Shown here: one piece after another, positions 1 to 64,000 of the stretch
Layout of the letters: every line of letters begins with the position of its first letter
Numbering within the stretch: the first letter of the stretch is position 1
Source of the DNA: Natronococcus amylolyticus DSM 10524
GTDB taxonomy: Archaea > Halobacteriota > Halobacteria > Halobacteriales > Natrialbaceae
Direction: 5' to 3'
NCBI RefSeq assembly: GCF_000337675.1
Contig: NZ_AOIB01000028.1
Location: forward strand, 148,140 to 212,139
DNA length: 64,000 bases
The notes under the pieces: model-generated
Told to the model about the DNA's origin: nothing
What the model saw: the letters and a program-made list of their open reading frames with translations, nothing else
The model's database searches: none
Position numbers and translations under genes: made by a program

Positions 1-2
1 CG

Positions 3-1097
3 GTGACGGTCGAGGTCGCCGTCGACGGGCTCGGCGACGACCTCGCGGAACGGATCGTCGAGCAGATCCGCGGCGCCGCGCTCGCGGTGCCGGAGACCGA
101 ACGCGTCCGCGTGTTGCCGGCGCGCCACGAGGACAAGGACGTCGAGCTTCCCGCCGTCGATCACGTGATCGCCGTCGCGAGCGCGAAAGGCGGCGTCGGG
201 AAGACGACCGTCTCGGTCGCGCTCGCGCGGACGCTGTCGGCCAGGGGGTATGACGTCGGGCTCTTCGACGCGGATATCTACGGACCGAACGTCCCCCATC
301 TCCTCGAGGACGTCGAGGGACCGGTCCTGACGAACGACAGCGGCCAGCCGGTCCCCCTCGAGGGCGAGGACGGACTGCAGGTCCTCAGCCCCGGCGTCGT
401 CGGTGGCGACCCGCCGACGGCCCGCCGCGGCGCGATCGCGTACGGCGCCGTCGAGAACCTGCTCGGCCAGGGTGCCTGGTCCGAGCGGGACGTGCTGATC
501 ATCGATATGCCGGCGGGCTCCGACGATGTCGTCGGCGCCGTGGTCGAACACGTCCCGGTCGACGGCGCCGTCTTCGTGACGACGCCGTTCGACGCGAGCG
601 TCGACGACACCCGCCGCACGATCGAGCTGTTCGACGAGCGTGGCGTCGCCGCCGTCGCGGGGGTCGTCAACATGAACAGCTTCGCGTGTGAGTGTTGCGG
701 GGAGCGAAACGTCCTGTTCGAGGACGCCGTCGAACTGGACGTCCCGATCGTCCACGGTGTTCCCTTCGACCGCGAGCTCCAGCGCAACCCCGGGGGTCGC
801 CGCGAGTACGACGCGTTCGACGACCTCGCGGGGACGGTCGGCGAGTTCCTGGAGGCGATCCTCGGCGCCGTCCCAGACGACGCCCTCGAGCTGCGGGGGC
901 TGCCCCGCGAGAGCCAGGTGCGACAGTTGAGCGACGAGCTGGGTGCGATCGCGCCTGGCGATCGCGTCCGAGCCGTCGTCGAGGATCCGGGGGCGGTCGA
1001 CGACGCGCTTCGGGCCGACGTCGGTCGCGTCCTCGCTACGACCGAGCGCTCGCCGATCGGGGCGACCGGGGCCCTGCTCGAGCTGACGCGGGGCTGA
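3..1097 (+). CDS. Mrp/NBP35-type P-loop ATPase, probably 5'-truncated by the window edge
   Basis: Iron-sulfur-carrier type P-loop NTPase of the Mrp/ApbC/NBP35 family, cytoplasmic. The deviant Walker A SAKGGVGKTT lies near residues 60-69, followed by the family FDADIYGPNVPH motif. A CxxC-type metal site (ECCGER, near residue 228) sits where Mrp proteins bind a bridging cluster. The first readable codon is GTG at 3. The ~50 residues before the P-loop look like the tail of the MIP18/DUF59 domain that normally precedes it, so the true start probably lies upstream. The last ~70 residues (LELRGLPRES onward) resemble a TusA/DUF2249-like fold, an unusual addition. It precedes a molybdo/Fe-S oxidoreductase operon, which fits a role in Fe-S cofactor supply (inference). 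Confidence 0.85.
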   Translation: MTVEVAVDGLGDDLAERIVEQIRGAALAVPETERVRVLPARHEDKDVELPAVDHVIAVASAKGGVGKTTVSVALARTLSARGYDVGLFDADIYGPNVPHLLEDVEGPVLTNDSGQPVPLEGEDGLQVLSPGVVGGDPPTARRGAIAYGAVENLLGQGAWSERDVLIIDMPAGSDDVVGAVVEHVPVDGAVFVTTPFDASVDDTRRTIELFDERGVAAVAGVVNMNSFACECCGERNVLFEDAVELDVPIVHGVPFDRELQRNPGGRREYDAFDDLAGTVGEFLEAILGAVPDDALELRGLPRESQVRQLSDELGAIAPGDRVRAVVEDPGAVDDALRADVGRVLATTERSPIGATGALLELTRG

Positions 1098-1340
1098 TCG
1101 TCGCTTACTGCCCGTCGCTCGTTACTCGCGCTCGTGGTTCGCCGTTCGTCACTGCCCCCTGTTTCTATCCCCGTTAAAAACTCCCATAGTGCGGTGGATG
1201 TACGCTGTTCGGCGGGGCCGTAAGAGATAGGGATATGCGCACTGATCGCACGACGACCGCGCTCGACGGCACGATCGGCGTTTCGACTCCGACGCCGGCC
1301 TCCGGCGGGGTGAACCGACCCGACGTCCTCGTTCCGGATC

Positions 1341-1347
1341 GGAGGTG
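1341..1347 (+). promoter_or_regulatory. Shine-Dalgarno for narG-like gene
   Basis: The purine-rich GGAGGTG ends 5 nt before ATG 1353 and supports that start. The spacer from the Mrp gene (1098-1352) contains no other gene. Confidence 0.6.
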
Positions 1348-1352
1348 GGACG

Positions 1353-4300
1353 ATGGCTAGCGACGAGTTCGATCCTGCGTCGGAGACGCCCCTCGCGGAC
1401 GGCCCGTCGCGTCGTTCGGTCCTCAAGGCGGGCGCCGTCGCGGCCTCGACCGCGCTCGCGGGCTGTACGCTTCCGGGTGCCGGTGACGACGAGGAGCCGG
1501 ACGAGCCGTTCAACGTCTTCGAGGAGTACCCGGACCGCGACTGGGAGGAGTTCTACCGCGACATCTGGGCGGTCGACGACACGTTCATGCTGACGTGTAC
1601 GCCCAACGACACCCACAACTGCTACCTCGAGGCCCAGGTCACCAACGGAACGATCACGCGCCTCCAGCCCTCGATGGGCTACGGCGAGGCGACTGACCTC
1701 CAGGGGAACCAGGCGTCCTCGCGCTGGGATCCCCGCGTCTGCCAGAAGGGGCTGGCGATGATCGAACGCTTCTACGGCGATCGCCGCGTCCACGCGCCGA
1801 TGGTTCGGGAGGGGTTCCTCGAGTGGGTCGAGGACGGCTTCCCCCGCGAGGACGACGGCTCGATGCCCGAGGAGTACGCCCAGCGCGGCGAGGACGGCTG
1901 GGAGGAAGTCTCCTTCGAGGAGGCCTACGAACTGGCCGCGGAGACGATCCTCGAGCTCGCCGACCACTACAGCGGCGACGACGGCCAGCAGTCGCTGCTC
2001 GAGCAGGGTTACGACGAGCGGGTCGTCGAGGAGACCGGCGGCGCCGGAATTCAGACGATGAAGTTCCGCGGCGGCATGCCGCTGCTGGGCCTGATCCGCC
2101 TGATGGGGATGTACCGGGTGGCGAACCAGATGGCGCTGGTCGACCACCACGTTCGGGACGTCGACGAGGACGAGGCGATCGGCGGCGTCGGCCTGGACAA
2201 CTACTCCTGGCACACGGACCTGCCGCCGGGCCACACCATGGTCACCGGCCAGCAGACCGTCGACTTCGACCTGTCGAACGTCGAGTACGCCGACCACATC
2301 GTCCTGATGGGAATGAACTGGATCTGTACGAAGATGGCCGACTCCCACTGGCTGACCGAGGCCCGGATGAAGGGCGCTGACGTCACCGGTGTCTTCACCG
2401 ATTACGCCGCCACGGCGACGAAGTGCGACGAGGTGATCACCGTCAGGAACGGGACCGACACGGCGCTGTTGCTCGGCGCTGCCCGGCAGATCATCGAGGA
2501 AGACATGTACGACGCCGAGTTCGTCCGCCAGCACACCGACCTGCCGCTGTTGGTGCGGATGGACGAGGGTCGACTACTGCGCGCAAGCGAGGTGATCGAG
2601 GGCTACGAGCCCGCGGAGCTGGAGAAGACCGTGGTCGTCGAGGACGACGAGGAGCGTCCGAGTGAGGGCGTGACCGATATCTGGGAGAACGTCCTCACTG
2701 AGGACCTGCGGACCGACTGGGGTGACTTCGTCGTTCGCGACGAGGAGGCTGAGGAGTACGTGGCGGTCAGCCGCGACGAAGTCGGCGAGGACTTCGACGT
2801 TCCCGCGAGTCTGGAGGGCCCCTTCGAGGTCGAGACCGTCGACAGCGCGAATCAGGATGATTCGCTGGCAGCCGGCGAAGCCGGCGACGGCGAGACGATC
2901 GAGGTTCGTACCGTCTTCGACCTGATCGCCGAACACCTCGCCGACACGTGGGACGCCGAGACCGTCGCGGACGTCACCGGCACGGATCCCGACGCAGTCG
3001 AGAGTCTGGCCGAGGCGTTCGGGACGAGCCACGAGTCGGCGCTGCTGTTGACCGGGATGGGGCCGAACCACTACACCAACCAGGACCTGTTCGGTCGCGC
3101 CTCGTTCCTGTTGACGTCGCTGACGCGCAACGTCGGCCACTTCGGCGGCAACGTCGGTAGCTACGCCGGGAACTACCGTGGGGCCTACTTCAACGGCCGA
3201 ACCCAGTGGATCAACGAGGACCCGTTCGACCCCGAACTCGACCCCGACGAGCCAGCCAGCGAGGACGAACGCCAGACCTCCCAATCGACCCACTGGTACT
3301 CCCACGGCGATCGGCCGCTGAAGTTCGACGACGAGGGCGAGTACGATCCGGAGGACGGCGAGTACTACATGGGCGACTCGCACATGTTTACGCCGACGAA
3401 GTTCCTCTGGACGGCCGGCTCGAACTCGATTCTGGGCAACGCGAAAGGCGCCTACGACATTATCCAGAACATGCTACGGACGGGAGCTATCGAGGCCGTC
3501 TTCACCAACGAGTGGTGGTGGACGAAGACCTGCGAGTACTCCGATATCGTCTTCCCGGTCGACTCGTGGGCCGAACACCACGTCCACGACATTACGGCCT
3601 CGGTGACGAACCCGTTCGTGATGACGATGCCCGAGACGGGCCTCGAGGAGCGGATCTACAACACCCGGAACGACGCCCAGATCTACGCGGGCGTCGCGGC
3701 GGCGCTGGCCGAATCCACCGGCGACGACCGGTTCGAGGACTACTGGACGTTCATCGACGAGGACGACCACCAGGCGCGCCCGTACCTCCAGCGCATCGTC
3801 GACAACTCGAACACCGTCGCCGGCTACGATGTCGACGAGATGCTCGAGGAGGCCGAGAACGGCGTTCCGAAACTCATCATGACCGGGACCTACCCCAAAT
3901 TCAAGGGTGGCCGACAGATTCAGGGGGACGACCCCTGGTACACGAAGACCGGTCGCCTCGAGTTCTTCCGTGAGGAGGGCCACTTCGCTGACGCCGGTGA
4001 GAACATCCCGGTCTTCCGGGAGGTGATGGACGGGACGCCCAACGAGCCGAACGTCCTCGTCGACGACGGCGATCACCCGCTGATCGACCCGGAAACGCCC
4101 GAGGACCGCGGCTGGGATCCCGACCAGCTCGACGGCGACCTCCGTCAGGTGCGCAACGTCGTGATGGGGGCCGAGGAGTTCCTCGAGTCCGAGCATCCGC
4201 TAATGGAGCTAGACGAGGGGTACCGCTACAACTACATGACGCCGAAGTACCGCCACGGCGCCCACACGTTCGCCAACGCCCTGCCGAACATCGCGGTCTG

Positions 4301-4945
4301 GTGGGGCAACTTCGGCGACTTCGACCGCGAGGACGAACGGCGTCCGTACGTCGGCGAGGGATACGTCGAGATGAACCCCGCCGACGCCCAGGAAGAGGGC
4401 CTCGAGGACGGCGACTACGTCTGGATCGATGCCGATCCCGAGGACCGCCCGTACCGCGGATGGGACGAGGACGACGACGATTACCAGGTTGCGCGGGCGA
4501 TGATGCGCGTTCGCTACCAGCCAGCGTTGCCCTCGGGGATCGTCAAGAGCTGGATGAACCTCAACGAGGCCACTCACGGCAGCGCCGACGGGCACGAGGC
4601 ACGCGATGACGGCGAGGCGCGAAACGAAGAAACCGACTACGTCTCGCTGTACCGGTACGGCGGTCACCAGAGCGCGACCCGGACGTGGTTCCGGCCGACG
4701 CTGCTGACCGACGACATGGCCCGGAAGAACTACGGCGGACAGAACGTCGAGACCGGCTACGCCGCGGACGTCCACTGCGCCAACGGCGCCCCGAAGGAGG
4801 CGTTCGTCAGGGTCGAACACGCCGAGGACGGCGGCCTCGAGGGCGAGGGACTCTGGCGGGTCGCCGAGATGGGGCTGCGACCCGGCTACGAGGACGACGC
4901 GATGGAACAGTACCTGGACGGCGACTTTATCGACACCGGAGGTGA

Positions 4946-4949
<4 letters not shown>
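1353..4949 (+). CDS. narG: NarG-like respiratory nitrate reductase / type II molybdopterin oxidoreductase, catalytic subunit
   Basis: Catalytic Mo-bisMGD subunit of the type II DMSO reductase family (NarG/NxrA/Pcr/Ser group), 1198 aa. A Tat signal (SRRSVLK, residues 19-25) is followed by a lipobox LAGC (35-38), so the enzyme is predicted to be exported folded and possibly lipid-anchored outside the cell. The N-terminal FeS site uses the variant CTPNDTHNC near residue 81 with a later RVCQKG, as in periplasmic-facing NarG/NxrA. The motif SWHTDLPPGH supplies Asp near residue 289, aligned with the Mo-ligating Asp of NarG. It overlaps narH by 4 nt (ATGA). Nitrate is the likely substrate given narJ and nor nearby, but chlorate, perchlorate or selenate reductases share the fold, and substrate cannot be fixed from sequence. 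Confidence 0.85.
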
Positions 4950-6160
<1,211 letters not shown>

Positions 6161-6162
6161 TC

Positions 6163-7050
6163 ATGAGCGAGTTTACCATTCTCGGCGGCCCGCCGAGCGA
6201 ACGATCGAACCGCACGGACGACCACGATGCGGAGCCGGAACCGACCCGGGAGCTGCCCCCGGGCGATCCCGAGACGGCGACCGCCCGCGGACGGCTGTAC
6301 TCGTTGCTGGCGCTCGGGTTCGCGCGTCCCGACGACGATTTCGAGCGACTGCTCGAGAACGGGGAGTACGCCGCGGGGCTCGTCGACGCCGCGACGGCAG
6401 TCGACGGCGCCGTCGCGGACGCGGCGACGGCCGTCGAACCCCCGGCGGATACCGACCAGGTCACCCGACAGTGGGCGTCGCTGTTCGGCGTCGAGGAGGG
6501 ACGATCGGTCTCGCCGTACGAACTGACCTACCTTCCGGGGCCGCTGCTGACAACCGTTCGCCAGCTCGCCGACATCAGGGGGTTTTACGACGCCTTCGGG
6601 CTCGACGTCGGTGAGGCGATGCCGTACCGCGGCGACCACGTCTGTTACCTGACGGAGTTTCTCGGCCACTGCTGTCTCCGGGAGGCGCGGCTGCGACGGC
6701 GCGGCGACGACGAGGGGGTCGCGACCGTCGTCGACGCCCGCGGCTCGTTCCTCGAGGATCACCTCGGGCGGTGGTTCTGGCGGTTCGCGGACGAGGTGAG
6801 CGCACGCGACGACGGCTTCTACGCTTCGCTTGCCGACCTGCTCGCGGCACTCGTCGAGGACGAACTCGAGACCCTCTCGCTGGAGCCGGAGTGGGTCCCC
6901 GACGATCCCGGGGTGACGGAGTGGAGCGAGGACGTCTTCGGCGACGCGGGACGGGGCTGTGGTGGCTGCGGCGCTGACGCTGCGGGACTCGACGAGCCGA
7001 CCCCGGGATCGCAGCCGAACGCGTCGAGCGGTGACGCGTCGCTCGAGTAG
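6163..7050 (+). CDS. narJ: NarJ/TorD-family molybdoenzyme chaperone
   Basis: Cytoplasmic all-helical chaperone of the TorD/DmsD/NarJ family that assists cofactor insertion and Tat proofreading of the catalytic subunit. The core (about residues 40-250) has ARGRLYSLLALGFARPDD, the substrate-loop region SPYELTYLPGP, and the later DFYASLA-like helices typical of the family. ATG 6163 is chosen because it lies 2 nt after the narH stop; an upstream in-frame start would overlap narH by ~160 nt. The C-terminus ends in a short Cys-rich tail (GCGGCGADAAG), a possible metal site not typical of bacterial NarJ. It is the third gene of the narGHJ operon. No narI or cytochrome gene follows. Confidence 0.85.
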   Translation: MSEFTILGGPPSERSNRTDDHDAEPEPTRELPPGDPETATARGRLYSLLALGFARPDDDFERLLENGEYAAGLVDAATAVDGAVADAATAVEPPADTDQVTRQWASLFGVEEGRSVSPYELTYLPGPLLTTVRQLADIRGFYDAFGLDVGEAMPYRGDHVCYLTEFLGHCCLREARLRRRGDDEGVATVVDARGSFLEDHLGRWFWRFADEVSARDDGFYASLADLLAALVEDELETLSLEPEWVPDDPGVTEWSEDVFGDAGRGCGGCGADAAGLDEPTPGSQPNASSGDASLE

Positions 7051-7126
7051 CGACGGCCGCCCCTCGAGCACGAATATCGGGAGCGCTGATCCGCCAACAT
7101 CGCCGCCATCGGAGGACGTTCCCCAT

Positions 7127-7149
7127 CGTACTGTGGTTTCGAAAATATG
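7127..7149 (+). promoter_or_regulatory. Upstream element shared with the paralogous zinc-ribbon gene at 19.9 kb
   Basis: CGTACTGTGG at 7127-7136 followed by an ATATGCG-type AT stretch lies about 50 nt before the start of the small zinc-ribbon gene. The same decamer plus ATATGTGCG occurs at 19854-19863 before its paralog. Function is inferred from conservation within the window only. Confidence 0.45.
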
Positions 7150-7179
7150 CGTTCCGTTACCATAGATACGCCCGAAAGC

Positions 7180-7332
7180 ATGGGCTCCGACAGAACCCGG
7201 TACGAGTTCGAGTGTTCGCACTGCAGCGAGCAGACCGTGGTCGACGCGCCGGTCCAGGACCAGCTGCTCGGAAGGGGCTGTATCTTCTGTGGCCGGGACG
7301 TCTCGGAACGGGATTTCGTCCGCGAGCGGTGA
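7180..7332 (+). CDS. Small zinc-ribbon protein (paralog of 19900-20052)
   Basis: 50-aa protein with two CxxC knuckles (CSHC near residue 12, CIFC near 34) separated by LLGRGC, typical of haloarchaeal stand-alone zinc ribbons. ATG 7180 is preferred over ATG 7147 because MGSD-x-x-RYEF is the exact N-terminus of the paralog at 19900, with about 60% identity (30 of 50) over the full length. It probably binds Zn and mediates protein or nucleic-acid contacts; no function can be assigned. It sits alone between narJ and the convergent nor-side genes. Confidence 0.75.
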   Translation: MGSDRTRYEFECSHCSEQTVVDAPVQDQLLGRGCIFCGRDVSERDFVRER

Positions 7333-7389
7333 CTCTCGTCGCTCGCGGATCGCAGCGACTCCCCCCGTCGCGATCGGACAGATCCTGGC

Positions 7390-7722
7390 TCAGCTCGCGA
7401 ACCGTCCGCCCACGAGGTAGAGGTAGCCGAGCGAACCGGCCAGCGAGAGCGCGATTCCGACGGTTCGGACGGTTCCGAGCTGGCCGACGATACCCAGCCC
7501 CTGTATCGCCGCGCCGACGGCCAGCAGGCCGATCGTCGCCGCGACGCCCCGCTCGTTCGCGCCGGGAACACGCGCCCCGGTGACGGGGAAGAACTGGAAA
7601 GCGTAGCCGACGATCGTCAGCGGAAAGAACCCGTCAAGAACGAGCGTCCAGTGCAGCGCCGTCGCGTCCGCGATTCCCGCGACCTCGTTCACATCGACGC
7701 TGTGCCGATCGCTCTCACGCAC
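7390..7722 (-). CDS. Small four-helix membrane protein next to norB
   Basis: 110-aa protein predicted to have about four transmembrane segments (LHWTLVLDGFFPLTIVGYAF, then glycine-rich helices GLLAVGAAIQGLGIVG and GIALSLAGSLGYLYLV). Start GTG 7722 is chosen because it is the last start before the helices that leaves the 5' end free of norB (stop at 7761); GTG 7692 is an alternative. It lies 38 nt downstream of norB on the same strand, so co-transcription is likely. I do not recognise the family. A role in nitric-oxide reductase assembly or in a related redox complex is a context guess only. Confidence 0.65.
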   Translation of the reverse strand: MRESDRHSVDVNEVAGIADATALHWTLVLDGFFPLTIVGYAFQFFPVTGARVPGANERGVAATIGLLAVGAAIQGLGIVGQLGTVRTVGIALSLAGSLGYLYLVGGRFAS

Positions 7723-7760
7723 TGTGATGCGACCGTGCCCAAAAAAGCGACCGGGAACGG

Positions 7761-10700
7761 TTAGCCTGTCGTGCGGTGCTCGCGCCGCGCGGCGAGGAGG
7801 TGTCGGACCGCACCGACGGTGAACGCGAGGGCGCCGAGGATCATCGGCGTGTCGCCGAGCGTGCGGGCCCACAGTAGCGTCTGGATATGGTCCTGTTCGT
7901 AGAACTCGAGACTGCGGGCCGCGGCGTAGCCGTCCTGGTAGGACGTCTGGAGCTGCAGGAAGCCAAGCGGCAGCAGCGACGCGATGGTCATCACCGCCAG
8001 CCCGACGTTCGTCAGCCAGAACGCCCCGCGGAACCAGGCGGGTTCCCACGCCGCCTCGGGGGTGACGACCCGCATGACGTAGGTGCCCAGTCCGAGCGCG
8101 AGCAGGCCGAACGCGCCGAAGGTGGCCGCGTGGCCGTGGGCGACGGTCAGGTAGGTGCCGTGCTCGTAGTAGTTGATCACCGGGAGGTTGATGAAGAATC
8201 CGAGCACGCCGCCGCCGACGAAGTTCCAGACGCTCGAGCCGATGATGAAGAGCAGCGGTAGCGTGTAGGGGAACGACTCACCCTGGGCTTTCAGCGCGCT
8301 GTACTCGCCGAAGCTCTGGTAGAGGATAAACAGCAGCGGGACGAACTCGAGCGTCGAGAACGTCGTCCCGATCGGCACCCAGATGTCGGGGAGGCCGACC
8401 CACCAGTAGTGGTGGGAGACGCCGACGATCCCCGCCCCCATGATGGCAAACACCTCGAAGAGGATCGCCTTCTCGGCGTCGCCCTTGTCCAGAAGCTCCA
8501 TCGAGACCAGCGCGACCGAGACGACGGCCGTGACGAAGAACTCGAAGACGCCCTCGACCCACATGTGGACGACCCACCACCGCCAGAACTCCGTGACGGC
8601 GATGTTGGTCTCGGGCGTGTAGAGCATGCTCGCGGCGAACATCAGCGCGATCGAGCCGCCCGCGTAGGTCATGAAGTGACCGAGCCCGGTCGGGGGTTCG
8701 TCCATCCGGCGGACGCTTCGCAACACGAGGCCCGTCCAGCTGACGAAGCCGACGAGCAACAGCACCTTCCACAGCCGGCCGACCTCGAGGTACTCCAGTC
8801 CCTCGGAGCCGAGCCACCACCAGAGCTCGCTCTCGTCGGGCGAGGCGAACGCTCCCTGTGAGCTGAACCAGACGCCCGCGAACGCGCCGATGGTCGTCGC
8901 GACGAGGACGCCGAGCAGCCCGGCCGTGGCCGCGGCCTGCAGGGGCGGGTCGCTGTCGGTGAACAGTCCGGGGAGGAAGAGCCCGCCCGCGAGCCACAGC
9001 GCCGTGATCCAGAGGATCGCGAGGTTGATGTGCCAGGTTCGACCGACCGAGAACGGCAATAGGGAGACGATGTCGATCCCCAGGGCGTCGCCGATGCCGT
9101 AGAATCCGGTCCGCTCGACGTAGTAGTGGGCGAGCAGCGCGCCGACGAGCGTCTGGGCGACGAATAGCGCGCCGGCGACGGGGACGTACCACGCCGCGGC
9201 GTACTGGGTCGGTGTGATCGACACCGAATCCGGCGAGGGGATGTCGACGACCTCGGTCGCGGGCTCGGCGAAGTCGAAGGCGTGGTAGGCCCAGGCCCCC
9301 GCGCCGCCGCCCGCGATGAGCAGGACGAGACTGATCGTACTCCAGACGAGCACCTGCCCGGTCGGTCGATTCCCGGTGCCCGGGACATAGGGCCAGTCGT
9401 TCGTGTAGGAGTGATCGGAGTTAGGACGGTCGGTGTGGGCCATCCACGCCGTCCAGCACGCGAAGTCGGCGATCCGTTCAGCCTCGTCGGCCGAGTTGAC
9501 GAACTCCGCCGGGACGCCTCGATCGGGGTCGCCCTCGTAGTAGCGCTCGACGTACTCCTCGCGGATGCGACGGTGGGCGTACGCTGCCGCTTCCGAGTAG
9601 CTCGCGAACGGCCCCTCGGGTGCGTCGGTGTCGAACTCCCGCTCGGCCTGCTCTATGACGCCCGCTCGCTCGTCGGGCTCGAGCTCCTCGACGGAGTCGA
9701 CGCCCCGCTCGTGAGCGTAGTACTCGCGGACGTACTCGGCTTTCAGCTCCAGGGCGTCCGCGGTTAGATCGACCCCGAAGTACGAGCCGTTGCCCAGGAT
9801 CGAGCCGTGGTTCATCAGGCCGTTGGCCTGGAACGCCTTCTTCCCCAGCCGAATCTGGTCGGCCGTGACGATCGCCTCACCGTCGGGGTCGCGGATCTCC
9901 TCGGGGATCGGCGGTGCCTTCTCCCGGGAGACCCACGCACCGATGCTCATCGCGACGAGGTTCGCGATGAACAGCGCGATCAGCGCCTTCGATCCTGCCG
10001 ACCGCGAACGAAGCGACGCGAGATCGATCCCGCCGGCGTCGGTAGTCGCGAGCGACCCCGAGAACAGCTCGAGGAGTCGCCACCCGAGGAGACCGTCGCC
10101 GAACCCGTCGCCGCTCGCTCCCGTCGAGGCCAACATCGGCAACAGCTGGGACAGTGCCTGTCCTTCTCCGAGGTCGTCGGACAGCAGCATCGTCGCCGCC
10201 AGCGCCGCCGCGGTCGCCACCGACGCGGTTCCCGTGGGCGTATCCGAGTCGACACCGTTAGCGCCTGACGCGAGGCTCGGCTCCGACGGAGCCGCGGGTC
10301 CGGCACCCGTACCCCGAGCGCACTCGGCCGTGTGTCCCGACCCGATTCCCGAACCCTCGAGCTCCGCCGGGAACGCCTCGAGGCCCTGCTCGAGCGCTCG
10401 GGCGACCTCGACGGCGTCCCGGTTCAGGACGTCCTCGAGGATTCGGTCCAGCGACCGATCCCCCTCGACATCCAGCGCCGCACAGAACGTCCCGTAGGCG
10501 TCCTCGGACGCGTCGGCGACGGCAGCTGCGGGGTCGGCTGGTCCCGTTCCCGCGTTCGACTCCGACGGGGAGCCGTCCGCGTCGGCGAGGCGCTCGAGCA
10601 GTTCCTCGGGCTCGAGATCGGCCTCGGGCGCGACCCGGTCGCGGATCGCCGCTAGCGTCTCGTCGTCGAGTCGCGTCGCGTCGAGTCGGTACCGACGCAG

Positions 10701-11030
10701 GAACGCCTCGAGCGCCCGATCGAGGGTCGCGTCTCGGTCCGTCTCCACCTGTTCGCGCAGCTCCTCGGTGGAGCGACCGACGACGCGGCTGCACGCCTCG
10801 TCGGCGACGCGCTCGAGGGCGCGGTCGCGGAACGGTTCGTCGGAGTCGGACCGATCGCGGCGTTCGTCCGCAGCCCGGTCGACGGCGGCCGCGGTCCGCT
10901 CGCTGACGGCTCGGCGAGCCTGCGCCGAGGCGGTGGCGACGGCTTCCGTGCCGTCCTCGAGGCGGTCGGCCACCGACTCTAGGCGATCTATACCCCTCGT
11001 CCCGGTCAGTAGCGCGTTCGCGAGTTCCAT
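7761..11030 (-). CDS. norB: Quinol-dependent nitric oxide reductase (NorB/qNOR) with ~340-residue N-terminal extension
   Basis: Membrane heme-copper-superfamily enzyme reducing 2 NO to N2O with quinol. The qNOR body starts near residue 347 with a first helix and the family loop LGKKAFQANGLMNHGS. It holds the heme b His (TWHINLAI, ~666), the FeB His and Glu motif HMWVEGVFEFF (~820), the FeB His pair SHHYWW (~872) and the heme His motif AHGHAATFG (~963), so all metal ligands are present. Residues 1-~340 are acidic, helical and Ala/Glu-rich, and have no counterpart in normal ~750-residue haloarchaeal qNORs. No in-frame stop or plausible internal start separates the two parts. Start ATG 11030 follows a TATA box. 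It converges with narGHJ, forming a denitrification block. Confidence 0.93.
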   Translation of the reverse strand: MELANALLTGTRGIDRLESVADRLEDGTEAVATASAQARRAVSERTAAAVDRAADERRDRSDSDEPFRDRALERVADEACSRVVGRSTEELREQVETDRDATLDRALEAFLRRYRLDATRLDDETLAAIRDRVAPEADLEPEELLERLADADGSPSESNAGTGPADPAAAVADASEDAYGTFCAALDVEGDRSLDRILEDVLNRDAVEVARALEQGLEAFPAELEGSGIGSGHTAECARGTGAGPAAPSEPSLASGANGVDSDTPTGTASVATAAALAATMLLSDDLGEGQALSQLLPMLASTGASGDGFGDGLLGWRLLELFSGSLATTDAGGIDLASLRSRSAGSKALIALFIANLVAMSIGAWVSREKAPPIPEEIRDPDGEAIVTADQIRLGKKAFQANGLMNHGSILGNGSYFGVDLTADALELKAEYVREYYAHERGVDSVEELEPDERAGVIEQAEREFDTDAPEGPFASYSEAAAYAHRRIREEYVERYYEGDPDRGVPAEFVNSADEAERIADFACWTAWMAHTDRPNSDHSYTNDWPYVPGTGNRPTGQVLVWSTISLVLLIAGGGAGAWAYHAFDFAEPATEVVDIPSPDSVSITPTQYAAAWYVPVAGALFVAQTLVGALLAHYYVERTGFYGIGDALGIDIVSLLPFSVGRTWHINLAILWITALWLAGGLFLPGLFTDSDPPLQAAATAGLLGVLVATTIGAFAGVWFSSQGAFASPDESELWWWLGSEGLEYLEVGRLWKVLLLVGFVSWTGLVLRSVRRMDEPPTGLGHFMTYAGGSIALMFAASMLYTPETNIAVTEFWRWWVVHMWVEGVFEFFVTAVVSVALVSMELLDKGDAEKAILFEVFAIMGAGIVGVSHHYWWVGLPDIWVPIGTTFSTLEFVPLLFILYQSFGEYSALKAQGESFPYTLPLLFIIGSSVWNFVGGGVLGFFINLPVINYYEHGTYLTVAHGHAATFGAFGLLALGLGTYVMRVVTPEAAWEPAWFRGAFWLTNVGLAVMTIASLLPLGFLQLQTSYQDGYAAARSLEFYEQDHIQTLLWARTLGDTPMILGALAFTVGAVRHLLAARREHRTTG

Positions 11031-11073
11031 GTGCTATGTGACCATCCGACTGTGCCGTCGTGTTCGAGCCAGT

Positions 11074-11082
11074 TGTATATTT
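11074..11082 (-). promoter_or_regulatory. TATA box of norB
   Basis: On the minus strand AAATATACA lies 44-52 nt before ATG 11030, the expected place for an archaeal TATA element with a short leader. The intergenic space to the RIC gene (11031-11212) holds no gene. Confidence 0.5.
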
Positions 11083-11212
11083 GTGCGGCTGTCAGTCGCT
11101 GATCCCGGCCGAAAGCGACCCCAGGATCCCGACTTGCGCATCGTCTGACTGCTCTCGGTGGGTCGGGCGTGTCCAGCGAACCACAAACCCGGGAACGGGG
11201 CATCACTCCGTC

Positions 11213-11923
11213 TCAGCGCCCCTCGAGCGCCCGTTCGGCCTTCGGGAACAGCACGTTGTTCTCCGTGTGGACGTGTCGGTGCATGTCGGCCTCGAGAAGC
11301 TGCAGGCGATCGAGGGCGTTCCGATAGCTCGTGCAGGCGTCCCACGGGACCGCGTAGTCGTCGCTCAGCGTCCGTATCTCCTCGAGGTTGACAGCCGCGG
11401 CGTCGTGTTCCGCCTCGAGGTGGTCGATCGCCTCGCGGATCCGACCCTCCTCCACGGCGGTCAGCGGCGCGTCGTTCTCCAGTTTCCGGAGTTCGGGGAA
11501 GACGATCTCCTCCTCGTCGGCGATGTGGTGGGTGACCTCCTCTTGTAGCTCGAGAAACGTCGCCTCGATCGCCTCGAGTTCGGGATGGGCGTCGCCGTGG
11601 ACGCGGGCGACCTTGCGGACGGTCCGCTCGAGGGATGGGAGTTCGGCGCTCAGGTAGTCGTGGTGGGTTTCGACGATGTCGTCGACGAGTTCCGTGATCG
11701 ATGCCTCAGCCGGAGCGAGTTCGTCGGTCGAATCGGTCGTCGCCAGTCGCTCGAGGACGGCCTCGACCTCGAGGCCGTTCTCCTCGCAGGCCCGTCGCAG
11801 CGAGGTGTCGCCGCCGCAGCAGTAGTCGATGTCGAGCGATTCGAAGACGGCTGCGAACTCCGGGTGGTCGCCGACGAGCCGTCCGAGCGGGACTTCGGGG
11901 TCGATCGTTGTGGTTGTGGTCAT
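11213..11923 (-). CDS. ScdA/YtfE-type iron-sulfur cluster repair di-iron protein (RIC)
   Basis: 236-aa cytoplasmic protein that repairs Fe-S clusters damaged by nitric oxide or oxidants. The N-terminal ScdA domain carries IDYCCGGDTSLRRACEE (about residues 30-46). The remainder is a hemerythrin-like bundle with the expected His/Glu ligands: VETHHDYL, VHGDAHPE, THHIADEEEIVFPEL, LEAEHDAA and MHRHVHTENNVLFP. ATG 11923 (MTTTTTIDPEVPLG) starts right before the conserved domain; a further upstream start would add an unconserved leader. Placement beside norB fits NO defence, a known genomic association of this family. It is divergent from the uspA gene. Confidence 0.9.
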   Translation of the reverse strand: MTTTTTIDPEVPLGRLVGDHPEFAAVFESLDIDYCCGGDTSLRRACEENGLEVEAVLERLATTDSTDELAPAEASITELVDDIVETHHDYLSAELPSLERTVRKVARVHGDAHPELEAIEATFLELQEEVTHHIADEEEIVFPELRKLENDAPLTAVEEGRIREAIDHLEAEHDAAAVNLEEIRTLSDDYAVPWDACTSYRNALDRLQLLEADMHRHVHTENNVLFPKAERALEGR

Positions 11924-12096
11924 AGTAGTGGGATCCGTTCGTCCGCGCTGTACGTAGCCCGACCATCCGCTCGTCGAAGCCGTTTCTCCCGAATAGGTTC
12001 GCATGGGCTACGATCTGTCGTAAGCCTGATCGTTCGCGGCCGTTCGACCGGTATCGTTGTTCGGGCCGAATCCCAGCGACTGGGGCTAACGACCCT

Positions 12097-12106
12097 TTCT
12101 TATACC
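12097..12106 (+). promoter_or_regulatory. TATA box of uspA gene
   Basis: TTCTTATACC centred about 26 nt before ATG 12129 implies a nearly leaderless transcript. The octamer CGTACTGT, also seen before the two zinc-ribbon paralogs, lies at 12116-12123 between the TATA box and the start. Confidence 0.5.
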
Positions 12107-12128
12107 GATAGCCGACGTACTGTCGCGT

Positions 12129-12554
12129 ATGACCGAACGCATCCTCCTCGCGTACGACGGCTCGGAGCCGTCCGAACAGGCACTCGAGTACGCCCTCGAG
12201 ACGTTCCCGAACGCCGAGATCACCGCGCTGTACGTCGTTCCGGCACCCAGAGGCTACTGGGCGTCGTTCGAGGAACCGGAAGACAGGGTTCCAAACGCCG
12301 AAAAGGCCAAAGAGCGGGGACGAGAGTTCCTCGACGAGGCCAGCGAAACGGCGTCGGCACGCGACCGCGAGATCGAGACCGAGATGATCATTGGCGAACC
12401 GAACCACGTCATCGTCGGCCAGGCGGTCGACGGCGAGTACGACTCCATCGTCATCGGCAGCCACGGCCGCGAGGGTGTCTCGCGGATCCTGCTGGGCAGC
12501 GTCGCGGAGACCGTCGTCCGTCGCTCGCCAACGCCGGTCATCGTCGTTCGCTAA
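12129..12554 (+). CDS. Universal stress protein (UspA family)
   Basis: 141-aa single-domain UspA-fold protein. It begins with the nucleotide-binding strand ILLAYDGSEPSEQALEYA and ends with the ATP-binding signature GSHGREGVSRILLGSVAETV, so it belongs to the ATP-binding subclass. The length is normal. It is divergent from the RIC gene and preceded by a clear TATA box, so it is probably monocistronic. The cellular role is unknown. Confidence 0.9.
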   Translation: MTERILLAYDGSEPSEQALEYALETFPNAEITALYVVPAPRGYWASFEEPEDRVPNAEKAKERGREFLDEASETASARDREIETEMIIGEPNHVIVGQAVDGEYDSIVIGSHGREGVSRILLGSVAETVVRRSPTPVIVVR

Positions 12555-12607
12555 CCGGTCGCGAACGCGACGACGGCCGATCTCGAGTCCGGGTGCTCGA
12601 GGAGAGT

Positions 12608-12757
12608 TTACAACGTTCGAAACGAGGTCCCGCCGCAGGAACAGCCGCGACGCGATCCGATGGGACGGATCTCTCCGTCCTCCGAGAGCCGGGCGGCGAC
12701 CGCCTTCCCACAGTTCTCACAGACCGCGGCCGTCTTCGATCGAGTATCCGTCGTCAT
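12608..12757 (-). CDS. Tiny zinc-ribbon protein
   Basis: 49-aa protein with CENC near residue 13 and CSCGG near residue 40, a compact zinc-ribbon pattern. ATG 12757 immediately precedes the domain. It converges with uspA and is separated from the next gene by ~290 nt without an obvious gene. Function unknown. Confidence 0.6.
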   Translation of the reverse strand: MTTDTRSKTAAVCENCGKAVAARLSEDGEIRPIGSRRGCSCGGTSFRTL

Positions 12758-13047
12758 TACCGGCTCCGATGGCCTTGATTGTGTTAAGCCGACCGAGAAG
12801 GCGACCGTAGTGACGAGGCTGCCGTTACGGCAGTAACAACAGCAGCCCTTCCGATTCGCGATCGAATCGTTCTCGCGTCGAGGCACCGTCACGGTACGTG
12901 TCGGGAGAGCCACTGACGCAACGATAGCCGGATCGGCCGCCCGAGCACGGGTGAGTCTCGACCGCCGAGAGCCATCCTTTGGCTCGAGTGAGGACGTGAC
13001 GCTCCGTCCGCCAGTAACTTAATTTGGAAGCTCGAACAGTAGTACCG

Positions 13048-13467
13048 ATGGAACCCGAATCGTTCTTCCACGTCGCGATCAAGGTTGAGGAGCTGGAATC
13101 CGCCGCGGAGTTCTACCGCGAGCACCTGGACGCAGAGATCCTCGAGCGCCGCCGAGCCGCGGAGTCGGACGACCAGTTCGCCGTCGACGCGGTCGTCCTC
13201 GGCATCGCCGACAAGCGCGTCTACCTCTTCGATAAAGCGCCCTACGAGGCCGCGGGGCTCGTCGAGAAGCAGCCGCTCGGCTTCCTCCACTTCGGCTACG
13301 TCGTCGAGGACGGCATCGAGGAGACGTTCGCGCGACTGGCCGACGACGGCGTCGAAATCGTCATGGAGCCCGCGGTCTACGGCGACAAGCGGATCGCCTT
13401 CTTCGTCGCGCCCGGCGACGTACGGATCGAACTCATCGAGTACCTCGAGGACGACTCGAGCGAGTAG
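13048..13467 (+). CDS. VOC-family (glyoxalase/bleomycin-resistance fold) protein
   Basis: 139-aa single-domain VOC protein. N-terminal FFHVAIKVEELESAAEFYREHL and the central HFGYVVEDGIEETFARLADDG give the paired beta-alpha-beta-beta-beta modules. The His of the first strand, the central His and the C-terminal Glu in RIELIEYL are candidate metal ligands. ATG 13048 was chosen over ATG 13024 because the domain begins directly after it. VOC proteins range from glyoxalase I to dioxygenases, so the substrate is open. The gene 38 nt downstream encodes a deaminase and may be co-transcribed. Confidence 0.8.
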   Translation: MEPESFFHVAIKVEELESAAEFYREHLDAEILERRRAAESDDQFAVDAVVLGIADKRVYLFDKAPYEAAGLVEKQPLGFLHFGYVVEDGIEETFARLADDGVEIVMEPAVYGDKRIAFFVAPGDVRIELIEYLEDDSSE

Positions 13468-13505
13468 GCCGATCCCTTTTGCCGTCGCCGCGCGAACGCG
13501 ACTCC

Positions 13506-13976
13506 ATGGATGCCGACGACTTCGACCACGATGCCCACATGCACGACGCGCTCGAACTCGCCCGCGAGGCCGCCACTCGAGGGGATCGACCGTTCGGCAG
13601 CGTCCTCGTCCGCGACGACGAAGTCGTTATGTCCGAGTCGAACCGCGTAGTGACCGAAGACGACGTTCGCCGCCACCCCGAGCTCCACCTCGCCTACCGC
13701 GCGTGTCGGGAACTCGAGCCCGAGGAGCGAGCCGAGACGGTCATGTACACCAGCACGGAGCCGTGTCCGATGTGTGCTGGCGGGATGATCCGTGCGGGGT
13801 TCGATCGGGTCGTCTACAGCGTCGGCGGCAACGAGATCGGCGAATTCACCGGCCACGAGCCGCCGGTTCGCGCGGCGACGATTCTCGAGGACGGCACCGA
13901 CGTCGTCGGTCCCGTGCTGAACGAGGAGGGCCGGCTGGTCCACGAGAACTTCGACTGGGGAGCGACGCGGGACTGA
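13506..13976 (+). CDS. Cytidine/deoxycytidylate deaminase-family nucleoside deaminase
   Basis: 156-aa zinc hydrolase of the CMP/dCMP and guanine deaminase family. The zinc motif is HPE (near residue 61) for the usual HxE, paired with EPCPMCAGGM (near 92-100), providing one His and two Cys ligands plus the catalytic Glu. The C-terminal region (DWGATRD) and the GHEP segment resemble small guanine-deaminase-like enzymes rather than TadA, but substrate is uncertain. ATG 13506 gives the expected family N-terminus (AHMHDALELAREAA). Confidence 0.85.
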   Translation: MDADDFDHDAHMHDALELAREAATRGDRPFGSVLVRDDEVVMSESNRVVTEDDVRRHPELHLAYRACRELEPEERAETVMYTSTEPCPMCAGGMIRAGFDRVVYSVGGNEIGEFTGHEPPVRAATILEDGTDVVGPVLNEEGRLVHENFDWGATRD

Positions 13977-14518
13977 CCGTCGACGTCAGCCGCGCTCCGG
14001 TCACATCGGTCGCCCGTTTTTCCCTCGCTCGGTGTCTCTCGACATAGCTCTTCGAAATACTTCTAAGACTCTAATCTTAATAAGAAATCTAAGATACGTA
14101 TATTAGACACTAGGAGTAGTTAACAGGATAGCGTCGCCGCCGGTGCCGACGACTCGGGGCGCGACGATACGTCTCTCCTCTCTCCAAACAGGGGCAGACT
14201 CTCCGTTCCGACGTATCGCGCGTCGGCGTCCGTTCCGTCTTCGGGAGTAGACCCGCCCCATTCGTCTGTCGATCTCGACGTTGCGTCCTCGTTCCTTGTA
14301 CGGGAAAGACGAAACCCTCCCCGTAGCCGTAGTGAACTTCCCGTCCGTCTTGAGTGTGCCACACCGTAACTGCCCGACCGGTTCCGAACGCACCTCTCAC
14401 GAGCTCCGAACGACGAAACCGGGTTCAACGAACAGGCCGTGACGCTCGAGCTCGCCGGATCGAGACCCCGACTGCGGCGGTCGGAACAGGGAAGTCGTTT
14501 CGGTCTCGACTCCGAGGC
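13977..14518. other. Intergenic region with AT-rich palindromic tract
   Basis: No convincing gene in 542 nt. A strikingly AT-rich tract at 14048-14120 carries three direct copies of TAAGA (14064-14068, 14081-14085, 14090-14094) and an intervening inverted TCTTA (14075-14079); TCTTAATAAGA is a near-perfect palindrome. The rest has ordinary GC content and open frames without recognisable domains. Confidence 0.5.
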
Positions 14519-15247
14519 GTGCCAGCCACAGTCGTCACCGGATCGTCCAGAGGTATCGGGAAGGCGACCGCGCTTCGGTTCGCCGACGACGGCTACGACG
14601 TCGCCGTCAACTACCGCTCGAGCGAGGACGCCGCCGATCGGGTCGCCGATGAGATCCGCGAGCGGGGTCAGGAAGCGATCGCCGTCAGAGCCGACGTCTC
14701 GGATTCCGACAATGCAGCCCGGCTGGTCGACGCCGCAGCCAACGCGCTCGGCGGGATCGATCACGTCGTCAACAACGCGGGCATCGACCAGCACGTCCAC
14801 ACCGAAGATCTCGAGCCCGCTGACTTCGATCGGATCATGGACGTCAACGTCAACTCGGCGTTCAACGTCACGAAGGCAGCGCTTCCCCATCTCCGGGAGT
14901 CGGCCGACGACCCGTCGGTGACGAACGTCTCCTCGATTCTCGCCCACACGGGTGCGGCGATCGAGTGCCACTACGCCTCCTCGAAGGGAGCGCTGCTCTC
15001 GCTGACCCGGAGCCACGCGTCGGATTTCGCTCCCGAGATTCGCGTGAACGCGGTCGCGCCTGGTCACGTCGAGACGGACATGACGAGCGACCGAACGCCC
15101 GAGGAAAAGCGTGAGGAGCTGGCGTCGATCCCCGTCGAACGGTACGGTCGGCCCGAGGACATCGCCGAGGCCGTCGCCTACCTCCGCGACGCGACGTTCG
15201 TCACGGGCGAGACCCTGAACGTCAACGGTGGGGAACGAATGGGTTAG
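14519..15247 (+). CDS. Short-chain dehydrogenase/reductase (FabG-like)
   Basis: 242-aa NAD(P)-dependent classical SDR. The cofactor motif TGSSRGIGK is at residues 6-14, followed by NNAG, the catalytic Ser in NVSSILAHTG and YASSK (Tyr/Lys), and the C-terminal GETLNVNGG. GTG 14519 (read as Met-Pro-Ala-Thr-Val) is chosen because the Rossmann strand starts five residues later; the in-frame ATG at 14354 would add ~55 unrelated residues. A 3-oxoacyl-ACP/CoA reductase-like activity is typical, substrate unknown. Its end overlaps the convergent aminotransferase stop by 4 nt. Confidence 0.88.
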   Translation: MPATVVTGSSRGIGKATALRFADDGYDVAVNYRSSEDAADRVADEIRERGQEAIAVRADVSDSDNAARLVDAAANALGGIDHVVNNAGIDQHVHTEDLEPADFDRIMDVNVNSAFNVTKAALPHLRESADDPSVTNVSSILAHTGAAIECHYASSKGALLSLTRSHASDFAPEIRVNAVAPGHVETDMTSDRTPEEKREELASIPVERYGRPEDIAEAVAYLRDATFVTGETLNVNGGERMG

Positions 15248-16398
15248 TAGGTTCGCAGCCCCTCCTCGAGCCGATCGAACCCTTCCCGGAGCCGATCCTC
15301 GGAGTTGGCGAAGGAGAGACGGAGTCGTTCCGGTGCCGTCTCGCCGAACCCGGTTCCAGGGGCGAGCACGACGCCGTGTTCCCGCAGCAGGTGTTTGGCG
15401 ATCGGGAGGCTGTCGTCGTCGATACCCGGATCGAGGAAGGCGTAGAACGCACCCTCCGGTCGCGGACAGGAGAGGCCGTCGATCTCGGCGATCCGATCGA
15501 CGACGAGATCCCGGCGTCGGCGAAACGCCTCGTGCATCTCCTCGAAGGGCTTCTGTGGTCCCGTGAGCGCGGCGATCGCGGCGTGCTGGGCGACGCTCGA
15601 GGCGCAGGCCGTCGTCGACTCGCGGATCTTGACGACCTCGTCGATCAGGTGGTCGTCGCCCGCGAGCCAGCCCAGCCGCCAGCCGGTCATTGCGTACGCC
15701 TTCGAGCAGGAGCCGACCGTCAGCACGTGATCGGGGTGGTCGGTGTACGACGCGATTCCCTCGGCCTCGCCGTCGTACGTAAGTCCGAGGTACACCTCGT
15801 CGGCGATCACGTAGGCGTCGTGGTCCGCCGCGGCCTCGACGACCGCCCGACACGCCTCGGGGTTGAACACGCGACCGGTCGGGTTCGAGGGGGTCGTGAG
15901 CACAACCGCCCCGGTGTCGTCGCTCATCGCCTCGATCACGCGGTCGGCCTCGAGGGCGAATCCTGACGCAGCCGACAGCGGAACCTCGCGGAACGTTCCG
16001 TCGGCCAGCAGCGCCTGGGTCTCGTAGTTCGGCCAGGTCGGCCCGGGGACGAGGACCTCCTCGCCGGGCGAGACCGTCGCCAGCACCGCGAGGTGGAGCG
16101 CCTCCATCCCGCCGGTGGTGACGACGATCTCGTCGGGCTCGTGTTCGACGCCGAACTCGCCGGAGAGCGTGTCGCTGATCGCCCGCCGGCACTCGGGAAG
16201 GCCCGCGTTGGACGTGTAGTGGGTCGCTCCTTCCCGGGCGGCGCGCGCCGCGGCGTCGATAACGTGTTCGGGGGTGTCGAAGTCGGGTTCGCCGACCTCG
16301 AGGCGAACGAGGTCGCCGTCGTGTCGCTCCGCGAGATCGAACATGACGCGGATGCTCGAGCGCTCGGCTCGACGAACCCGCTCCGTTGGTGTCGGCAT
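15244..16398 (-). CDS. Class I/II PLP-dependent aminotransferase
   Basis: 384-aa fold-type I aminotransferase. Visible features are the N-terminal VRLEVGEPDFDTPEHV, the cofactor-side GGMEALHLA, SNPTGRV (substrate-carboxylate and PLP contacts), the Schiff-base lysine in SCSKAYAMTGWRLGW (near residue 232), and the terminal Arg in RLRLSFANS. It matches archaeal aspartate/aromatic aminotransferase-like enzymes. ATG 16398 (MPTPTERVRRAE) is preferred over an ATG nine codons upstream. It probably transfers an amino group from an amino acid to 2-oxoglutarate; the specific donor is not readable. Confidence 0.9.
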   Translation of the reverse strand: MPTPTERVRRAERSSIRVMFDLAERHDGDLVRLEVGEPDFDTPEHVIDAAARAAREGATHYTSNAGLPECRRAISDTLSGEFGVEHEPDEIVVTTGGMEALHLAVLATVSPGEEVLVPGPTWPNYETQALLADGTFREVPLSAASGFALEADRVIEAMSDDTGAVVLTTPSNPTGRVFNPEACRAVVEAAADHDAYVIADEVYLGLTYDGEAEGIASYTDHPDHVLTVGSCSKAYAMTGWRLGWLAGDDHLIDEVVKIRESTTACASSVAQHAAIAALTGPQKPFEEMHEAFRRRRDLVVDRIAEIDGLSCPRPEGAFYAFLDPGIDDDSLPIAKHLLREHGVVLAPGTGFGETAPERLRLSFANSEDRLREGFDRLEEGLRTY

Positions 16399-16570
16399 AC
16401 CCCATACCACAGAGATCGACGGCAAAAGGAATCGGATGCCGGAAATCGCTGCGACGTTCCGTCCCCGCGAGCGACGACGTCAGGCGGTTGCGATCGCCGA
16501 CTGCTGTCCGAGCGTTTCCGGCCAAGTAATATGCGCATTGGTATCGTACCACTTACTGAGGTGTGATCCG

Positions 16571-17164
16571 ATGGAGACACCTGATCACGACGGCGCGGAA
16601 CGGACGCTCGAGACCAGCTTTGGCGAGCGGTTCGCCCTTCAGGACACCGCGGCGGACACCGACGGGAAGCTGTTGCGGATCGAAACGACCCTCGACCCCG
16701 GCGTGAAACGTCCGCTCCACAGCCACCCCGACCAACGGGAGCGGTTCGTCGTCCACGAGGGGACGCTCGGACTGGCCGTCGAGGACGAGGAGTTCGTGCT
16801 GGAACCGGGCGAGGAAACAACGGTCGCCGCCGGGACGCCGCACACGTTCTGGAACGCCGGTGACGGCGAGCTCCGCATGACGACCGAACACCGGCCAGCG
16901 CTGCGATTCGAGGAGTTCCTCCGGGCGATGGTCGCGCTCGACCGCGAGGGCGGGCTCGACGCCGAGGGGATGCCCGCCAACCCGCTCGTGGGTGCGGCGC
17001 TGCTCCACGAGTTCCGCCGCGAGATGCGGCCGGCGGATGTTCCGACCCCGGTTCGACGCGTGGCCGTTCCCGTCCTCGCGGCGGTCGCCAGTCTGTTCGG
17101 CTACGGCGTTCCCGACGACTCGCGGTCGGCCGCCGGAAGCGTCGCGTCGACGCGTTCCCCCTGA
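16571..17164 (+). CDS. Cupin-domain protein
   Basis: 197 aa with one cupin barrel in the first ~105 residues. It has metal-ligand motifs HSHPDQRERFVVHEGTLG and PHTFWNAGDGEL, so a bound metal is likely. Residues 110-197 form a helical tail with a weakly hydrophobic stretch (VPVLAAVASLFGYGV) that could touch the membrane. ATG 16571 follows a TATA-like AAGTAATATG at about 16530. Function unknown; single-cupin proteins include sensors and small isomerases. Confidence 0.75.
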   Translation: METPDHDGAERTLETSFGERFALQDTAADTDGKLLRIETTLDPGVKRPLHSHPDQRERFVVHEGTLGLAVEDEEFVLEPGEETTVAAGTPHTFWNAGDGELRMTTEHRPALRFEEFLRAMVALDREGGLDAEGMPANPLVGAALLHEFRREMRPADVPTPVRRVAVPVLAAVASLFGYGVPDDSRSAAGSVASTRSP

Positions 17165-17272
17165 CACCGCGTCGCCGGTCAAACCCGGCCCGCGATCACT
17201 TTCATAGCCCGCGGACATACAACACGAGGCGGGAAAGCTATCAAATACATATTCGTTGAATTCTCCGACGAG

Positions 17273-17548
17273 ATGGACGACCTCACCGGGTTCCAGCGAG
17301 ACCTCCTGTACGTGATCGCGGGCGCCGACCAACCCTCCGGCCAGGATATCAAATCGGAGATCGAACAGTACTACAGCGCCGAGATCAACCACGGTCGGCT
17401 GTACCCGAACCTCGACACCCTGGTCAACAAGGGGCTCGTCGAGAAGGGCGAACTCGACCGACGGACGAACTACTACGCGATCACCGACGACGGCGAGCGG
17501 ACGATCCGCAACCGTCGGGAGTGGGAACAACAGTACGCCGATTCGTAG
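17273..17548 (+). CDS. PadR-family transcriptional regulator (paralog of 21000-21275)
   Basis: 91-aa winged-helix DNA-binding protein: helices through SGQDIKSEIEQYY, recognition region NHGRLYPNLDTLVNKGLVEK, wing with RRTNYYAITDDGER. It has only the wHTH part and lacks the long C-terminal dimerisation helix bundle of full PadR. About three-quarters of residues match the copy 3.7 kb downstream, the first 68 residues differing at only seven positions. A TATA-like ATCAAATACATATT at 17239-17252 places transcription close to ATG 17273. Confidence 0.85.
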   Translation: MDDLTGFQRDLLYVIAGADQPSGQDIKSEIEQYYSAEINHGRLYPNLDTLVNKGLVEKGELDRRTNYYAITDDGERTIRNRREWEQQYADS

Positions 17549-17935
17549 GATCGTCGCTCCCGCGGTCCTCGGGTCCGACCTGGAGGGCCCCCTCAGTCGC
17601 GGTTGCCGACGATACTCGGGAGCAGCCTCCGCTGTGTCGACGCGAGGGGCTCAGCGAACGTCGCTCGGTCAGTAGCGAGGACGTCCGCGACCCCACCCAC
17701 GGTAGCGTCTCGCGGCCGCTGGAAGCGTCCCGTCTCGAGTGCGGCTTGCAACACCTCGCCCTGTCGGTCGGCGAGGCGGCCTGATCGGCGTGACCGAGCG
17801 TCGAACCGGATCCCGTCGTCTCCGGACGAACGATCCGTTCGGCGGACGCCCCCTCATACCGGGAGCGAAGCCCCGTGAGCACGGGTCGGATCTCGCTCGA
17901 GGGGCCAACGGTACACACCGCCGTCGACCTGCCGA
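17549..17935. other. Intergenic region, no gene seen
   Basis: 387 nt between the PadR gene and the convergent small gene. Open frames on both strands are Arg/Ser-rich translations typical of antisense GC-rich DNA, without start signals or domains. Confidence 0.4.
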
Positions 17936-18136
17936 TCAGGCCGTCCACGTGTCGCTCCACTCCGACTGCGGGATCCTGACCCGGGTTTCAGCGTCGTCTT
18001 CGCCGACCGGTTTGACAACGACGGCGCTGACCTTCCCGACGGAGGATAGTTCCTTCTCGACGATTTCGTACTCGTTCCCGTCACCTCGAATATCGCGGAC
18101 GGTGTCGCCGACCTCGTACGAACTCAGGTCTTCCAT
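17936..18136 (-). CDS. Hypothetical 66-aa protein, small beta-barrel-like
   Basis: Short acidic protein starting MEDLSSYEVGDTVRDIRG and ending SEWSDTWTA. The alternating pattern (GDTVRDIRGDGNEYEIVEKE, VSAVVVKPVGE, TRVRIPQSEW) suggests a small beta-rich fold such as an SH3-like barrel. ATG 18136 is chosen because upstream residues are Arg-rich and unlike a haloarchaeal protein. I do not recognise the family. It is divergent from the AtoE-type transporter. Confidence 0.6.
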   Translation of the reverse strand: MEDLSSYEVGDTVRDIRGDGNEYEIVEKELSSVGKVSAVVVKPVGEDDAETRVRIPQSEWSDTWTA

Positions 18137-18272
18137 CGATACCTGTTCGCACTTCTCCAAGGTAAGCGCATCGGCGGTCCGACCGTGTCGCGTCCGCGTA
18201 CGAATCGCCGACCGAAGAGCGGACGACACGAATCGCCTGCGTACGTGTTAGCGGGCTAAACGGTATCCAAAC

Positions 18273-18282
18273 CATATTATTT
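18273..18282 (+). promoter_or_regulatory. TATA box of the AtoE-type transporter gene
   Basis: CATATTATTT lies about 30-39 nt before ATG 18312, a typical archaeal promoter position. Confidence 0.5.
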
Positions 18283-18311
18283 ATCCTCGGAGTTGCGTAC
18301 ACGTAGTCTGT

Positions 18312-19775
18312 ATGTCCGAAAGTGACACAGGGGGGTCCGCTATCGAGCGGTTCGGGTACGGGCTCTCGAGTATCGTCGAGCGGTGGATGCCGAGTCCGTT
18401 CCTGTTCGCAATCTTGCTCACGTATCTGGTCTTCGCGGCCGGGCTCGTGTTGAATCAAACCGGGATGATCGAGCCGCCGAACGGTGGCGGGGCGGTCGGT
18501 CCGGTCGATATGATCGAGTTCTGGTTCGGCGGATTCTGGGGCTTTCTCGACTTCTCGATGCAGATGGTCGTAATTCTGATGACCGGGTTCGTGCTCGCGT
18601 ACCATCCGGCCGCCAACAGGCTCCTGGTCCGGCTCGCCAAACTCCCCAACAGCCCCGCACAGGCGGTCGTGCTCGTCGCCGGGTTCTCGATGGCCGTCGC
18701 CTGGATTCACTGGGGGTTCAGCCTCATTCTGGGCGCGATCTTCGCCCGCGAGATGGGAAAGGTCGCCCACGAGGAGGGGATCGACGTCCACTATCCGCTG
18801 CTGTGTGTCGCGGGGTACATGGGACTGGGTCTGACCTGGCACTGGGGGTGGTCCGGATCCGCGCCGCTGTTGCTCACCGACGAGTCCGAAGTCGGCGAGG
18901 GGACGGCCTTCGCCATGGTCCCCGAGCCGGTTCCGGTGACGGAGACGATTCTTCATCCCTACACGATCACGCTGACGGTGCTCTCGATCCTCTTTGCGGT
19001 TACCGTCCTCTACCTCATCACGCCGTCCGGAGAGCGAGCACGAGGTATCACCGAGTACATCCCGGAAGAAGAACTGTACGAGACAGCGAGCGACGGCGGT
19101 GAAGACGTCGTGGAGTCTGAGCAGTCCGACGAGATGGTCCCGGCCGAGCGCATCAACAACAGCCGCGTTCTCGGTGGACTCTTCGCGCTCACCGGCGTCG
19201 CGTACGTCGTCTGGGTGCTCGTCACCGAGGGGATCGAACTGTGGGATCTCAACACGATCAACTTCGCGTTCCTGATGGCCGGGATACTGGTCTGGACGAA
19301 TCCCTCCACGTACCGCGACAAGTTCGGCGAGGCGTCGTCGGCAGCCGCCGGTATCATCCTGCTGTTTCCCTTCTTCGCCGGGATCCAGGGAATGATGGCG
19401 GATTCGGGTCTCGCCGGTGCGCTCGCCGAACTCATCATCGGGCTCTCGACCCCCGAGACGTTCCCGATCTTCGCGTGGCTGGCGGCGGCGGTCCTCAACC
19501 TGTTCGTCCCCTCCGGCGGGGGCCAGTGGATCGTCATGGGTCCCTCGATCCTCGAGGCCGCCGACCAGCTCGGCGTCGAGTTCGGGCACGCGACGATGGC
19601 CTTTGCCGTCGGCGAGGCACACACGAACCTGCTGAACCCGTTCTGGGCGATCCCGCTGCTGGCCATCACTCGCATCAAGGCTCGCGAGATGTTCGGGTAC
19701 GCGGCCGTGATGTTGCTCGCCCTGTTCCCGTTCCTGACGGTCGTCCTCTACCTCCTCCCGTACGGGATGTTCTGA
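18312..19775 (+). CDS. AtoE-type short-chain fatty acid transporter
   Basis: 487-aa polytopic membrane protein of the short-chain fatty acid transporter (AtoE) family, predicted to import small carboxylates such as acetoacetate or butyrate. The N-terminus (RFGYGLSSIVERWMPSPFLFAILLTYLVF), the conserved WIHWGFSLILGAIFARE, the LNLFVPSGGGQWIVMGP motif and the late NLLNPFWAIPLL are diagnostic; about 11-12 helices are expected. An acidic cytoplasmic loop lies near residues 245-275. It has its own TATA box and is probably monocistronic. Confidence 0.9.
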   Translation: MSESDTGGSAIERFGYGLSSIVERWMPSPFLFAILLTYLVFAAGLVLNQTGMIEPPNGGGAVGPVDMIEFWFGGFWGFLDFSMQMVVILMTGFVLAYHPAANRLLVRLAKLPNSPAQAVVLVAGFSMAVAWIHWGFSLILGAIFAREMGKVAHEEGIDVHYPLLCVAGYMGLGLTWHWGWSGSAPLLLTDESEVGEGTAFAMVPEPVPVTETILHPYTITLTVLSILFAVTVLYLITPSGERARGITEYIPEEELYETASDGGEDVVESEQSDEMVPAERINNSRVLGGLFALTGVAYVVWVLVTEGIELWDLNTINFAFLMAGILVWTNPSTYRDKFGEASSAAAGIILLFPFFAGIQGMMADSGLAGALAELIIGLSTPETFPIFAWLAAAVLNLFVPSGGGQWIVMGPSILEAADQLGVEFGHATMAFAVGEAHTNLLNPFWAIPLLAITRIKAREMFGYAAVMLLALFPFLTVVLYLLPYGMF

Positions 19776-19853
19776 GCGACTGTCGCGACCTTTTTTGTCC
19801 GTGACCAGACGGGGATCAAGCTCGGTCGACCGACGCGTGGGATCACTACCCAC

Positions 19854-19880
19854 CGTACTGTGGATCGTCCGATATGTGCG
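19854..19880 (+). promoter_or_regulatory. Upstream element shared with the zinc-ribbon gene at 7.2 kb
   Basis: CGTACTGTGG at 19854-19863 followed by GATATGTGCG lies 46 nt before ATG 19900. The matching copy is at 7127-7136, 53 nt before ATG 7180. The shared spacing makes a conserved promoter likely. Confidence 0.45.
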
Positions 19881-19899
19881 CTCCTCCCCTCTTTCGAGT

Positions 19900-20052
19900 A
19901 TGGGATCCGATCCGGATCGGTACGAGTTCGTGTGCTCGAGCTGTCGGGAGGGCGTCGTCGTCGATTCGATGGTACAAGCCGAGCTTCTCGGCAGGGGGTG
20001 TCTCTTCTGCCGAGCGGACGTCGCCGAGACGGATTTCGGCCCCGTCGACTGA
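19900..20052 (+). CDS. Small zinc-ribbon protein (paralog of 7180-7332)
   Basis: 50-aa protein with CSSC near residue 12 and CLFC near residue 34, the same LLGRGC linker and DVAETDF tail as the copy at 7180 (30 of 50 identical). The shared N-terminus MGSD-x-x-RYEF fixes ATG 19900. Stand-alone zinc ribbon; function unknown. Confidence 0.75.
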   Translation: MGSDPDRYEFVCSSCREGVVVDSMVQAELLGRGCLFCRADVAETDFGPVD

Positions 20053-20263
20053 ACGGTCCTGTGGGATGCGGTCCCCTCCCGTCGGATGACGAGCCACTCG
20101 ATCTCTCTCGAGGAGCCGGATCTGGTGGCTGACGTCAGCGCGTCTCCGCTCGCCGCGCCTCGAAACGGGGCCGCACCCCACCGATCGCCGCCGACCGGCC
20201 GTCGAGCCGCGACGAGTTGCCGACCGGCAGTACAGCCAAGTCGCCGGCCGGTCTACGTCCGGC

Positions 20264-20596
20264 ATGGTCACCGACTCCAACCGCGACGAGATGTCCGACT
20301 CGGACGAGACGGAGACGCTCGACCTCGAGCGACCGGAGGCGATCCAGTTTGGCGTCACGCGCGGCGAGAACGACCTCGAGATCGGTCCACCGCGGGATTA
20401 CCCCGATCGGGCCGACGTCTCGGTTCGCCGATCCGGCGACGACGTCGTCCTGAGCGTCGACGCCATGGCGGGTGATCACGGCACGGGCCACGTCGACGCG
20501 ACGCTGACCCCCGAGGAGGCCCGTCGCCTATCTGACCGCCTGACCGAGACGGCTCGCCGGACGGCCGAAGACGACTCGAGGGAGAACGGTGACTGA
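20264..20596 (+). CDS. Hypothetical acidic protein
   Basis: 110 aa, very acidic, with a central beta-rich segment (ADVSVRRSGDDVVLSVDAMAGDHG) and a C-terminal helix (TPEEARRLSDRLTETARRT). The C-terminal part resembles small proteins that score expression or binding data, but no family is recognised. ATG 20264 or ATG 20291 (MSDSDETETL) may be the start; the second is nearer the conserved-looking part. Confidence 0.55.
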   Translation: MVTDSNRDEMSDSDETETLDLERPEAIQFGVTRGENDLEIGPPRDYPDRADVSVRRSGDDVVLSVDAMAGDHGTGHVDATLTPEEARRLSDRLTETARRTAEDDSRENGD

Positions 20597-20999
20597 GCCG
20601 TAGCGGCGCCCCGGGCCGTCCTCGAACGATCGTTTTCGTAGTTCTACTCGCCGACAGTTACGCCGTACTGTCGAGTGGTCGTCGCTAGCTGCTCCGCTAT
20701 CGGGGACGCTGCCGGCTACCGGAGCTGTCGAGACCTGGCGTTCAGGGAGGGCAATACCGATACCTGTGGGCCCTGAACGGCCGAAATACGCTCCGCCTTT
20801 CGATCGGGTAGTATCTCCGTTCGAGGGCCGAACGACGCAATTCCTCCGCGATGCCGACAGCGGTGAGTACGTTACGAGGGCTGTCACGTTTGCTCGCGGG
20901 CGACGGTAGTACCGCCGTCATAAGGAAACAACGTTTACTATCCCAAACAGTCTCTAAGACGCACATAACAAACTCCTCACCTGTAGACCTTCTCATAGT
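20597..20999. other. Intergenic region, no gene seen
   Basis: 403 nt upstream of the second PadR gene. It contains another copy of the octamer CGTACTGT at 20664-20671 and an AT-richer final ~80 nt that probably holds the padR promoter. No open frame has a recognisable product. Confidence 0.4.
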
Positions 21000-21275
21000 A
21001 TGGACGACCTCACGGGATTCCAGCGAGACCTCCTCTACGTGATCGCGGGTGCCGAACAGCCGTCGGGCCAGGAGATCAAATCGGAGATCGAGCAGTACTA
21101 CAGCGCCGACATTAACCACGGTCGGCTGTACCCGAACCTCGATGCGGTCGTCAACAAGGACCTCGTCGAGAAGGGGCAACTCGACCGCCGGACGAACTAC
21201 TACGAACTCACCGAGACCGGAGAGCAGGCGATCGAGGACCGTCTGGAGTGGGTCTCCCGGTACACCGGCCAATAA
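21000..21275 (+). CDS. PadR-family transcriptional regulator (paralog of 17273-17548)
   Basis: 91-aa wHTH-only PadR protein. Helices 2-3 and the recognition segment INHGRLYPNLDAVVNKDLVEK are almost identical to the copy at 17273, so the two may read the same or overlapping DNA sites. Divergence is concentrated after residue 68, in the C-terminal dimerisation part. A HalOD1-domain gene follows after 42 nt, possibly in the same transcript. Confidence 0.85.
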   Translation: MDDLTGFQRDLLYVIAGAEQPSGQEIKSEIEQYYSADINHGRLYPNLDAVVNKDLVEKGQLDRRTNYYELTETGEQAIEDRLEWVSRYTGQ

Positions 21276-21317
21276 TCAGCCGAAAGTATTTACGAAATAA
21301 TATGGTTCCGGAGAACG

Positions 21318-21566
21318 ATGACTGAAACACTCACGAAGGCTGGTACCGAGATACACGAACGGATCGTCGTCGGGGTCGCGACGCTCGAGAACGTCGATCC
21401 GGTGGCGCTCCCACCGCTGTTCGACGCGGTCGATCCAGACGCGCTCGAGGCGATCTTCGCGGATCCCGAGAGCGAAGCGGTGCGGATCGGGACGGTCGAG
21501 TTCCCGTACGCCGGACACACGATCCGCATCGAGTTCGACGACGACCCGGTCGTCAGAATCGACTGA
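21318..21566 (+). CDS. HalOD1 output-domain protein
   Basis: 82-aa protein matching the haloarchaea-specific HalOD1 output domain: a helix with IHERIVVGVATLENVDP, the hallmark LFDAVDPDALEAIFAD, then strands with GTVEFPYAGHTIRIEFDDDPVV. HalOD1 usually occurs at signalling-protein outputs or as a stand-alone unit; its partner is unknown. It lies 42 nt downstream of a PadR regulator. Confidence 0.8.
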   Translation: MTETLTKAGTEIHERIVVGVATLENVDPVALPPLFDAVDPDALEAIFADPESEAVRIGTVEFPYAGHTIRIEFDDDPVVRID

Positions 21567-21604
21567 GTTCGATCCCGAGCGGTGGAGACGTCAAAACCGC
21601 GCGC

Positions 21605-21919
21605 TCAATCGTAGCTCAGACTATCTAGCGTGTAGCGATCGACCGTGTGGTTTCGGTCGACGACGAGGACGGGACCGTCGGCTCCCTGCTCGAGTTCACA
21701 CCCGAGGTCGCCGAGATTCCCCGGATTGAGCGAGGCCGGTGGCTCGTCGAGCGTGAAATTGAGGGTCCCGGTGTTTCCGCGGACCCGTTCGGGCTTTTTC
21801 GCGGCCGCGTGGATCCGGTTTCCGTTCTGTTTCACGTCGATCGTTCCGGTAAACTCCCAGGTGTCGTCGTTGTACCGAATCTGCTCGCCGTCGAGTTCCC
21901 GAAGATGTGCCTCGACCAT
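21605..21919 (-). CDS. Hypothetical 104-aa protein
   Basis: Acidic protein with predominantly beta character (DTWEFTGTIDVKQNGNRIHAAAKK, TLNFTLDE, GPVLVVDRNHTVDRYTL). The amino-acid composition is that of a real haloarchaeal gene. No family recognised. It converges with the HalOD1 gene. Confidence 0.65.
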   Translation of the reverse strand: MVEAHLRELDGEQIRYNDDTWEFTGTIDVKQNGNRIHAAAKKPERVRGNTGTLNFTLDEPPASLNPGNLGDLGCELEQGADGPVLVVDRNHTVDRYTLDSLSYD

Positions 21920-22010
21920 GGGAGGACATGATCGGCGGTGACTATAGTCGTTGGGCCGAGAGCGGCGGCTCTCGGAATTCGTTCCCGCGAGGCCGTTTCC
22001 CTGCCTGGAC

Positions 22011-22793
22011 TCAGTCCGAGCCGTCGTCAGCGGTCATCGTTTCGAACGTCTCCCGCGCGGCGTCGCTCCCCTCCGCGAGGTAACACAGGTCCGCGCCGGC
22101 GATCGCAAAGTCGACGCCGGCGTCGACCCAGCGCCGCATCTCCTCGTCGTCGGTCGCGAGCATCCCGACCGGTTTCCCGGCTCCGTGGGCAGCCTCCAGG
22201 ATCGACTCGAGTGCCGACTGGAACCGTTCGTGGTCCCACTGGCCGAAGACGTCCAGCGACGCAGAGAGGTCGCCGTGGCCGACGATAACCGCGTCTACGC
22301 CGTCGACCGAAACGATCCCCGCGGCGTTCTCGACGCCGCGTTCGGTCTCGATCTGGACGATCGTCGTCAGCTCCTCGTTCGCGCGCTCGACGTACTCGCC
22401 GAACGCCCGCCCGTAGTCGGACGCTCGAGCGGGAGCCGCCCCGCGGCTTCCCTCGGGCGGGTATCGCATCGCGTCGACGACTCGTTCGGCCTCCTCGGCC
22501 GTCTCGATCCTCGGCACCAGCAGTCCGTCGACGCCGAGATCGAGCACCCGCTTGATCCGGGTTCGATCGTTCCCCGGAACGCGAACGATCGACGCGACCG
22601 CCTCGTCGAGCGCCTCGATTGCCCGGAGCATGTTCGCGACGGTCTCGAGGCCGAGAGCCGTGTGCTCGGTGTCGATAACCACGAAATCGAACCCTCGAGC
22701 GCAGAGCTCCGCGACGGTCGGATGGCCGATCGAGATCCAGTTTCCGACCGAGCGGTCGTCCCTCGCTAGCAACGGCTGTGATCGATCCTCCAT
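22011..22793 (-). CDS. HpcH/HpaI-family aldolase
   Basis: 260-aa class II pyruvate/2-oxoacid aldolase-family TIM barrel. It has VGNWISIGHPTVAELCARGFDFVVIDTEHTALG (phosphate/substrate-binding start and metal Glu/Asp region), LVPRIETAEEAERVV, the metal Glu in IVQIETERGVENAAGI, and IVGHGDLSASL. Members cleave 4-hydroxy-2-oxo acids (HpcH/HpaI) or related substrates such as macrophomate-type or 2-dehydro-3-deoxyglucarate aldols. ATG 22793 starts immediately before the domain. No catabolic partner gene adjoins it. Confidence 0.88.
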   Translation of the reverse strand: MEDRSQPLLARDDRSVGNWISIGHPTVAELCARGFDFVVIDTEHTALGLETVANMLRAIEALDEAVASIVRVPGNDRTRIKRVLDLGVDGLLVPRIETAEEAERVVDAMRYPPEGSRGAAPARASDYGRAFGEYVERANEELTTIVQIETERGVENAAGIVSVDGVDAVIVGHGDLSASLDVFGQWDHERFQSALESILEAAHGAGKPVGMLATDDEEMRRWVDAGVDFAIAGADLCYLAEGSDAARETFETMTADDGSD

Positions 22794-22920
22794 GCGACTC
22801 CGTCTCCTCGACGCCAGTTGAACGCAGGGGATGCGGAAACTCGACCCGATACCCTCCGGAGCTCGAACCGGATCCGCGCCGACACAAAGGATATGGTGAA
22901 ATAACAGCAGTGTTCCCGGT

Positions 22921-23121
22921 ATGCACTCCAAAACGTTCTCGAAGTTCCTGTCGACGGCGTTGGTTCTGGCGATGCTCGCGGTTTCGATCGCGGCGATCGT
23001 CTCGCCGCCGGATCCGTTCACGCTCGTTCTGTACTCGGTACCGCTGTTACTACTCACCTCAGTGACCGCCTACCTGGTCACGTACGGTCGGCGGAGTACG
23101 GTTCGCGGGAAGAGAGCGTGA
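22921..23121 (+). CDS. Small membrane protein, two helices
   Basis: 66 aa with two predicted transmembrane segments (STALVLAMLAVSIAAIV and TLVLYSVPLLLLTSVTAYLV) and a basic cytoplasmic tail (YGRRSTVRGKRA). Divergent from the aldolase, with an AT-rich ATATGGTGAAATAAC about 30 nt upstream. Function unknown. Confidence 0.65.
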   Translation: MHSKTFSKFLSTALVLAMLAVSIAAIVSPPDPFTLVLYSVPLLLLTSVTAYLVTYGRRSTVRGKRA

Positions 23122-23268
23122 ATCACGGGTGTCGACCCCGATTGCAGGGTCGCTAGCGGTGGTCGCCCCTCTTCGCTTACTCTGGTCTCTCTTCGACTGT
23201 GGCCGCTCCGTCCGTGTTAGTGAACTGATAACCACAATCCGTATAACTGAACGACCGTTTGTGCAGGT

Positions 23269-23808
23269 ATGGACGAAATCGATCTGAGCAACAGTCAGCG
23301 GCTGACGATAACGACGCTGATCAACGAGTATCAGGCGACCGGCGAACCGGTGAACGCCCGCGCCCTCGCGGACGAAACCGATCGGAACGCGGGCACAGTT
23401 CGGAATCAGATGCGGACGCTCACCTCGATCGGGCTCGCCGAGGGGATCGCCGGGCCGAAAGGCGGGTACGAACCGACCGACGCCGCCTACCAAATCCTCG
23501 GTCGCCAGCAGCTGGACGATACGGAAACCGTCACCCTCGCCAGCGAGTACGATCGCGTCGACGCGACGGTCGACGAGATCGATTTCACGAACGTTCATCA
23601 CCCCGACCTTTGCCGAGCGCAGCTCCACTTCCAGCAGTCGGTCCGCGACCTCGAGGAGGGTGATCCGATCGTCGTCGGCCCCTCTCCGGTCTCGAGTCTG
23701 GTCGTTCTCGGTAAGATCACGGCTATCGAGGAGACGAACAACGTGGTGATCGTCGACGTCGAGGAGCTACAGGCACCGCTTCGGGACGACCCGTCGCCGT
23801 CGTCGTAA
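23269..23808 (+). CDS. Winged-helix transcriptional regulator with beta-rich C-terminal domain
   Basis: 179 aa. Residues 6-75 form a winged helix (LTITTLINEYQATGEPVNARALADET then NAGTVRNQMRTLTSIGLAEGIAGPKGGYEPT). Residues 90-170 are a beta-rich domain that may sense a ligand (DPIVVGPSPVSSLVVLGKITAIEETNNVVIVDVEE). The layout recalls haloarchaeal Rrf2/TrmB-like annotated regulators, but I cannot assign a subfamily. No target is suggested by neighbours. Confidence 0.75.
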   Translation: MDEIDLSNSQRLTITTLINEYQATGEPVNARALADETDRNAGTVRNQMRTLTSIGLAEGIAGPKGGYEPTDAAYQILGRQQLDDTETVTLASEYDRVDATVDEIDFTNVHHPDLCRAQLHFQQSVRDLEEGDPIVVGPSPVSSLVVLGKITAIEETNNVVIVDVEELQAPLRDDPSPSS

Positions 23809-23859
23809 TCGGCGGCTCCTCGCGGGAACGGTCTCCTGCGGGCCGGGACCGTCTCTGGC

Positions 23860-23976
23860 TCATGGGGCGTCGTACTCCCCGCTCTCGTACTCCGCGATCT
23901 CGATGGAGCCACAGCACGAACAGGTCCACTCGTTCGCCTCGAGCACCGTGCCGCAGTTCCGACACTCGTAGACCAC
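23860..23976 (-). CDS. Tiny rubredoxin-like zinc-ribbon protein
   Basis: 38-aa protein starting at GTG 23976 with a GGGAG ribosome-binding site about 10 nt upstream. The motif YECRNCG (Cys5, Cys8) pairs with TCSCCG (Cys19/21/22), a zinc-ribbon or rubredoxin knuckle. A TATA-like ATATATG at about 24021-24027 lies at promoter distance. Such tiny ribbons are common in Halobacteria; function unknown. Confidence 0.65.
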   Translation of the reverse strand: MVYECRNCGTVLEANEWTCSCCGSIEIAEYESGEYDAP

Positions 23977-24121
23977 GGCAGTATCTCCCGAGAGACGCTT
24001 TTTTACTGCCGTGAGAATAGGCATATATTCTGATACTCAGTGGAACGGTAAACACTGCTGCTTTCAGCTGCCTGCCCGGTCGTGACGATCGACCGCCGTC
24101 GAACGCTCGACGGCCGTCTCG

Positions 24122-25645
24122 TCAGTCGTCCTCCTCAAATCCACCGTTCGCGGTCGGCGGTCGTTCCTCGGCGCCCGGCTCGCGCTCTCGATCCGAATCC
24201 GCCTCGACCACGCTGTCGGTCCATGTCCCCCGAAGGAGGTACAGGCCGGCCAGCACGACGATCACGACGTTCGTCAGCGCGTCCCCGATGAAGACGCCGG
24301 TCGCGCTCATCCCCAGCGGTTCGGCGAGGCCGTAGGCCAGCAGCGGACGGAGCACGATGAAGCCGACGATCGCGAACCCCATCGCGGTTCGGGTGCTGCC
24401 GCTTCCGCGGAACGCCCCCTGGACGATGTAGAAGACGCCCAGGAAGACGAACGAGAGCGAGACGATCCGCAGGTACTCGGCGCCGACAGCCGTCACCTCG
24501 GCCGCCCCCGAGCCGGTGATGAAGAAGCTGACGATCGGATCGGCGAGCAGGTAGACGAACCCGCTGAACAGGAGGAAACAGCCGGCGATGAGGCCGGCCG
24601 CGGCGTACACCCCGCGCTTGGCGCGGTCGACCTGCTGGGCGCCGAGGTTCTGCCCGACGACGGTTTCGACGCCTCGAGCGAGCCCGAGCGCCGGCAACAC
24701 GACCATCGACGTGACGCGGGTGCCGATGCCGTAGCCGGCGACCGCCGTCGGGCCGGCCAGCGCGACCAGCGCGGTCAGGATCGTCACGCTGAACGCCTTG
24801 GTGCTGACCTCGACGCTCGCGGGAAGGCCGATCGTCACGAGCTGTTTGATGGTCTCGAACTCCGGTCGGAAGTCGCTCGCCGAGAGTTCGACCCCGACCC
24901 GTCCCGAGAGCAACAGCCAGATCCCGATCCCGGCTGCGAGCCCCCGCGAGAGGATCGTCGCGAACGCCGCCCCCTGGACGGCCCAGCCGTCGAATCCGGT
25001 GAGCGCGAACAGCTGTGACTCGAGGGCCTCGAGGCCGAACCAGGCGAAGACGACGTTGTCCTGAAAGCCCAGAATGAAAAAGGGGTCGATGGCGACGTTG
25101 AGCGCGACGCTGAACGTCATGAGATACAGCGGCGTGCGCGTATCACCCCACCCTTGGAGCAGCGACTGGAAGACGAAGAACGCGAAGATAAAGGGCATTC
25201 CGGCGAACTCCGTTCGGGTGTAGGTGCGGGCGTACTCGTACTCGAGGGTACCCGGCTCGGCGCCGACGAGCCGGAGCATCGTCGGCGTCAGCAGGAAGCC
25301 GACGATCCCGATCAGTACCGAGAGGCCGAAGACGAACGTGACGGTCTGGCCGGCGACCCTGGCGATCCGCTCCACGTTGCCGGCGCCCTTGTTCTGGGCG
25401 ACGAGGACGGTCCCCGCGACGTTAAAGCCGATCCCGAAGCTGATCACCAGAAAGATGATCGCCCACGAAAACGACAGCGCAGAGACGCCCGCCTGACCGA
25501 GCCGACCGACCCAGAACGTGTCGGCCAGGTTGTAGCCGACCATCAGCAGATTGGTGATGACGATCGGAACCGAGAGGACGATCAACGGCCACACCAGCTT
25601 TCCGTTGATGACGTCGACCGACCGGTCCCGTCGTTCTCGGCTCAT
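24122..25645 (-). CDS. MATE-family efflux transporter
   Basis: 507-aa multidrug/toxin-extrusion antiporter, about 12 helices. The N-terminal ITNLLMVGYNLADTFWVGRLGQAGVSALSFSW is the family signature, and two homologous halves are seen. The C-terminus is an acidic tail. It likely couples Na+ or H+ influx to drug or metabolite export, substrate unknown. Divergent from the ABC transporter genes. Confidence 0.9.
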   Translation of the reverse strand: MSRERRDRSVDVINGKLVWPLIVLSVPIVITNLLMVGYNLADTFWVGRLGQAGVSALSFSWAIIFLVISFGIGFNVAGTVLVAQNKGAGNVERIARVAGQTVTFVFGLSVLIGIVGFLLTPTMLRLVGAEPGTLEYEYARTYTRTEFAGMPFIFAFFVFQSLLQGWGDTRTPLYLMTFSVALNVAIDPFFILGFQDNVVFAWFGLEALESQLFALTGFDGWAVQGAAFATILSRGLAAGIGIWLLLSGRVGVELSASDFRPEFETIKQLVTIGLPASVEVSTKAFSVTILTALVALAGPTAVAGYGIGTRVTSMVVLPALGLARGVETVVGQNLGAQQVDRAKRGVYAAAGLIAGCFLLFSGFVYLLADPIVSFFITGSGAAEVTAVGAEYLRIVSLSFVFLGVFYIVQGAFRGSGSTRTAMGFAIVGFIVLRPLLAYGLAEPLGMSATGVFIGDALTNVVIVVLAGLYLLRGTWTDSVVEADSDREREPGAEERPPTANGGFEEDD

Positions 25646-25813
25646 CTACTCACCGCTCCGGGGCGAGGGGGTGAAACGCTTTCTCCTTCGCCGTGATCGT
25701 TCGAGCGGCGACGTGGACTCTTCCGGGCCGGCCGAACAGGAGTTGCGAGTGAGCTCCGACCCGGATCGCGGCGGAGGCCTCGAGCTTTTGTAGCTTCCTC
25801 GCCTCTACGGTGT

Positions 25814-26968
25814 GTGACAGTGCGCGACGACGGCCGGTTCGCGGGTCGGCAGAACGAAGCCACGGGAACCGGCGAGACGGCCGCCGAACCCGTCCTCGAA
25901 CGCTCGGCCGAACAGTCCAACTCGAGGGCCGAGCCGATCGACCGCGTCGCCGACGACACCGACGGCCCGCTACCGGCGCGTCGTCCCCCAGCCGTCTCCG
26001 TCGATGGGCTGTGCAAGCGGTTCGGTGACGGTCCGGAGGCGATCACGGCCGTCGACGACGTTTCGCTCGAGATCGAGACCGGATCGATCGTCGGACTGCT
26101 GGGGCCGAACGGCGCCGGAAAGACGACGCTGATCAAGTCGATCCTCGGAATGGTGTTTCCCGATGAGGGAACGGTCCGGATCCGGGGAGTCGACGTCTAC
26201 GACCGTCCTCGCGAGGCGTACGCGTTCGTCGACGCGATGCTCGAGGGCGCGCGAAACGACTACTGGCGACTGACCGTCCGGGAGAACCTGCGATATTTCA
26301 CCACGATCAGCGGCGTCGACCCGGACTCGGTGCGCGGCCGACACGAGCGACTGCTCTCGCAGCTGGAACTCGCCGAGAAAGCGGACGTCCCCGTCCGCGA
26401 CCTCTCGCGGGGGATGAAACAGAAGGTGTCGCTGGCGACCGTCCTCGCGGGGGGAGCGGAGGTGATCTTCCTCGACGAGCCGACGCTCGGGCTGGACGTC
26501 GAGAGCTCGCGCACCCTCCAGCGGGAGCTGCGGCGCCTCGTCGAGGAGGAGGGGCTCACCGTCGTCCTCAGCAGCCACGATATGGACGTCGTCGAGACGG
26601 TCTGTGATCGGGTCCTCGTCGTCTCGAACGGGCGGATCATCGCGGACGACACCGTCGACGCGTTGCTTCGCGGAACGGACCGTCATCGGATTCGGATCTC
26701 GAGTCCCGATCTCGTCGGATCGATCGTCTCGGAGCTGCGAAACCGGTTCGCCGTGATCGAGATCGAGGCGTTCGACACCGGCGGGCGAATCGACGTCACG
26801 ACGGACGGCGACGGGCTGTACGAACTGATGGCCCGGCTCCGGGCTGCCGGAGTGGCCCTCGAGCGGGTGCGGACCGTCGAGCCGGACCTCGAGGACGTGT
26901 TCGTCGAGCTGACGAGCGCCGAGGGGGAGGAGCCGACCACGCGAGGAGTCGAGGAGGGCGAGCGATGA
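25814..26968 (+). CDS. ABC transporter ATP-binding protein
   Basis: 384-aa ATPase of a DrrA/ABC-2-type exporter. Walker A GPNGAGKTTLIKS is near residue 97, the signature is degenerate LSRGMKQKV, and Walker B is VIFLDEPTLGLD with a following D-loop and H-loop SSHDMD. Residues 1-60 are low-complexity acidic. The last ~95 residues form a regulatory domain of DUF4162 type. Start GTG 25814 is the only nearby candidate; no ATG precedes the domain. It overlaps the permease start by 4 nt (ATGA). Confidence 0.88.
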   Translation: MTVRDDGRFAGRQNEATGTGETAAEPVLERSAEQSNSRAEPIDRVADDTDGPLPARRPPAVSVDGLCKRFGDGPEAITAVDDVSLEIETGSIVGLLGPNGAGKTTLIKSILGMVFPDEGTVRIRGVDVYDRPREAYAFVDAMLEGARNDYWRLTVRENLRYFTTISGVDPDSVRGRHERLLSQLELAEKADVPVRDLSRGMKQKVSLATVLAGGAEVIFLDEPTLGLDVESSRTLQRELRRLVEEEGLTVVLSSHDMDVVETVCDRVLVVSNGRIIADDTVDALLRGTDRHRIRISSPDLVGSIVSELRNRFAVIEIEAFDTGGRIDVTTDGDGLYELMARLRAAGVALERVRTVEPDLEDVFVELTSAEGEEPTTRGVEEGER

Positions 26969-27579
26969 CAGCCCGGGAAGCCGCTGCGGCCGAGACGCCG
27001 CGGAAGGCGGGCTACCGCCACCTCGCTCGAGCCGTCCTCTATCGGGAGTTCCTGCTCTTCGTCCGCTACCCCGCCAACGCGGTCGGGGGGATCGTCGTCG
27101 CGTTGTTTTTCTTCGGCGTCCTCTTCTACGGCGGGCGGATGGTCGCCGGGCAGGCGCTCACCGACTCGATCGAGGGGATCGTCGTCGGCTACTTCCTGTG
27201 GACGCTCTCGGTTGGCGCCTACTCCTCGATCTCGAACGACATCGGGAGCGAGGTCCAGTGGGGAACTCTCGAGCGCCACGTGATGACGCCGTTCGGGTTC
27301 GCGCCCGTCGCGCTGTTGAAAGGCGTCGCGAAGATCGTTCGGACCTTCCTCACCTCGACGGTGATCCTGGCCGTGATGATCGTCGTCACCGGTACGACGC
27401 TCGAGCTGAATCTCCTGACGATCGTCGTCGTCGCGACGCTTACGATCGTCTCGGTGCTCGGCCTCGGTCTCGCGGCGGGCGGGATCACCGTGCTCTACAA
27501 ACAGATCGGCAACTGGCTCAACCTCCTTCAGTTCGGGTTCATCGTGTTGATCTCCGCGCCTGCGTTCGACCTCGGCTGA
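26965..27579 (+). CDS. ABC-2 type permease, interrupted by in-frame TGA
   Basis: 204-aa N-terminal part of an ABC-2 exporter membrane subunit, with helices from LFVRYPANAVGGIVVALFFFGVL to LLQFGFIVLISAPAF. It stops at TGA 27577-27579. The very next codon is ATG, and translation in the same frame continues the family sequence through 27777. Intact relatives are about 250-280 aa, so the last ~65 residues, including the final helix, are missing from this product. It starts inside the ATPase stop codon (ATGA overlap). Confidence 0.75.
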   Translation: MTAREAAAAETPRKAGYRHLARAVLYREFLLFVRYPANAVGGIVVALFFFGVLFYGGRMVAGQALTDSIEGIVVGYFLWTLSVGAYSSISNDIGSEVQWGTLERHVMTPFGFAPVALLKGVAKIVRTFLTSTVILAVMIVVTGTTLELNLLTIVVVATLTIVSVLGLGLAAGGITVLYKQIGNWLNLLQFGFIVLISAPAFDLG

Positions 27580-27777
27580 ATGCGTTTTCTCCCGCTCGCC
27601 CACGGCAGCGCCCTCCTCCAGCGCGCGATGGTCGACGGGATCCGGCTCTGGGAGTTCTCGCCGATCGACGTGGGAATTCTCGTCGGGGTCGCGGTCGGCT
27701 ACCTGGCTCTGGGGTACGTCGTGTTCCAGTACGCGACCCGTCGAGCGAGACGGCTCGGCGTCCTCGGCGACTACTAA
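27580..27777 (+). pseudogene. C-terminal fragment of the ABC-2 permease after the in-frame stop
   Basis: 65 in-frame residues starting MRFLPLAHGSALLQRAMVDG, which in ABC-2 permeases directly follows the segment ending at 27576, then the last helix (DVGILVGVAVGYLALGYVVF) and a basic C-terminus. The single TGA separates two pieces that otherwise form a normal permease. It may be a nonsense mutation (TGG to TGA is one change), a sequencing error, or a stop-start junction TGAATG allowing reinitiation. Confidence 0.6.
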
Positions 27778-27781
27778 GATC

Positions 27782-28027
27782 ATGAGTCACGACAGAATCC
27801 GCGCGCGGAAACCGACGGCCGACGTCGATCGGTGGACCGTCGGCACCGTCGAGCGAACCGGCAATCGGGACGGAAACACCGTCTTCGAGGTGCGAAGCGA
27901 CGAGAGCGAGTCGGTCGAGCTCGTCGTCACGGCCGCTATCGGGGAGTTAGTCGAGAAGCGACTGGGGCTCGAGGACGGCGAGTCGCCGGTCGGCGCTCGA
28001 GTCTGGTATCGGAAACGCGGCGGCTGA
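27782..28027 (+). CDS. Hypothetical small acidic/basic protein
   Basis: 81 aa beginning 4 nt after the permease fragment stop, so likely part of the ABC operon transcript. It is beta-rich in the middle (VGTVERTGNRDGNTVFEVRS, SVELVVTAAIGEL), with a basic end (VWYRKRGG). No family recognised. Confidence 0.6.
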   Translation: MSHDRIRARKPTADVDRWTVGTVERTGNRDGNTVFEVRSDESESVELVVTAAIGELVEKRLGLEDGESPVGARVWYRKRGG

Positions 28028-28048
28028 CACGTTCGGACGAGCGAGCGC

Positions 28049-29038
28049 TTACTCGGTTGTCGGAACGCCGAGTTGGTCCTCGAACGCCCCTCGAACCGCC
28101 TCGAGGTCGTCGAACGCCGACAGCGCCAGCCCGAGCTTGATCCGGGCCTTCCAGGGCGGCAGGTCGCCGGCCGGGATCGTCCCGTGCTCGCGGACGGTTC
28201 GGCTGCCGCCCGGACCGCCGTAGCGAGCGCTCACCGCGCCGTCGAAACACCGCGTCGCGACGACAACCGAGATGCCAGTCTCGACCGCGTCGGCGACGGC
28301 GTCGCCGATCGCGGGCGTCGTGTTGCCGATGCCGCTCGCCGCCAGAACGAGGCCGTCGACGTCGTCCTCGACGGCGCGCTCGAGCTGGCGAGCGTCGACG
28401 GCCAGCCCGCTGGGGATCATCTCGACTCGAGCGGTCAGCTCGGTGGCGGGCAGCGAGACCGACTCGCTTCGGGGGTCGCGGCGCAGCGAGATGCCGTCGG
28501 CCGTGAGCTCCGCGACCGGTCCCGAGTCGGGCGAGGCGTACGCCTCCGGGCGGCCGGCTCGTGCCTTCGTCACCCACCTGGCCGCGTGGACGAGGTTGCC
28601 GAACGCGATGTACGCACCCTCCGTGAACCGCTCGTCGGCCGCGGTGCGGACCGCCTGCAGGAGGTTCGCCGGGCCGTCGGCGCCCGCCATGTCCGCGGGC
28701 CGCTGTGCGCCGGTGAAGACGACCGGGATGTCGGCGTCGCTCACCAGGTCGAGGTAGTACGACGACTCCTCCATCGTGTCGGTGCCGTGGGTGACGACGA
28801 CGCCGTCGACGCCATCCTCGCCGGCCCGTTCGACCGCACGGACCAGCGACGCGACGTTCGACGCGGAGAGGTGAAAACTGAGTTCGTCGCAGACGGATTC
28901 GACCTCGAGGGTCGCGACGTCCTCGAGTTCGGGGACGGCCGCGACGAGGTCGTCGCCGTCCTTCGAGGGCGTGGCGCCGCCGTCGCCGTCAGTCGATGCG
29001 ATCGTTCCGCCGGTGCTCAGGACGCGGACGCGTGGCAT
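28049..29038 (-). CDS. L-asparaginase, type I-like
   Basis: 329-aa amidohydrolase converting L-asparagine to aspartate and ammonia, cytoplasmic (no signal). Both catalytic Thr motifs are present: STGGTIAST at residues 8-16 and VVTHGTDTMEES near 83. The Lys site lies in WVTKARAG. Start ATG 29038 is directly before the first motif. It is preceded by the HNH gene on the same strand (48 nt gap). Confidence 0.92.
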   Translation of the reverse strand: MPRVRVLSTGGTIASTDGDGGATPSKDGDDLVAAVPELEDVATLEVESVCDELSFHLSASNVASLVRAVERAGEDGVDGVVVTHGTDTMEESSYYLDLVSDADIPVVFTGAQRPADMAGADGPANLLQAVRTAADERFTEGAYIAFGNLVHAARWVTKARAGRPEAYASPDSGPVAELTADGISLRRDPRSESVSLPATELTARVEMIPSGLAVDARQLERAVEDDVDGLVLAASGIGNTTPAIGDAVADAVETGISVVVATRCFDGAVSARYGGPGGSRTVREHGTIPAGDLPPWKARIKLGLALSAFDDLEAVRGAFEDQLGVPTTE

Positions 29039-29086
29039 ACGAGGGTGTCTCGGGCGGAGCTACTTTGCTTGTCGCCTGCGGAGAGT

Positions 29087-29617
29087 TCAAAAGAACTTGT
29101 TGAACAGTCGCTTCCACGAGCGGTACTGCCGTCGCGCCGACTTGATCTCGTCGACGGCTTCCGCGAGCTCGCCGCCGGCGGTCTTCCCCCGCTCCTCGGG
29201 CGGGATCGCGGTCGGCGCGACCGCGTCCCTGTTGTGGACCGCGGTGTGACACGCCTCGCACACGGTGATCAGGTTCGAGAGTTCGTGGATCCCCCCGCGG
29301 GACTTCGGGACGATGTGGTGGGCGTGGAGTTCGACGTCGCCGTGGGGGCCGCCGCGGCGCCGACAGTTGGCACACTGGTAGTCGTCGCGCCGGTAGACCT
29401 CCTGTCGGCGCCGATCCCAGTCGTCGGGGTAGTCCCGCGTGGACTGTTTGCTCACCGCCTCGAGCGAGCACTCCTCGTCGGCACCGGCCGGCGCGACGCC
29501 GCTCTCGAGTTCCTCGTCGACCGAGACGCCGTCGTACTCCAGATCCTCCCCGTCGGGGCCGCGGATCGAGATGTCGATCCCCAGTTCCTCGAGGTCGTCG
29601 TCGGGTTGTTCACTCAT
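29087..29617 (-). CDS. HNH endonuclease-domain protein
   Basis: 176 aa. The C-terminal half holds a zinc-stabilised HNH nuclease fold: YQCANCRRRGG, ELHAHHIVPKSRGG and LSNLITVCEACHTAVHN provide two CxxC pairs and the His-Asn-His catalytic set. The N-terminal 60 residues are acidic and disordered. Stand-alone HNH proteins in Halobacteria are of unknown role; no methylase or phage gene is adjacent. Confidence 0.8.
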   Translation of the reverse strand: MSEQPDDDLEELGIDISIRGPDGEDLEYDGVSVDEELESGVAPAGADEECSLEAVSKQSTRDYPDDWDRRRQEVYRRDDYQCANCRRRGGPHGDVELHAHHIVPKSRGGIHELSNLITVCEACHTAVHNRDAVAPTAIPPEERGKTAGGELAEAVDEIKSARRQYRSWKRLFNKFF

Positions 29618-29702
29618 TGGATCGGCGTACTCTCACGTTCAGTGTCGGAACGTCTTTGTGATTACGGTCCGAAGCGCCGACAAGCCCTAAACAGCGAAAG
29701 TA

Positions 29703-29711
29703 GAGTTATAT
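29703..29711 (-). promoter_or_regulatory. TATA-like element upstream of the HNH gene
   Basis: AAATATAAC on the minus strand lies 86-94 nt before ATG 29617 and abuts the end of the M24 peptidase gene, so it would need a long leader. Confidence 0.3.
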
Positions 29712-30965
29712 TTAGTTGGAGAGGTCGGAAATCGTCTCAGTTCGGGTCGGATTTGGCTCGATCTCGCAGGGGTAGGCAGTCAGGTTCTCGTAGCCGTCGG
29801 CCGTCACGACGATGAGGTCCTCGAGTCGCACCCCGCCACGGTCCGGGTCGTACACTCCCGGTTCGACGGTGACGACGTGGCCGGCCTCGAGCGGGTCCTC
29901 GCTCGAGAGCGACGGCGCCTCGTGGAGGCTGACGCCGACGCCGTGGCCGGTGCCGTGGTACATGCCGACGTCGACGTCGCCGGACTCGAACCCGTACTCG
30001 GCGAGCGTCCGAGTCGCCGCCTCGTGGACGTCGGCCGCGCGCGTCCCGGCCCCGCCGCGGAGCGCGTCGAACGCCGCGTCCTGGGCTTCGCCGACCGCGT
30101 CGTAGGCCCGTCGCTCCCACTCGCCGACGTCACCGACGACGAAGGTCCGCGTGAGATCGGCGTAGTACCCCTGCGGGCCCCGCGGGGAGAGGTCGAGCAA
30201 CACCGTCTCGCCCGGACCGATACGATCCTCGCCGGTGAAGTGCAGGTCCGCACAGGTCGTTCCTACGCCGATCACCGTGTTTTCCGCGTCACGAACTCCC
30301 GATTTCGCCAGGGTCGCGTTCACCTCGCGGCGCAGTCGTTCCGTCGTAAGGAGGTCGCCGTCCCAACGAAGTTCGTCGAGTCGGGCTTCCTCAGCGTCCT
30401 CGGCGTCCCCGGCGGTTTCGGGGGTCGCCGCCGCGAGCACCGCCTCCGCCCTGGCCATCCCCCGCTGGGCCGCCCGCTGGACGAACGCGTGTCGATCCCG
30501 CTCGGCACTCGTCTTGTGCGCCCGACCGAGGTCGATCGGCTCGAGTACGACCTCGTCGACGCTGTCGGCGACAGTCCGTGTGGCTCCGGCAGGCATGGAG
30601 GGGAGGGCGAGCACGCAGGCATCCTCGAGCGGTGATGTCAGGCGGTCGCCGAGCACCTCGAGGGCCCGTTCGGCCGCGCTCGAGGCCGAGGACTCGCTGG
30701 CCGAAACGACCGAACCCGGAAACTCCCGCTCGGCCTGCTCGGCGAACAGTCGGGGCGCACACAGCGTCGAGCGACCGTCGGCGTGGACGAACGCGTAGTC
30801 CCGATCCGGCCCGCCAAAGCGGGTCAGGTATCGCAGGTCGTCGTCGAACCGGTCGCCGACGTGGACGAATGCGTCCGCTCCGGCGGTCGCGGTCGCGTCG
30901 GCCAGCCGCTCGAACGCCGCGTTCCCGTCCCGGTTCCCCACCGACGAGGGCCGATTCCGGGTCAC
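29712..30965 (-). CDS. M24-family metallopeptidase (Xaa-Pro aminopeptidase-like)
   Basis: 417-aa pita-bread metallopeptidase with an N-terminal creatinase-like domain (~residues 1-160) and a C-terminal M24 domain with five metal ligands: [19 protein letters not shown] (two Asp), GTGHGVG (His), EPGVYDPD (Glu) and GVRLEDL (Glu). GTG 30965 overlaps the MaoC stop codon (GTGA) and is supported by translational coupling; the frame stays open upstream but is unlike protein. It probably removes N-terminal residues preceding proline. Substrate unknown. Confidence 0.88.
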
Positions 30966-31540
30966 GAGTCCTCCGACTGGGTGCCGATCCCCTCGGGCCA
31001 CCCGGGCGGCTGCGCGGCGGACGGATCGGCGTGCTCCCGTTTGAGCACCATCGGCGTCCGCTCGAGCGAGAGCACCTTCGTTCCGTCCTGGTTGTACGCC
31101 CGGAGCTCGGTCGTGACGATGCCGACGTGGTCCCGGGAGTCGCTCTCGCGTTTCTCGAGCACCTCGCTCTCGGCGAAGATCGTATCGCCGTGGTAGACGG
31201 GGGCGTGGTGGCGGATCCGGTCGTAGCCGAGGTTGGCAGTCGCGTTCACTGAGACGTCGATTACGCTCATCCCGACGGCGAGGGCGATGACGAACGTCCC
31301 GTCGACGAGCCGCTCGTCGAACTCGGTCCCGGCGGCGTACGCCTCGTTGAAGTGCATCGGGTTGAGGTTCATCGTCACGTTCGTGAACCAGACGTTGTCG
31401 GTCTCGGTGACGGTTCGGCCGAAGGGGTGTTTGTAGACGTCGCCGACCGCGAAGTCCTCGTAGTAGCGGCCGTGCCAGCCGGCGACCACGCGTCGTTTCG
31501 GTTCGGGGGTTCCGTCCTGTGTGTCGGTGTCGTCGGTCAT
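30962..31540 (-). CDS. MaoC-like dehydratase / hotdog-fold enoyl-CoA hydratase
   Basis: 192-aa single hotdog-domain protein. YYEDFAVGDVYKHPFGRTVTETDNVWFTNVTMNLNP contains the hydratase motif Asp/His pair (D in TETDN, H in PMHFN) of MaoC. ATG 31540 is chosen over one at 31675 because the leader before it is Arg/Gln-rich and the domain starts right after. Overlap with the M24 gene implies an operon. Probably acts on an enoyl- or mesaconyl-CoA-like substrate; not proven. Confidence 0.85.
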   Translation of the reverse strand: MTDDTDTQDGTPEPKRRVVAGWHGRYYEDFAVGDVYKHPFGRTVTETDNVWFTNVTMNLNPMHFNEAYAAGTEFDERLVDGTFVIALAVGMSVIDVSVNATANLGYDRIRHHAPVYHGDTIFAESEVLEKRESDSRDHVGIVTTELRAYNQDGTKVLSLERTPMVLKREHADPSAAQPPGWPEGIGTQSEDS

Positions 31541-32076
31541 CCTTCGTGTCGAGGCTCGACCCTGGACGAGTTGTAACTCCCGGAAAGCGCCCGTGGAGCT
31601 GATTCCGACCGGCCAGCGGTGGAACGTTTCGAGACAGCCGTCGGGCCACGACTGTCTCGAGACTGCTGCAAGCATATAATACTAGCAATAGCTATTATTC
31701 AACTAAAACCGTAACGACTGTATTATACCGTCGCTTGCTCACACGTGCAGTGGTATCGACCCTGCACCCATGCACCCGGTCTTCCCCTCGGGGAAGTCCT
31801 TCTGTGGCCGTTCCCAAGTGAATAGTTGGCTGGCCTTGAGGACCGCCGTTAGCTTCGTCAGACGACTCGAGTTGCCGGTATCGGCGAATCGGAGCCGTAA
31901 TACTGTGGGGTTTTTCCCTCGCGATCCGCTCGACGCACCTCGACTCGCCGATGCTCGTTGTCGAGTGCTTTCCCGAAAGTACAAATTGTAGCTTATAAAC
32001 TCGGCTGAATCCTTTCCGGAATTCGCCGAATCAGTTTTCGTAACACCCTAGTATAAGGAGAAAAACATCCAAACTA
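31541..32076. other. Intergenic region with palindrome and two hairpins
   Basis: 536 nt without a convincing gene. A 10-nt palindrome AATAGCTATT at 31687-31696 lies next to a TATA-like ATATAATAC (~31674-31682). At 31745-31767 an inverted repeat GTGCAG-N11-CTGCAC, and at 31781-31796 the hairpin CTTCCC-CTCG-GGGAAG, follow each other. They could be ends of a decayed insertion element or a structured RNA. The promoter of the Lrp gene is at the end of this region. Confidence 0.45.
32050..32057 (+). promoter_or_regulatory. TATA box of lrpA1-like gene
   Basis: AGTATAAG lies about 20-27 nt before ATG 32077, which fits a leaderless transcript. Confidence 0.5.
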
Positions 32077-32541
32077 ATGACCTACGAACATCTGGACACC
32101 GATCTGGTGAACGAACTGCTCGGGAACGGCCGCGCCAGCCTCCGGAGCCTCGCCGAAGAGCTCGACGTCTCCGTGACGACGGTCTCGAACCATCTCTCCG
32201 ACCTCGAGGACGAGGGGGTCATCGAGGGCTATACCCCGATCGTCGACTACGACGCCGCCGGCTACGACGTGACCGCAGTGATGCAGCTCAAAGCCGAGGG
32301 AAGCGCGCTCGCGGAGATCACAGAGACGCTCCGGGACCACCAGCAGATGATGTCCGTCTACGAGGTTACCGGAGACTACGACATCGTCGCGATCGGGAAA
32401 TTCAAGGATACCGACGACATGAACGACCAGATCAAGGCGCTCGTTACGGATCCCGACATCAAGCAGTCGAACACCAGCATCGTGCTCAACAAGGTCGCCG
32501 AGAACGAGCAGTTCGAACTCGAGGCGGACCGCGAGGACTGA
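32077..32541 (+). CDS. lrpA1: Lrp/AsnC-family transcriptional regulator, LrpA1-like
   Basis: 154-aa feast/famine regulator. Residues 1-60 are an HTH ([45 protein letters not shown]), residues 70-150 the effector-binding RAM domain ([32 protein letters not shown]). The sequence closely follows the haloarchaeal LrpA1 pattern from memory of that family. LrpA1 controls amino-acid metabolism genes such as aspB. ATG 32077 is leaderless from its TATA box. Confidence 0.9.
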
Positions 32542-32800
32542 GTCGGCCTCCTCATCGACACCAATTTCGAAGCGGCGAACGGAAGTTGGCTGCGTGGATC
32601 TGCTTCCCGTCGTCGCTCTTCCTCGTGAGTGGAGTCACGCACGGTGAAACGGTGGGGGAACGCCGCTAATTCGAGAATCGCCCCCGGACGGAACGTCGAT
32701 GGAAACAGTTCGAGCGCGACGGAAGCGACTCGAGGTGTCGATTTCGCAGGCGGACCGATCGTGACCGCCCGGGTTCCGTGGAGCTCCCCGACCGCTATCG

Positions 32801-33928
32801 CTACTCCTCGACGAGCCGCAGCCAGTCCCAGTCGACGCCGCTCGTCGAGCGGAACCCGATGCTCATCTCGTCGTCGATCCCGTCCGTCTCGCTCGTGTGT
32901 ACCGATCCGAGCGTCGCCCCCTCGAGATCCTGAATCCGGAACTCGACGCCCTCGGAGCTGTCGAAAACGAACCGACAGTCGACGGTCTCGTCCGCCAGGT
33001 TCGGAACCGTCGAGTCCTCCTCGAGGATTTCGACGCCGCTGCCGGTCTCACGCCCGAGCCGGATCTCGCCGCTCGGATCGACGATGAGCCGCCAGCCGGG
33101 TGTCTGCGTCGACCAGACGTCTTCCTCCATCCCGACGAGGATCCAGGGTTGGGAGGCACCCGACTCGGGGCGCACGAGCACCGAGACCTCGCGGCCGTCC
33201 TCGGGGTAGTTCGGGAGTCCCTGATCGGGGAACGAGCGAACGTTCGAGTCGCCGCCCTGTCGAAGCCCCTGGCTCGAGTCCTCGTGCAGCGCCGCGCTCG
33301 AGGAGACGTCGGCGTCGCCGGTTCCGTCGAGCGTCCACGGACCCTCGAGGTCGCCGCCGTCGTACGCCTCGAAGTCGTCGATCGTCAGTTCGTCCGCATC
33401 CTCGCTCTCGTCGTCCTCGTCGTCCTCGCCGACGTCTCCGATCTCGAGTTCGTACGTGGCGGTCTCCTCGCAGTTGCTGAGCGAGAACGAGTAGACCTCC
33501 GCCTCCCCCGGTTCGGGGGCCGTCTCGTCGGTATGGCGCGTCCTCGAGAGCTCGCCACCGTCGTCGTCGTAGATCCGCGCCTCCATGTCGAGGGTCGGCT
33601 CCTCGTCGCCCTCGTTCTCGAGTTCGACGTGGATGTAACAGTAGTCCGTCGGCGGTTCGTCCGTCCACGTGTAGGTGTGTCGCCGGGCCGAAAGCGATTC
33701 GCCCGCGTCCCCGGAGAGAGTTACGTCCCCCTCGATGGAGTCGTCCTCGTACACCTGCTCGTCGTCGTCGTCGGTCGGTTCGTCGCTTTCGTTACCGGAG
33801 TCGTCGGCATCGGAGTCGTTGGCGTCGGACTCGTCGCTCTGATCGGGAGACGCTTCGTCGTCACCGCAGCCCGCCAGCGCGATCGAGAGCGTCGCCCCGG
33901 CGCCCCCGAGTAGCGTCCGTCGTCGCAT
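32801..33928 (-). CDS. Secreted lipoprotein with concanavalin-like domain
   Basis: 375 aa. It begins MRRRTLLGGAGATLSIALAGC: a Tat-like twin-arginine signal with lipobox LAGC. A long Asp/Glu/Ser linker (~residues 25-60) is typical of haloarchaeal surface lipoproteins. A beta-rich middle is followed by a C-terminal region (GPWTLDGTGDADVSS onward, ending DWDWLRLVEE) resembling concanavalin A-like/laminin G jelly-roll domains. It probably sits outside the membrane and binds polysaccharide or another ligand (inference). Confidence 0.75.
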   Translation of the reverse strand: MRRRTLLGGAGATLSIALAGCGDDEASPDQSDESDANDSDADDSGNESDEPTDDDDEQVYEDDSIEGDVTLSGDAGESLSARRHTYTWTDEPPTDYCYIHVELENEGDEEPTLDMEARIYDDDGGELSRTRHTDETAPEPGEAEVYSFSLSNCEETATYELEIGDVGEDDEDDESEDADELTIDDFEAYDGGDLEGPWTLDGTGDADVSSSAALHEDSSQGLRQGGDSNVRSFPDQGLPNYPEDGREVSVLVRPESGASQPWILVGMEEDVWSTQTPGWRLIVDPSGEIRLGRETGSGVEILEEDSTVPNLADETVDCRFVFDSSEGVEFRIQDLEGATLGSVHTSETDGIDDEMSIGFRSTSGVDWDWLRLVEE

Positions 33929-34025
33929 ACACGTTTGTTATCCAACGACGGAATAACAGTATCGAAAGACCGACGCTCGGTGCGTCGATCGTGAAGTCGA
34001 CGTCGTCGGCGCTGTGCGCGACAGA

Positions 34026-34658
34026 TCAGGAGTATCGGTCGCCCTCCGCGTCGATACACAGCGGGTCAAGGATAAACTCGTGGATGGCCCGCCGCGCCTC
34101 CTCGGGAGCGTCGTCGTGACCGAGCGAGATCCGCCGTCCGCGCGCGGCGTGGATCGCGTCGGTGACGAGCTGGCCCATCCGCTCGGCGTCGACGTCGCGG
34201 AAGACGCCCTGCTTGATGCCGTCCTCGACGACCTCGACGATGCTGCCGCGGATCCGCTCGTAGTGCTCGTTGAAGATCTCCCGGTGTTGCTCGTCGTTCT
34301 GTGCGTAGGTGTACAGCTCGTGGTACACCTTCATCCGGTCCCAGTGGGTAAACTCCTCGAACTCGGGACCGAACAGACACTGATCGATCCGGGCCTCGAG
34401 TTCGGTCCGCGGGTCCGTATCGCGGTCGACGTCGACGCTACCCTCGTACTGGTCGATGACGTACTCCAGAAACGAGGACAGGAGATCGTACTTCCCCTCG
34501 AAGTGGTAGTGAATCACCTGTCGTGTCAGCTCCATCTCCTCGCCGATGTGGCGCATTCTGAGATCCGCGTACCCGTGCTCGCGTAGCGCACGGAACGTCG
34601 CCTCCATGATCACCGCCTCGGTGTCCCTCTCGGAGGCGCTCCCGTCGGACTCGCTCAT
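34026..34658 (-). CDS. TetR-family transcriptional repressor
   Basis: 210 aa. The N-terminal HTH (residues 16-62) reads ALREHGYADLRMRHIGEEMELTRQVIHYHFEGKYDLL, and the rest is the all-helical ligand-binding/dimerisation domain. It is divergent from the amidohydrolase operon with palindromes in the shared 102-nt gap, so it most likely controls that operon and itself. A TATA (CTATATATC, minus strand, 34678-34686) lies about 25 nt before ATG 34658, giving a leaderless message. Confidence 0.88.
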   Translation of the reverse strand: MSESDGSASERDTEAVIMEATFRALREHGYADLRMRHIGEEMELTRQVIHYHFEGKYDLLSSFLEYVIDQYEGSVDVDRDTDPRTELEARIDQCLFGPEFEEFTHWDRMKVYHELYTYAQNDEQHREIFNEHYERIRGSIVEVVEDGIKQGVFRDVDAERMGQLVTDAIHAARGRRISLGHDDAPEEARRAIHEFILDPLCIDAEGDRYS

Positions 34659-34710
34659 ACGTTCTCTCCGTTCGAACGATATATAGTTCGATTGCTCCGG
34701 CGACCGGGAG

Positions 34711-34726
34711 TTTACCGCACGGTAAA
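34711..34726 (+). promoter_or_regulatory. Perfect palindromic operator, candidate TetR site
   Basis: TTTACCGCACGGTAAA: seven-base arms TTTACCG/CGGTAAA around CA. It overlaps the TATA-like TAAATTTTT (34723-34731) about 30 nt before ATG 34761, so binding should block transcription of the amidohydrolase. The same core TTTAC-N6-GTAAA recurs at 40363-40380. A second inverted repeat, CGAAC-N8-GTTCG at 34673-34690, flanks the tetR TATA box. Confidence 0.7.
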
Positions 34727-34760
34727 TTTTTGTCCTCGCGGTCAGTCTGTCAGACCGCGC

Positions 34761-36119
34761 ATGGCAGATACACTCATCCGGAACGGGACGATCGTCTCGC
34801 TCGACCCCGATATCGGCGATCTCGAGGACGCCGACGTGCTGATCGAAGGCGGCGAGATCGTCGAGATCGGACGCGGGCTGAGCGCGTCGAACGCCGAGGA
34901 GATCGACGCGAGCGATCACATCGTCCTGCCGGGATTCGTCGACTCGCACATCCACCTCGCACAGACTCAGGTACGAGGGATCGCCGGGGACTGGTCGCTC
35001 ATGGGCGACTACTTCGATCACATGCTCGGCAACATCGCTGGGCTCTACCAGCCCGAAGACATGTACCTCGGGGGCCTGTTCGGCGCGCTGGAGAAGCTCT
35101 ATACGGGGACGACGACGGCCCTGGACTGGTCGTACCCCAACTCGCTCGAGCACGCCGAACGGGCCGTCGACGCGCTACAGGACACCGGACTACGCGCGGT
35201 GTACACCTACGGACCGCCGGGTGACGACGCGGCGACGTGGTGGTTCGATAGCGACGTCACCCTTCCCGAAGAGGAGATCCGCGAGTTCCACGACGAGAAG
35301 ATCAGCGACGACGACCTGCTCGACCTCGCGCTCGGACTCCGGGGCCCGGACTTCTGTACCGACGAGGCCGCCCGCAGCGACCTGGAGCTGGCCCGCGAAC
35401 TCGACGTTATCGCCACGCTTCACATGGGCGCTGCGTGCTGGCCCTCGTCGGTGTACGGCGACGACTACCAGGGCTTCGGCGCGATCGAGGACATGCTCGG
35501 GCCGGACGTCAACGTCGCCCACGGAAACCACTTCGCCCAGGAGGATATCGACCACGCCGTCGAGCAGGGGGTCTCCTTTTCGGCGACGCCGGAGGTCGAG
35601 ATGCAGATGGGCCACGGCATCCCCGTCACCGGGAAGGTCCTCGAGGCCGGCGGCCGACCGGCGTGGGGCGTCGACGTCTGCTCGGACATCAGCGGCGACA
35701 TGGCGACGCAGATGCGGATCGGCCTGCAGGTCCAGCGGATGTTCGAGAACCAGGCGATCCTCGAGGGCGATTCGGAGGTCACCGAGGTACAGACCACCGC
35801 GCGAGACACCCTCGAGATGGCCACCATCGAGGGCGCGCGAGCGCTCGGCATGGAGGACGAGATCGGTTCGCTCACGCCCGGCAAGCGGGCAGACATTGTG
35901 ATGATCCGCACGGACGACTTCATGACCGCGCCGTGTCACGACCCGGTCCAAACCGTCGTCTTCCAGTCGGACCCGTCCCACATCGACACCGTGCTCGTCG
36001 ACGGCGAACCGGTCAAGCGCGACGGCGAACTGCACAACCCGCTCCTCGAGGAGGAGTTCGACCGCTTCGTCGCCTCCGGCGAACGGCTGCTCGACGAGGC
36101 CGGCGTCGACCTCGAGTAA
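34761..36119 (+). CDS. Amidohydrolase-superfamily deaminase/chlorohydrolase-like enzyme
   Basis: 452-aa TIM-barrel metal hydrolase of the ATZ/TRZ group (cytosine/8-oxoguanine deaminases, chlorohydrolases, S-adenosylhomocysteine deaminase). Flanking urease-alpha-like beta domain (LIRNGTIVSLD, ADVLIEGGEIVEIG), metal motif DSHIHL near residue 64, TLHMG near 217, NVAHGNHFA near 253 and the Asp in GVDVCSDIS near 310 supply a mononuclear metal set. The substrate is an amine or halide on a ring or amide, not identifiable. First gene of an operon with the FAH hydrolase, under the palindromic operator. Confidence 0.9.
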   Translation: MADTLIRNGTIVSLDPDIGDLEDADVLIEGGEIVEIGRGLSASNAEEIDASDHIVLPGFVDSHIHLAQTQVRGIAGDWSLMGDYFDHMLGNIAGLYQPEDMYLGGLFGALEKLYTGTTTALDWSYPNSLEHAERAVDALQDTGLRAVYTYGPPGDDAATWWFDSDVTLPEEEIREFHDEKISDDDLLDLALGLRGPDFCTDEAARSDLELARELDVIATLHMGAACWPSSVYGDDYQGFGAIEDMLGPDVNVAHGNHFAQEDIDHAVEQGVSFSATPEVEMQMGHGIPVTGKVLEAGGRPAWGVDVCSDISGDMATQMRIGLQVQRMFENQAILEGDSEVTEVQTTARDTLEMATIEGARALGMEDEIGSLTPGKRADIVMIRTDDFMTAPCHDPVQTVVFQSDPSHIDTVLVDGEPVKRDGELHNPLLEEEFDRFVASGERLLDEAGVDLE

Positions 36120-36143
36120 CTACCCGCTACAGATTCACTCATA

Positions 36144-37034
36144 ATGCGACTCGGACAGTACGCGACGACGGACGGAGAACAGCCCTGGTGCGGTGCCAGA
36201 ACCGACGACGAGACGGTCGTCAATCTCGCCGAAGCGGGCGCCGCCGCCGGCATCGACCTGCCCCAGCGAACTACCGACCTGCTGGCCGGCTGGAAGTGGC
36301 AGCGGAAGGCCGAACTGGCCGTCGAGCACGCCGCGGGGACGGGAGTCGGCGTCTACGAGCACGACGATCTGGTGCGACACGCGCCGGTAGGTGATCCACA
36401 GAAGGTGGTTTGTGTCGGGCTCAACTACCGGGATCACGCCGAGGAGGGCGACAATCCGATTCCGGACGAACCCGTCCTCTTCTCGAAGTTCCCGACGACC
36501 GTAACCGGTCCGGAGAGCACGATCAGCTGGGATCCCGACCTCACCGAGAAGGTCGACTACGAGGCCGAACTCGTCGCCGTCATCGGGGAGAAAGCCCGGC
36601 GCGTCGACGAGGACGAGGCCCTCGAGCACGTCGCCGGCTACCTCGTCGGCAACGACGTCTCGGCTCGCGATCTTCAACACGGCGACGGCCAGTGGGTCCG
36701 CGGCAAGAGCCTCGACGGCTTCGCCCCGATCGGACCCGAACTCGTCACGGCAGACGAGGTCGACGATCCCCACGACCTCGAGATCCGAGCCGAGGTCAAC
36801 GGGGAGCGACTGCAGAAGTCGACTACCGCGAACCTCATCTTCGGGATCGACGAACTGGTCTCGTTCTGCAGCCAGGCATTCACGCTCGAGCCGGGCGACC
36901 TGATATTCACCGGGACGCCGCCCGGAGTCGGCGTCTATCGGGAACCACCGGTACTGCTCGAGGACGGCGACGAGGTGACGATCGGCGTCGAAGGGCTCGG
37001 CGAACTGACGAACACCTGCGCGTTCGATAGCTAA
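36144..37034 (+). CDS. Fumarylacetoacetate hydrolase-family protein
   Basis: 296 aa of the FAH fold. The C-terminal catalytic barrel from KVVCVGLNYRDHAEE holds the metal-binding Glu pair in DYEAELVAVIG and the GNDVSARD Asp. Members hydrolyse acylpyruvates or open catechol-ring products (fumarylpyruvate, 5-oxopent-3-ene-1,2,5-tricarboxylate). It follows the amidohydrolase after 24 nt; together they may break a C-N and a C-C bond in one catabolic route. Induced through the TetR operator (inference). Confidence 0.9.
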   Translation: MRLGQYATTDGEQPWCGARTDDETVVNLAEAGAAAGIDLPQRTTDLLAGWKWQRKAELAVEHAAGTGVGVYEHDDLVRHAPVGDPQKVVCVGLNYRDHAEEGDNPIPDEPVLFSKFPTTVTGPESTISWDPDLTEKVDYEAELVAVIGEKARRVDEDEALEHVAGYLVGNDVSARDLQHGDGQWVRGKSLDGFAPIGPELVTADEVDDPHDLEIRAEVNGERLQKSTTANLIFGIDELVSFCSQAFTLEPGDLIFTGTPPGVGVYREPPVLLEDGDEVTIGVEGLGELTNTCAFDS

Positions 37035-37497
37035 CGCCAGAGGGCAGCACGGTTTCGGCAGTTCGTGCTGGCCGCGGAACTCGTGGAAGGGTGGGGATGC
37101 GTCTCAGTTCGGATCGAGCCACCATCTCGCACGGTCGAAGCTGATACCGTCGCGGCGTCGCTCGAGCACGGGACTCGCGAGCGCCCTCCAAGAACGAGCG
37201 GCTCCGTGGCGTAGATTTTCGTCGTCGAGTGGCCGCCAGTTTTACTGCCCGTATGAACCGGTGCGAGCGGCCGTGAGAAGGGTGTGGTGAGCTGTCCCGC
37301 GAACCACCCCTCGAGGATCGAGTTGCGGGGGTATGTGAACTGAGAACTGAGTTGCCCTCTCCGGGGCCAGTGCACTGCCTTCACCGCTCAGAAGGCAGCC
37401 TAAAAGAAAACGTAGCAACTGACGGGTACGGAGGCTTATCCCACTAGAGGCTATCACATAACGTACGAGATAATCACGATGCAGAGGTGACCCCCCT
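37035..37497. other. Intergenic region, no gene seen
   Basis: 463 nt. Open frames on the minus strand (37031-37384, 37242-37508) translate to sequence without a recognisable domain. The last ~70 nt are AT-rich (GCTATCACATAACG, GATAATCACG) and likely hold the promoter of the following Hsp20-like gene. Confidence 0.4.
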
Positions 37498-38040
37498 ATG
37501 AGCAACAAGGACGAAAACGAGCGGGAGGACAGTGACCGAGATGCATCCGAACGCGATCGACAACGAACCGATCCGTCCCTTGCAAGAGCTATCGAGAGTT
37601 CGCTTCAAGCGGGATTGCGATCGCTATCGGAGGGGTTAGAGAACGTGGTCGGAGAAGAGGCGAAGCGTTCCTCGAGAGGGCCGCCCGGATCACGCCCACC
37701 GGCTCAGAGAAGCCGGGTAAATCGAAAACAGCACCGAGACGGTTCGGAACGGAAACGGACACAAAAATCCGAGTCCGCGGAGTGTTTGATCGACACTCGT
37801 CTCGACGACGGGGAGTTCGTCGTCGTCGCAGACCTTCCCGGAGCAACCAAAGAGGATCTCACGGCTGGAATCAATCCAGAGACGAACGAACTCGTCATCA
37901 AAAAGACGGGCACTACTGTCGGACGGGTGGAGCTTCCCTGGACCTCGTCGGAAATGCGAAACGCGTGGTTCAAGAACGGTGTCCTCGAGGTCTACATCCG
38001 ATCGACCGACGCCGAACAGTCCGAGAAATCGCCTTCGTAG
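37498..38040 (+). CDS. GvpH-like Hsp20/alpha-crystallin-domain protein
   Basis: 180 aa. An N-terminal ~90-residue charged region (SNKDENEREDSDRDASERDR...) precedes an Hsp20-like domain (about residues 95-170): CLIDTRLDDGEFVVVADLPGATKEDLTAGI, TVGRVELPW, AWFKNGVLEVYIR. The last segment resembles the gas-vesicle accessory protein GvpH. No other gvp gene is nearby, so it may serve another chaperone role. Confidence 0.75.
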   Translation: MSNKDENEREDSDRDASERDRQRTDPSLARAIESSLQAGLRSLSEGLENVVGEEAKRSSRGPPGSRPPAQRSRVNRKQHRDGSERKRTQKSESAECLIDTRLDDGEFVVVADLPGATKEDLTAGINPETNELVIKKTGTTVGRVELPWTSSEMRNAWFKNGVLEVYIRSTDAEQSEKSPS

Positions 38041-38198
38041 ATGATCGGTTTCTCGCCGTCTGCGTCTTCTAGTCCACCGGTCGCCGAACGTGCGAACCAA
38101 GACGACGAGTTGGACTCCGGAGAGGTGAGGACCGGGAGTTGAGTTCCCGGCACATGGAGGTGACAGCTCTTACTCGGTACTCGCTGACGAACTGCCGT

Positions 38199-38438
38199 AT
38201 GTGTGCTCGATTCACGGACGACGACGAAGGCAAACGGGTCGTCAACGCAGAGGGTAACGAAATCGGCATCATCGAGACCGTCGAAAACGGGAGCGCTTAC
38301 GTCAACCCCGATCCGGGAGTTACGGACGCCATCAGATCGAAGCTCGGGTGGGGCGACTCTGACGAGGAGAGCTACGATCTCGCCGAACGAAACGTCAAGA
38401 CGGTTACGGACGATGAAGTGCGGTTAGACCGATTGTGA
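38199..38438 (+). CDS. PRC-barrel-like small protein
   Basis: 79 aa. It starts MCARFTDDDEGKRVVNAEGNEIGIIETVENGSAYVNPDPG, a PRC-barrel beta pattern, with a C-terminal extension ending VTDDEVRLDRL. ATG 38199 directly precedes the domain; ATG 38139 would add 20 unconserved residues. PRC barrels often help RNA processing or membrane assembly; no specific role. Forms a run with the Hsp20-like and the acidic gene. Confidence 0.7.
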   Translation: MCARFTDDDEGKRVVNAEGNEIGIIETVENGSAYVNPDPGVTDAIRSKLGWGDSDEESYDLAERNVKTVTDDEVRLDRL

Positions 38439-38458
38439 GCGCCTGCACGGATCGATCC

Positions 38459-39256
38459 ATGACTGACGAATACGATACTCGAGTGGCGGAGATTCTGGAC
38501 GAAGCGAGCACCGAGAGTGAAACGTTGCTGGCGCCGGAAGCGTCGGCGGACGATGCCGGGCGCGACCTTCTCGAAGTCGCACGGGAAGCCGACGAGTTCG
38601 TCGCGTCCTCGGAGCCGACGGCGTTGCTCGAGGCCGTCGGCCTCGGGACGCTCCCGGACGGGTCGGAGGCCGAGTCCGTTTTCGAGGCGATCGCGAGGGG
38701 CGATCCCGAACGCGTCGAGGATCTCCATCGACTGTTGCGCCTCGCGAAACTCGGCGACCGATCGGACGAGGACACGCTCGAGGACGCCACTTCCGGAATC
38801 CGCGAGGCGATCCAGCGGGCGCAGTCGGAGACGGAACGAGAGGACACCGACCGGGACGACCCCTCCGACCGGGAGCCGACGACCGACGAAGAGAGCGAGG
38901 CGGAAGCCGAGGAAGGCAACGGCGAAGCCGCCGCCGATCTCGGAGATCGCCTTCGTGAGGCGATGAAATCGCCGCTCGAGACGTTCGGCGACGAGATCGG
39001 CGACGTCCAGAACCAACTCGAGGGAGTGATGGCGAACGATACGGACGGCAAGGGCGACGGGGACGAGGCGGAAGAAACCGACACCAGGGAGGCCGACGAA
39101 GGCGACGACGGACTCCTCGGGCTGAGCGACGACGGGAGCGGCGGACTCGGCTCGAGCGAGTCGTCCCGTCTCTCGACGATGGCACCGCCGCCGTCCGAAC
39201 GGGCGGACATGCACGCCGTCAAGCGCCACTCGACGATGCCGAAGCGAAACAGGTGA
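38459..39256 (+). CDS. Large acidic hypothetical protein following the PRC-barrel gene
   Basis: 265 aa, very acidic, low complexity from residue ~125 on (DTDRDDPSDREPTTDEESEA). The N-terminus (TRVAEILDEASTESETLL) and the helical segment LHRLLRLAKLGDRSDED may be the folded part. It starts 20 nt after the PRC-barrel stop. I do not recognise a family. Likely soluble, with a flexible tail. Confidence 0.65.
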   Translation: MTDEYDTRVAEILDEASTESETLLAPEASADDAGRDLLEVAREADEFVASSEPTALLEAVGLGTLPDGSEAESVFEAIARGDPERVEDLHRLLRLAKLGDRSDEDTLEDATSGIREAIQRAQSETEREDTDRDDPSDREPTTDEESEAEAEEGNGEAAADLGDRLREAMKSPLETFGDEIGDVQNQLEGVMANDTDGKGDGDEAEETDTREADEGDDGLLGLSDDGSGGLGSSESSRLSTMAPPPSERADMHAVKRHSTMPKRNR

Positions 39257-39274
39257 CGATCCCCTCTTCGAGGA

Positions 39275-40276
39275 TCACTGCCCGATGTCGAATACGTCGC
39301 GCGGATTCTCGAGCACTACCTGCCGAATCGCCGCCTCGTCGATCCCGTAGCGATACAGCTCGAGGATGGCCCGCTTCAGCGCGAACGGATCCGTCCGCAG
39401 GACGTTCGCACAGTCGGTGTCGACCATGATCCGCTCGGGGCCGTACTCGTCGATGGCGTCGGCGACGTCCGCCGCGGTGACGCCGATCAGCCACGAGTGG
39501 CCGATGGTGTAGCTCAGGTAGCAGTCGGTCTCCGCCATGAGATACTCCGTGTTGTTCCCGTCAGCGTGGGAGGCGACGACCTGCTCCTCGTCCAAGCCTG
39601 CGTCTCGGGCTGCCTCGACGTCGATCTTCACCGCCTCGAGCGCGGGGTTCTCGGCGTCGATCACCGGCTCCTGTCCCAGCCCCGGGTTTTTCTCGTAGCC
39701 CGGCGTCCCGATCCCGTCCCGATACGACCGACCCGAGTCGCTCGAGGTGTTCGGCGTGTGGAGGAGCACCGGGAGGTCGTGGGTATCCGCGAGTTCCATC
39801 TGGGCCTGGACGATCGCGCGCTGTTCGTCGAGGTCCCAGCGACTGACGTGCTGGGTAGGTGTGACGCCGATTTCCCCGATCGCGACGACCTCCTCGAGGC
39901 TGCAGTAGTCGGCCATCGCCTCGAGCGCCTCGTCGGGGTTCTCGATGCGGACGCCGGTGTGGATCCCTAGCCCGAGGTTGGCCTCGAAGAAGTGGTTTCG
40001 CTCGATCGCCGCGCGTCGGTTGATCGCGTCGTCCCAGAGGTACCGGATATCCTCCGCTCTGACCGGCTTGTACGGCGTCCAGTGGTAGCCCGAGGCGACC
40101 ATCACCATCGACTCGCAGCCCGAGAGGGCGTACCGCTCGCGATCGTCCCACGAGAGCGTGTGGGCGTGGTTGTGGACGTCGATCCAGGGCAAGTTGAGGA
40201 GCTCGGTCGGCAGCTCCGGGTGGTCGTCGAGATGCGCTGCATCGGTCGGCCGCTTCGTCGGGTGTGTCGGTGGCAT
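39275..40276 (-). CDS. TatD-family metal-dependent hydrolase
   Basis: 333-aa TIM-barrel hydrolase. Metal motif DVHNHAHT near residue 33, Glu in VAIGEIGVTP near 135, HTPN near 174, and SHADGNN plus the catalytic Asp in IMVDTDCANVL. TatD members are nucleases or peptidases, but many divergent relatives act on small molecules. It ends close to the preceding gene and is divergent from the BNR-repeat gene, with a palindrome between. Confidence 0.85.
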   Translation of the reverse strand: MPPTHPTKRPTDAAHLDDHPELPTELLNLPWIDVHNHAHTLSWDDRERYALSGCESMVMVASGYHWTPYKPVRAEDIRYLWDDAINRRAAIERNHFFEANLGLGIHTGVRIENPDEALEAMADYCSLEEVVAIGEIGVTPTQHVSRWDLDEQRAIVQAQMELADTHDLPVLLHTPNTSSDSGRSYRDGIGTPGYEKNPGLGQEPVIDAENPALEAVKIDVEAARDAGLDEEQVVASHADGNNTEYLMAETDCYLSYTIGHSWLIGVTAADVADAIDEYGPERIMVDTDCANVLRTDPFALKRAILELYRYGIDEAAIRQVVLENPRDVFDIGQ

Positions 40277-40362
40277 GGGTCAGGTTGAGTGTACTGCAAA
40301 CGGCGGAAGCGAGGCTGTCGTAGTCGCGACAGATACCCTATCGTCGGCGCGACCACTTAGCG

Positions 40363-40380
40363 TTTTACAGGCTGGTAAAA
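40363..40380 (+). promoter_or_regulatory. Palindromic operator matching the TetR site
   Basis: TTTTACAGGCTGGTAAAA: six-base arms with core TTTAC-N6-GTAAA as at 34711. A TATA-like CTTTATTATG (40381-40390) begins directly after it, and ATG 40412 lies 32 nt beyond the operator, nearly the 35 nt seen at the first site. It lies 87 nt upstream of the divergent TatD-family gene. Confidence 0.65.
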
Positions 40381-40411
40381 CTTTATTATGTGTGGAAGTA
40401 ACGTGACACAC

Positions 40412-41458
40412 ATGGCGCTGCTGATCGGGACGGACGACGGCCTCTACCGGGTCGCCGGGGTCCCCTTTGATCGGGACGAAGCGGAGCAGGTGCTCGACTG
40501 CGGGGTCGTCACGGCGGTCAGATCGTGGGACCACGCCGACGGCGTGTTCGTCGCGTCGTCGACGGGGGCGTACCGCTCGAGAGACGGCGGCCGAACGTGG
40601 GCGGATCTCGAGGTTCCCCTCGGCGACCGCTTCTGGCACGCCGGCGAGAGCGAGGTGTGGTCGATCCTTGCGACGGCCGACGGGGCGCTGTACGCGGGGA
40701 CGAACGACCCCTACATCTACCGCTCGGTCGACGACGGCGAGACGTGGTCGGAGCTGAAGGGCTTCCGCGAGCTTCCCTCCCGCGGCCACTGGGAGTCGCC
40801 GATCGACCCTCACTACGCGCGGCTGCGCGCGCTCGAGACCGTCCCAGGTCGCCCGGAACGACTGATCGCGGGGGTCGAAGCGGGCGGGATCCACCTGAGT
40901 AACGATGGTGGTCAGACCTGGCTCGACCGTCGAGACACGATCATCGACGACGTCCACCAGGTGCTGCCGATCTCGGAAGACGTCTGGCTCGCGACGACCG
41001 GGTATCTGGATCACGATCTCGAGAACCTCGGTCTAGGTCACGCGGTCGGCGTCGGCGGCCTGTATCGGACGACCGACGCGGGGGAGTCGTGGACTCGGCT
41101 CGACGACGGCAACGACTTCTCGTACATCAGATGCGTCTTCGTCCACGATGGCCGACTGTTCTTCTGTGGCGGCGAGGAGGCGCCCCCGGCGTGGGTCGAC
41201 GACGAACACGAGGTCGCGCTGTTCGAGTCGACGAACTTCGGGCGGGACTTCGAGCGGGTTCCGTTCCCCGGTGAGCCCCAGGAGGTCATCGAAACCTGGA
41301 CGGTCCACGACAGCGACGTGCTCTGTGGCTCCGGCCTGTTCGACGTCCCCGACCAGCGCGACGACGTCGAAGGCCGGATCATGCGACGCGACGAGAGCGG
41401 GGAGTACGAGACGGTCGGCCGACTCGGAGCCAACGTCAGCCGAATGGAGGCGATCTGA
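40412..41458 (+). CDS. BNR/Asp-box repeat beta-propeller protein
   Basis: 348 aa with repeated Asp-boxes: SRDGGRTWADL (~55), SVDDGETWSEL (~106), SNDGGQTW (~164) and TTDAGESWTRL (~223), suggesting a sialidase-like or photosystem-stability-factor-like propeller. No signal peptide is evident, so it may act in the cytoplasm. ATG 40412 is chosen over ATG 40388 because the TATA box ends at about 40390. It is predicted to be under TetR control through the operator 32 nt upstream and is followed by the DoxX gene after 3 nt. Confidence 0.8.
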   Translation: MALLIGTDDGLYRVAGVPFDRDEAEQVLDCGVVTAVRSWDHADGVFVASSTGAYRSRDGGRTWADLEVPLGDRFWHAGESEVWSILATADGALYAGTNDPYIYRSVDDGETWSELKGFRELPSRGHWESPIDPHYARLRALETVPGRPERLIAGVEAGGIHLSNDGGQTWLDRRDTIIDDVHQVLPISEDVWLATTGYLDHDLENLGLGHAVGVGGLYRTTDAGESWTRLDDGNDFSYIRCVFVHDGRLFFCGGEEAPPAWVDDEHEVALFESTNFGRDFERVPFPGEPQEVIETWTVHDSDVLCGSGLFDVPDQRDDVEGRIMRRDESGEYETVGRLGANVSRMEAI

Positions 41459-41461
41459 GCG

Positions 41462-41857
41462 ATGGCCAACTCGTCTCCGCCCTCGAGATTGGGCCGGCTG
41501 CTGTATGGAGCGACGCTCATGTACATGGCTGTCGATGGTTTCCAGAGCAACGAGAAACGCGTCGAAATCGCCCGCGAGAAGGGCGTTCCCGTCCCCGATC
41601 TGCTCGTTCCGTTCGTCACCGGCATGCTGTTCGTCGCCAACCTCGGGATCGTCTGCTGGAAGTACCCTCGAGCGTCCGCCGGCGCGGTGATCGTCTTCTT
41701 CCTCGGGACGACGCCCGGGATCCACGACTTCTGGACGATGGAGGGCGAGGAGCGCCAGGCGAACAAGATCAACTTCTGCAAGAACGTCGCCCTCCTCGGC
41801 GGGGCGATCCTCCTGCTCGAGGCGGCGAGCGAAGACCCCGTCGCGACGAACGAGTAG
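41462..41857 (+). CDS. DoxX-family membrane protein
   Basis: 131 aa with about four transmembrane segments (LLYGATLMYMAVDGF, LLVPFVTGMLFVANLGIVCW, ASAGAVIVFFLGTTPGI, NVALLGGAILLLEAA) and the DoxX-like FWTMEGEERQANKINFCKN loop. It starts 3 nt after the propeller gene and is probably in the same operon. Function unknown; DoxX proteins join thiosulfate:quinone oxidoreductases and redox-stress complexes. Confidence 0.8.
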   Translation: MANSSPPSRLGRLLYGATLMYMAVDGFQSNEKRVEIAREKGVPVPDLLVPFVTGMLFVANLGIVCWKYPRASAGAVIVFFLGTTPGIHDFWTMEGEERQANKINFCKNVALLGGAILLLEAASEDPVATNE

Positions 41858-41919
41858 CGGACCGGCCCGACCGTCGCGTGCGGGAGAGCGATTTTAACCC
41901 ACACCGCCGAAGGTGTCCT

Positions 41920-42513
41920 ATGGACGAGAACGCAGTGCACGTCGTCGCCATCGCCGGAAGCCTCCGCGAGGAGAGCTACACCCGCCCCGCCCTGCGACAC
42001 GCCTTAGACGCGGCCGAGGCCGCCGGCGCGAGCACCGAACTGATCGACCTCCGGGAGCTCGAGATCCCGCTGTTCGACGCCGACGACGACGAGGCCGGCG
42101 ACGCGTCGGAACTCGCCCGGCGCGTTCGGGAGGCCGAGGCCATCCTCCTGGGAACGCCGATGTACCACGGGTCGTACTCCTCGGTGCTGAAGACCGCGCT
42201 CGACTACTGCGGGTTCGACGAGTTCGAGAACAAGACCGTCGGGCTGCTCGCGGTCTCCGGCGGCAGTTTCCCAATCGGGGCGCTCGACCACCTGCGGGTC
42301 GTCTGCCGGGCGCTCGACGCCTGGGTGTTACCTCACCAGGCAGCGGTGCCGAACGCCCACAGTCGGTTCGAGGGCCGAGAACTGGTCGACGAGGACGTTC
42401 GCCAGCGCGTCGAGACGCTCGGAACGCGAGCGGTCCAGTTCGCCAACATCGAGCCCGATCCCGACTCGTTCGAGAGCCGGGAAAACGTCGGCGCCGACGA
42501 ACGTGCCGGCTGA
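41920..42513 (+). CDS. NADPH-dependent FMN reductase (flavodoxin-fold)
   Basis: 197-aa oxidoreductase with flavin phosphate loop AGSLREESYTRPA near residues 12-24, mid-motif GTPMYHGSYSSVLKTALDYCG and GLLAVSGGSFPIGALDHLR. It resembles SsuE/azoreductase-like small flavin reductases. ATG 41920 directly precedes the fold. It follows the DoxX gene by 62 nt and has a probable own promoter (ATTTTAACCC at ~41891). Confidence 0.85.
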   Translation: MDENAVHVVAIAGSLREESYTRPALRHALDAAEAAGASTELIDLRELEIPLFDADDDEAGDASELARRVREAEAILLGTPMYHGSYSSVLKTALDYCGFDEFENKTVGLLAVSGGSFPIGALDHLRVVCRALDAWVLPHQAAVPNAHSRFEGRELVDEDVRQRVETLGTRAVQFANIEPDPDSFESRENVGADERAG

Positions 42514-42603
42514 CCGCGAGGCGAGAACGTCCCCGTATCTGCCGAATTAACCGTTATAGACGTCGCACAAGGCATATATGCTCGAGTGGATTACCAGCGT
42601 TCG

Positions 42604-42717
42604 ATGACCGAAACCGAGTACAAGTGTACCCGATGCAGTGCTGCGCTCGACTACAGAACGACGAAACACGTTGGCTGTCCGGAGTGTGGATCCATTCCGG
42701 CCCACAGCGCGGACTGA
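42604..42717 (+). CDS. Tiny zinc-ribbon protein
   Basis: 37 aa: YKCTRCSAALDYRTTKHVGCPECG gives two CxxC knuckles of a zinc ribbon. ATG 42604 and the nearby AAGGCATATATGC at ~42570 (TATA) support expression. Function unknown. Confidence 0.6.
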   Translation: MTETEYKCTRCSAALDYRTTKHVGCPECGSIPAHSAD

Positions 42718-42870
42718 GTCGGGCAGACGGACGATCAACTACCGCTCCGTTCTCGAGAGCATTGGCGCGAATCCCCTCGGGCCGGACTGGCTCGACGCTT
42801 CACAGCGAGTCGAAACTTCCCGTTCGTCCGCCTGCGACTCTGTCGTGAACCGCGCGACACCGGAGGGAAA

Positions 42871-43149
42871 CTACTGCTCGTCGAGTCGCTTCGAGAGCCG
42901 ATCGAACTTCTCCTGAAGCCGCTCCCGTCGCTTTCGCTCGCGCTCGGGTCGGTACTCGAGGTCGACGAGCGCCCCGTCGGAGACGTCGGCGTCGAACAGC
43001 GCCCCTTCGTGTCGACACTCCTCCGGGAGCGTCTCAAGGTCGAGATCCAGCTGGTCGACGACGTCGCCGTCCTCCTCGAGAAGCACGACGGCGGTCCGTT
43101 CGTCGACGATACGATCGACGACGCAGGTGAACGATCCGTCGACGGTCAT
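42871..43149 (-). CDS. DUF3006-domain protein
   Basis: 92 aa matching DUF3006: VDRIVDERTAVVLLEEDGDVVDQLDLDLETLPEECREGA-like pattern, then a basic coiled-coil tail (ERERKRRERLQEKFDRLSKRLD). Its ATG shares one base with the stop of the metallohydrolase gene (TAATG), so it is translationally coupled to it. DUF3006 is often paired with ComEC-like metallo-beta-lactamase proteins. Confidence 0.8.
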   Translation of the reverse strand: MTVDGSFTCVVDRIVDERTAVVLLEEDGDVVDQLDLDLETLPEECRHEGALFDADVSDGALVDLEYRPERERKRRERLQEKFDRLSKRLDEQ

Positions 43150-44591
43150 TATCCGGACACACCCGCCGTAGCCGTATCAACCTGTGGTGTGGCGATGCTG
43201 GCCTGTTCCTCGGGTCGTTCCTCCAGGAGGTCGGCCGCATCTGTCGAAAACTCTCGTTCGGTCTCGACACCCACCTCCGTTCCGTCGGTCGTCAGTACGA
43301 TGTCGCCGTGGACGCCCGTCCAGTAGGTCTCGATTCCCCGCTCGGCGTACTCCTCGAGCACTTCCTCGTGCGGGTGGCCGTACTGGCTGTCGTAGCCGCT
43401 CGAAATAACGGTGATCTCCGGGTCGACCGCGTCCATGAACGGCCCGGTGGACGACGTCGACGAGCCGTGGTGGCCGGCCTGGTACGCGTCGGCCTCGAGC
43501 GCGCTGCCGTGTGCTTCGACCATCCGCTGTTCGGCGTCGGCCTCGGCATCGCCCGTCGTCAGGTAGGCGAACTCGCCGAACTCGAACGCGACCGAGACGC
43601 TGTTGTAGTGGAGGTCGTCGTCGGATTCGCCTGCGGGCGGGTTCAGCACGGTCGCCTCGATCCCGTCGATTGGCAGTTCGTCGCCCTCCTCGACCTCGAA
43701 GAGGTCGACGTCGTGTTCTTCGATCGCGTCGAGGTAGTTCTCGTAGGTCGCGGAGTCGTGGGCGACGCCCGAGTCGTAGGCGGCTCCGACGCCGTCACCG
43801 TCGGTTTCGAAGTGCTCGATCACGGCAGCGTGGCCGCCGATATGATCTGCGTGTGCGTGGGTCGCCACGAGGTGATCGATCCGATCGACGTTCTGGGACT
43901 CGAGATAGGCGATGACGTCCGAGCCGTCCTGGCGCCAGTCGCCGGTGTCGATCAGCACCGTTTCGTCGTCAGGCGTCACGAGAAGCGTCGCGTCGGCCTG
44001 GCCGACGTCGATGTGGTGGGTCTCGAGTTCGCCCTCGACGTCGGTCGTCCGTTCGGTCTCCGGGTCGCCGTCCGTGCTCGCTGCTCCCGTGTCGTCGCTC
44101 GAGCCGTCGTCGGTGCCTTCCGCTTCGGTCCCGTCGTCATCGGCGTCCGCCTGCGCTGATCCCGGTTCGCTACCGGTTTCGTCTGCTGCACCGTCGTCGG
44201 ACTCCACCTCGTCGTCCGCGTCGTTCGTCTCGTCGGCTTGCGTTCCGTCGTCCGCCTGGCCGTCGGTATCGGCGGCCTCGAGGTCCTCGGCGTTGGCGTC
44301 GACCGGTGGATCGTCGTCGGCGTCGAGCGGCGTGACGAGCATCCCCGTCAGAACTGCGACCACGACGAGGATGGCGAGGACGCTCGACGAGAGGGTCCGA
44401 TCGGTTCGTCCGACGATCTCGGCCCGGGTTCGCGGAACGATGAGCGCTGCAGCGCCGAGAAACAGGAGGGCGGCGAGTACTCCCTGTAGTATCGACAGCG
44501 GTGAGAGTTCTATCGCGGAGAGCGCGGTGAGCGCAAAGAGCGCGACGAGCACGCCCAGCCCCCACTGGGCGACCGATCTAACGGTGACCAT
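43149..44591 (-). CDS. ComEC-like metallo-beta-lactamase hydrolase with membrane anchor
   Basis: 480 aa. Residues 1-90 contain three predicted transmembrane helices (WGLGVLVALFALTALSAIEL, ILQGVLAALLFLGAAALIV, VLAILVVVAVLTGMLV); 100-190 is an acidic linker. The rest is a MBL domain with THAHADHIGGHAAVIEH (HxHxDH), the Asp in YLTTGDAEADAEQ and GHHGSSTSS, as in ComEC-type nucleases that degrade one DNA strand. ATG 44591 precedes the helices. It probably acts at the cell surface. Pairs with DUF3006. Confidence 0.85.
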   Translation of the reverse strand: MVTVRSVAQWGLGVLVALFALTALSAIELSPLSILQGVLAALLFLGAAALIVPRTRAEIVGRTDRTLSSSVLAILVVVAVLTGMLVTPLDADDDPPVDANAEDLEAADTDGQADDGTQADETNDADDEVESDDGAADETGSEPGSAQADADDDGTEAEGTDDGSSDDTGAASTDGDPETERTTDVEGELETHHIDVGQADATLLVTPDDETVLIDTGDWRQDGSDVIAYLESQNVDRIDHLVATHAHADHIGGHAAVIEHFETDGDGVGAAYDSGVAHDSATYENYLDAIEEHDVDLFEVEEGDELPIDGIEATVLNPPAGESDDDLHYNSVSVAFEFGEFAYLTTGDAEADAEQRMVEAHGSALEADAYQAGHHGSSTSSTGPFMDAVDPEITVISSGYDSQYGHPHEEVLEEYAERGIETYWTGVHGDIVLTTDGTEVGVETEREFSTDAADLLEERPEEQASIATPQVDTATAGVSG

Positions 44592-44733
44592 ACCACTCTC
44601 TGACGAGGGAGTATCGGATGGCTCTTTGGATTGCTCACACTTCGGGCGAGGGTGATACTGTCCGCCAGTACGAACGTCGGATTCGTCGAAACCTGAGGGC
44701 ACCCTTTTGTGTCGGCGGCCCGACCCCGGCAGT

Positions 44734-45087
44734 ATGACCGGAGGACTGGAACCGACGGAGGAGACCGACGGCTCCGTGACCGTTCGCCTGCTGGACGACG
44801 GCGACGAAACGAGGACGATCCGGTGTAACTCGTACGCCGACGCGATCGAGGTAGTGAAGGACCGCCAGCGGTCGGTGACGGCCGCGAAGATCCTCGACCG
44901 CGACGAGAACGTCGTCTTCACCTCCGCGGAGATGGAGATCGAAGTTTGGGAAACCGCGTGGGAGGACGCGAAACGCGAGCTCTCCGTCGACGTCGACGAA
45001 TCGGACTGTCCGTACGAGAACGGCGCTTGCTTCCCCGGTGACCGCTGCGTTCGGTGCCAGCTGTCGGACGCTCGAGGGAGAGAGTGA
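44734..45087 (+). CDS. Hypothetical protein with Cys-rich C-terminus
   Basis: 117 aa, acidic alpha/beta character (VTVRLLDDGDETRTIRCNSYADAIEVVKDRQ) with a C-terminal CPYENGACFPGDRCVRCQL that could bind a metal. ATG 44734 has no leader. It is divergent from the metallohydrolase. No family recognised. Confidence 0.65.
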   Translation: MTGGLEPTEETDGSVTVRLLDDGDETRTIRCNSYADAIEVVKDRQRSVTAAKILDRDENVVFTSAEMEIEVWETAWEDAKRELSVDVDESDCPYENGACFPGDRCVRCQLSDARGRE

Positions 45088-45119
45088 CGGCGAAGCGACC
45101 GATATTTTGACGAACGATC

Positions 45120-46121
45120 TCAGTCCCCCCGAAGGACCAGCGGACCCATCGCAGACGTTCGCTTCGCGATCGTCGCCAGCCGAAGGATGTATGAAACGAA
45201 CAGCAGGAACGGCAGCACGCAGATCGTGTACGCGAGGGCGACGATCCACAGCAGGTTGTCGACGCCGAACAGCGAGCCGATCATCGTCCCCTCGTCGACG
45301 AACAGCAGCATCCCGCCAGCGACGACGAGCGCGAGGACCGCCAGATAGAGGATCCCCTGCGAGAGCTTGACGAGTGACCACTGGAAGTACAACGTCTTGA
45401 CGTACTCTCTTGCCGGCCCGTACATCGCAAGCGCCTCCAGGGTCCGGACGCCCGACTCACGTTGCTCTGCCGAGAGGTCCTCCTCGTGCTCGGCCAGCAG
45501 CCAGCGGAGATCGTACATCTTCCGATCGTAGTTGTAGTTCAGCGCCGATTTCATCACGTCGTACGAGCCGAAGTCGGCCCCCGCTAACCCCTCTCCGGCC
45601 ACGGTCGCGTTCTCGAGGAGGTCGTCGACGTACTCGGCGGTCTGTGCGCGAAGGTCCTCGTCGTCGCTGGGTTGCACGGTCTGTTCGAACCGTTGAGCCC
45701 GATCGCTGGTCGCGTCGATGAGCTCCTTGAGGAACAGCGCCGGGCTCGCGGGGCTCGGAAAGTCCAGTAGCTCGTCGGTGTTCTGATAGAAATCCATCGC
45801 GAGATCCATCCGCTTTCGCTGGCTGCCCAGCGGTCCGATCTCCTGGGAGAGAACCAGCTGGTTGATCGAGACCACGAGCGTCGTCCCGGTGATGAGCGCG
45901 CCGATCAGCGCCTGGAACGTCATCTTTACCCAGTCCTCCGAGGCGATCACCGCGCGGATCGACTGCGAACTCGAGACCCCCCAGAGCATCAACAGCGAGA
46001 ACACGCCCGCCGCCAGCATCCCGGTGAGGAGCCATCGGTTCGCGTTGAGGAGCACCCAGAGCTTGTAGCGGTTCTCGGCGGCCCGCTCGCGCATCGTGTT
46101 GGCGGTCGTCAGATCCCTCAT
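45120..46121 (-). CDS. Hypothetical membrane protein, four helices
   Basis: 333 aa. Helices at residues ~30-48 (LLTGMLAAGVFSLLMLWGV), ~70-88 (FQALIGALITGTTLVVSINQ), ~258-276 and ~287-310 flank a ~170-residue soluble loop (FYQNTDELLDFPSPASPALFLKELIDATSDRAQRFEQ). It may gather signals at the membrane. It starts 9 nt after the DUF4177-like gene and is probably co-transcribed. Confidence 0.7.
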   Translation of the reverse strand: MRDLTTANTMRERAAENRYKLWVLLNANRWLLTGMLAAGVFSLLMLWGVSSSQSIRAVIASEDWVKMTFQALIGALITGTTLVVSINQLVLSQEIGPLGSQRKRMDLAMDFYQNTDELLDFPSPASPALFLKELIDATSDRAQRFEQTVQPSDDEDLRAQTAEYVDDLLENATVAGEGLAGADFGSYDVMKSALNYNYDRKMYDLRWLLAEHEEDLSAEQRESGVRTLEALAMYGPAREYVKTLYFQWSLVKLSQGILYLAVLALVVAGGMLLFVDEGTMIGSLFGVDNLLWIVALAYTICVLPFLLFVSYILRLATIAKRTSAMGPLVLRGD

Positions 46122-46130
46122 CGACGATGA

Positions 46131-46325
46131 TCAGTCCTCGAGGCGCCGTTCGAAGAGCAGGAACTTCGTGCCGCCGCCGTCGTAGGAAACCGTCTCGACG
46201 AGCCGCCAGCCATCTGCACCCAACTGATTCAACCGTCCCTCGGGGTTCGCGGATTCGCGCTTCGTCAGCTCCGTCGGCGGCTCGATCGCCTTGTACTCCC
46301 AGCGCGCACCTTGATGACTGCTCAT
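46131..46325 (-). CDS. DUF4177-like small protein
   Basis: 64 aa: WEYKAIEPPTE, RLNQLGADGWRLVETVSYDGGGTKFLLFER fits the DUF4177 fold, found singly in many archaea and bacteria. First gene of the pair with the membrane protein. Confidence 0.75.
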   Translation of the reverse strand: MSSHQGARWEYKAIEPPTELTKRESANPEGRLNQLGADGWRLVETVSYDGGGTKFLLFERRLED

Positions 46326-47189
46326 TCCGTACTAGACTCCTATACTCCTCCTCACTCTTTCCCTTGCTGGCGGGTAGATGCTGCCTTTCCAGCGGCTCAC
46401 TCGGAGTACGCCATCGCTGCGTCCGCATAGTCCACATCTTCGTTACTATCGGCATTCTCGTCCGCGCCGCCGCCGAGTTCGTTCCCAGTGCAGCCGGGCC
46501 CTTTTCTCCTCCCTCGTAGCGGAGGCCAACTGCACTCGACATGGGGCGTCCGATTCCACCGGGACTCGAATCGGGCAGCGGTCTACGTTCCCTCGTAACG
46601 ATATAATAGCACTATAGTTTTATAACCAAATTGGATTTTCGAGTAGCTGTTATATCAGCTGCCGTTTCGACTCGCTCACAGACGGATACGAGCACGACGA
46701 TTCCTCCGAAGGCGCGGAACAGATTCGAGCGCTACGCCACGTATGACAGACCTGGATCGGCATTAGTCCAGGTTAAAGATCTATTTCAGCCGCTCGTGCT
46801 TGAATCTGAAACAGCTCGAGCGGAGACCCAGCGAAGGAGCAACTACCAACCCTCGGTCGGGACTGGCTCGAGTGCAGCACGCATTAGTATAGTTATAGTA
46901 GCACAATTCCATCAGCAAAAAGCATAACAATATATCTACATTTATCTCTCGGGAAGGGACGAAACCCCGGTCTCGACGGAACCGGCACTCTCGCTCGACG
47001 ACGAGAGAGCGTCCCTCTCTCGAACGACTCGATCCCGAGGCGGTTCGTCGAAGGCAAGGGAGGGAAGACGATGCTACTCTCGGAAGCCGCCAGCCATCGA
47101 ATCCGACCGCTAGCGGGTGTTCGTCCAGTTTTCGGGGCGTTCGCAACGACATCTATAAGTCAGTGTGGTTTGTTACCTCACGCAGTGAG
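46326..47189. other. AT-rich gene-free region
   Basis: 864 nt without a recognisable gene, with conspicuously low GC at 46593-46670 and 46885-46945 (runs such as TATAATAGCACTATAG and CAATATATCTACATTTATC). Translations of the longest frames give no domain. It separates the small-gene region from the catabolic island and may be a decayed insertion. A TATA-like TCTATAAG at about 47153-47160 lies ~30 nt before the thiolase start. Confidence 0.45.
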
Positions 47190-48380
47190 ATGGTAAGTCA
47201 TAACTCCCTTTCGGGTCGGCCAGAGGCATCGCCGGCTCGCTTCGGACTCCCCGGCGTCGGAATGACGAGGTTTACCGGGTCCGACGACCGATCGATCGCC
47301 GAGTTGCTGGAAACCGCTGCGGAGCGGGCACTCGACGACGCGGACGTCGAACCGGACGCCGTCGACTCGGTTCACGTCGGCAACATGGCCGCGGAAGCGT
47401 TCAACAACACCTCCGGACTGGCGAACGCGTTGACCGCTAGCCTCGGCCTCAGCCGGGCGTCCGCACGCCGGATCGAAAACACCAGCGCGACCGGCGCGAG
47501 CGCGGTGCTCGACGCGGTCGACACCGTTCGAGCAGGACGGGCCGAGGTCGCACTCGCCGTCGGCGGCGAGAAGATGTCCGTCGCCGAGACGTCGGTCGCG
47601 ACGGAGATCATCAGCCGGATCACGCACAGCCAGGAGTACGATCAGGGGATCACCCTCCCCTCGTTCGCGGGCCTCGCGGCTGCCCGGTACCTCGAGAGCT
47701 ACGACGCGACTCGACGCGATCTCGCACGGGTTGCGGTAAAGAACCACGCGAACGCCCGCCGAAACCCGTACGCGCAGTTCGAAAGCGACGTGACGGTCGC
47801 GGACGTCCTCGACTCGCCGAAGGTCGCGACGCCGCTTCGTCTGTACGACTGCTGCCCGACGACGGACGGAGCCGCCGCGGTGGTCGTCACGGCGGCGGAC
47901 GCGGACGTGTCGGTGACGGCCTGCGAGAGCGCCGTCGGCGTCCACGCCGTCGCGGATCGGGCCGATCCGTTGCGGATCGAGAGCGCCGCGGCCGCCGGAC
48001 GAGCCGCGTATGACGCGGCGGGGACGGATCCCGACGAGATCGATGTCGCGTGCATCCACGATGCCTTCACCATCCTCGAGTGGCTCGAGATGGAGGAACT
48101 GGGCCTCGCCGAGCGGGGCGAGGCGTGGCGACTAACGCGGGAGGGACGGACCGAGATCGACGGCGATGGGGACCTGACGGTCAACCCGGGTGGCGGGCTG
48201 AAAGCCCGGGGCCATCCGCTGGGCGCCACGGGAATCTCCCAGCTCGTCGAACTCGTCTGGCAGCTTCGAGGGGACGTGCCCAGCGACCGTGCGGTCGATT
48301 CGCCGCGGTACGGACTTGCGATCAACGTCGCCGGGTTCGGGAACAACAGCGTCTGTACGATCGTGGAGGCGAGCGGATGA
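47190..48380 (+). CDS. Thiolase-family protein with Ser at the nucleophile position
   Basis: 396 aa of the SCP-2-like archaeal thiolase group. Normal features are GVGMTRF near residue 24, AVGGEKMS, the CIHDAF motif near 289, and the C-terminal NPGGGLKARGHPLGATG with the catalytic His near 342. At the place of the nucleophilic Cys (C-A-S-G in family members) the sequence reads S-A-T-G, with Ser99. This suggests loss of classical thiolytic activity or altered chemistry. It overlaps the DUF35 gene by 4 nt (ATGA), forming the usual thiolase/DUF35 pair. First gene of the island, divergent from nothing but close to the IclR regulator. Confidence 0.82.
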   Translation: MVSHNSLSGRPEASPARFGLPGVGMTRFTGSDDRSIAELLETAAERALDDADVEPDAVDSVHVGNMAAEAFNNTSGLANALTASLGLSRASARRIENTSATGASAVLDAVDTVRAGRAEVALAVGGEKMSVAETSVATEIISRITHSQEYDQGITLPSFAGLAAARYLESYDATRRDLARVAVKNHANARRNPYAQFESDVTVADVLDSPKVATPLRLYDCCPTTDGAAAVVVTAADADVSVTACESAVGVHAVADRADPLRIESAAAAGRAAYDAAGTDPDEIDVACIHDAFTILEWLEMEELGLAERGEAWRLTREGRTEIDGDGDLTVNPGGGLKARGHPLGATGISQLVELVWQLRGDVPSDRAVDSPRYGLAINVAGFGNNSVCTIVEASG

Positions 48381-48724
48381 CGCGCGTCCTCGAGTGTCCG
48401 GACTGCGGTCGGCGAACCTTCTACGAGAAACGCCGCTGTCTCGACTGCGGCGCCGACGGACTGCGGCCTCGCGATTCGGGCGTCGGTATCGTGCAGGCGG
48501 TGACGGCGGTTCACGTCACGCCCGACGGCGTCAGCGCCCCGAATCGGCTCGGTCTCGCCTCCTTCGACGGCGATGCGAGTATCATCGCCCGGCTCGAGGA
48601 CGGTCTCGAGGCGGGCGACTCGGTCGTCCTCGAGACGCCGGACGGAGCGGGATCGCCCCCGCGGCTCGTTCCGGCCGAAACCGACCGGGATCGGGAGACA
48701 CCGACGAGTTCGGGCAAACAGTGA
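48377..48724 (+). CDS. DUF35 OB-fold/zinc-ribbon partner of the thiolase
   Basis: 115 aa. The N-terminal zinc ribbon CPDCGRRTFYEKRRCLDCG (Cys7, Cys10, Cys21, Cys24) is followed by an OB-fold (GVGIVQAVTAVHVTP, GLASFDGDASIIARLED). DUF35 proteins bridge thiolase and HMG-CoA-synthase-type enzymes and can bind CoA. It is translationally coupled to the thiolase. Confidence 0.85.
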   Translation: MTRVLECPDCGRRTFYEKRRCLDCGADGLRPRDSGVGIVQAVTAVHVTPDGVSAPNRLGLASFDGDASIIARLEDGLEAGDSVVLETPDGAGSPPRLVPAETDRDRETPTSSGKQ

Positions 48725-48740
48725 GACCGGTGACCGACGA

Positions 48741-49508
48741 TTATATAGAGTGAGCGATGTGGAGTTCGAGTTCGTTGACCGCGCCGAGCACCCGCTCCGG
48801 AAGCTCGTCGGTGAGCTGTGCTCCCTTGACGCGGTGGGCGGGTCCGGAGACGCTCAGCGCACCGATCACCTCGTCGTCGGCATCCGTCACCGCCGCGCCG
48901 ACCGCGTGGACTCCTTCCGTCGTTTCCTGCCTGTTGAAGGCGTACCCTCGCTCTCGGATCCGCTCGCACTCCTCCTCGAGTTCCGCGCGCGTCGTGATGG
49001 TGTTCTCGCTCACGCCCTGTAACCCGTGGGTCGCGACAATCTCGTCGACACGGTCCGCTGGCATGTTCGCGAGGATCGCCTTTCCCGCGGCGCTCGTGTG
49101 GAGCGGGCCGCGCTTTCCAATGTGGGCGCCGGTCTGCACCGCGCTCTGGCCGACCTCGGTGTACAGATAGACCCGCTCGCCGTGTTCCTCGACGATGAAC
49201 TGAGAGCGTTCTCCGGTTTCCGCCGCCAGCACGTCGACCTTCTGCTTGATCATCGGGTACGCGGTCGTCGTTCGCTGTGCGTGGCCGCCGACGGTGAGAA
49301 ACTGGAATCCGATCCGGTAGCGCCCGTCCGTACACACTACGTAGCTGTGCTCGCGGAGCGTAACGAGGTGACGATGCACGGTGCTCGGGGCGAGTCCGAG
49401 ATGCTCGGATAGCTCGTGGATCGTCGCCTCCCCCAGTTCTCGGAGGACATCGATGATCTGTATAGACGTCTCGGTCGTGCGCGCCCCCGATTTGGGTTTG
49501 TTTGCCAT
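48741..49508 (-). CDS. IclR-family transcriptional regulator
   Basis: 255 aa. The N-terminal wHTH (LRELGEATIHELSEHLGLAPSTVHRHLVTLREHSYV) precedes a C-terminal effector-binding GAF-like domain with the IclR signature (GKRGPLHTSAAGKAILANMP). It converges with thiolase/DUF35. IclR proteins usually govern catabolic operons, here probably the island genes. ATG 49508 follows a TATA box embedded in a palindrome. Confidence 0.88.
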   Translation of the reverse strand: MANKPKSGARTTETSIQIIDVLRELGEATIHELSEHLGLAPSTVHRHLVTLREHSYVVCTDGRYRIGFQFLTVGGHAQRTTTAYPMIKQKVDVLAAETGERSQFIVEEHGERVYLYTEVGQSAVQTGAHIGKRGPLHTSAAGKAILANMPADRVDEIVATHGLQGVSENTITTRAELEEECERIRERGYAFNRQETTEGVHAVGAAVTDADDEVIGALSVSGPAHRVKGAQLTDELPERVLGAVNELELHIAHSI

Positions 49509-50024
49509 ACTCGGTCCTGGGGACCCAGGCATTATAAATTATGCCACTCCTTGCGGAGACGGGCCTCCAGACCGGTCTCCCTCCAGATCCTACAGAACGG
49601 GATCAGCGACATTCGCACCGTGAATCGGGACTCCTGTTTCGGCCGTTTTCCGACAACAATCTCAATATATTATCATCCAAAACCGAGGCCGTCTCATGGA
49701 ATTACATTCGTACTTTCGTAATCATATCTGCGGGGCCAGCAGTCGGACGTGTGATGTGGCCTCATTCGTCACGTTCTGGTGTTCTTCGCGTACATCCCGG
49801 CCTCTCGGATGCTATATTGGCGGACTGATACCAAAATAACCGCTTTCCGAGCCTCGTACAACAGTCTCGATCCTTCTTTCGGCTTATCCGAATAACTGGG
49901 ACAGATTACGCCAGCATGCTCCGCTTGAGAGCGAACGCGACAGGGAATCGGTTAAGTAGATTCGACACGCTCCGTTATGCCATGCCAGGTTCGTCCTCCC
50001 GCTGGAAGGAAGTGGTGAACGGCG
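49509..50024. other. Intergenic control region between IclR and MFS genes
   Basis: 516 nt with no gene. Next to the iclR start lie a hairpin CCTGG-GGAC-CCAGG (49516-49529) and the operator palindrome listed separately. Beyond them the sequence is moderately AT-rich (AATATATTATCATCC at ~49670). No clear TATA box is placed before the MFS start; a GGAAGGA ribosome-binding site is present at about 50004-50010. Confidence 0.45.
49528..49545 (-). promoter_or_regulatory. Palindrome over the iclR TATA box, candidate autoregulatory operator
   Basis: GGCATTATAAATTATGCC has arms GGCAT/ATGCC and matches its own complement at 14 of 18 positions. Its centre is the TATA box ~25-35 nt before ATG 49508. Binding by a dimeric regulator such as IclR would block iclR transcription (inference). 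Confidence 0.55.
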
Positions 50025-51260
50025 ATGGATGAGAACGATCGCTCGATTACGGGGTTTACGATGCTCGCACACGGAATCTTTCATACCTACGAGCTGAGCA
50101 TCCCCATCTTCATCGTCATCTGGTTGGACGTCTTCGACGTCTCGCCGTTCGTCCTCGGCGTTGTCGTCAGTATCGGTTACGGCCTCATCGGCGTCGGTGC
50201 GATCCCGAGCGGCCTGCTGTCTGACACCTACGGCTCACGCCGGCTGATCGTCGCATCGGTGGTCGGGATGGGCGGCGGCTTCTTCCTCCTCGCGCTCGCG
50301 CCGAACGTCTACGTGTTGATGGTAGCCATCGTCATCTGGGGCGTCGCCGCGAGCGTCTACCACCCCGCCGGTCTGTCGCTGATCAGCCGCGGTGCGAAAA
50401 ACCGCGGTACGGTGTTCGCCTACCACGGTGTCGGCGGCAACATCGGGACCGCGTTCGGCCCGTTGTTGACCGCCTCGCTGCTCCTCTTTTTCGACTGGCG
50501 GCTCGTCGTCGTCGCGCTCACCGTCCCGGCCGTGGCCGTCGTCGCGTTCGGCTCGCTGATCGAGTTCAACGAGAACGCTGCGACCGCGGCCGACGGCGGA
50601 ACGGACGACACCGACGACGACGGGTCGTCGATGGACCTCCAGTCGATCGTCGACGACTCGAGGCTACTTCTCACGACCGGGTTCCTGCTCACGTTCGCCG
50701 CGATCATGATCTACGGGATCTACTACCGTGGCCTGCTTACGTTCCTGCCCGACATGATCGGAGGACTGCCGCAGTTCGGCACCTACGAAATCTTCGGCCA
50801 GGAGGCCGAGCCCGCACAGTACATCTACACGGGGATCCTGATGATCGGCATTCTGGGACAGTACGCCGGCGGCCGGGTCACCGACCACGTTCGGACGGAG
50901 TACGCGTTCTTCTCGACGCTGTTCGCTCTCGGCGTGCTCGCGTTCGTCTTCATCCCCTCCGTCGGCTGGGGGCTCGCCCCGTTCCTGTTCGTCTGTGCCG
51001 CGCTGGGGTTTTTCCTCTACGCGACGGCGCCGATCTACCAGGTGGTGATCGCCGAGTACGCGGCCGCCGACGTCCACGGCCTCTCCTACGGCTACGCCTA
51101 CCTCGGGATGTTCGGCTTCGGCGCGGCGGGTGCCGCACTCGCCGGCTCACTGCTCACCTACGCGAGCGAGACCGTGCTCCTCGGAACACTCGGTGTACTC
51201 GCGCTCGTGGGTGCCGGGATCGTGGTCACCCTGATCACGTTGTACGGTGAGGGCAGGTAA
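50025..51260 (+). CDS. MFS transporter
   Basis: 411-aa major facilitator, predicted 12 helices. The N-terminus (FTMLAHGIFHTYELSIPIFIVIWL) lacks the classical signature but has GLLSDTYGSRRLIVAS (motif A-like loop 2-3), and a long acidic central loop (TAADGGTDDTDDDGSSMD). The second half holds GRVTDHVRTEYAFFS. It may import the island's substrate or export an intermediate. It is followed by the CoA-transferase gene after 42 nt. Confidence 0.88.
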   Translation: MDENDRSITGFTMLAHGIFHTYELSIPIFIVIWLDVFDVSPFVLGVVVSIGYGLIGVGAIPSGLLSDTYGSRRLIVASVVGMGGGFFLLALAPNVYVLMVAIVIWGVAASVYHPAGLSLISRGAKNRGTVFAYHGVGGNIGTAFGPLLTASLLLFFDWRLVVVALTVPAVAVVAFGSLIEFNENAATAADGGTDDTDDDGSSMDLQSIVDDSRLLLTTGFLLTFAAIMIYGIYYRGLLTFLPDMIGGLPQFGTYEIFGQEAEPAQYIYTGILMIGILGQYAGGRVTDHVRTEYAFFSTLFALGVLAFVFIPSVGWGLAPFLFVCAALGFFLYATAPIYQVVIAEYAAADVHGLSYGYAYLGMFGFGAAGAALAGSLLTYASETVLLGTLGVLALVGAGIVVTLITLYGEGR

Positions 51261-51270
51261 CTAACGGCAA

Positions 51271-51280
51271 GATTTAATAC
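51271..51280 (+). promoter_or_regulatory. TATA box of the first CoA-transferase gene
   Basis: GATTTAATAC lies 23-32 nt before ATG 51303, suggesting a leaderless transcript separate from the MFS gene. Confidence 0.5.
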
Positions 51281-51302
51281 GGTATTCTCGCATCCTTGGT
51301 GT

Positions 51303-52553
51303 ATGGTAGCCAGAGCTAGCCGTGGGATTCTCGACGACATCACCGTCGTCGATCTGACGACGTTCGTGACCGGCGGATTCGCGACGCTGATGCTTGCGAA
51401 CCAGGGGGCGGAAGTCATCAAGATCGAGCGGCCGGAGGTCGGCGACGACAGCAGACATTCGGGGCCGCCGTTCGTCGATATTTCCGACTACGAAGGTGAG
51501 GGACGGGCGGCGTCCGAACACGGCGAGTCGCCGTACTTCTGGACGGTCAACTACAACAAGAAGAGCGTCGAACTCAACCTCAAATCCGAGGAGGGGTACG
51601 AGATCTGTCGGGAGCTGATCGACGAGGCCGACGTTGTCGTCGAGAACTTCAGGCCGGGGACCGCAGAACGGCTCGGCCTCGGCTACGACGAGCTCTCCGA
51701 GGAGCACCCCGAACTCGTCTACTGTTCGATCTCCGCGTTCGGCGATTCGGGGCCCTGGAGCGATCGCCCCGGCTACGACCTGCTGATTCAGGGGATGAGC
51801 GGCATGATGAGCGTTACCGGTCCCGAGGGTGGTGACCCCGTCAAGGTCGGGCTTCCGCAGACCGATCTGATCACCGCGATGTGGTCCGCGTTCGGGATCG
51901 TCAACGCGCTCTACCGACGCGAGCGGACCGGCGAGGGCGAACGCGTCGAACTCGGGATGCTCGATGCGGCGCTCCCGTGGCTGACCAAACAGGCCGGGAA
52001 GGCGTTCGTCGGCGACGAGCCGACCAGGATGGGGACGAAGGATCCGGTGCTCGCACCCTATCAGAGCTATCCGACCGCCGACGGCTACCTCAACGTCGCC
52101 TGCGGAAATCAGAAGCTGTGGGAACAGTTCTGTGCGGAGATCGACCGCGAGGACCTCGCGTCGGATCTCCGCTTCGAGTCCAACGCCGACAGGGTAGCGA
52201 ACATGGACGCCCTCGAGGAGGAACTCGCCGAGACGCTCACCGAGCGCTCGACCGACGAGTGGGTCGAACGCCTCGCCGACGACGCCGGCCTGCCGGTTGG
52301 TCCCGTCTACAGCGTCGACGAGGCGCTGGACAACGAACAGGTCAACGCGCGCGGCGCGGTCGACAGTCTCTCCCACCCCGCCGCCGGCGAGATCCCGATC
52401 CTCGAACATCCGCTGAACTACGCCGAGTCCGAAAGTGGGTTCGACGAGGCACCGCCGCTGCTCGGCGAGGACACCGAGGACATCGTTCAGGCGCTGGGGT
52501 ATTCGGAGGCGGAGATCGAAGAGCTTCGCCGGAAGGGAGCGCTGTCAGGCTGA
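51303..52553 (+). CDS. CaiB/BaiF family III CoA-transferase
   Basis: 416-aa enzyme moving CoA between carboxylic acids. TTFVTGGFATLMLANQGAEVIKIERPEVGD and YNKKSVELNLKSEEG are family markers; the catalytic Asp lies in LGMLDAALPWL (near residue 220). The acidic segment SHSGPPFVDISDYEGEGRA is an insert relative to compact members. Probably activates the island's carboxylate with CoA from succinyl-, acetyl- or formyl-CoA; donor and acceptor cannot be read. It has its own TATA box. Confidence 0.9.
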   Translation: MVARASRGILDDITVVDLTTFVTGGFATLMLANQGAEVIKIERPEVGDDSRHSGPPFVDISDYEGEGRAASEHGESPYFWTVNYNKKSVELNLKSEEGYEICRELIDEADVVVENFRPGTAERLGLGYDELSEEHPELVYCSISAFGDSGPWSDRPGYDLLIQGMSGMMSVTGPEGGDPVKVGLPQTDLITAMWSAFGIVNALYRRERTGEGERVELGMLDAALPWLTKQAGKAFVGDEPTRMGTKDPVLAPYQSYPTADGYLNVACGNQKLWEQFCAEIDREDLASDLRFESNADRVANMDALEEELAETLTERSTDEWVERLADDAGLPVGPVYSVDEALDNEQVNARGAVDSLSHPAAGEIPILEHPLNYAESESGFDEAPPLLGEDTEDIVQALGYSEAEIEELRRKGALSG

Positions 52554-52761
52554 GCTGGCCGCATGAGGGGGCATAGGCCCCATTGAGGAGCGGTGGCGCT
52601 GTCGAGCCGCGAGACGTGCCGGCAGCCGATCCCCGTCTCGAGCGAGACCGCGAGTTCTTGGAGCGATAGCTCCGCATTCGGCCGAAACCGACCGCAGGCG
52701 TCGAAGGATTTATGATAGTGCTCGGGAGTAGGAGTAGGTAGCCCTACTCGGAGCAAACACT

Positions 52762-54372
52762 ATGGATGTCAATCAAGCGATCGCGCGCACCCTGAAAGAG
52801 GAAGGAGTAGAGTATCTGTTCGGGTTTCCGAGCAACCCACTCTTCGACACCGGTGCGGCCGAAGAGGAAGGGATTCGAACGATCATCACCAGGCAGGAAC
52901 GGACCGCCGTTCACATGGCCGACGCCGTCGGGCGACTGAGTTCCGGCGAGCGGGTCGGCGCGTTCGCGTGCCAGCACGGCCCCGGCACGGAGAACTCCTT
53001 CGGCGGCGTCGCCCAGGCCTACGGCGAGTCGGCGCCGATCGTCGCGATCCCCGCCGGCTACGACGAGGCCAAGACCGACGTCGATCCCAAGTTCAGCTCG
53101 CTGGTCAACTACCAGCACGTGAGCAAGTCCTGCGAGCAGCTGACGAACCCCGACGCCGTCGGCGAGACGATGCGCCGCGCGTTCAGCGCAGCCCGGAACG
53201 GTCGTCCGCGTCCGGCCGTCGTCGAGGTTCCGAAGGACGTCTTCTACACCGACCTCTCGGAGGACTTCGAGTATCAGCCGACGTCGTCGAACCGGTCCGG
53301 TCCCGACCCGGACGGCGTCGACGAGATCGCGGACGTCCTGCTCGAGGCCGAGAACCCCGTCATCTTCGCCGGCCAGGGCGTCCACTACGCCGAGGCGTGG
53401 GACGAGCTACGGGAGCTGGCCGAGACGCTCGAGGCGCCCGTCGCAACGAGCCTCAACGGCAAGAGTGCGTTCCCGGAGGACCACCCGCTGTCGCTGGGCG
53501 CCGCCAGCAAGAGCGAACCGGGACAGCTCGCACACTTCATGCGCGAGACCGACGTCCTCTTCGGCGTCGGCTGTAGCTTCACCGAGACCGCCTACGGCGT
53601 TACGGTCCCCGACGGACCGACGGTTATCCACTCGACGCTCGACTCGACGGACATCGACAAGGACGTCGAGTCCGACTACTCGCTGGTTGGCGACGCCAAG
53701 CTGACCCTCGATGCGCTGGTCGACTCCGTCGATGCACAGGTCGGCGGCTCCCGCGACCGCTTCGACGACGTCGTCAGCGAGATCGAGGACGCGCGCGAGG
53801 CGTGGCTCGACGAGTGGCGGCCGAAGCTCACATCCGACGAGACGCCGATCAACCCCTACCGCGTGATCCACGAGCTCACGGAGGTCCTCGACGCCGAGGA
53901 CACGATCATCACCCACGACGCCGGCAACCCGCGGGACTTCCTGGCGCCGTTCTGGGAGTCGACCGAGCCCCTGTCGTACATCGGCTGGGGGAAGACGACC
54001 CAGCTCGGCTACGGGCTCGGGCTCGCGCTGGGCGCGAAGCTGCTCCACCCCGACAAGCACTGCATCAACCTCATGGGCGACGGCGCGATCGGAATGACCG
54101 GGCTGGACTTCGAGACGGCTGCCCGCGAGGACATCCCGATCCTGACGATCCACCTGAACAACTACGAGATGGCCGCCTACGATACGCCCTTTTCCGGCGA
54201 CTTCGCCGACGTCGGCGAGGCGCTCGGCGGCTACGGCGAGCGCGTCGAGGATCCCGACGAGGTCGGACCGGCCATCGAACGTGCCATCGAACAGACCGAG
54301 TCCGGCACGCCCGCGCTGCTCGAGATCATCACCTCGAAGGAGACCGAGCTCTCGCGGCCGGATCTCGAGTAA
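52762..54372 (+). CDS. ThDP-dependent enzyme (acetolactate synthase/2-hydroxyacyl-CoA lyase superfamily)
   Basis: 536 aa with the three ThDP-enzyme domains. The Pyr domain has the activating Glu46 in TRQERTAVHMADA; the PP domain has GDGAIGMTGLDFETAAREDIPILTIHLNN-type metal/ThDP motif near residues 439-467. The family includes acetolactate synthase, oxalyl-CoA decarboxylase, 2-hydroxyacyl-CoA lyase and sulfoacetaldehyde acetyltransferase. Pairing with CoA-transferases makes a CoA-linked decarboxylase or lyase attractive, but no substrate residue is decisive. A TATA-like ATTTATGATA lies at about 52709-52718. Confidence 0.85.
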   Translation: MDVNQAIARTLKEEGVEYLFGFPSNPLFDTGAAEEEGIRTIITRQERTAVHMADAVGRLSSGERVGAFACQHGPGTENSFGGVAQAYGESAPIVAIPAGYDEAKTDVDPKFSSLVNYQHVSKSCEQLTNPDAVGETMRRAFSAARNGRPRPAVVEVPKDVFYTDLSEDFEYQPTSSNRSGPDPDGVDEIADVLLEAENPVIFAGQGVHYAEAWDELRELAETLEAPVATSLNGKSAFPEDHPLSLGAASKSEPGQLAHFMRETDVLFGVGCSFTETAYGVTVPDGPTVIHSTLDSTDIDKDVESDYSLVGDAKLTLDALVDSVDAQVGGSRDRFDDVVSEIEDAREAWLDEWRPKLTSDETPINPYRVIHELTEVLDAEDTIITHDAGNPRDFLAPFWESTEPLSYIGWGKTTQLGYGLGLALGAKLLHPDKHCINLMGDGAIGMTGLDFETAAREDIPILTIHLNNYEMAAYDTPFSGDFADVGEALGGYGERVEDPDEVGPAIERAIEQTESGTPALLEIITSKETELSRPDLE

Positions 54373-54444
54373 AACGGCACCGCCGAACGCTCTTCTCTCT
54401 GCTTTCGTCGCCGAGCTGCTGGTCTGAAAGAACGGCCGAGCGCG

Positions 54445-55641
54445 TCAGTCGCCGAACGCGCCGCCCTCGCTCCACTGCTCGAGGGTCGTCTGGTCGCTCG
54501 CGATCTCGTCGAACACCTCGTCGGTGTGCTCGCCGAGGCGCGGCGCGGGCGATCGGACGATGGCGTCGTGATCGGGGTAGTTGATCGGGTGGCCCGGCAG
54601 CAGGCACTCGCCCCAGTCGGGGTCCTCGTGGTCGACGACGAGGTTCCGGGCGCTCGTCTGCTCGTCCGCGACGACATCGGCCACGTCGTTGATCGGGCCG
54701 CAGGGGAAGTTCGCGGCCGTCAGCTGCTCGAGCCAGTGCTCGGTGGACTCTTGCTCGAGGGACGCCTGGATCAGTTCCGTCACGCGCTCGGCGTTGTCTT
54801 GGCGGTCGTCGTTCGTTGGATACTCCCGGAGCTCCTCCTCACCGATGAGATCGACGAAATCGTCCCAGCGGTCGTCGCTGGGGACGCCGGTGACGATGGC
54901 GCCGTCGGCGGTCTCGAAGCGCTGGTAGGGGACCAGTGTCTGGTGGGTCACGCCCTGGGGGCCGGGAACGGAGCCATCCATCGAGTACTCCGTGAGGTAC
55001 TCGTTGAGCAGGGTGACGATCGAGTCGAACAGGCCGACGTCGAACTTCCCGACGAACGAGTCGGACTCCTCGGTGCGGTCGCGCTCGTAGAGCCGCGCGA
55101 GGACGCCCATCGCGGCGAACATCCCCGTGGTGAGATCGCCGATCGCCTGGCCGACCTTGACGGGCTCGCCGCCCTCGGGGCCGGTGACGCTCATGATGCC
55201 GCCCTCGGCCTGAAGGATGAGGTCGAGTCCGGGCTGCTCTCGCTTTGGACCGGTCTCGCCGTACCCCTTGATGCTCGCGTAGACGATCCCGGGATTGCGT
55301 TCGCTGATCTCGTCGTAGCCGATGCCGAGCTTGTCGGTGACGCCGTAGCCGAAGTTCTCGACGAAGACGTCGGCGCTGGCGATCAGCTCACGGGCGGCCT
55401 CGGTTCCCGCATCGGTCTTGAGATCGAGGGTAACCGAGCGCTTGTTTCGGTTGTTCGCCATGAAGTACCCCGACTTGCCGTCGGGACCGATCCCCTGGGA
55501 TCGGGCCGGATCGCCGACGCCCGGCCGTTCGATCTTCACGACGTCGGCGCCCATGTCGGCGAGCAGCGCTCCGCAGAACGGCCCCGCGCGGTGACCGGTC
55601 ATCTCGACGACCGAGACGCCCGAAAGCGGTCCCCCGGTCAT
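54445..55641 (-). CDS. CaiB/BaiF family III CoA-transferase, second copy
   Basis: 398 aa. It has MTGHRAGPFCGALLADMGADVVKIERPGVGD and the NNRNKRSVTLDLKTDAG markers, with the catalytic Asp in VGLFDSIVTLL (near 205). Distinct from the 51303 copy (no SHSGPP insert). ATG 55641 overlaps the crotonase stop by 4 nt, so it is the second gene of the minus-strand operon crotonase-CoA-transferase. Converges with the ThDP gene. Confidence 0.9.
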   Translation of the reverse strand: MTGGPLSGVSVVEMTGHRAGPFCGALLADMGADVVKIERPGVGDPARSQGIGPDGKSGYFMANNRNKRSVTLDLKTDAGTEAARELIASADVFVENFGYGVTDKLGIGYDEISERNPGIVYASIKGYGETGPKREQPGLDLILQAEGGIMSVTGPEGGEPVKVGQAIGDLTTGMFAAMGVLARLYERDRTEESDSFVGKFDVGLFDSIVTLLNEYLTEYSMDGSVPGPQGVTHQTLVPYQRFETADGAIVTGVPSDDRWDDFVDLIGEEELREYPTNDDRQDNAERVTELIQASLEQESTEHWLEQLTAANFPCGPINDVADVVADEQTSARNLVVDHEDPDWGECLLPGHPINYPDHDAIVRSPAPRLGEHTDEVFDEIASDQTTLEQWSEGGAFGD

Positions 55642-56423
55642 TGGCCCTCGTTGAACTCGTCGACCAGCTCGCGGCGCTCGTCGGTGGCGAACTGCTCCCA
55701 CCAGATCTCGGCCTCCTGTTCTCTCGCTCCCTCGAGGCTTCCCGCACGTACCGCGCCGTTGATCGCGCGTTTGGAGTTCTTGACCGCCTCGCGTCCGGTG
55801 TCCTGGACCGCCTCGACGATCCCGTCGACGGTCTCGTCTAACTCCTCGCGCGGGACCGCGTGGTTGATCAGCCCGATCCGTTCGGCCTCGTCGGCGTCGA
55901 TCATCCCCGCGGTGTAGACGAGTTCCTTCGCCTTCGCCTCGCCCACGAGTTCGACGGCTCGCCAGGTCGATCCCCCCGTCGGAATCTGACCGATGTTCGC
56001 GGTCGGGACGCCGAACTTCGCGTCGTCGACGGCGATCCGGAGATCGCAGTACATCGCGAAGATCAGCCCGCCGCCGACGCAGTAGCCGTTGATCTTCGCG
56101 ATCACCGGCGCGTGGCAGTCGTAGGGCTTCTGGTACATCTCGTAGAACAGCTCCTGGCGGTCCCGCTGGAGCGGATCGTGCTCGTCGGCGGTTCCAGCGT
56201 ACTGGGAGATGTCCGCACCGGCGGAGAACGCGTCCTCACCCTCGCCGGTGATCACGACGACGTCGATGTCGCGGTTCAGCTGGATCTCGTCGAACGCGCG
56301 GCTGAGGTCGAGCATGACCTCGTTGTTGAGCGCGTTGTAGACCTCGGGGCGGTGAAACTCGATCGTCGCCACTCCGTCGTCGACGTCGAGGGTAATGCTT
56401 TCGTAGGCACTGTAGCTAACCAT
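55638..56423 (-). CDS. Enoyl-CoA hydratase/isomerase (crotonase) family protein
   Basis: 261-aa crotonase fold. Oxyanion-hole segments EDAFSAGADISQYAG and NGYCVGGGLIFAMYCDLRIA are intact. Of the two Glu used by enoyl-CoA hydratases, the site after FGVP reads T (FGVPTANIG for the usual FGxPE); the second Glu near AKELVYTAG is kept. This points to an isomerase, decarboxylase or thioesterase-type member rather than a standard hydratase. First gene of an operon with the CoA-transferase. Confidence 0.85.
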   Translation of the reverse strand: MVSYSAYESITLDVDDGVATIEFHRPEVYNALNNEVMLDLSRAFDEIQLNRDIDVVVITGEGEDAFSAGADISQYAGTADEHDPLQRDRQELFYEMYQKPYDCHAPVIAKINGYCVGGGLIFAMYCDLRIAVDDAKFGVPTANIGQIPTGGSTWRAVELVGEAKAKELVYTAGMIDADEAERIGLINHAVPREELDETVDGIVEAVQDTGREAVKNSKRAINGAVRAGSLEGAREQEAEIWWEQFATDERRELVDEFNEGQ

Positions 56424-56483
56424 ACCTCCCCGTTAGTGGGTCTCTCGCAAAAAATTTTGTATTACGGCGTCGGTCGCGTCGGT

Positions 56484-56912
56484 TCACTCGGCTCGAAGGG
56501 AGACGACCGGCGTCGAGGCGTCCAGCATGATCGACTGAGCGACGCTCCCGAACAGCGCCTTGCCGACCGGCGAACGGTTGCGCCCCGCGACGACCAGGTA
56601 GCTCGCCCCCTCCTCGTCGGCGTAGCTGGCGACCTCGTCCGCCGGATCTCCGAGAAGTCCGACCGGGGTCGCCTCGACGCCGGCGTCCTCGATCGCCTCC
56701 GCGGCGATCTCTTCGGCGATTTCGACGACGTCTCCTACCGGGACCGACTCCCCCGTCTCGCTGACGTTCGTCCGCTCGAGCGAGACGAACTCGTCGCGGG
56801 TGAGCACGTGGACGACCTCGACCGGTTCGCCGAACGCCTCGCCGAGTTGATGTGCTTCGGTGATGATGGCGCCGGCCCTGTCGGAACGATCGATCGCTGC
56901 AACGACGGTCAT
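56484..56912 (-). CDS. Universal stress protein (UspA family)
   Basis: 142-aa UspA domain: TVVAAIDRSDRAGAIITEAHQL at the start and AGRNRSPVGKALFGSVAQSIMLDA, the ATP-binding-type signature, at the end. ATG 56912 is directly before the first strand. It lies 60 nt upstream of the crotonase gene (same strand), so it may be co-transcribed with it. Confidence 0.85.
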   Translation of the reverse strand: MTVVAAIDRSDRAGAIITEAHQLGEAFGEPVEVVHVLTRDEFVSLERTNVSETGESVPVGDVVEIAEEIAAEAIEDAGVEATPVGLLGDPADEVASYADEEGASYLVVAGRNRSPVGKALFGSVAQSIMLDASTPVVSLRAE

Positions 56913-56996
56913 GGATCCGACGACGGCCTCCACCCATAAATCAGTTACTCGCCGGGCTGAATGGCCCGCAGCCACGATCGGATGGCCTATCAACTA

Positions 56997-57040
56997 TTAG
57001 ATCTAACATTATTGGCCTTCATTTTTCCACTATGTGTGGA
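56997..57040 (+). promoter_or_regulatory. Two palindromes upstream of the TTT transporter operon
   Basis: TTAGATCTAA at 56997-57006 is a perfect 10-bp palindrome. TCCAC-TATGT-GTGGA at 57026-57040 is an inverted repeat with a 5-nt spacer. A TATA box (CTTTATATTT, 57064-57073) lies after them, and GACTC-ACG-GAGTC (57102-57114) makes a potential leader hairpin. All lie before ATG 57150. Confidence 0.5.
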
Positions 57041-57149
57041 TCAAGCCCCAACACAAGAGAAAGCTTTATATTTGTACTGTTTGATCATGGTAGTGTGACC
57101 CTGACTCACGGAGTCGTGTAACGCATTCCAGGGTCTGTGGTCGATACGT

Positions 57150-58220
57150 ATGTCCGAAAAACCAACTCAACGACGTTTGACGGTGGAGGCAACGACCAGG
57201 CGAGGGTTCCTCGGGATCGCTGGTGCGGGTGCGGCGGTATCGATGGCTGGCTGTTTGCAGGACGACGACCCTGATGCCGGGGACGACGAGGATTGGGAAC
57301 CCAGCCAATCGATGCGGTTCATCATCCCGTACGACGAGGGCGGCGGCACCGACGTCTACGCGCGCGGGATCATCGAACCGCTCATCGACGCGATGGGCGA
57401 GGAGATCCAGATCGACAACGTGCCCGGCGGTGGCGGCCTGAACGGGTTCGGGGAACTGTACGGCTCCGAACCGGACGGGCATACGTTCGCGGGAAGTGCG
57501 ACCCCGCTCGAGGTGCCGCCACAGATGCTGGACGATCCCGGGTTCGACCAGCGTGATCTCGAGGGGATCGCGAACATCGGCCGCTCGACGTGGTGTCTGG
57601 TCGTCAACGAGGAGTACGAGGACGAGGTCGAGACGTTCGACGACGTTCGCGAGATGCACAACTCCGGCGAGTGGGACTCGATCGGCATCCAGGAGCCCGG
57701 GAGCCCCCAGGACATCATGACCCTGCTGGCGAAGTACGGCGACGAGTACGCCGACGAGTACGACTGGCAGTGGGAGGACCGGGTTCAGTACACCGGCACC
57801 GGCCCGATCGCGGAGGCGGTGACCTCCGGCGAGGTGCCCTGCGGAATCGGAACCGACGCGGGGACCGAACCCGACGTCTCCGCGGGCGGTATCTACCCGG
57901 TGGCCACGTTCTTCAGCGAGGGATCCGAAGTCTACCCCGACATTCCGTCGGTAACCGACGAGGGATACCCGGAGATGGACTTCATCGCCGGTGTGACCCG
58001 TGGCCTGTACGCGCCACCCGAGACGTCGGAGGGGACGATCGAGGAACTGACCGCACGAGTCGAGGAGGCGACCGAGGACGAGCGCTACGAGGAGTGGTCC
58101 GACGAGACCGGGAATCCGATCTTCTACGAGGGTCCCGAGGAGGCGAACGCGGCGATCGACGACGCGTTCGAGGAGATGGAGGAGCTGGAAGTCATTGAGC
58201 TGATCGAAGAGCACGCGTAA
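57150..58220 (+). CDS. tctC: TctC-like tricarboxylate-binding lipoprotein (Tat exported)
   Basis: 356 aa. TTRRGFLGIAGAGAAVSMAGC combines a twin-arginine signal with lipobox MAGC near residue 35. The rest is a Bug/TctC-type two-lobed binding protein: MRFIIPYDEGGGTDVYARGII, DNVPGGGGLNGFGELY, EGIANIGRSTWCLVV. It captures a carboxylate outside the cell for the TctBA channel. The downstream spacing to tctB is 22 nt. Confidence 0.88.
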   Translation: MSEKPTQRRLTVEATTRRGFLGIAGAGAAVSMAGCLQDDDPDAGDDEDWEPSQSMRFIIPYDEGGGTDVYARGIIEPLIDAMGEEIQIDNVPGGGGLNGFGELYGSEPDGHTFAGSATPLEVPPQMLDDPGFDQRDLEGIANIGRSTWCLVVNEEYEDEVETFDDVREMHNSGEWDSIGIQEPGSPQDIMTLLAKYGDEYADEYDWQWEDRVQYTGTGPIAEAVTSGEVPCGIGTDAGTEPDVSAGGIYPVATFFSEGSEVYPDIPSVTDEGYPEMDFIAGVTRGLYAPPETSEGTIEELTARVEEATEDERYEEWSDETGNPIFYEGPEEANAAIDDAFEEMEELEVIELIEEHA

Positions 58221-58242
58221 CTACCCCCGCCGCTATTATATT

Positions 58243-58887
58243 ATGAGCAACTCAGAGTCATTCAAGAGGAAAGTAACGGCCGAGCGGGTGATGCTCGTTG
58301 TGTTCCTCGTCGTGAGTGCGGTGTTCATTCTCGAGCCGGTGATCGAGAGCTACCCGGACGACGCTCGCGTGTTTCCCCAGCTAACCGCATCAGCCGTCTT
58401 TATCGGTTCGTTGCTCCTATTGCTGCAGAACTACCTTCCTGGCCCTCTCCAGAAGTTCGTCGCCGAGAGTGTCAGCATCACCACCTCAGACTCGTCGGAG
58501 GTGATCGATCAGGTCGAGGAGGACGATGAACCGCTCGAGGAGGTCGATGAGCCGGAGGAGGAGTACAAAAAGGAGACACTCGGTGCGAAGTACGGATACG
58601 AAGTGAACGAGACGGTGTTTATGGTTTCGACGGCGGTTCTGTACTTCGTCGTCGGATGGGCCGCCGGTTTCCTCTTCATTACACCGCTGTACATCCTCGG
58701 GTACACCCTCTGGTTCCGGGTCAATCCGGTCGTCAGTGTCGGACTGGCTATTGGGGGGACCGCCGTCATCTACCTGTTCATGACGTATCTCGTGTTACCG
58801 TTCGACCAGGGGCACGTCTTCGACTTCAGTCCACTCGTGCCGATGCTGTTCGACGGCGCACCGATACTACTGAGAGGTGGACTGTAG
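58243..58887 (+). CDS. tctB: TctB-like small membrane subunit
   Basis: 214 aa, about four helices with a long acidic loop (residues ~85-115, QVEEDDEPLEEVDEPEEEYKKE) between helices 2 and 3. Features fit the small TctB subunit of TTT transporters. Its TAG stop is directly followed by the tctA ATG (0 nt). Confidence 0.85.
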   Translation: MSNSESFKRKVTAERVMLVVFLVVSAVFILEPVIESYPDDARVFPQLTASAVFIGSLLLLLQNYLPGPLQKFVAESVSITTSDSSEVIDQVEEDDEPLEEVDEPEEEYKKETLGAKYGYEVNETVFMVSTAVLYFVVGWAAGFLFITPLYILGYTLWFRVNPVVSVGLAIGGTAVIYLFMTYLVLPFDQGHVFDFSPLVPMLFDGAPILLRGGL

Positions 58888-60387
58888 ATGGCGGTCGACG
58901 CCTTCTTCGAGGGCTTATCGATCGCAACGACGCCCGAGATGCTCGTCTGGCTGACACTCGGGTTGCTCCTCGGGATCGTTCTCGGCGCCCTCCCGGGTAT
59001 CGGTTCGCCGGTCGGGATGGCGATCGTGTTGCCACTGACGCTGCCCCTCGACGCAACGGCGGCGATCATCCTGCTGGTCGCGATCTACAGCGGTGCGATG
59101 TTCGGCGGCTCGATCTCCGCGATCCTGATCAACGCGCCCGGGACCGAGTCGGCCGCAGCGACGACACTCGACGGCTATCCGATGTCACAGAACGGGTTGG
59201 CGAAGAACGCACTCGCCATCGCGACGACGGCCTCGGCGCTGAACGGCTTTCTCGCCGCGATCGCGCTGATCATCCTCTCGCCGGTCCTGATCGAGGTCGT
59301 GTTGGCGTTCGGCTCACCGGAGTACTTCCTGCTGGCGATCCTCGGGATCTCCCTGATCACGATCGTCACCCAGGGGTCGATCGTCAAGGGACTGGTCGCC
59401 GGCGCGCTCGGATTCATGATCTCGACCATCGGGACCGCGATCCTCAGTCCGCGTCCGCGGTACACCTTCGGCCAGTTCGGACTCTACGAGGGGATCGACT
59501 TCGTCGCGGCGCTGATCGGGATGTTCGCGTTCGCCGAGATGATGAAACTCGCCGCCCGCAAACAGATTTCGGAGGACGACGTCGAGATCGCCGGCAGCGT
59601 TCGAGACGGGATTACGACGATATTCAAGTATCCGATGACAACCCTCAAATCGGGCCTGATCGGGATGGGGATCGGGATGGTTCCCGGCTCCGGAGCGACG
59701 ACGTCGACGTTCGTCGCCTACGCAGAGGAGGCTCGCTCCTCCACCAAGGACGGGAGATTCGGCGAAGGTGATCCTCGCGGGGTCATCGCACCGGAGGCCG
59801 CGAACAATCCAACCGTGAGCGGATCGCTCATTCCGACGCTGTCGTTCGGGATCCCGGGCAGCGGATCGACTGCGGTCCTGCTCGGCGGTATCCTCATGCA
59901 CGGACTCCAGCCGGGTCCAGTCCTCTTCGGCGAACAGCTCCAGATCACGTACGCGCTGTTCATCTCGCTGTTCCTCGGTAACGTCCTCATCCTTGCCGTC
60001 GGATTGACGCTGATCCCGTACGCGAGCAAGATCACCGAGCTCGACACCACGCTGATCATTCCGATGGTCGTCGTGCTCTCGTACGCCGGCGCGTACACCC
60101 TGAACCAGAACTGGTGGGACGTCGGCGCCGTCATCGTGCTCGGCGTTCTGGGCTTCTACATGGTCCGGAACAACTACTCGATCATCGCGTTCGTGCTCGG
60201 GATCGTGCTCGGTCCGATCGCCGAGGAGAACTTCTTCCGGTCGCTGCAGATCTCGGGCGGCGAGTACACGATCTTCTTCGATCCGATCAACCGGCCGCTG
60301 TCGTTCCTGCTGACGCTTGCCATCTTCCTGATCCTATTCGGTCCCTTCCTGAAGGGACGGGTCAAGCGGCTCGTCAGCAGGAACTGA
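58888..60387 (+). CDS. tctA: TctA-like large membrane subunit of TTT transporter
   Basis: 499 aa, about 12 helices. TctA signatures: LGALPGIGSPVGMAIVLPLTLPLD, GAMFGGSISAILINAPGT and a second related half with GMVPGSGATTSTFVAYAEEARSS. It forms the transport channel with TctB. The substrate class is citrate-like, but TTT systems carry many carboxylates. Confidence 0.9.
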   Translation: MAVDAFFEGLSIATTPEMLVWLTLGLLLGIVLGALPGIGSPVGMAIVLPLTLPLDATAAIILLVAIYSGAMFGGSISAILINAPGTESAAATTLDGYPMSQNGLAKNALAIATTASALNGFLAAIALIILSPVLIEVVLAFGSPEYFLLAILGISLITIVTQGSIVKGLVAGALGFMISTIGTAILSPRPRYTFGQFGLYEGIDFVAALIGMFAFAEMMKLAARKQISEDDVEIAGSVRDGITTIFKYPMTTLKSGLIGMGIGMVPGSGATTSTFVAYAEEARSSTKDGRFGEGDPRGVIAPEAANNPTVSGSLIPTLSFGIPGSGSTAVLLGGILMHGLQPGPVLFGEQLQITYALFISLFLGNVLILAVGLTLIPYASKITELDTTLIIPMVVVLSYAGAYTLNQNWWDVGAVIVLGVLGFYMVRNNYSIIAFVLGIVLGPIAEENFFRSLQISGGEYTIFFDPINRPLSFLLTLAIFLILFGPFLKGRVKRLVSRN

Positions 60388-60464
60388 CACTCGATCCCTT
60401 CTCGAAGCGAGCGGCGAACAACCGCTATCACAACGGCTAAGTACCGACGTGCGACCGGTATCGT

Positions 60465-60887
60465 ATGGAAGACGGTTGGCAACACGTCACACTCGAGGAG
60501 CTCGAGACCAATCCCGACAAGCCGGGACGCCGGTGGGAGGCCTCGCCGGCGCTCGGAATTGACGCGTTCAACTTCAACGTCGCCGTGCTCGAGTCGGGCG
60601 AGCGACTCTCGCAGAATCATTTCCACTATCACGAAAATCAGAAGGAGCTGTTCTACGTCGTTTCCGGGTCCTGTCGCGCCGAGACGACTCGAGAGACCCT
60701 GACGCTCGAGGCCGACGATATCGTCGCGTTCGACGAGGGGAAGGCGGGCGCTCACCTCGTCTACAACCCGTTCGAGGAGCCGTGTAAGCTCGCCGCGATC
60801 GGGTGGCCCCAGGACGGACGGTATCCGGTCCACCAGCTCGAGACCGCGGACGAAGCGACGGACGGCTCCGTTGGGGACGACAAGTAG
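60465..60887 (+). CDS. Cupin-domain protein
   Basis: 140 aa. A single cupin barrel: RLSQNHFHYHENQKELFYVVSGSCRAE (His pair, Glu) and AGAHLVYNPFEEPCKLAAIGWP. Metal-dependent small enzyme or sensor. Probably has its own promoter 78 nt downstream of tctA. It may act on the imported acid (inference). Confidence 0.75.
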   Translation: MEDGWQHVTLEELETNPDKPGRRWEASPALGIDAFNFNVAVLESGERLSQNHFHYHENQKELFYVVSGSCRAETTRETLTLEADDIVAFDEGKAGAHLVYNPFEEPCKLAAIGWPQDGRYPVHQLETADEATDGSVGDDK

Positions 60888-60941
60888 GGGTACTGGGGAG
60901 TCGACACCACCACCGAGTTTAATACTCGAGTGCCCGTATCG

Positions 60942-61112
60942 ATGGCTATGCCGCGACTCCAGCGGGGACTCGTACTGGGCGGAATCGTGCTCAACGCGTC
61001 GGCGTTCGTCTACTCCCTGTACGTCCGATCGGTGCTGTACGCGACGGTGTTTCTCGTCGTCACCGCGTATCTCCTCGTCGTCTACCGGGCGAACGACGGG
61101 TACGCCGATTGA
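60942..61112 (+). CDS. Small membrane protein, two helices
   Basis: 56 aa with two transmembrane segments (GLVLGGIVLNASAFVYSLYV and YATVFLVVTAYLLVVY). Start ATG 60942 or ATG 60948. TTTAATACTC at about 60919-60928 is a TATA-like sequence at the right distance. Function unknown. Confidence 0.55.
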   Translation: MAMPRLQRGLVLGGIVLNASAFVYSLYVRSVLYATVFLVVTAYLLVVYRANDGYAD

Positions 61113-61428
61113 AACGACTCCCGGAAGGCCGCGTGGGAACGGCGCGCTGGAGTGGTGCGATCCACGAACACGACTATGCTCGCAGCCGAGTGGCACAACA
61201 GTTATGTGAGTTCCCTCGACTAGCAGTTACCACACACGAAACATGCAAGCGATTAGCAAACGACCGGTGACTGCTCCCCGCTTCCCGACCGACCGGTTCG
61301 CGGTGCGGCGAGCAGTCCGACCGTTCGCCGACGGCCGGACCGGCGAGTAGACGCCCCCTCGTCGCCTTCCCGGGCCGCTTTCGGCATCGCTTGCAACAGA
61401 AACCGCTTCGACCAACACCAGATATCCA
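61113..61428. other. Intergenic region before the FAD/Fe-S oxidase
   Basis: 316 nt, no clear gene; a 36-codon frame from ATG 61242 has no conserved features. Promoter elements of the downstream gene are not obvious. Confidence 0.35.
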
Positions 61429-64000
61429 ATGGCTACACACGACAGACCGATCGACGCAGACCCGGCGACGGATCGTCGCGCGGAGTACGACTACCAGAAC
61501 GAGACGACGGAACGAACCGATCTCGTCGACGCGCTCGAGCAGCGGGTCGACGGCGACGTCCGCTTCGACGAGTACTCCCGCGAGCTGTACGCGACGGACG
61601 CGAGCGCCTACGAGATGCTCCCGATCGGCGTCGTCTACCCGACCGGGACCGACGACGTCGCCGCGGTGATGGGTTACTGTGCGGACCACGAGATCCCGGT
61701 GCTCCCCCGAGGTGGCGGCACGAGCCTCGCCGGACAGACCGTCAACGAGGCCGTCGTCCTCGATTTCACTCGCTACATGAACGGGGTGACCGACACCGAC
61801 CCAGACGCCAGGCGGGCTCGAGCCCAGGCGGGGATCACGGTCGGCGAACTCAACCGGACCCTCGAGCCCCACGGGCTCAAGTTCGCCCCGGACCCGTCGA
61901 CCGCCGACCGGAGCGCCCTCGGCGGCGCGATCGGGAACAACACGACCGGGGCGCACTCGCTGAAGTACGGCAAAACCGACGCCTACGTCGAGGAGGTGGA
62001 GGTCGTCCTCGCCGACGGCTCCGTCGAACGGTTCGGCGAGATCGACCTCGAGGAACTGCGCGAGCGGGGCGATCCCGACGGGGAGCTCCTCGAGCGGATC
62101 TACGCCGAAGTCGCTCGGGTCGTCGACGAGGAGAGCGACGCGGTCGAGGAGGCCTACCCGACGCTCAAGCGGAACGTCTCGGGGTACAACCTGGACATGC
62201 TCGTCGAGGAGGCCAAGAGCGGAACCGTCAACCTCGCGCGGCTGCTGGTCGGCAGCGAGGGCACCCTGGGAATCGTCACGGAAGCGGAGGTTTCCCTCGA
62301 GACGATCCCGAACACGATCTCGGTCGCGGTGCTTTGCTACCGCAGCCTGCTCGACGCGATGGACGACGTCGGGGATATCCTCGAGCACGACCCCGCGGCG
62401 GTCGAGGTGCTGGACGACGTGTTGCTCGATCTGGCGCGAAACACCGAGGAGTTCGCCGACGTCGTCGGTATCCTTCCCGAGGGGACCAGTTCGTTCCTGC
62501 TGGTCGAGTTCTACGCGGACGACGAGGAGGAGGGCCGCGAACTGGTCGAGGCGCTGATCGACGACCGCGAGGGCGAGATCGCGTTCGACGCGTTGACGGC
62601 CTACGACGAGAAACAGCAGTCCCGGCTCTGGAAGATGCGAAAGGCCTCGACGCCAATCTTGCTCTCGCGGACCGGCGACGAGAAACACATCGCCTTTATC
62701 GAGGATATCGCGATCCCGCCGGAGCACCTCATGGAGTACGTTGCCGACTTCCAGGAGGTCATGGAGGAAAACGGGACGTTCGGCAGCTTCTACGCTCACG
62801 CCGGGCCGGGCTGTATGCACGTCCGACCGCTCGTTAACACGAAAACCGCCGACGGGGTCGACACGATGGAGGCGATCGCCGACGGCGCGACGGACCTCGC
62901 GGTGAAGTACGGCGGCAGCGTCTCCGGCGAGCACGGCGACGGTCGCGCCCGCACGCAGTGGAACCGGAAGCTGTACGGCGACCACATCTGGAACGTCTTC
63001 CGCGACCTGAAGACCGCGTTCGATCCCGACTGGCTGCTCAACCCCGGCTCGGTCTGTGGCGACCACGACATGACCGAGAACCTCCGGTTCGGCCCCGACA
63101 GCGAGTTTGAAGCCGGCTTCGAGCCCGCCCTGAACTGGGAGAACGAGAACGGGTTCCAGGGGATGGTCGAGCTCTGTCACGGCTGTGGCGGCTGTCGGAC
63201 CAGCCAGGAGGGCACCGGCGGCGTGATGTGTCCGACCTACCGGGCGGCAGACGAGGAGATCACGAGCACCCGCGGCCGGGCGAACATGCTCCGCCAGGCG
63301 ATGACTGGTGAACTCGAGCCGGACGAGGCGTTTTCCGACGAGTTCGTCACCGAGGTGATGGACCTCTGTATCGGCTGCAAGGGCTGTGCGAAGGACTGTC
63401 CGAGCGAGGTCGACATGGCGAAGCTCAAGGTCGAGGTCGAACACGAGTACCACCAGCGAAACGGCGCCTCGATCCGCGAACGCATGTTCGCGAACATCGA
63501 CACGCTCTCGAAACTCGGCAGCGCCACCGCACCGCTGTCGAACTACATGACGAAGCTGCCGGGCGCCCGGACGGTGATGGAGAAAACCGTCGGGATCGCC
63601 CGAGAGCGGTCCCTGCCGACGTTCCACCGGGAGACGTTCACCGACTGGTTCGAGAGCCGGGAGTCGACTGTGGATCCGGAGACGGCCGACCACAAGGTCC
63701 TGTTGTTCCCGGACGTCACCACGGAGTACAACGATCCCGAGATCGGCAAGGCCGCGGTTCGGCTCCTCGAGGCCGCCGGCGTCTACGTCGATCTCCCGTC
63801 CGGAACCACCAGCAGCGGTCGCCCCGCCTACTCGAAGGGCTTCCTCGAGACGGCTCGCGAACAGGCCGAGCAGAACGTCAACGCCCTGATTCCGAGAGTG
63901 CGAAACGGCTGGGACGTCGTCGTCTGCGAGCCCAGCGACGCGGTCATGTTCCAGTCGGACTACCCGGATCTGGTCACCGGCCACGACGTGACCGACGTCG
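61429..64000 (+). CDS. FAD-binding and 4Fe-4S-binding D-2-hydroxyacid dehydrogenase-like protein, 3'-truncated by window end
   Basis: At least 857 aa; no stop before 64000. FAD-binding domain (PCMH type): PRGGGTSLAGQTVNEAVVLDF near residues 86-106 and SALGGAIGNNTTGAHS. A C-terminal flavin-oxidase cap follows (GEHGDGRARTQW). Then two 4Fe-4S motifs (CHGCGGCRTSQEGTGGVMCP near 583; CIGCKGCAKDCP near 646) and the beginning of a CCG/heterodisulfide-type domain. This fusion resembles glycolate oxidase GlcD plus GlcF or D-lactate dehydrogenase. It sits at the end of the organic-acid island and may oxidise an imported 2-hydroxyacid. Confidence 0.88.
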   Translation, partial: MATHDRPIDADPATDRRAEYDYQNETTERTDLVDALEQRVDGDVRFDEYSRELYATDASAYEMLPIGVVYPTGTDDVAAVMGYCADHEIPVLPRGGGTSLAGQTVNEAVVLDFTRYMNGVTDTDPDARRARAQAGITVGELNRTLEPHGLKFAPDPSTADRSALGGAIGNNTTGAHSLKYGKTDAYVEEVEVVLADGSVERFGEIDLEELRERGDPDGELLERIYAEVARVVDEESDAVEEAYPTLKRNVSGYNLDMLVEEAKSGTVNLARLLVGSEGTLGIVTEAEVSLETIPNTISVAVLCYRSLLDAMDDVGDILEHDPAAVEVLDDVLLDLARNTEEFADVVGILPEGTSSFLLVEFYADDEEEGRELVEALIDDREGEIAFDALTAYDEKQQSRLWKMRKASTPILLSRTGDEKHIAFIEDIAIPPEHLMEYVADFQEVMEENGTFGSFYAHAGPGCMHVRPLVNTKTADGVDTMEAIADGATDLAVKYGGSVSGEHGDGRARTQWNRKLYGDHIWNVFRDLKTAFDPDWLLNPGSVCGDHDMTENLRFGPDSEFEAGFEPALNWENENGFQGMVELCHGCGGCRTSQEGTGGVMCPTYRAADEEITSTRGRANMLRQAMTGELEPDEAFSDEFVTEVMDLCIGCKGCAKDCPSEVDMAKLKVEVEHEYHQRNGASIRERMFANIDTLSKLGSATAPLSNYMTKLPGARTVMEKTVGIARERSLPTFHRETFTDWFESRESTVDPETADHKVLLFPDVTTEYNDPEIGKAAVRLLEAAGVYVDLPSGTTSSGRPAYSKGFLETAREQAEQNVNALIPRVRNGWDVVVCEPSDAVMFQSDYPDLVTGHDVTDV

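Follow-up and report, generated by a model that had tools for sequence, protein, structure and literature searches.

The thiolase-fold protein encoded at positions 47190–48380 (plus strand) of the window, by which we mean the whole 64,000-nucleotide stretch of Natronococcus amylolyticus DSM 10524 DNA that was analyzed, is best explained as an intact enzyme from an ancient, DUF35-coupled branch of Cys-less thiolases, where it is related to BktB and PhaA and belongs to a clade of its own. The reading frame opens with the ATG at 47190 and runs through 396 codons to a stop at 48378–48380, and its translation is that of an SCP2/DUF35-type subunit with the Pfam domains Thiolase_N and Thiolase_C_1; the top NCBIfam model, PRK06064, scored 375 bits, under its cut-off of 420. 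A sequence-only reading had proposed that the nucleophilic Cys of this protein is replaced by Ser, and this proved correct. The residues around the site are R-I-E-N97-T98-S99-A100-T101-G102-A103 (codons 97–103 span 47478–47498), and pairwise alignments with solved structures place Ser99 (AGC, 47484–47486, plus strand) exactly where 7yvy, 6esq and 6hsj have their nucleophilic Cys; the multiple alignment likewise puts Ser99 in the nucleophile column. That reading overlooked, however, a second lost Cys. The counterpart of the SCP2 HDCF motif is C288-I-H290-D291-A292-F293 (48051–48068, plus strand), in which Ala292 stands in place of the second of the two catalytic Cys (HDAF, as in the rest of its clade), leaving the window thiolase without either catalytic cysteine. 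Of the canonical Cys-His-Cys set of SCP2-type thiolases, the Cys of CASG and the Cys of HDCF are thus absent and the His of GHP is present: the GHPLGATG motif (residues 341–348, 48210–48233, plus strand), described earlier as intact, is indeed so, and its catalytic His342 is invariant.

The DUF35 partner had also been rightly reported as retained. A ChsH2-type zinc-ribbon OB-fold protein of 115 aa is encoded at 48377–48724 (plus strand; Pfam zf-ChsH2, E = 2.9e-4, slightly under the gathering score), and its ATG at 48377 overlaps the thiolase stop codon. The protein keeps the CxxC...CxxC zinc ribbon, and its orthologs adjoin the thiolase in most orthologous loci. The AlphaFold model of the window thiolase had a pLDDT of 92.4, and its best Foldseek matches were 6et9, 6esq, 4yzo and 7yvy, with structures of the Ltp2/Sal kind lower in the list (6ok1 at rank 28, 9myr at rank 31). 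The dN/dS of the thiolase against its nearest relatives was ~0.07–0.19, indicating purifying selection. The earlier account of the pair holds to the extent that both genes are intact and the thiolase is under selection.

Whether the orthologs share the Ser had been posed as a check, and 36 of the 37 distinct haloarchaeal orthologs sampled do, the remaining one having Asn (codons AGC 27, AGT 9, AAC 1). Orthologs of at least 58% identity were present in 28 of the 125 genomes of the host family, all 28 with Ser, and in 6 of the 9 genomes within the host genus, while matches at E ≤ 1e-90 were found in 121 of the 125 family genomes. Since close orthologs in independent genomes carry the identical codon, Ser99 is genuine, and a sequencing error at 47484–47486, named beforehand as one way in which the replacement could be spurious, is ruled out. 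The other way, a misalignment with the true nucleophile Cys elsewhere, is ruled out for the Cys-less branch, whose members have no conserved Cys in common at any other position. Nor is the Ser a rare oddity: same-genome paralogs with 46–48% identity to the window thiolase have it as well (QTSSSGG), as do 34 of 34 distinct sequences sampled from the BktB-like haloarchaeal clade, in which 17 codons are AGY and 17 are TCN; the use of both codon families implies that Ser is actively maintained there. The Asn-bearing ortholog belongs to Halalkalicoccus sp. FCH27 (L057:9944-11152, AAC), where no CaiB gene was found nearby and the gene after that for DUF35 encodes a cytochrome P450.

To place the protein, a tree was built from 100 archaeal and bacterial sequences, sampled by peptide patterns that included HD[AMC]F, so that other variants may be missed, and rerun after the motif columns and three long rows had been taken out. 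In the rerun, all non-Cys sequences fell on one side of a single branch, with a support of 100/99. There, Ser, Pro, Thr or Asn stands in place of the nucleophile, and the residue following HD is Ala or Met, with one Pro, whereas 38 of the 42 Cys-type sequences have HDCF. The invariant residues of the non-Cys branch include H290, D291, E302, G336, H342 and Q351, with N332 nearly so. Two Asp-type sequences fell with the Cys side of the tree; Asp at the nucleophile position was observed in the AACT-like proteins of loci L090 and L105 (EAADASG, ENADASG), with HDSY/HDSF. The Pro-type sequences (NGPASG, HDAF) form a large thiolase/DUF35 family of bacteria and Asgard archaea (L118–L157, e.g. L119:6001-7149 and L136:6001-7164), found in Chloroflexi, Clostridia, Spirochaetes, Acidimicrobiia, Lokiarchaeota and others. 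The window clade is a clade of its own (support 100/100) outside the BktB/PhaA clade, and the branch that unites it with the BktB-like and Sulfolobus-type sequences is only moderately supported (94/78). Its changes are E288C, S334G and D250G in 20 of 20 representatives and H255A in 19 of 20. Position 288 (48051–48053), two residues ahead of His290, is Glu in nearly all sampled relatives and Cys in all 20 representatives, making Cys288 a clade-specific candidate for an unusual role.

The closest characterized relatives are BktB and PhaA of Haloferax mediterranei, which reviews of Hou et al. 2013 describe as β-ketothiolases that pair a thiolase subunit, catalytic through Ser-His-His, with an OB-fold subunit that is likewise essential (PMC7137286, PMC9049629); deletion of both bktB and phaA is reported to abolish PHA in this species (PMC6631277). 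A thiolase-DUF35 pair of H. mediterranei beside SagB and orc1 genes (L059; motifs QTSSSGG and HDMF) is, judging from gene order, probably HFX_6004-6003, that is, bktB. Like BktB and PhaA, the window thiolase has Ser at the nucleophile position, keeps the His residues and is adjacent to a small DUF35/OB-fold partner gene, and it is ~45–48% identical to the BktB-like clade. However, it differs from them as follows: First, its clade is separate with full support. Second, it has HDAF where they have HDMF, NPGGG where they have NTSGG, and E288C, and its clade further differs from BktB at S334G, D250G and H255A. Third, it is linked to CaiB, IclR and catabolic genes. Because BktB and PhaA carry Ser and work genetically as β-ketothiolases, a Ser at this site is by itself no sign of a different reaction, and the earlier suggestion that a Ser would in itself change the reaction finds no support in that form. 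Among solved structures, ST0096 of Sulfolobus tokodaii (4yzo) is the best PDB sequence match; it shares the fold and also has Ser (NTSGSGG) but has an HDMA motif and sits on a long branch. The archaeal acetoacetyl-CoA thiolase of the HMG-CoA synthase/DUF35 complex (6esq, 6et9) and the P. furiosus thiolase (7yvy) share the fold (TM-score ~0.9) and the two His, and the former shares the DUF35 partnership too, but both keep the Cys nucleophile and lie on the opposite side of the tree split.

Downstream of the pair, the window contains genes for an IclR-family regulator (48741–49532, minus strand; nearest models BhcR and PcaR/PcaU, all under cut-off), an MFS transporter (50025–51260, plus strand; Pfam), the class III CoA-transferase CaiB1 (51303–52553, plus strand; Pfam), a thiamine-diphosphate enzyme (52762–54372, plus strand; NCBIfam PRK06154, 853 bits against a cut-off of 607), a second class III CoA-transferase, CaiB2 (54445–55701, minus strand; NCBIfam), an enoyl-CoA hydratase/isomerase (55638–56423, minus strand; NCBIfam), and a TctC, TctB and TctA tripartite tricarboxylate-type transporter (57150–60387, plus strand; Pfam). 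The set from the MFS transporter to Tct is much alike in nine other loci, and the MFS transporter and the PRK06154 gene are syntenic with the thiolase in Natronococcus-type loci. Across relatives, CaiB usually accompanies the thiolase/DUF35 pair: of 38 orthologous loci, 31 contain a CaiB gene, which in most of those outside Natronococcus lies immediately upstream, against 5 of 15 BktB-like control loci, most of which were drawn from genomes also holding orthologous loci. An IclR gene lies near 15 of the 38 orthologs.

We tentatively favor, at somewhat below an even chance, a catabolic retro-Claisen (thiolytic) role for the window pair in cleaving a CaiB-activated 3-oxoacyl-CoA, where we infer the substrate, the direction and the reaction. 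CaiB1 would activate a carboxylic acid as its CoA thioester, and the thiolase/DUF35 pair would then split the 3-oxoacyl-CoA so formed into acetyl-CoA, or another short acyl-CoA, and a shortened acyl-CoA, with His290 and His342 supplying the oxyanion hole and the acid-base chemistry. This proposal is based on the kinship with BktB/PhaA and on the two His that are kept, and the fold, closest to acetoacetyl-CoA thiolase and Ser-type ST0096, supports it. A class III CoA-transferase also works with a thiolase and DUF35 pair in benzylsuccinate degradation (BbsEF/BbsAB); the BbsB model matches the window thiolase at 165 bits, but the identity in the fold search is just 27%, and no Bbs-pathway dehydrogenase genes were found in the window cluster. 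Against thiolysis, Pro occupies the nucleophile position in a neighboring group, so the chemistry shared by the branch may not be thiolysis, and in PhlC, a related thiolase-fold acylase, Cys88Ser abolishes activity (PMC6392133). As a special case of thiolytic cleavage, Ser99 could itself be the covalent nucleophile, forming an O-acyl-serine as inferred for BktB/PhaA. The conservation of Ser99 in the window clade argues for a role of this residue, and the genetically functional Ser-type relatives, together with the two codon families by which the BktB-like clade retains its Ser, are in line with an acyl-serine. Nevertheless, the loss of PhlC activity tells against it as well, and the Pro of the sister group and the Asn of the L057 ortholog, along with Thr in relatives, argue that the branch as a whole does not depend on a nucleophile here; we consider an acyl-serine unlikely.

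The main rival, which we also regard as unlikely, is that the pair is a decarboxylase of malonyl-CoA or substituted malonyl-CoA. CaiB would transfer CoA to malonate, which could stem from the oxidative degradation of pyrimidines, for instance, and the two His would stabilize the enolate as acetyl-CoA and CO2 are released in a KSQ-like manner. In KSQ domains, the nucleophile is classically replaced by Gln and the His pair stays; in the window thiolase the nucleophile is replaced and the His pair kept, although it is Ser rather than Gln that takes the nucleophile's place. Losing both Cys while retaining the His pair is what one would expect of an enzyme that decarboxylates without transferring an acyl group, and the occurrence of Pro and Asn at the nucleophile site fits it too. 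Furthermore, the nucleobase setting of some neighborhoods fits this reading. An NCS2/SLC23 nucleobase permease gene is present in 14 of the 38 orthologous loci and in none of the 15 BktB-like controls (p = 0.005, a value that overstates independence because most of the 14 permease loci come from related strains); in three of the permease loci, L060, L188 and L189, the genes are arranged differently, and some also carry hydantoinase-, carbamoylase-, MoeA- or urease-type genes. The Pro-type thiolases often lie among purine-catabolism genes, and bacterial loci of this type independently carry FdrA, AllG, AllH, xanthine-dehydrogenase-type subunits, an NCS2 (Xan_ur) permease and PucR, none of which was found near 27 Cys-type loci with flanks of varying length. 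A literature search for FdrA or pyrimidine catabolism linked with thiolases gave nothing relevant. The Cys-lacking TbSLP does show slow malonyl-CoA decarboxylase activity (PMC12329534). However, no malonate-specific gene was identified, the window neighborhood, with its thiamine-diphosphate enzyme and Tct transporter, has no nucleobase genes, and BktB and PhaA of the same branch perform Claisen condensation.

A retro-aldolase of the Ltp2/Sal kind, in which a 3-hydroxyacyl-CoA from the neighboring hydratase would be cleaved by the thiolase fold with DUF35, appears quite improbable. Such enzymes exist: the steroid aldolases Ltp2-ChsH2 and Sal-Shy are, like the window protein, DUF35-bound thiolase folds without the Cys nucleophile, and the window cluster does include an enoyl-CoA hydratase gene. 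Their Tyr-based YDHF/YDCY active site (motif: PMC12329534) is absent from the window thiolase, however, in which the essential Tyr is His290 and the Cys/His is Ala292, and both its fold and its sequence are nearer to acetoacetyl-CoA thiolase than to Ltp2/Sal. An identity as a steroid aldolase fails this Tyr motif test. Finally, a degenerate, non-catalytic thiolase or an annotation or sequencing artefact, which the absence of both catalytic Cys might suggest, is very improbable given the purifying selection, the identical state in independent genomes and the conserved operon and His residues.

The replacement of Cys by Ser is a trait of the lineage that earlier publications describe. What is new here is a separate clade with fixed E288C and S334G that is usually CaiB-linked and has nucleobase-catabolism genes nearby in some lineages. 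In a literature search whose scope lay mostly outside subscription journals, we found no paper on nucleophile-less thiolases with DUF35, and within that scope the window clade, its operon and the Pro-bearing Cys-less branch appear undescribed. A wider proposal, that the whole Cys-less branch consists of DUF35-coupled acyl-CoA lyases or decarboxylases working without an acyl-enzyme, with an undescribed step of nucleobase catabolism as a main role and the haloarchaeal PHA ketothiolases as a specialized offshoot, is possible though rather doubtful. If the thiolase fold does carry out Claisen-type chemistry without a catalytic Cys, the textbook requirement for a Cys acyl-enzyme would not be general in the family, and many proteins annotated as 'acetyl-CoA acetyltransferase' may be misnamed. 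For both haloarchaea and bacteria, the neighborhoods suggest a concrete connection with nucleobase breakdown that can be tested, and the Ser, Pro, Thr and Asn found at one position among relatives amount to a natural mutagenesis series.

Two further gene arrangements were observed beside thiolase genes of this branch. Directly upstream of most Pro-type thiolases lies a gene of ~230 aa, which we call U230 (L136:5296-5985, L119:5291-5983); it had no Pfam, NCBIfam or convincing PDB match and, by eye only, resembles a GNAT acetyltransferase. In L190 (11913-14183) and L192 (10791-13061), which belong to another sub-lineage of the window clade, an FAA-hydrolase-family gene and a PRK08204-type amidohydrolase gene adjoin the thiolase/DUF35 pair.
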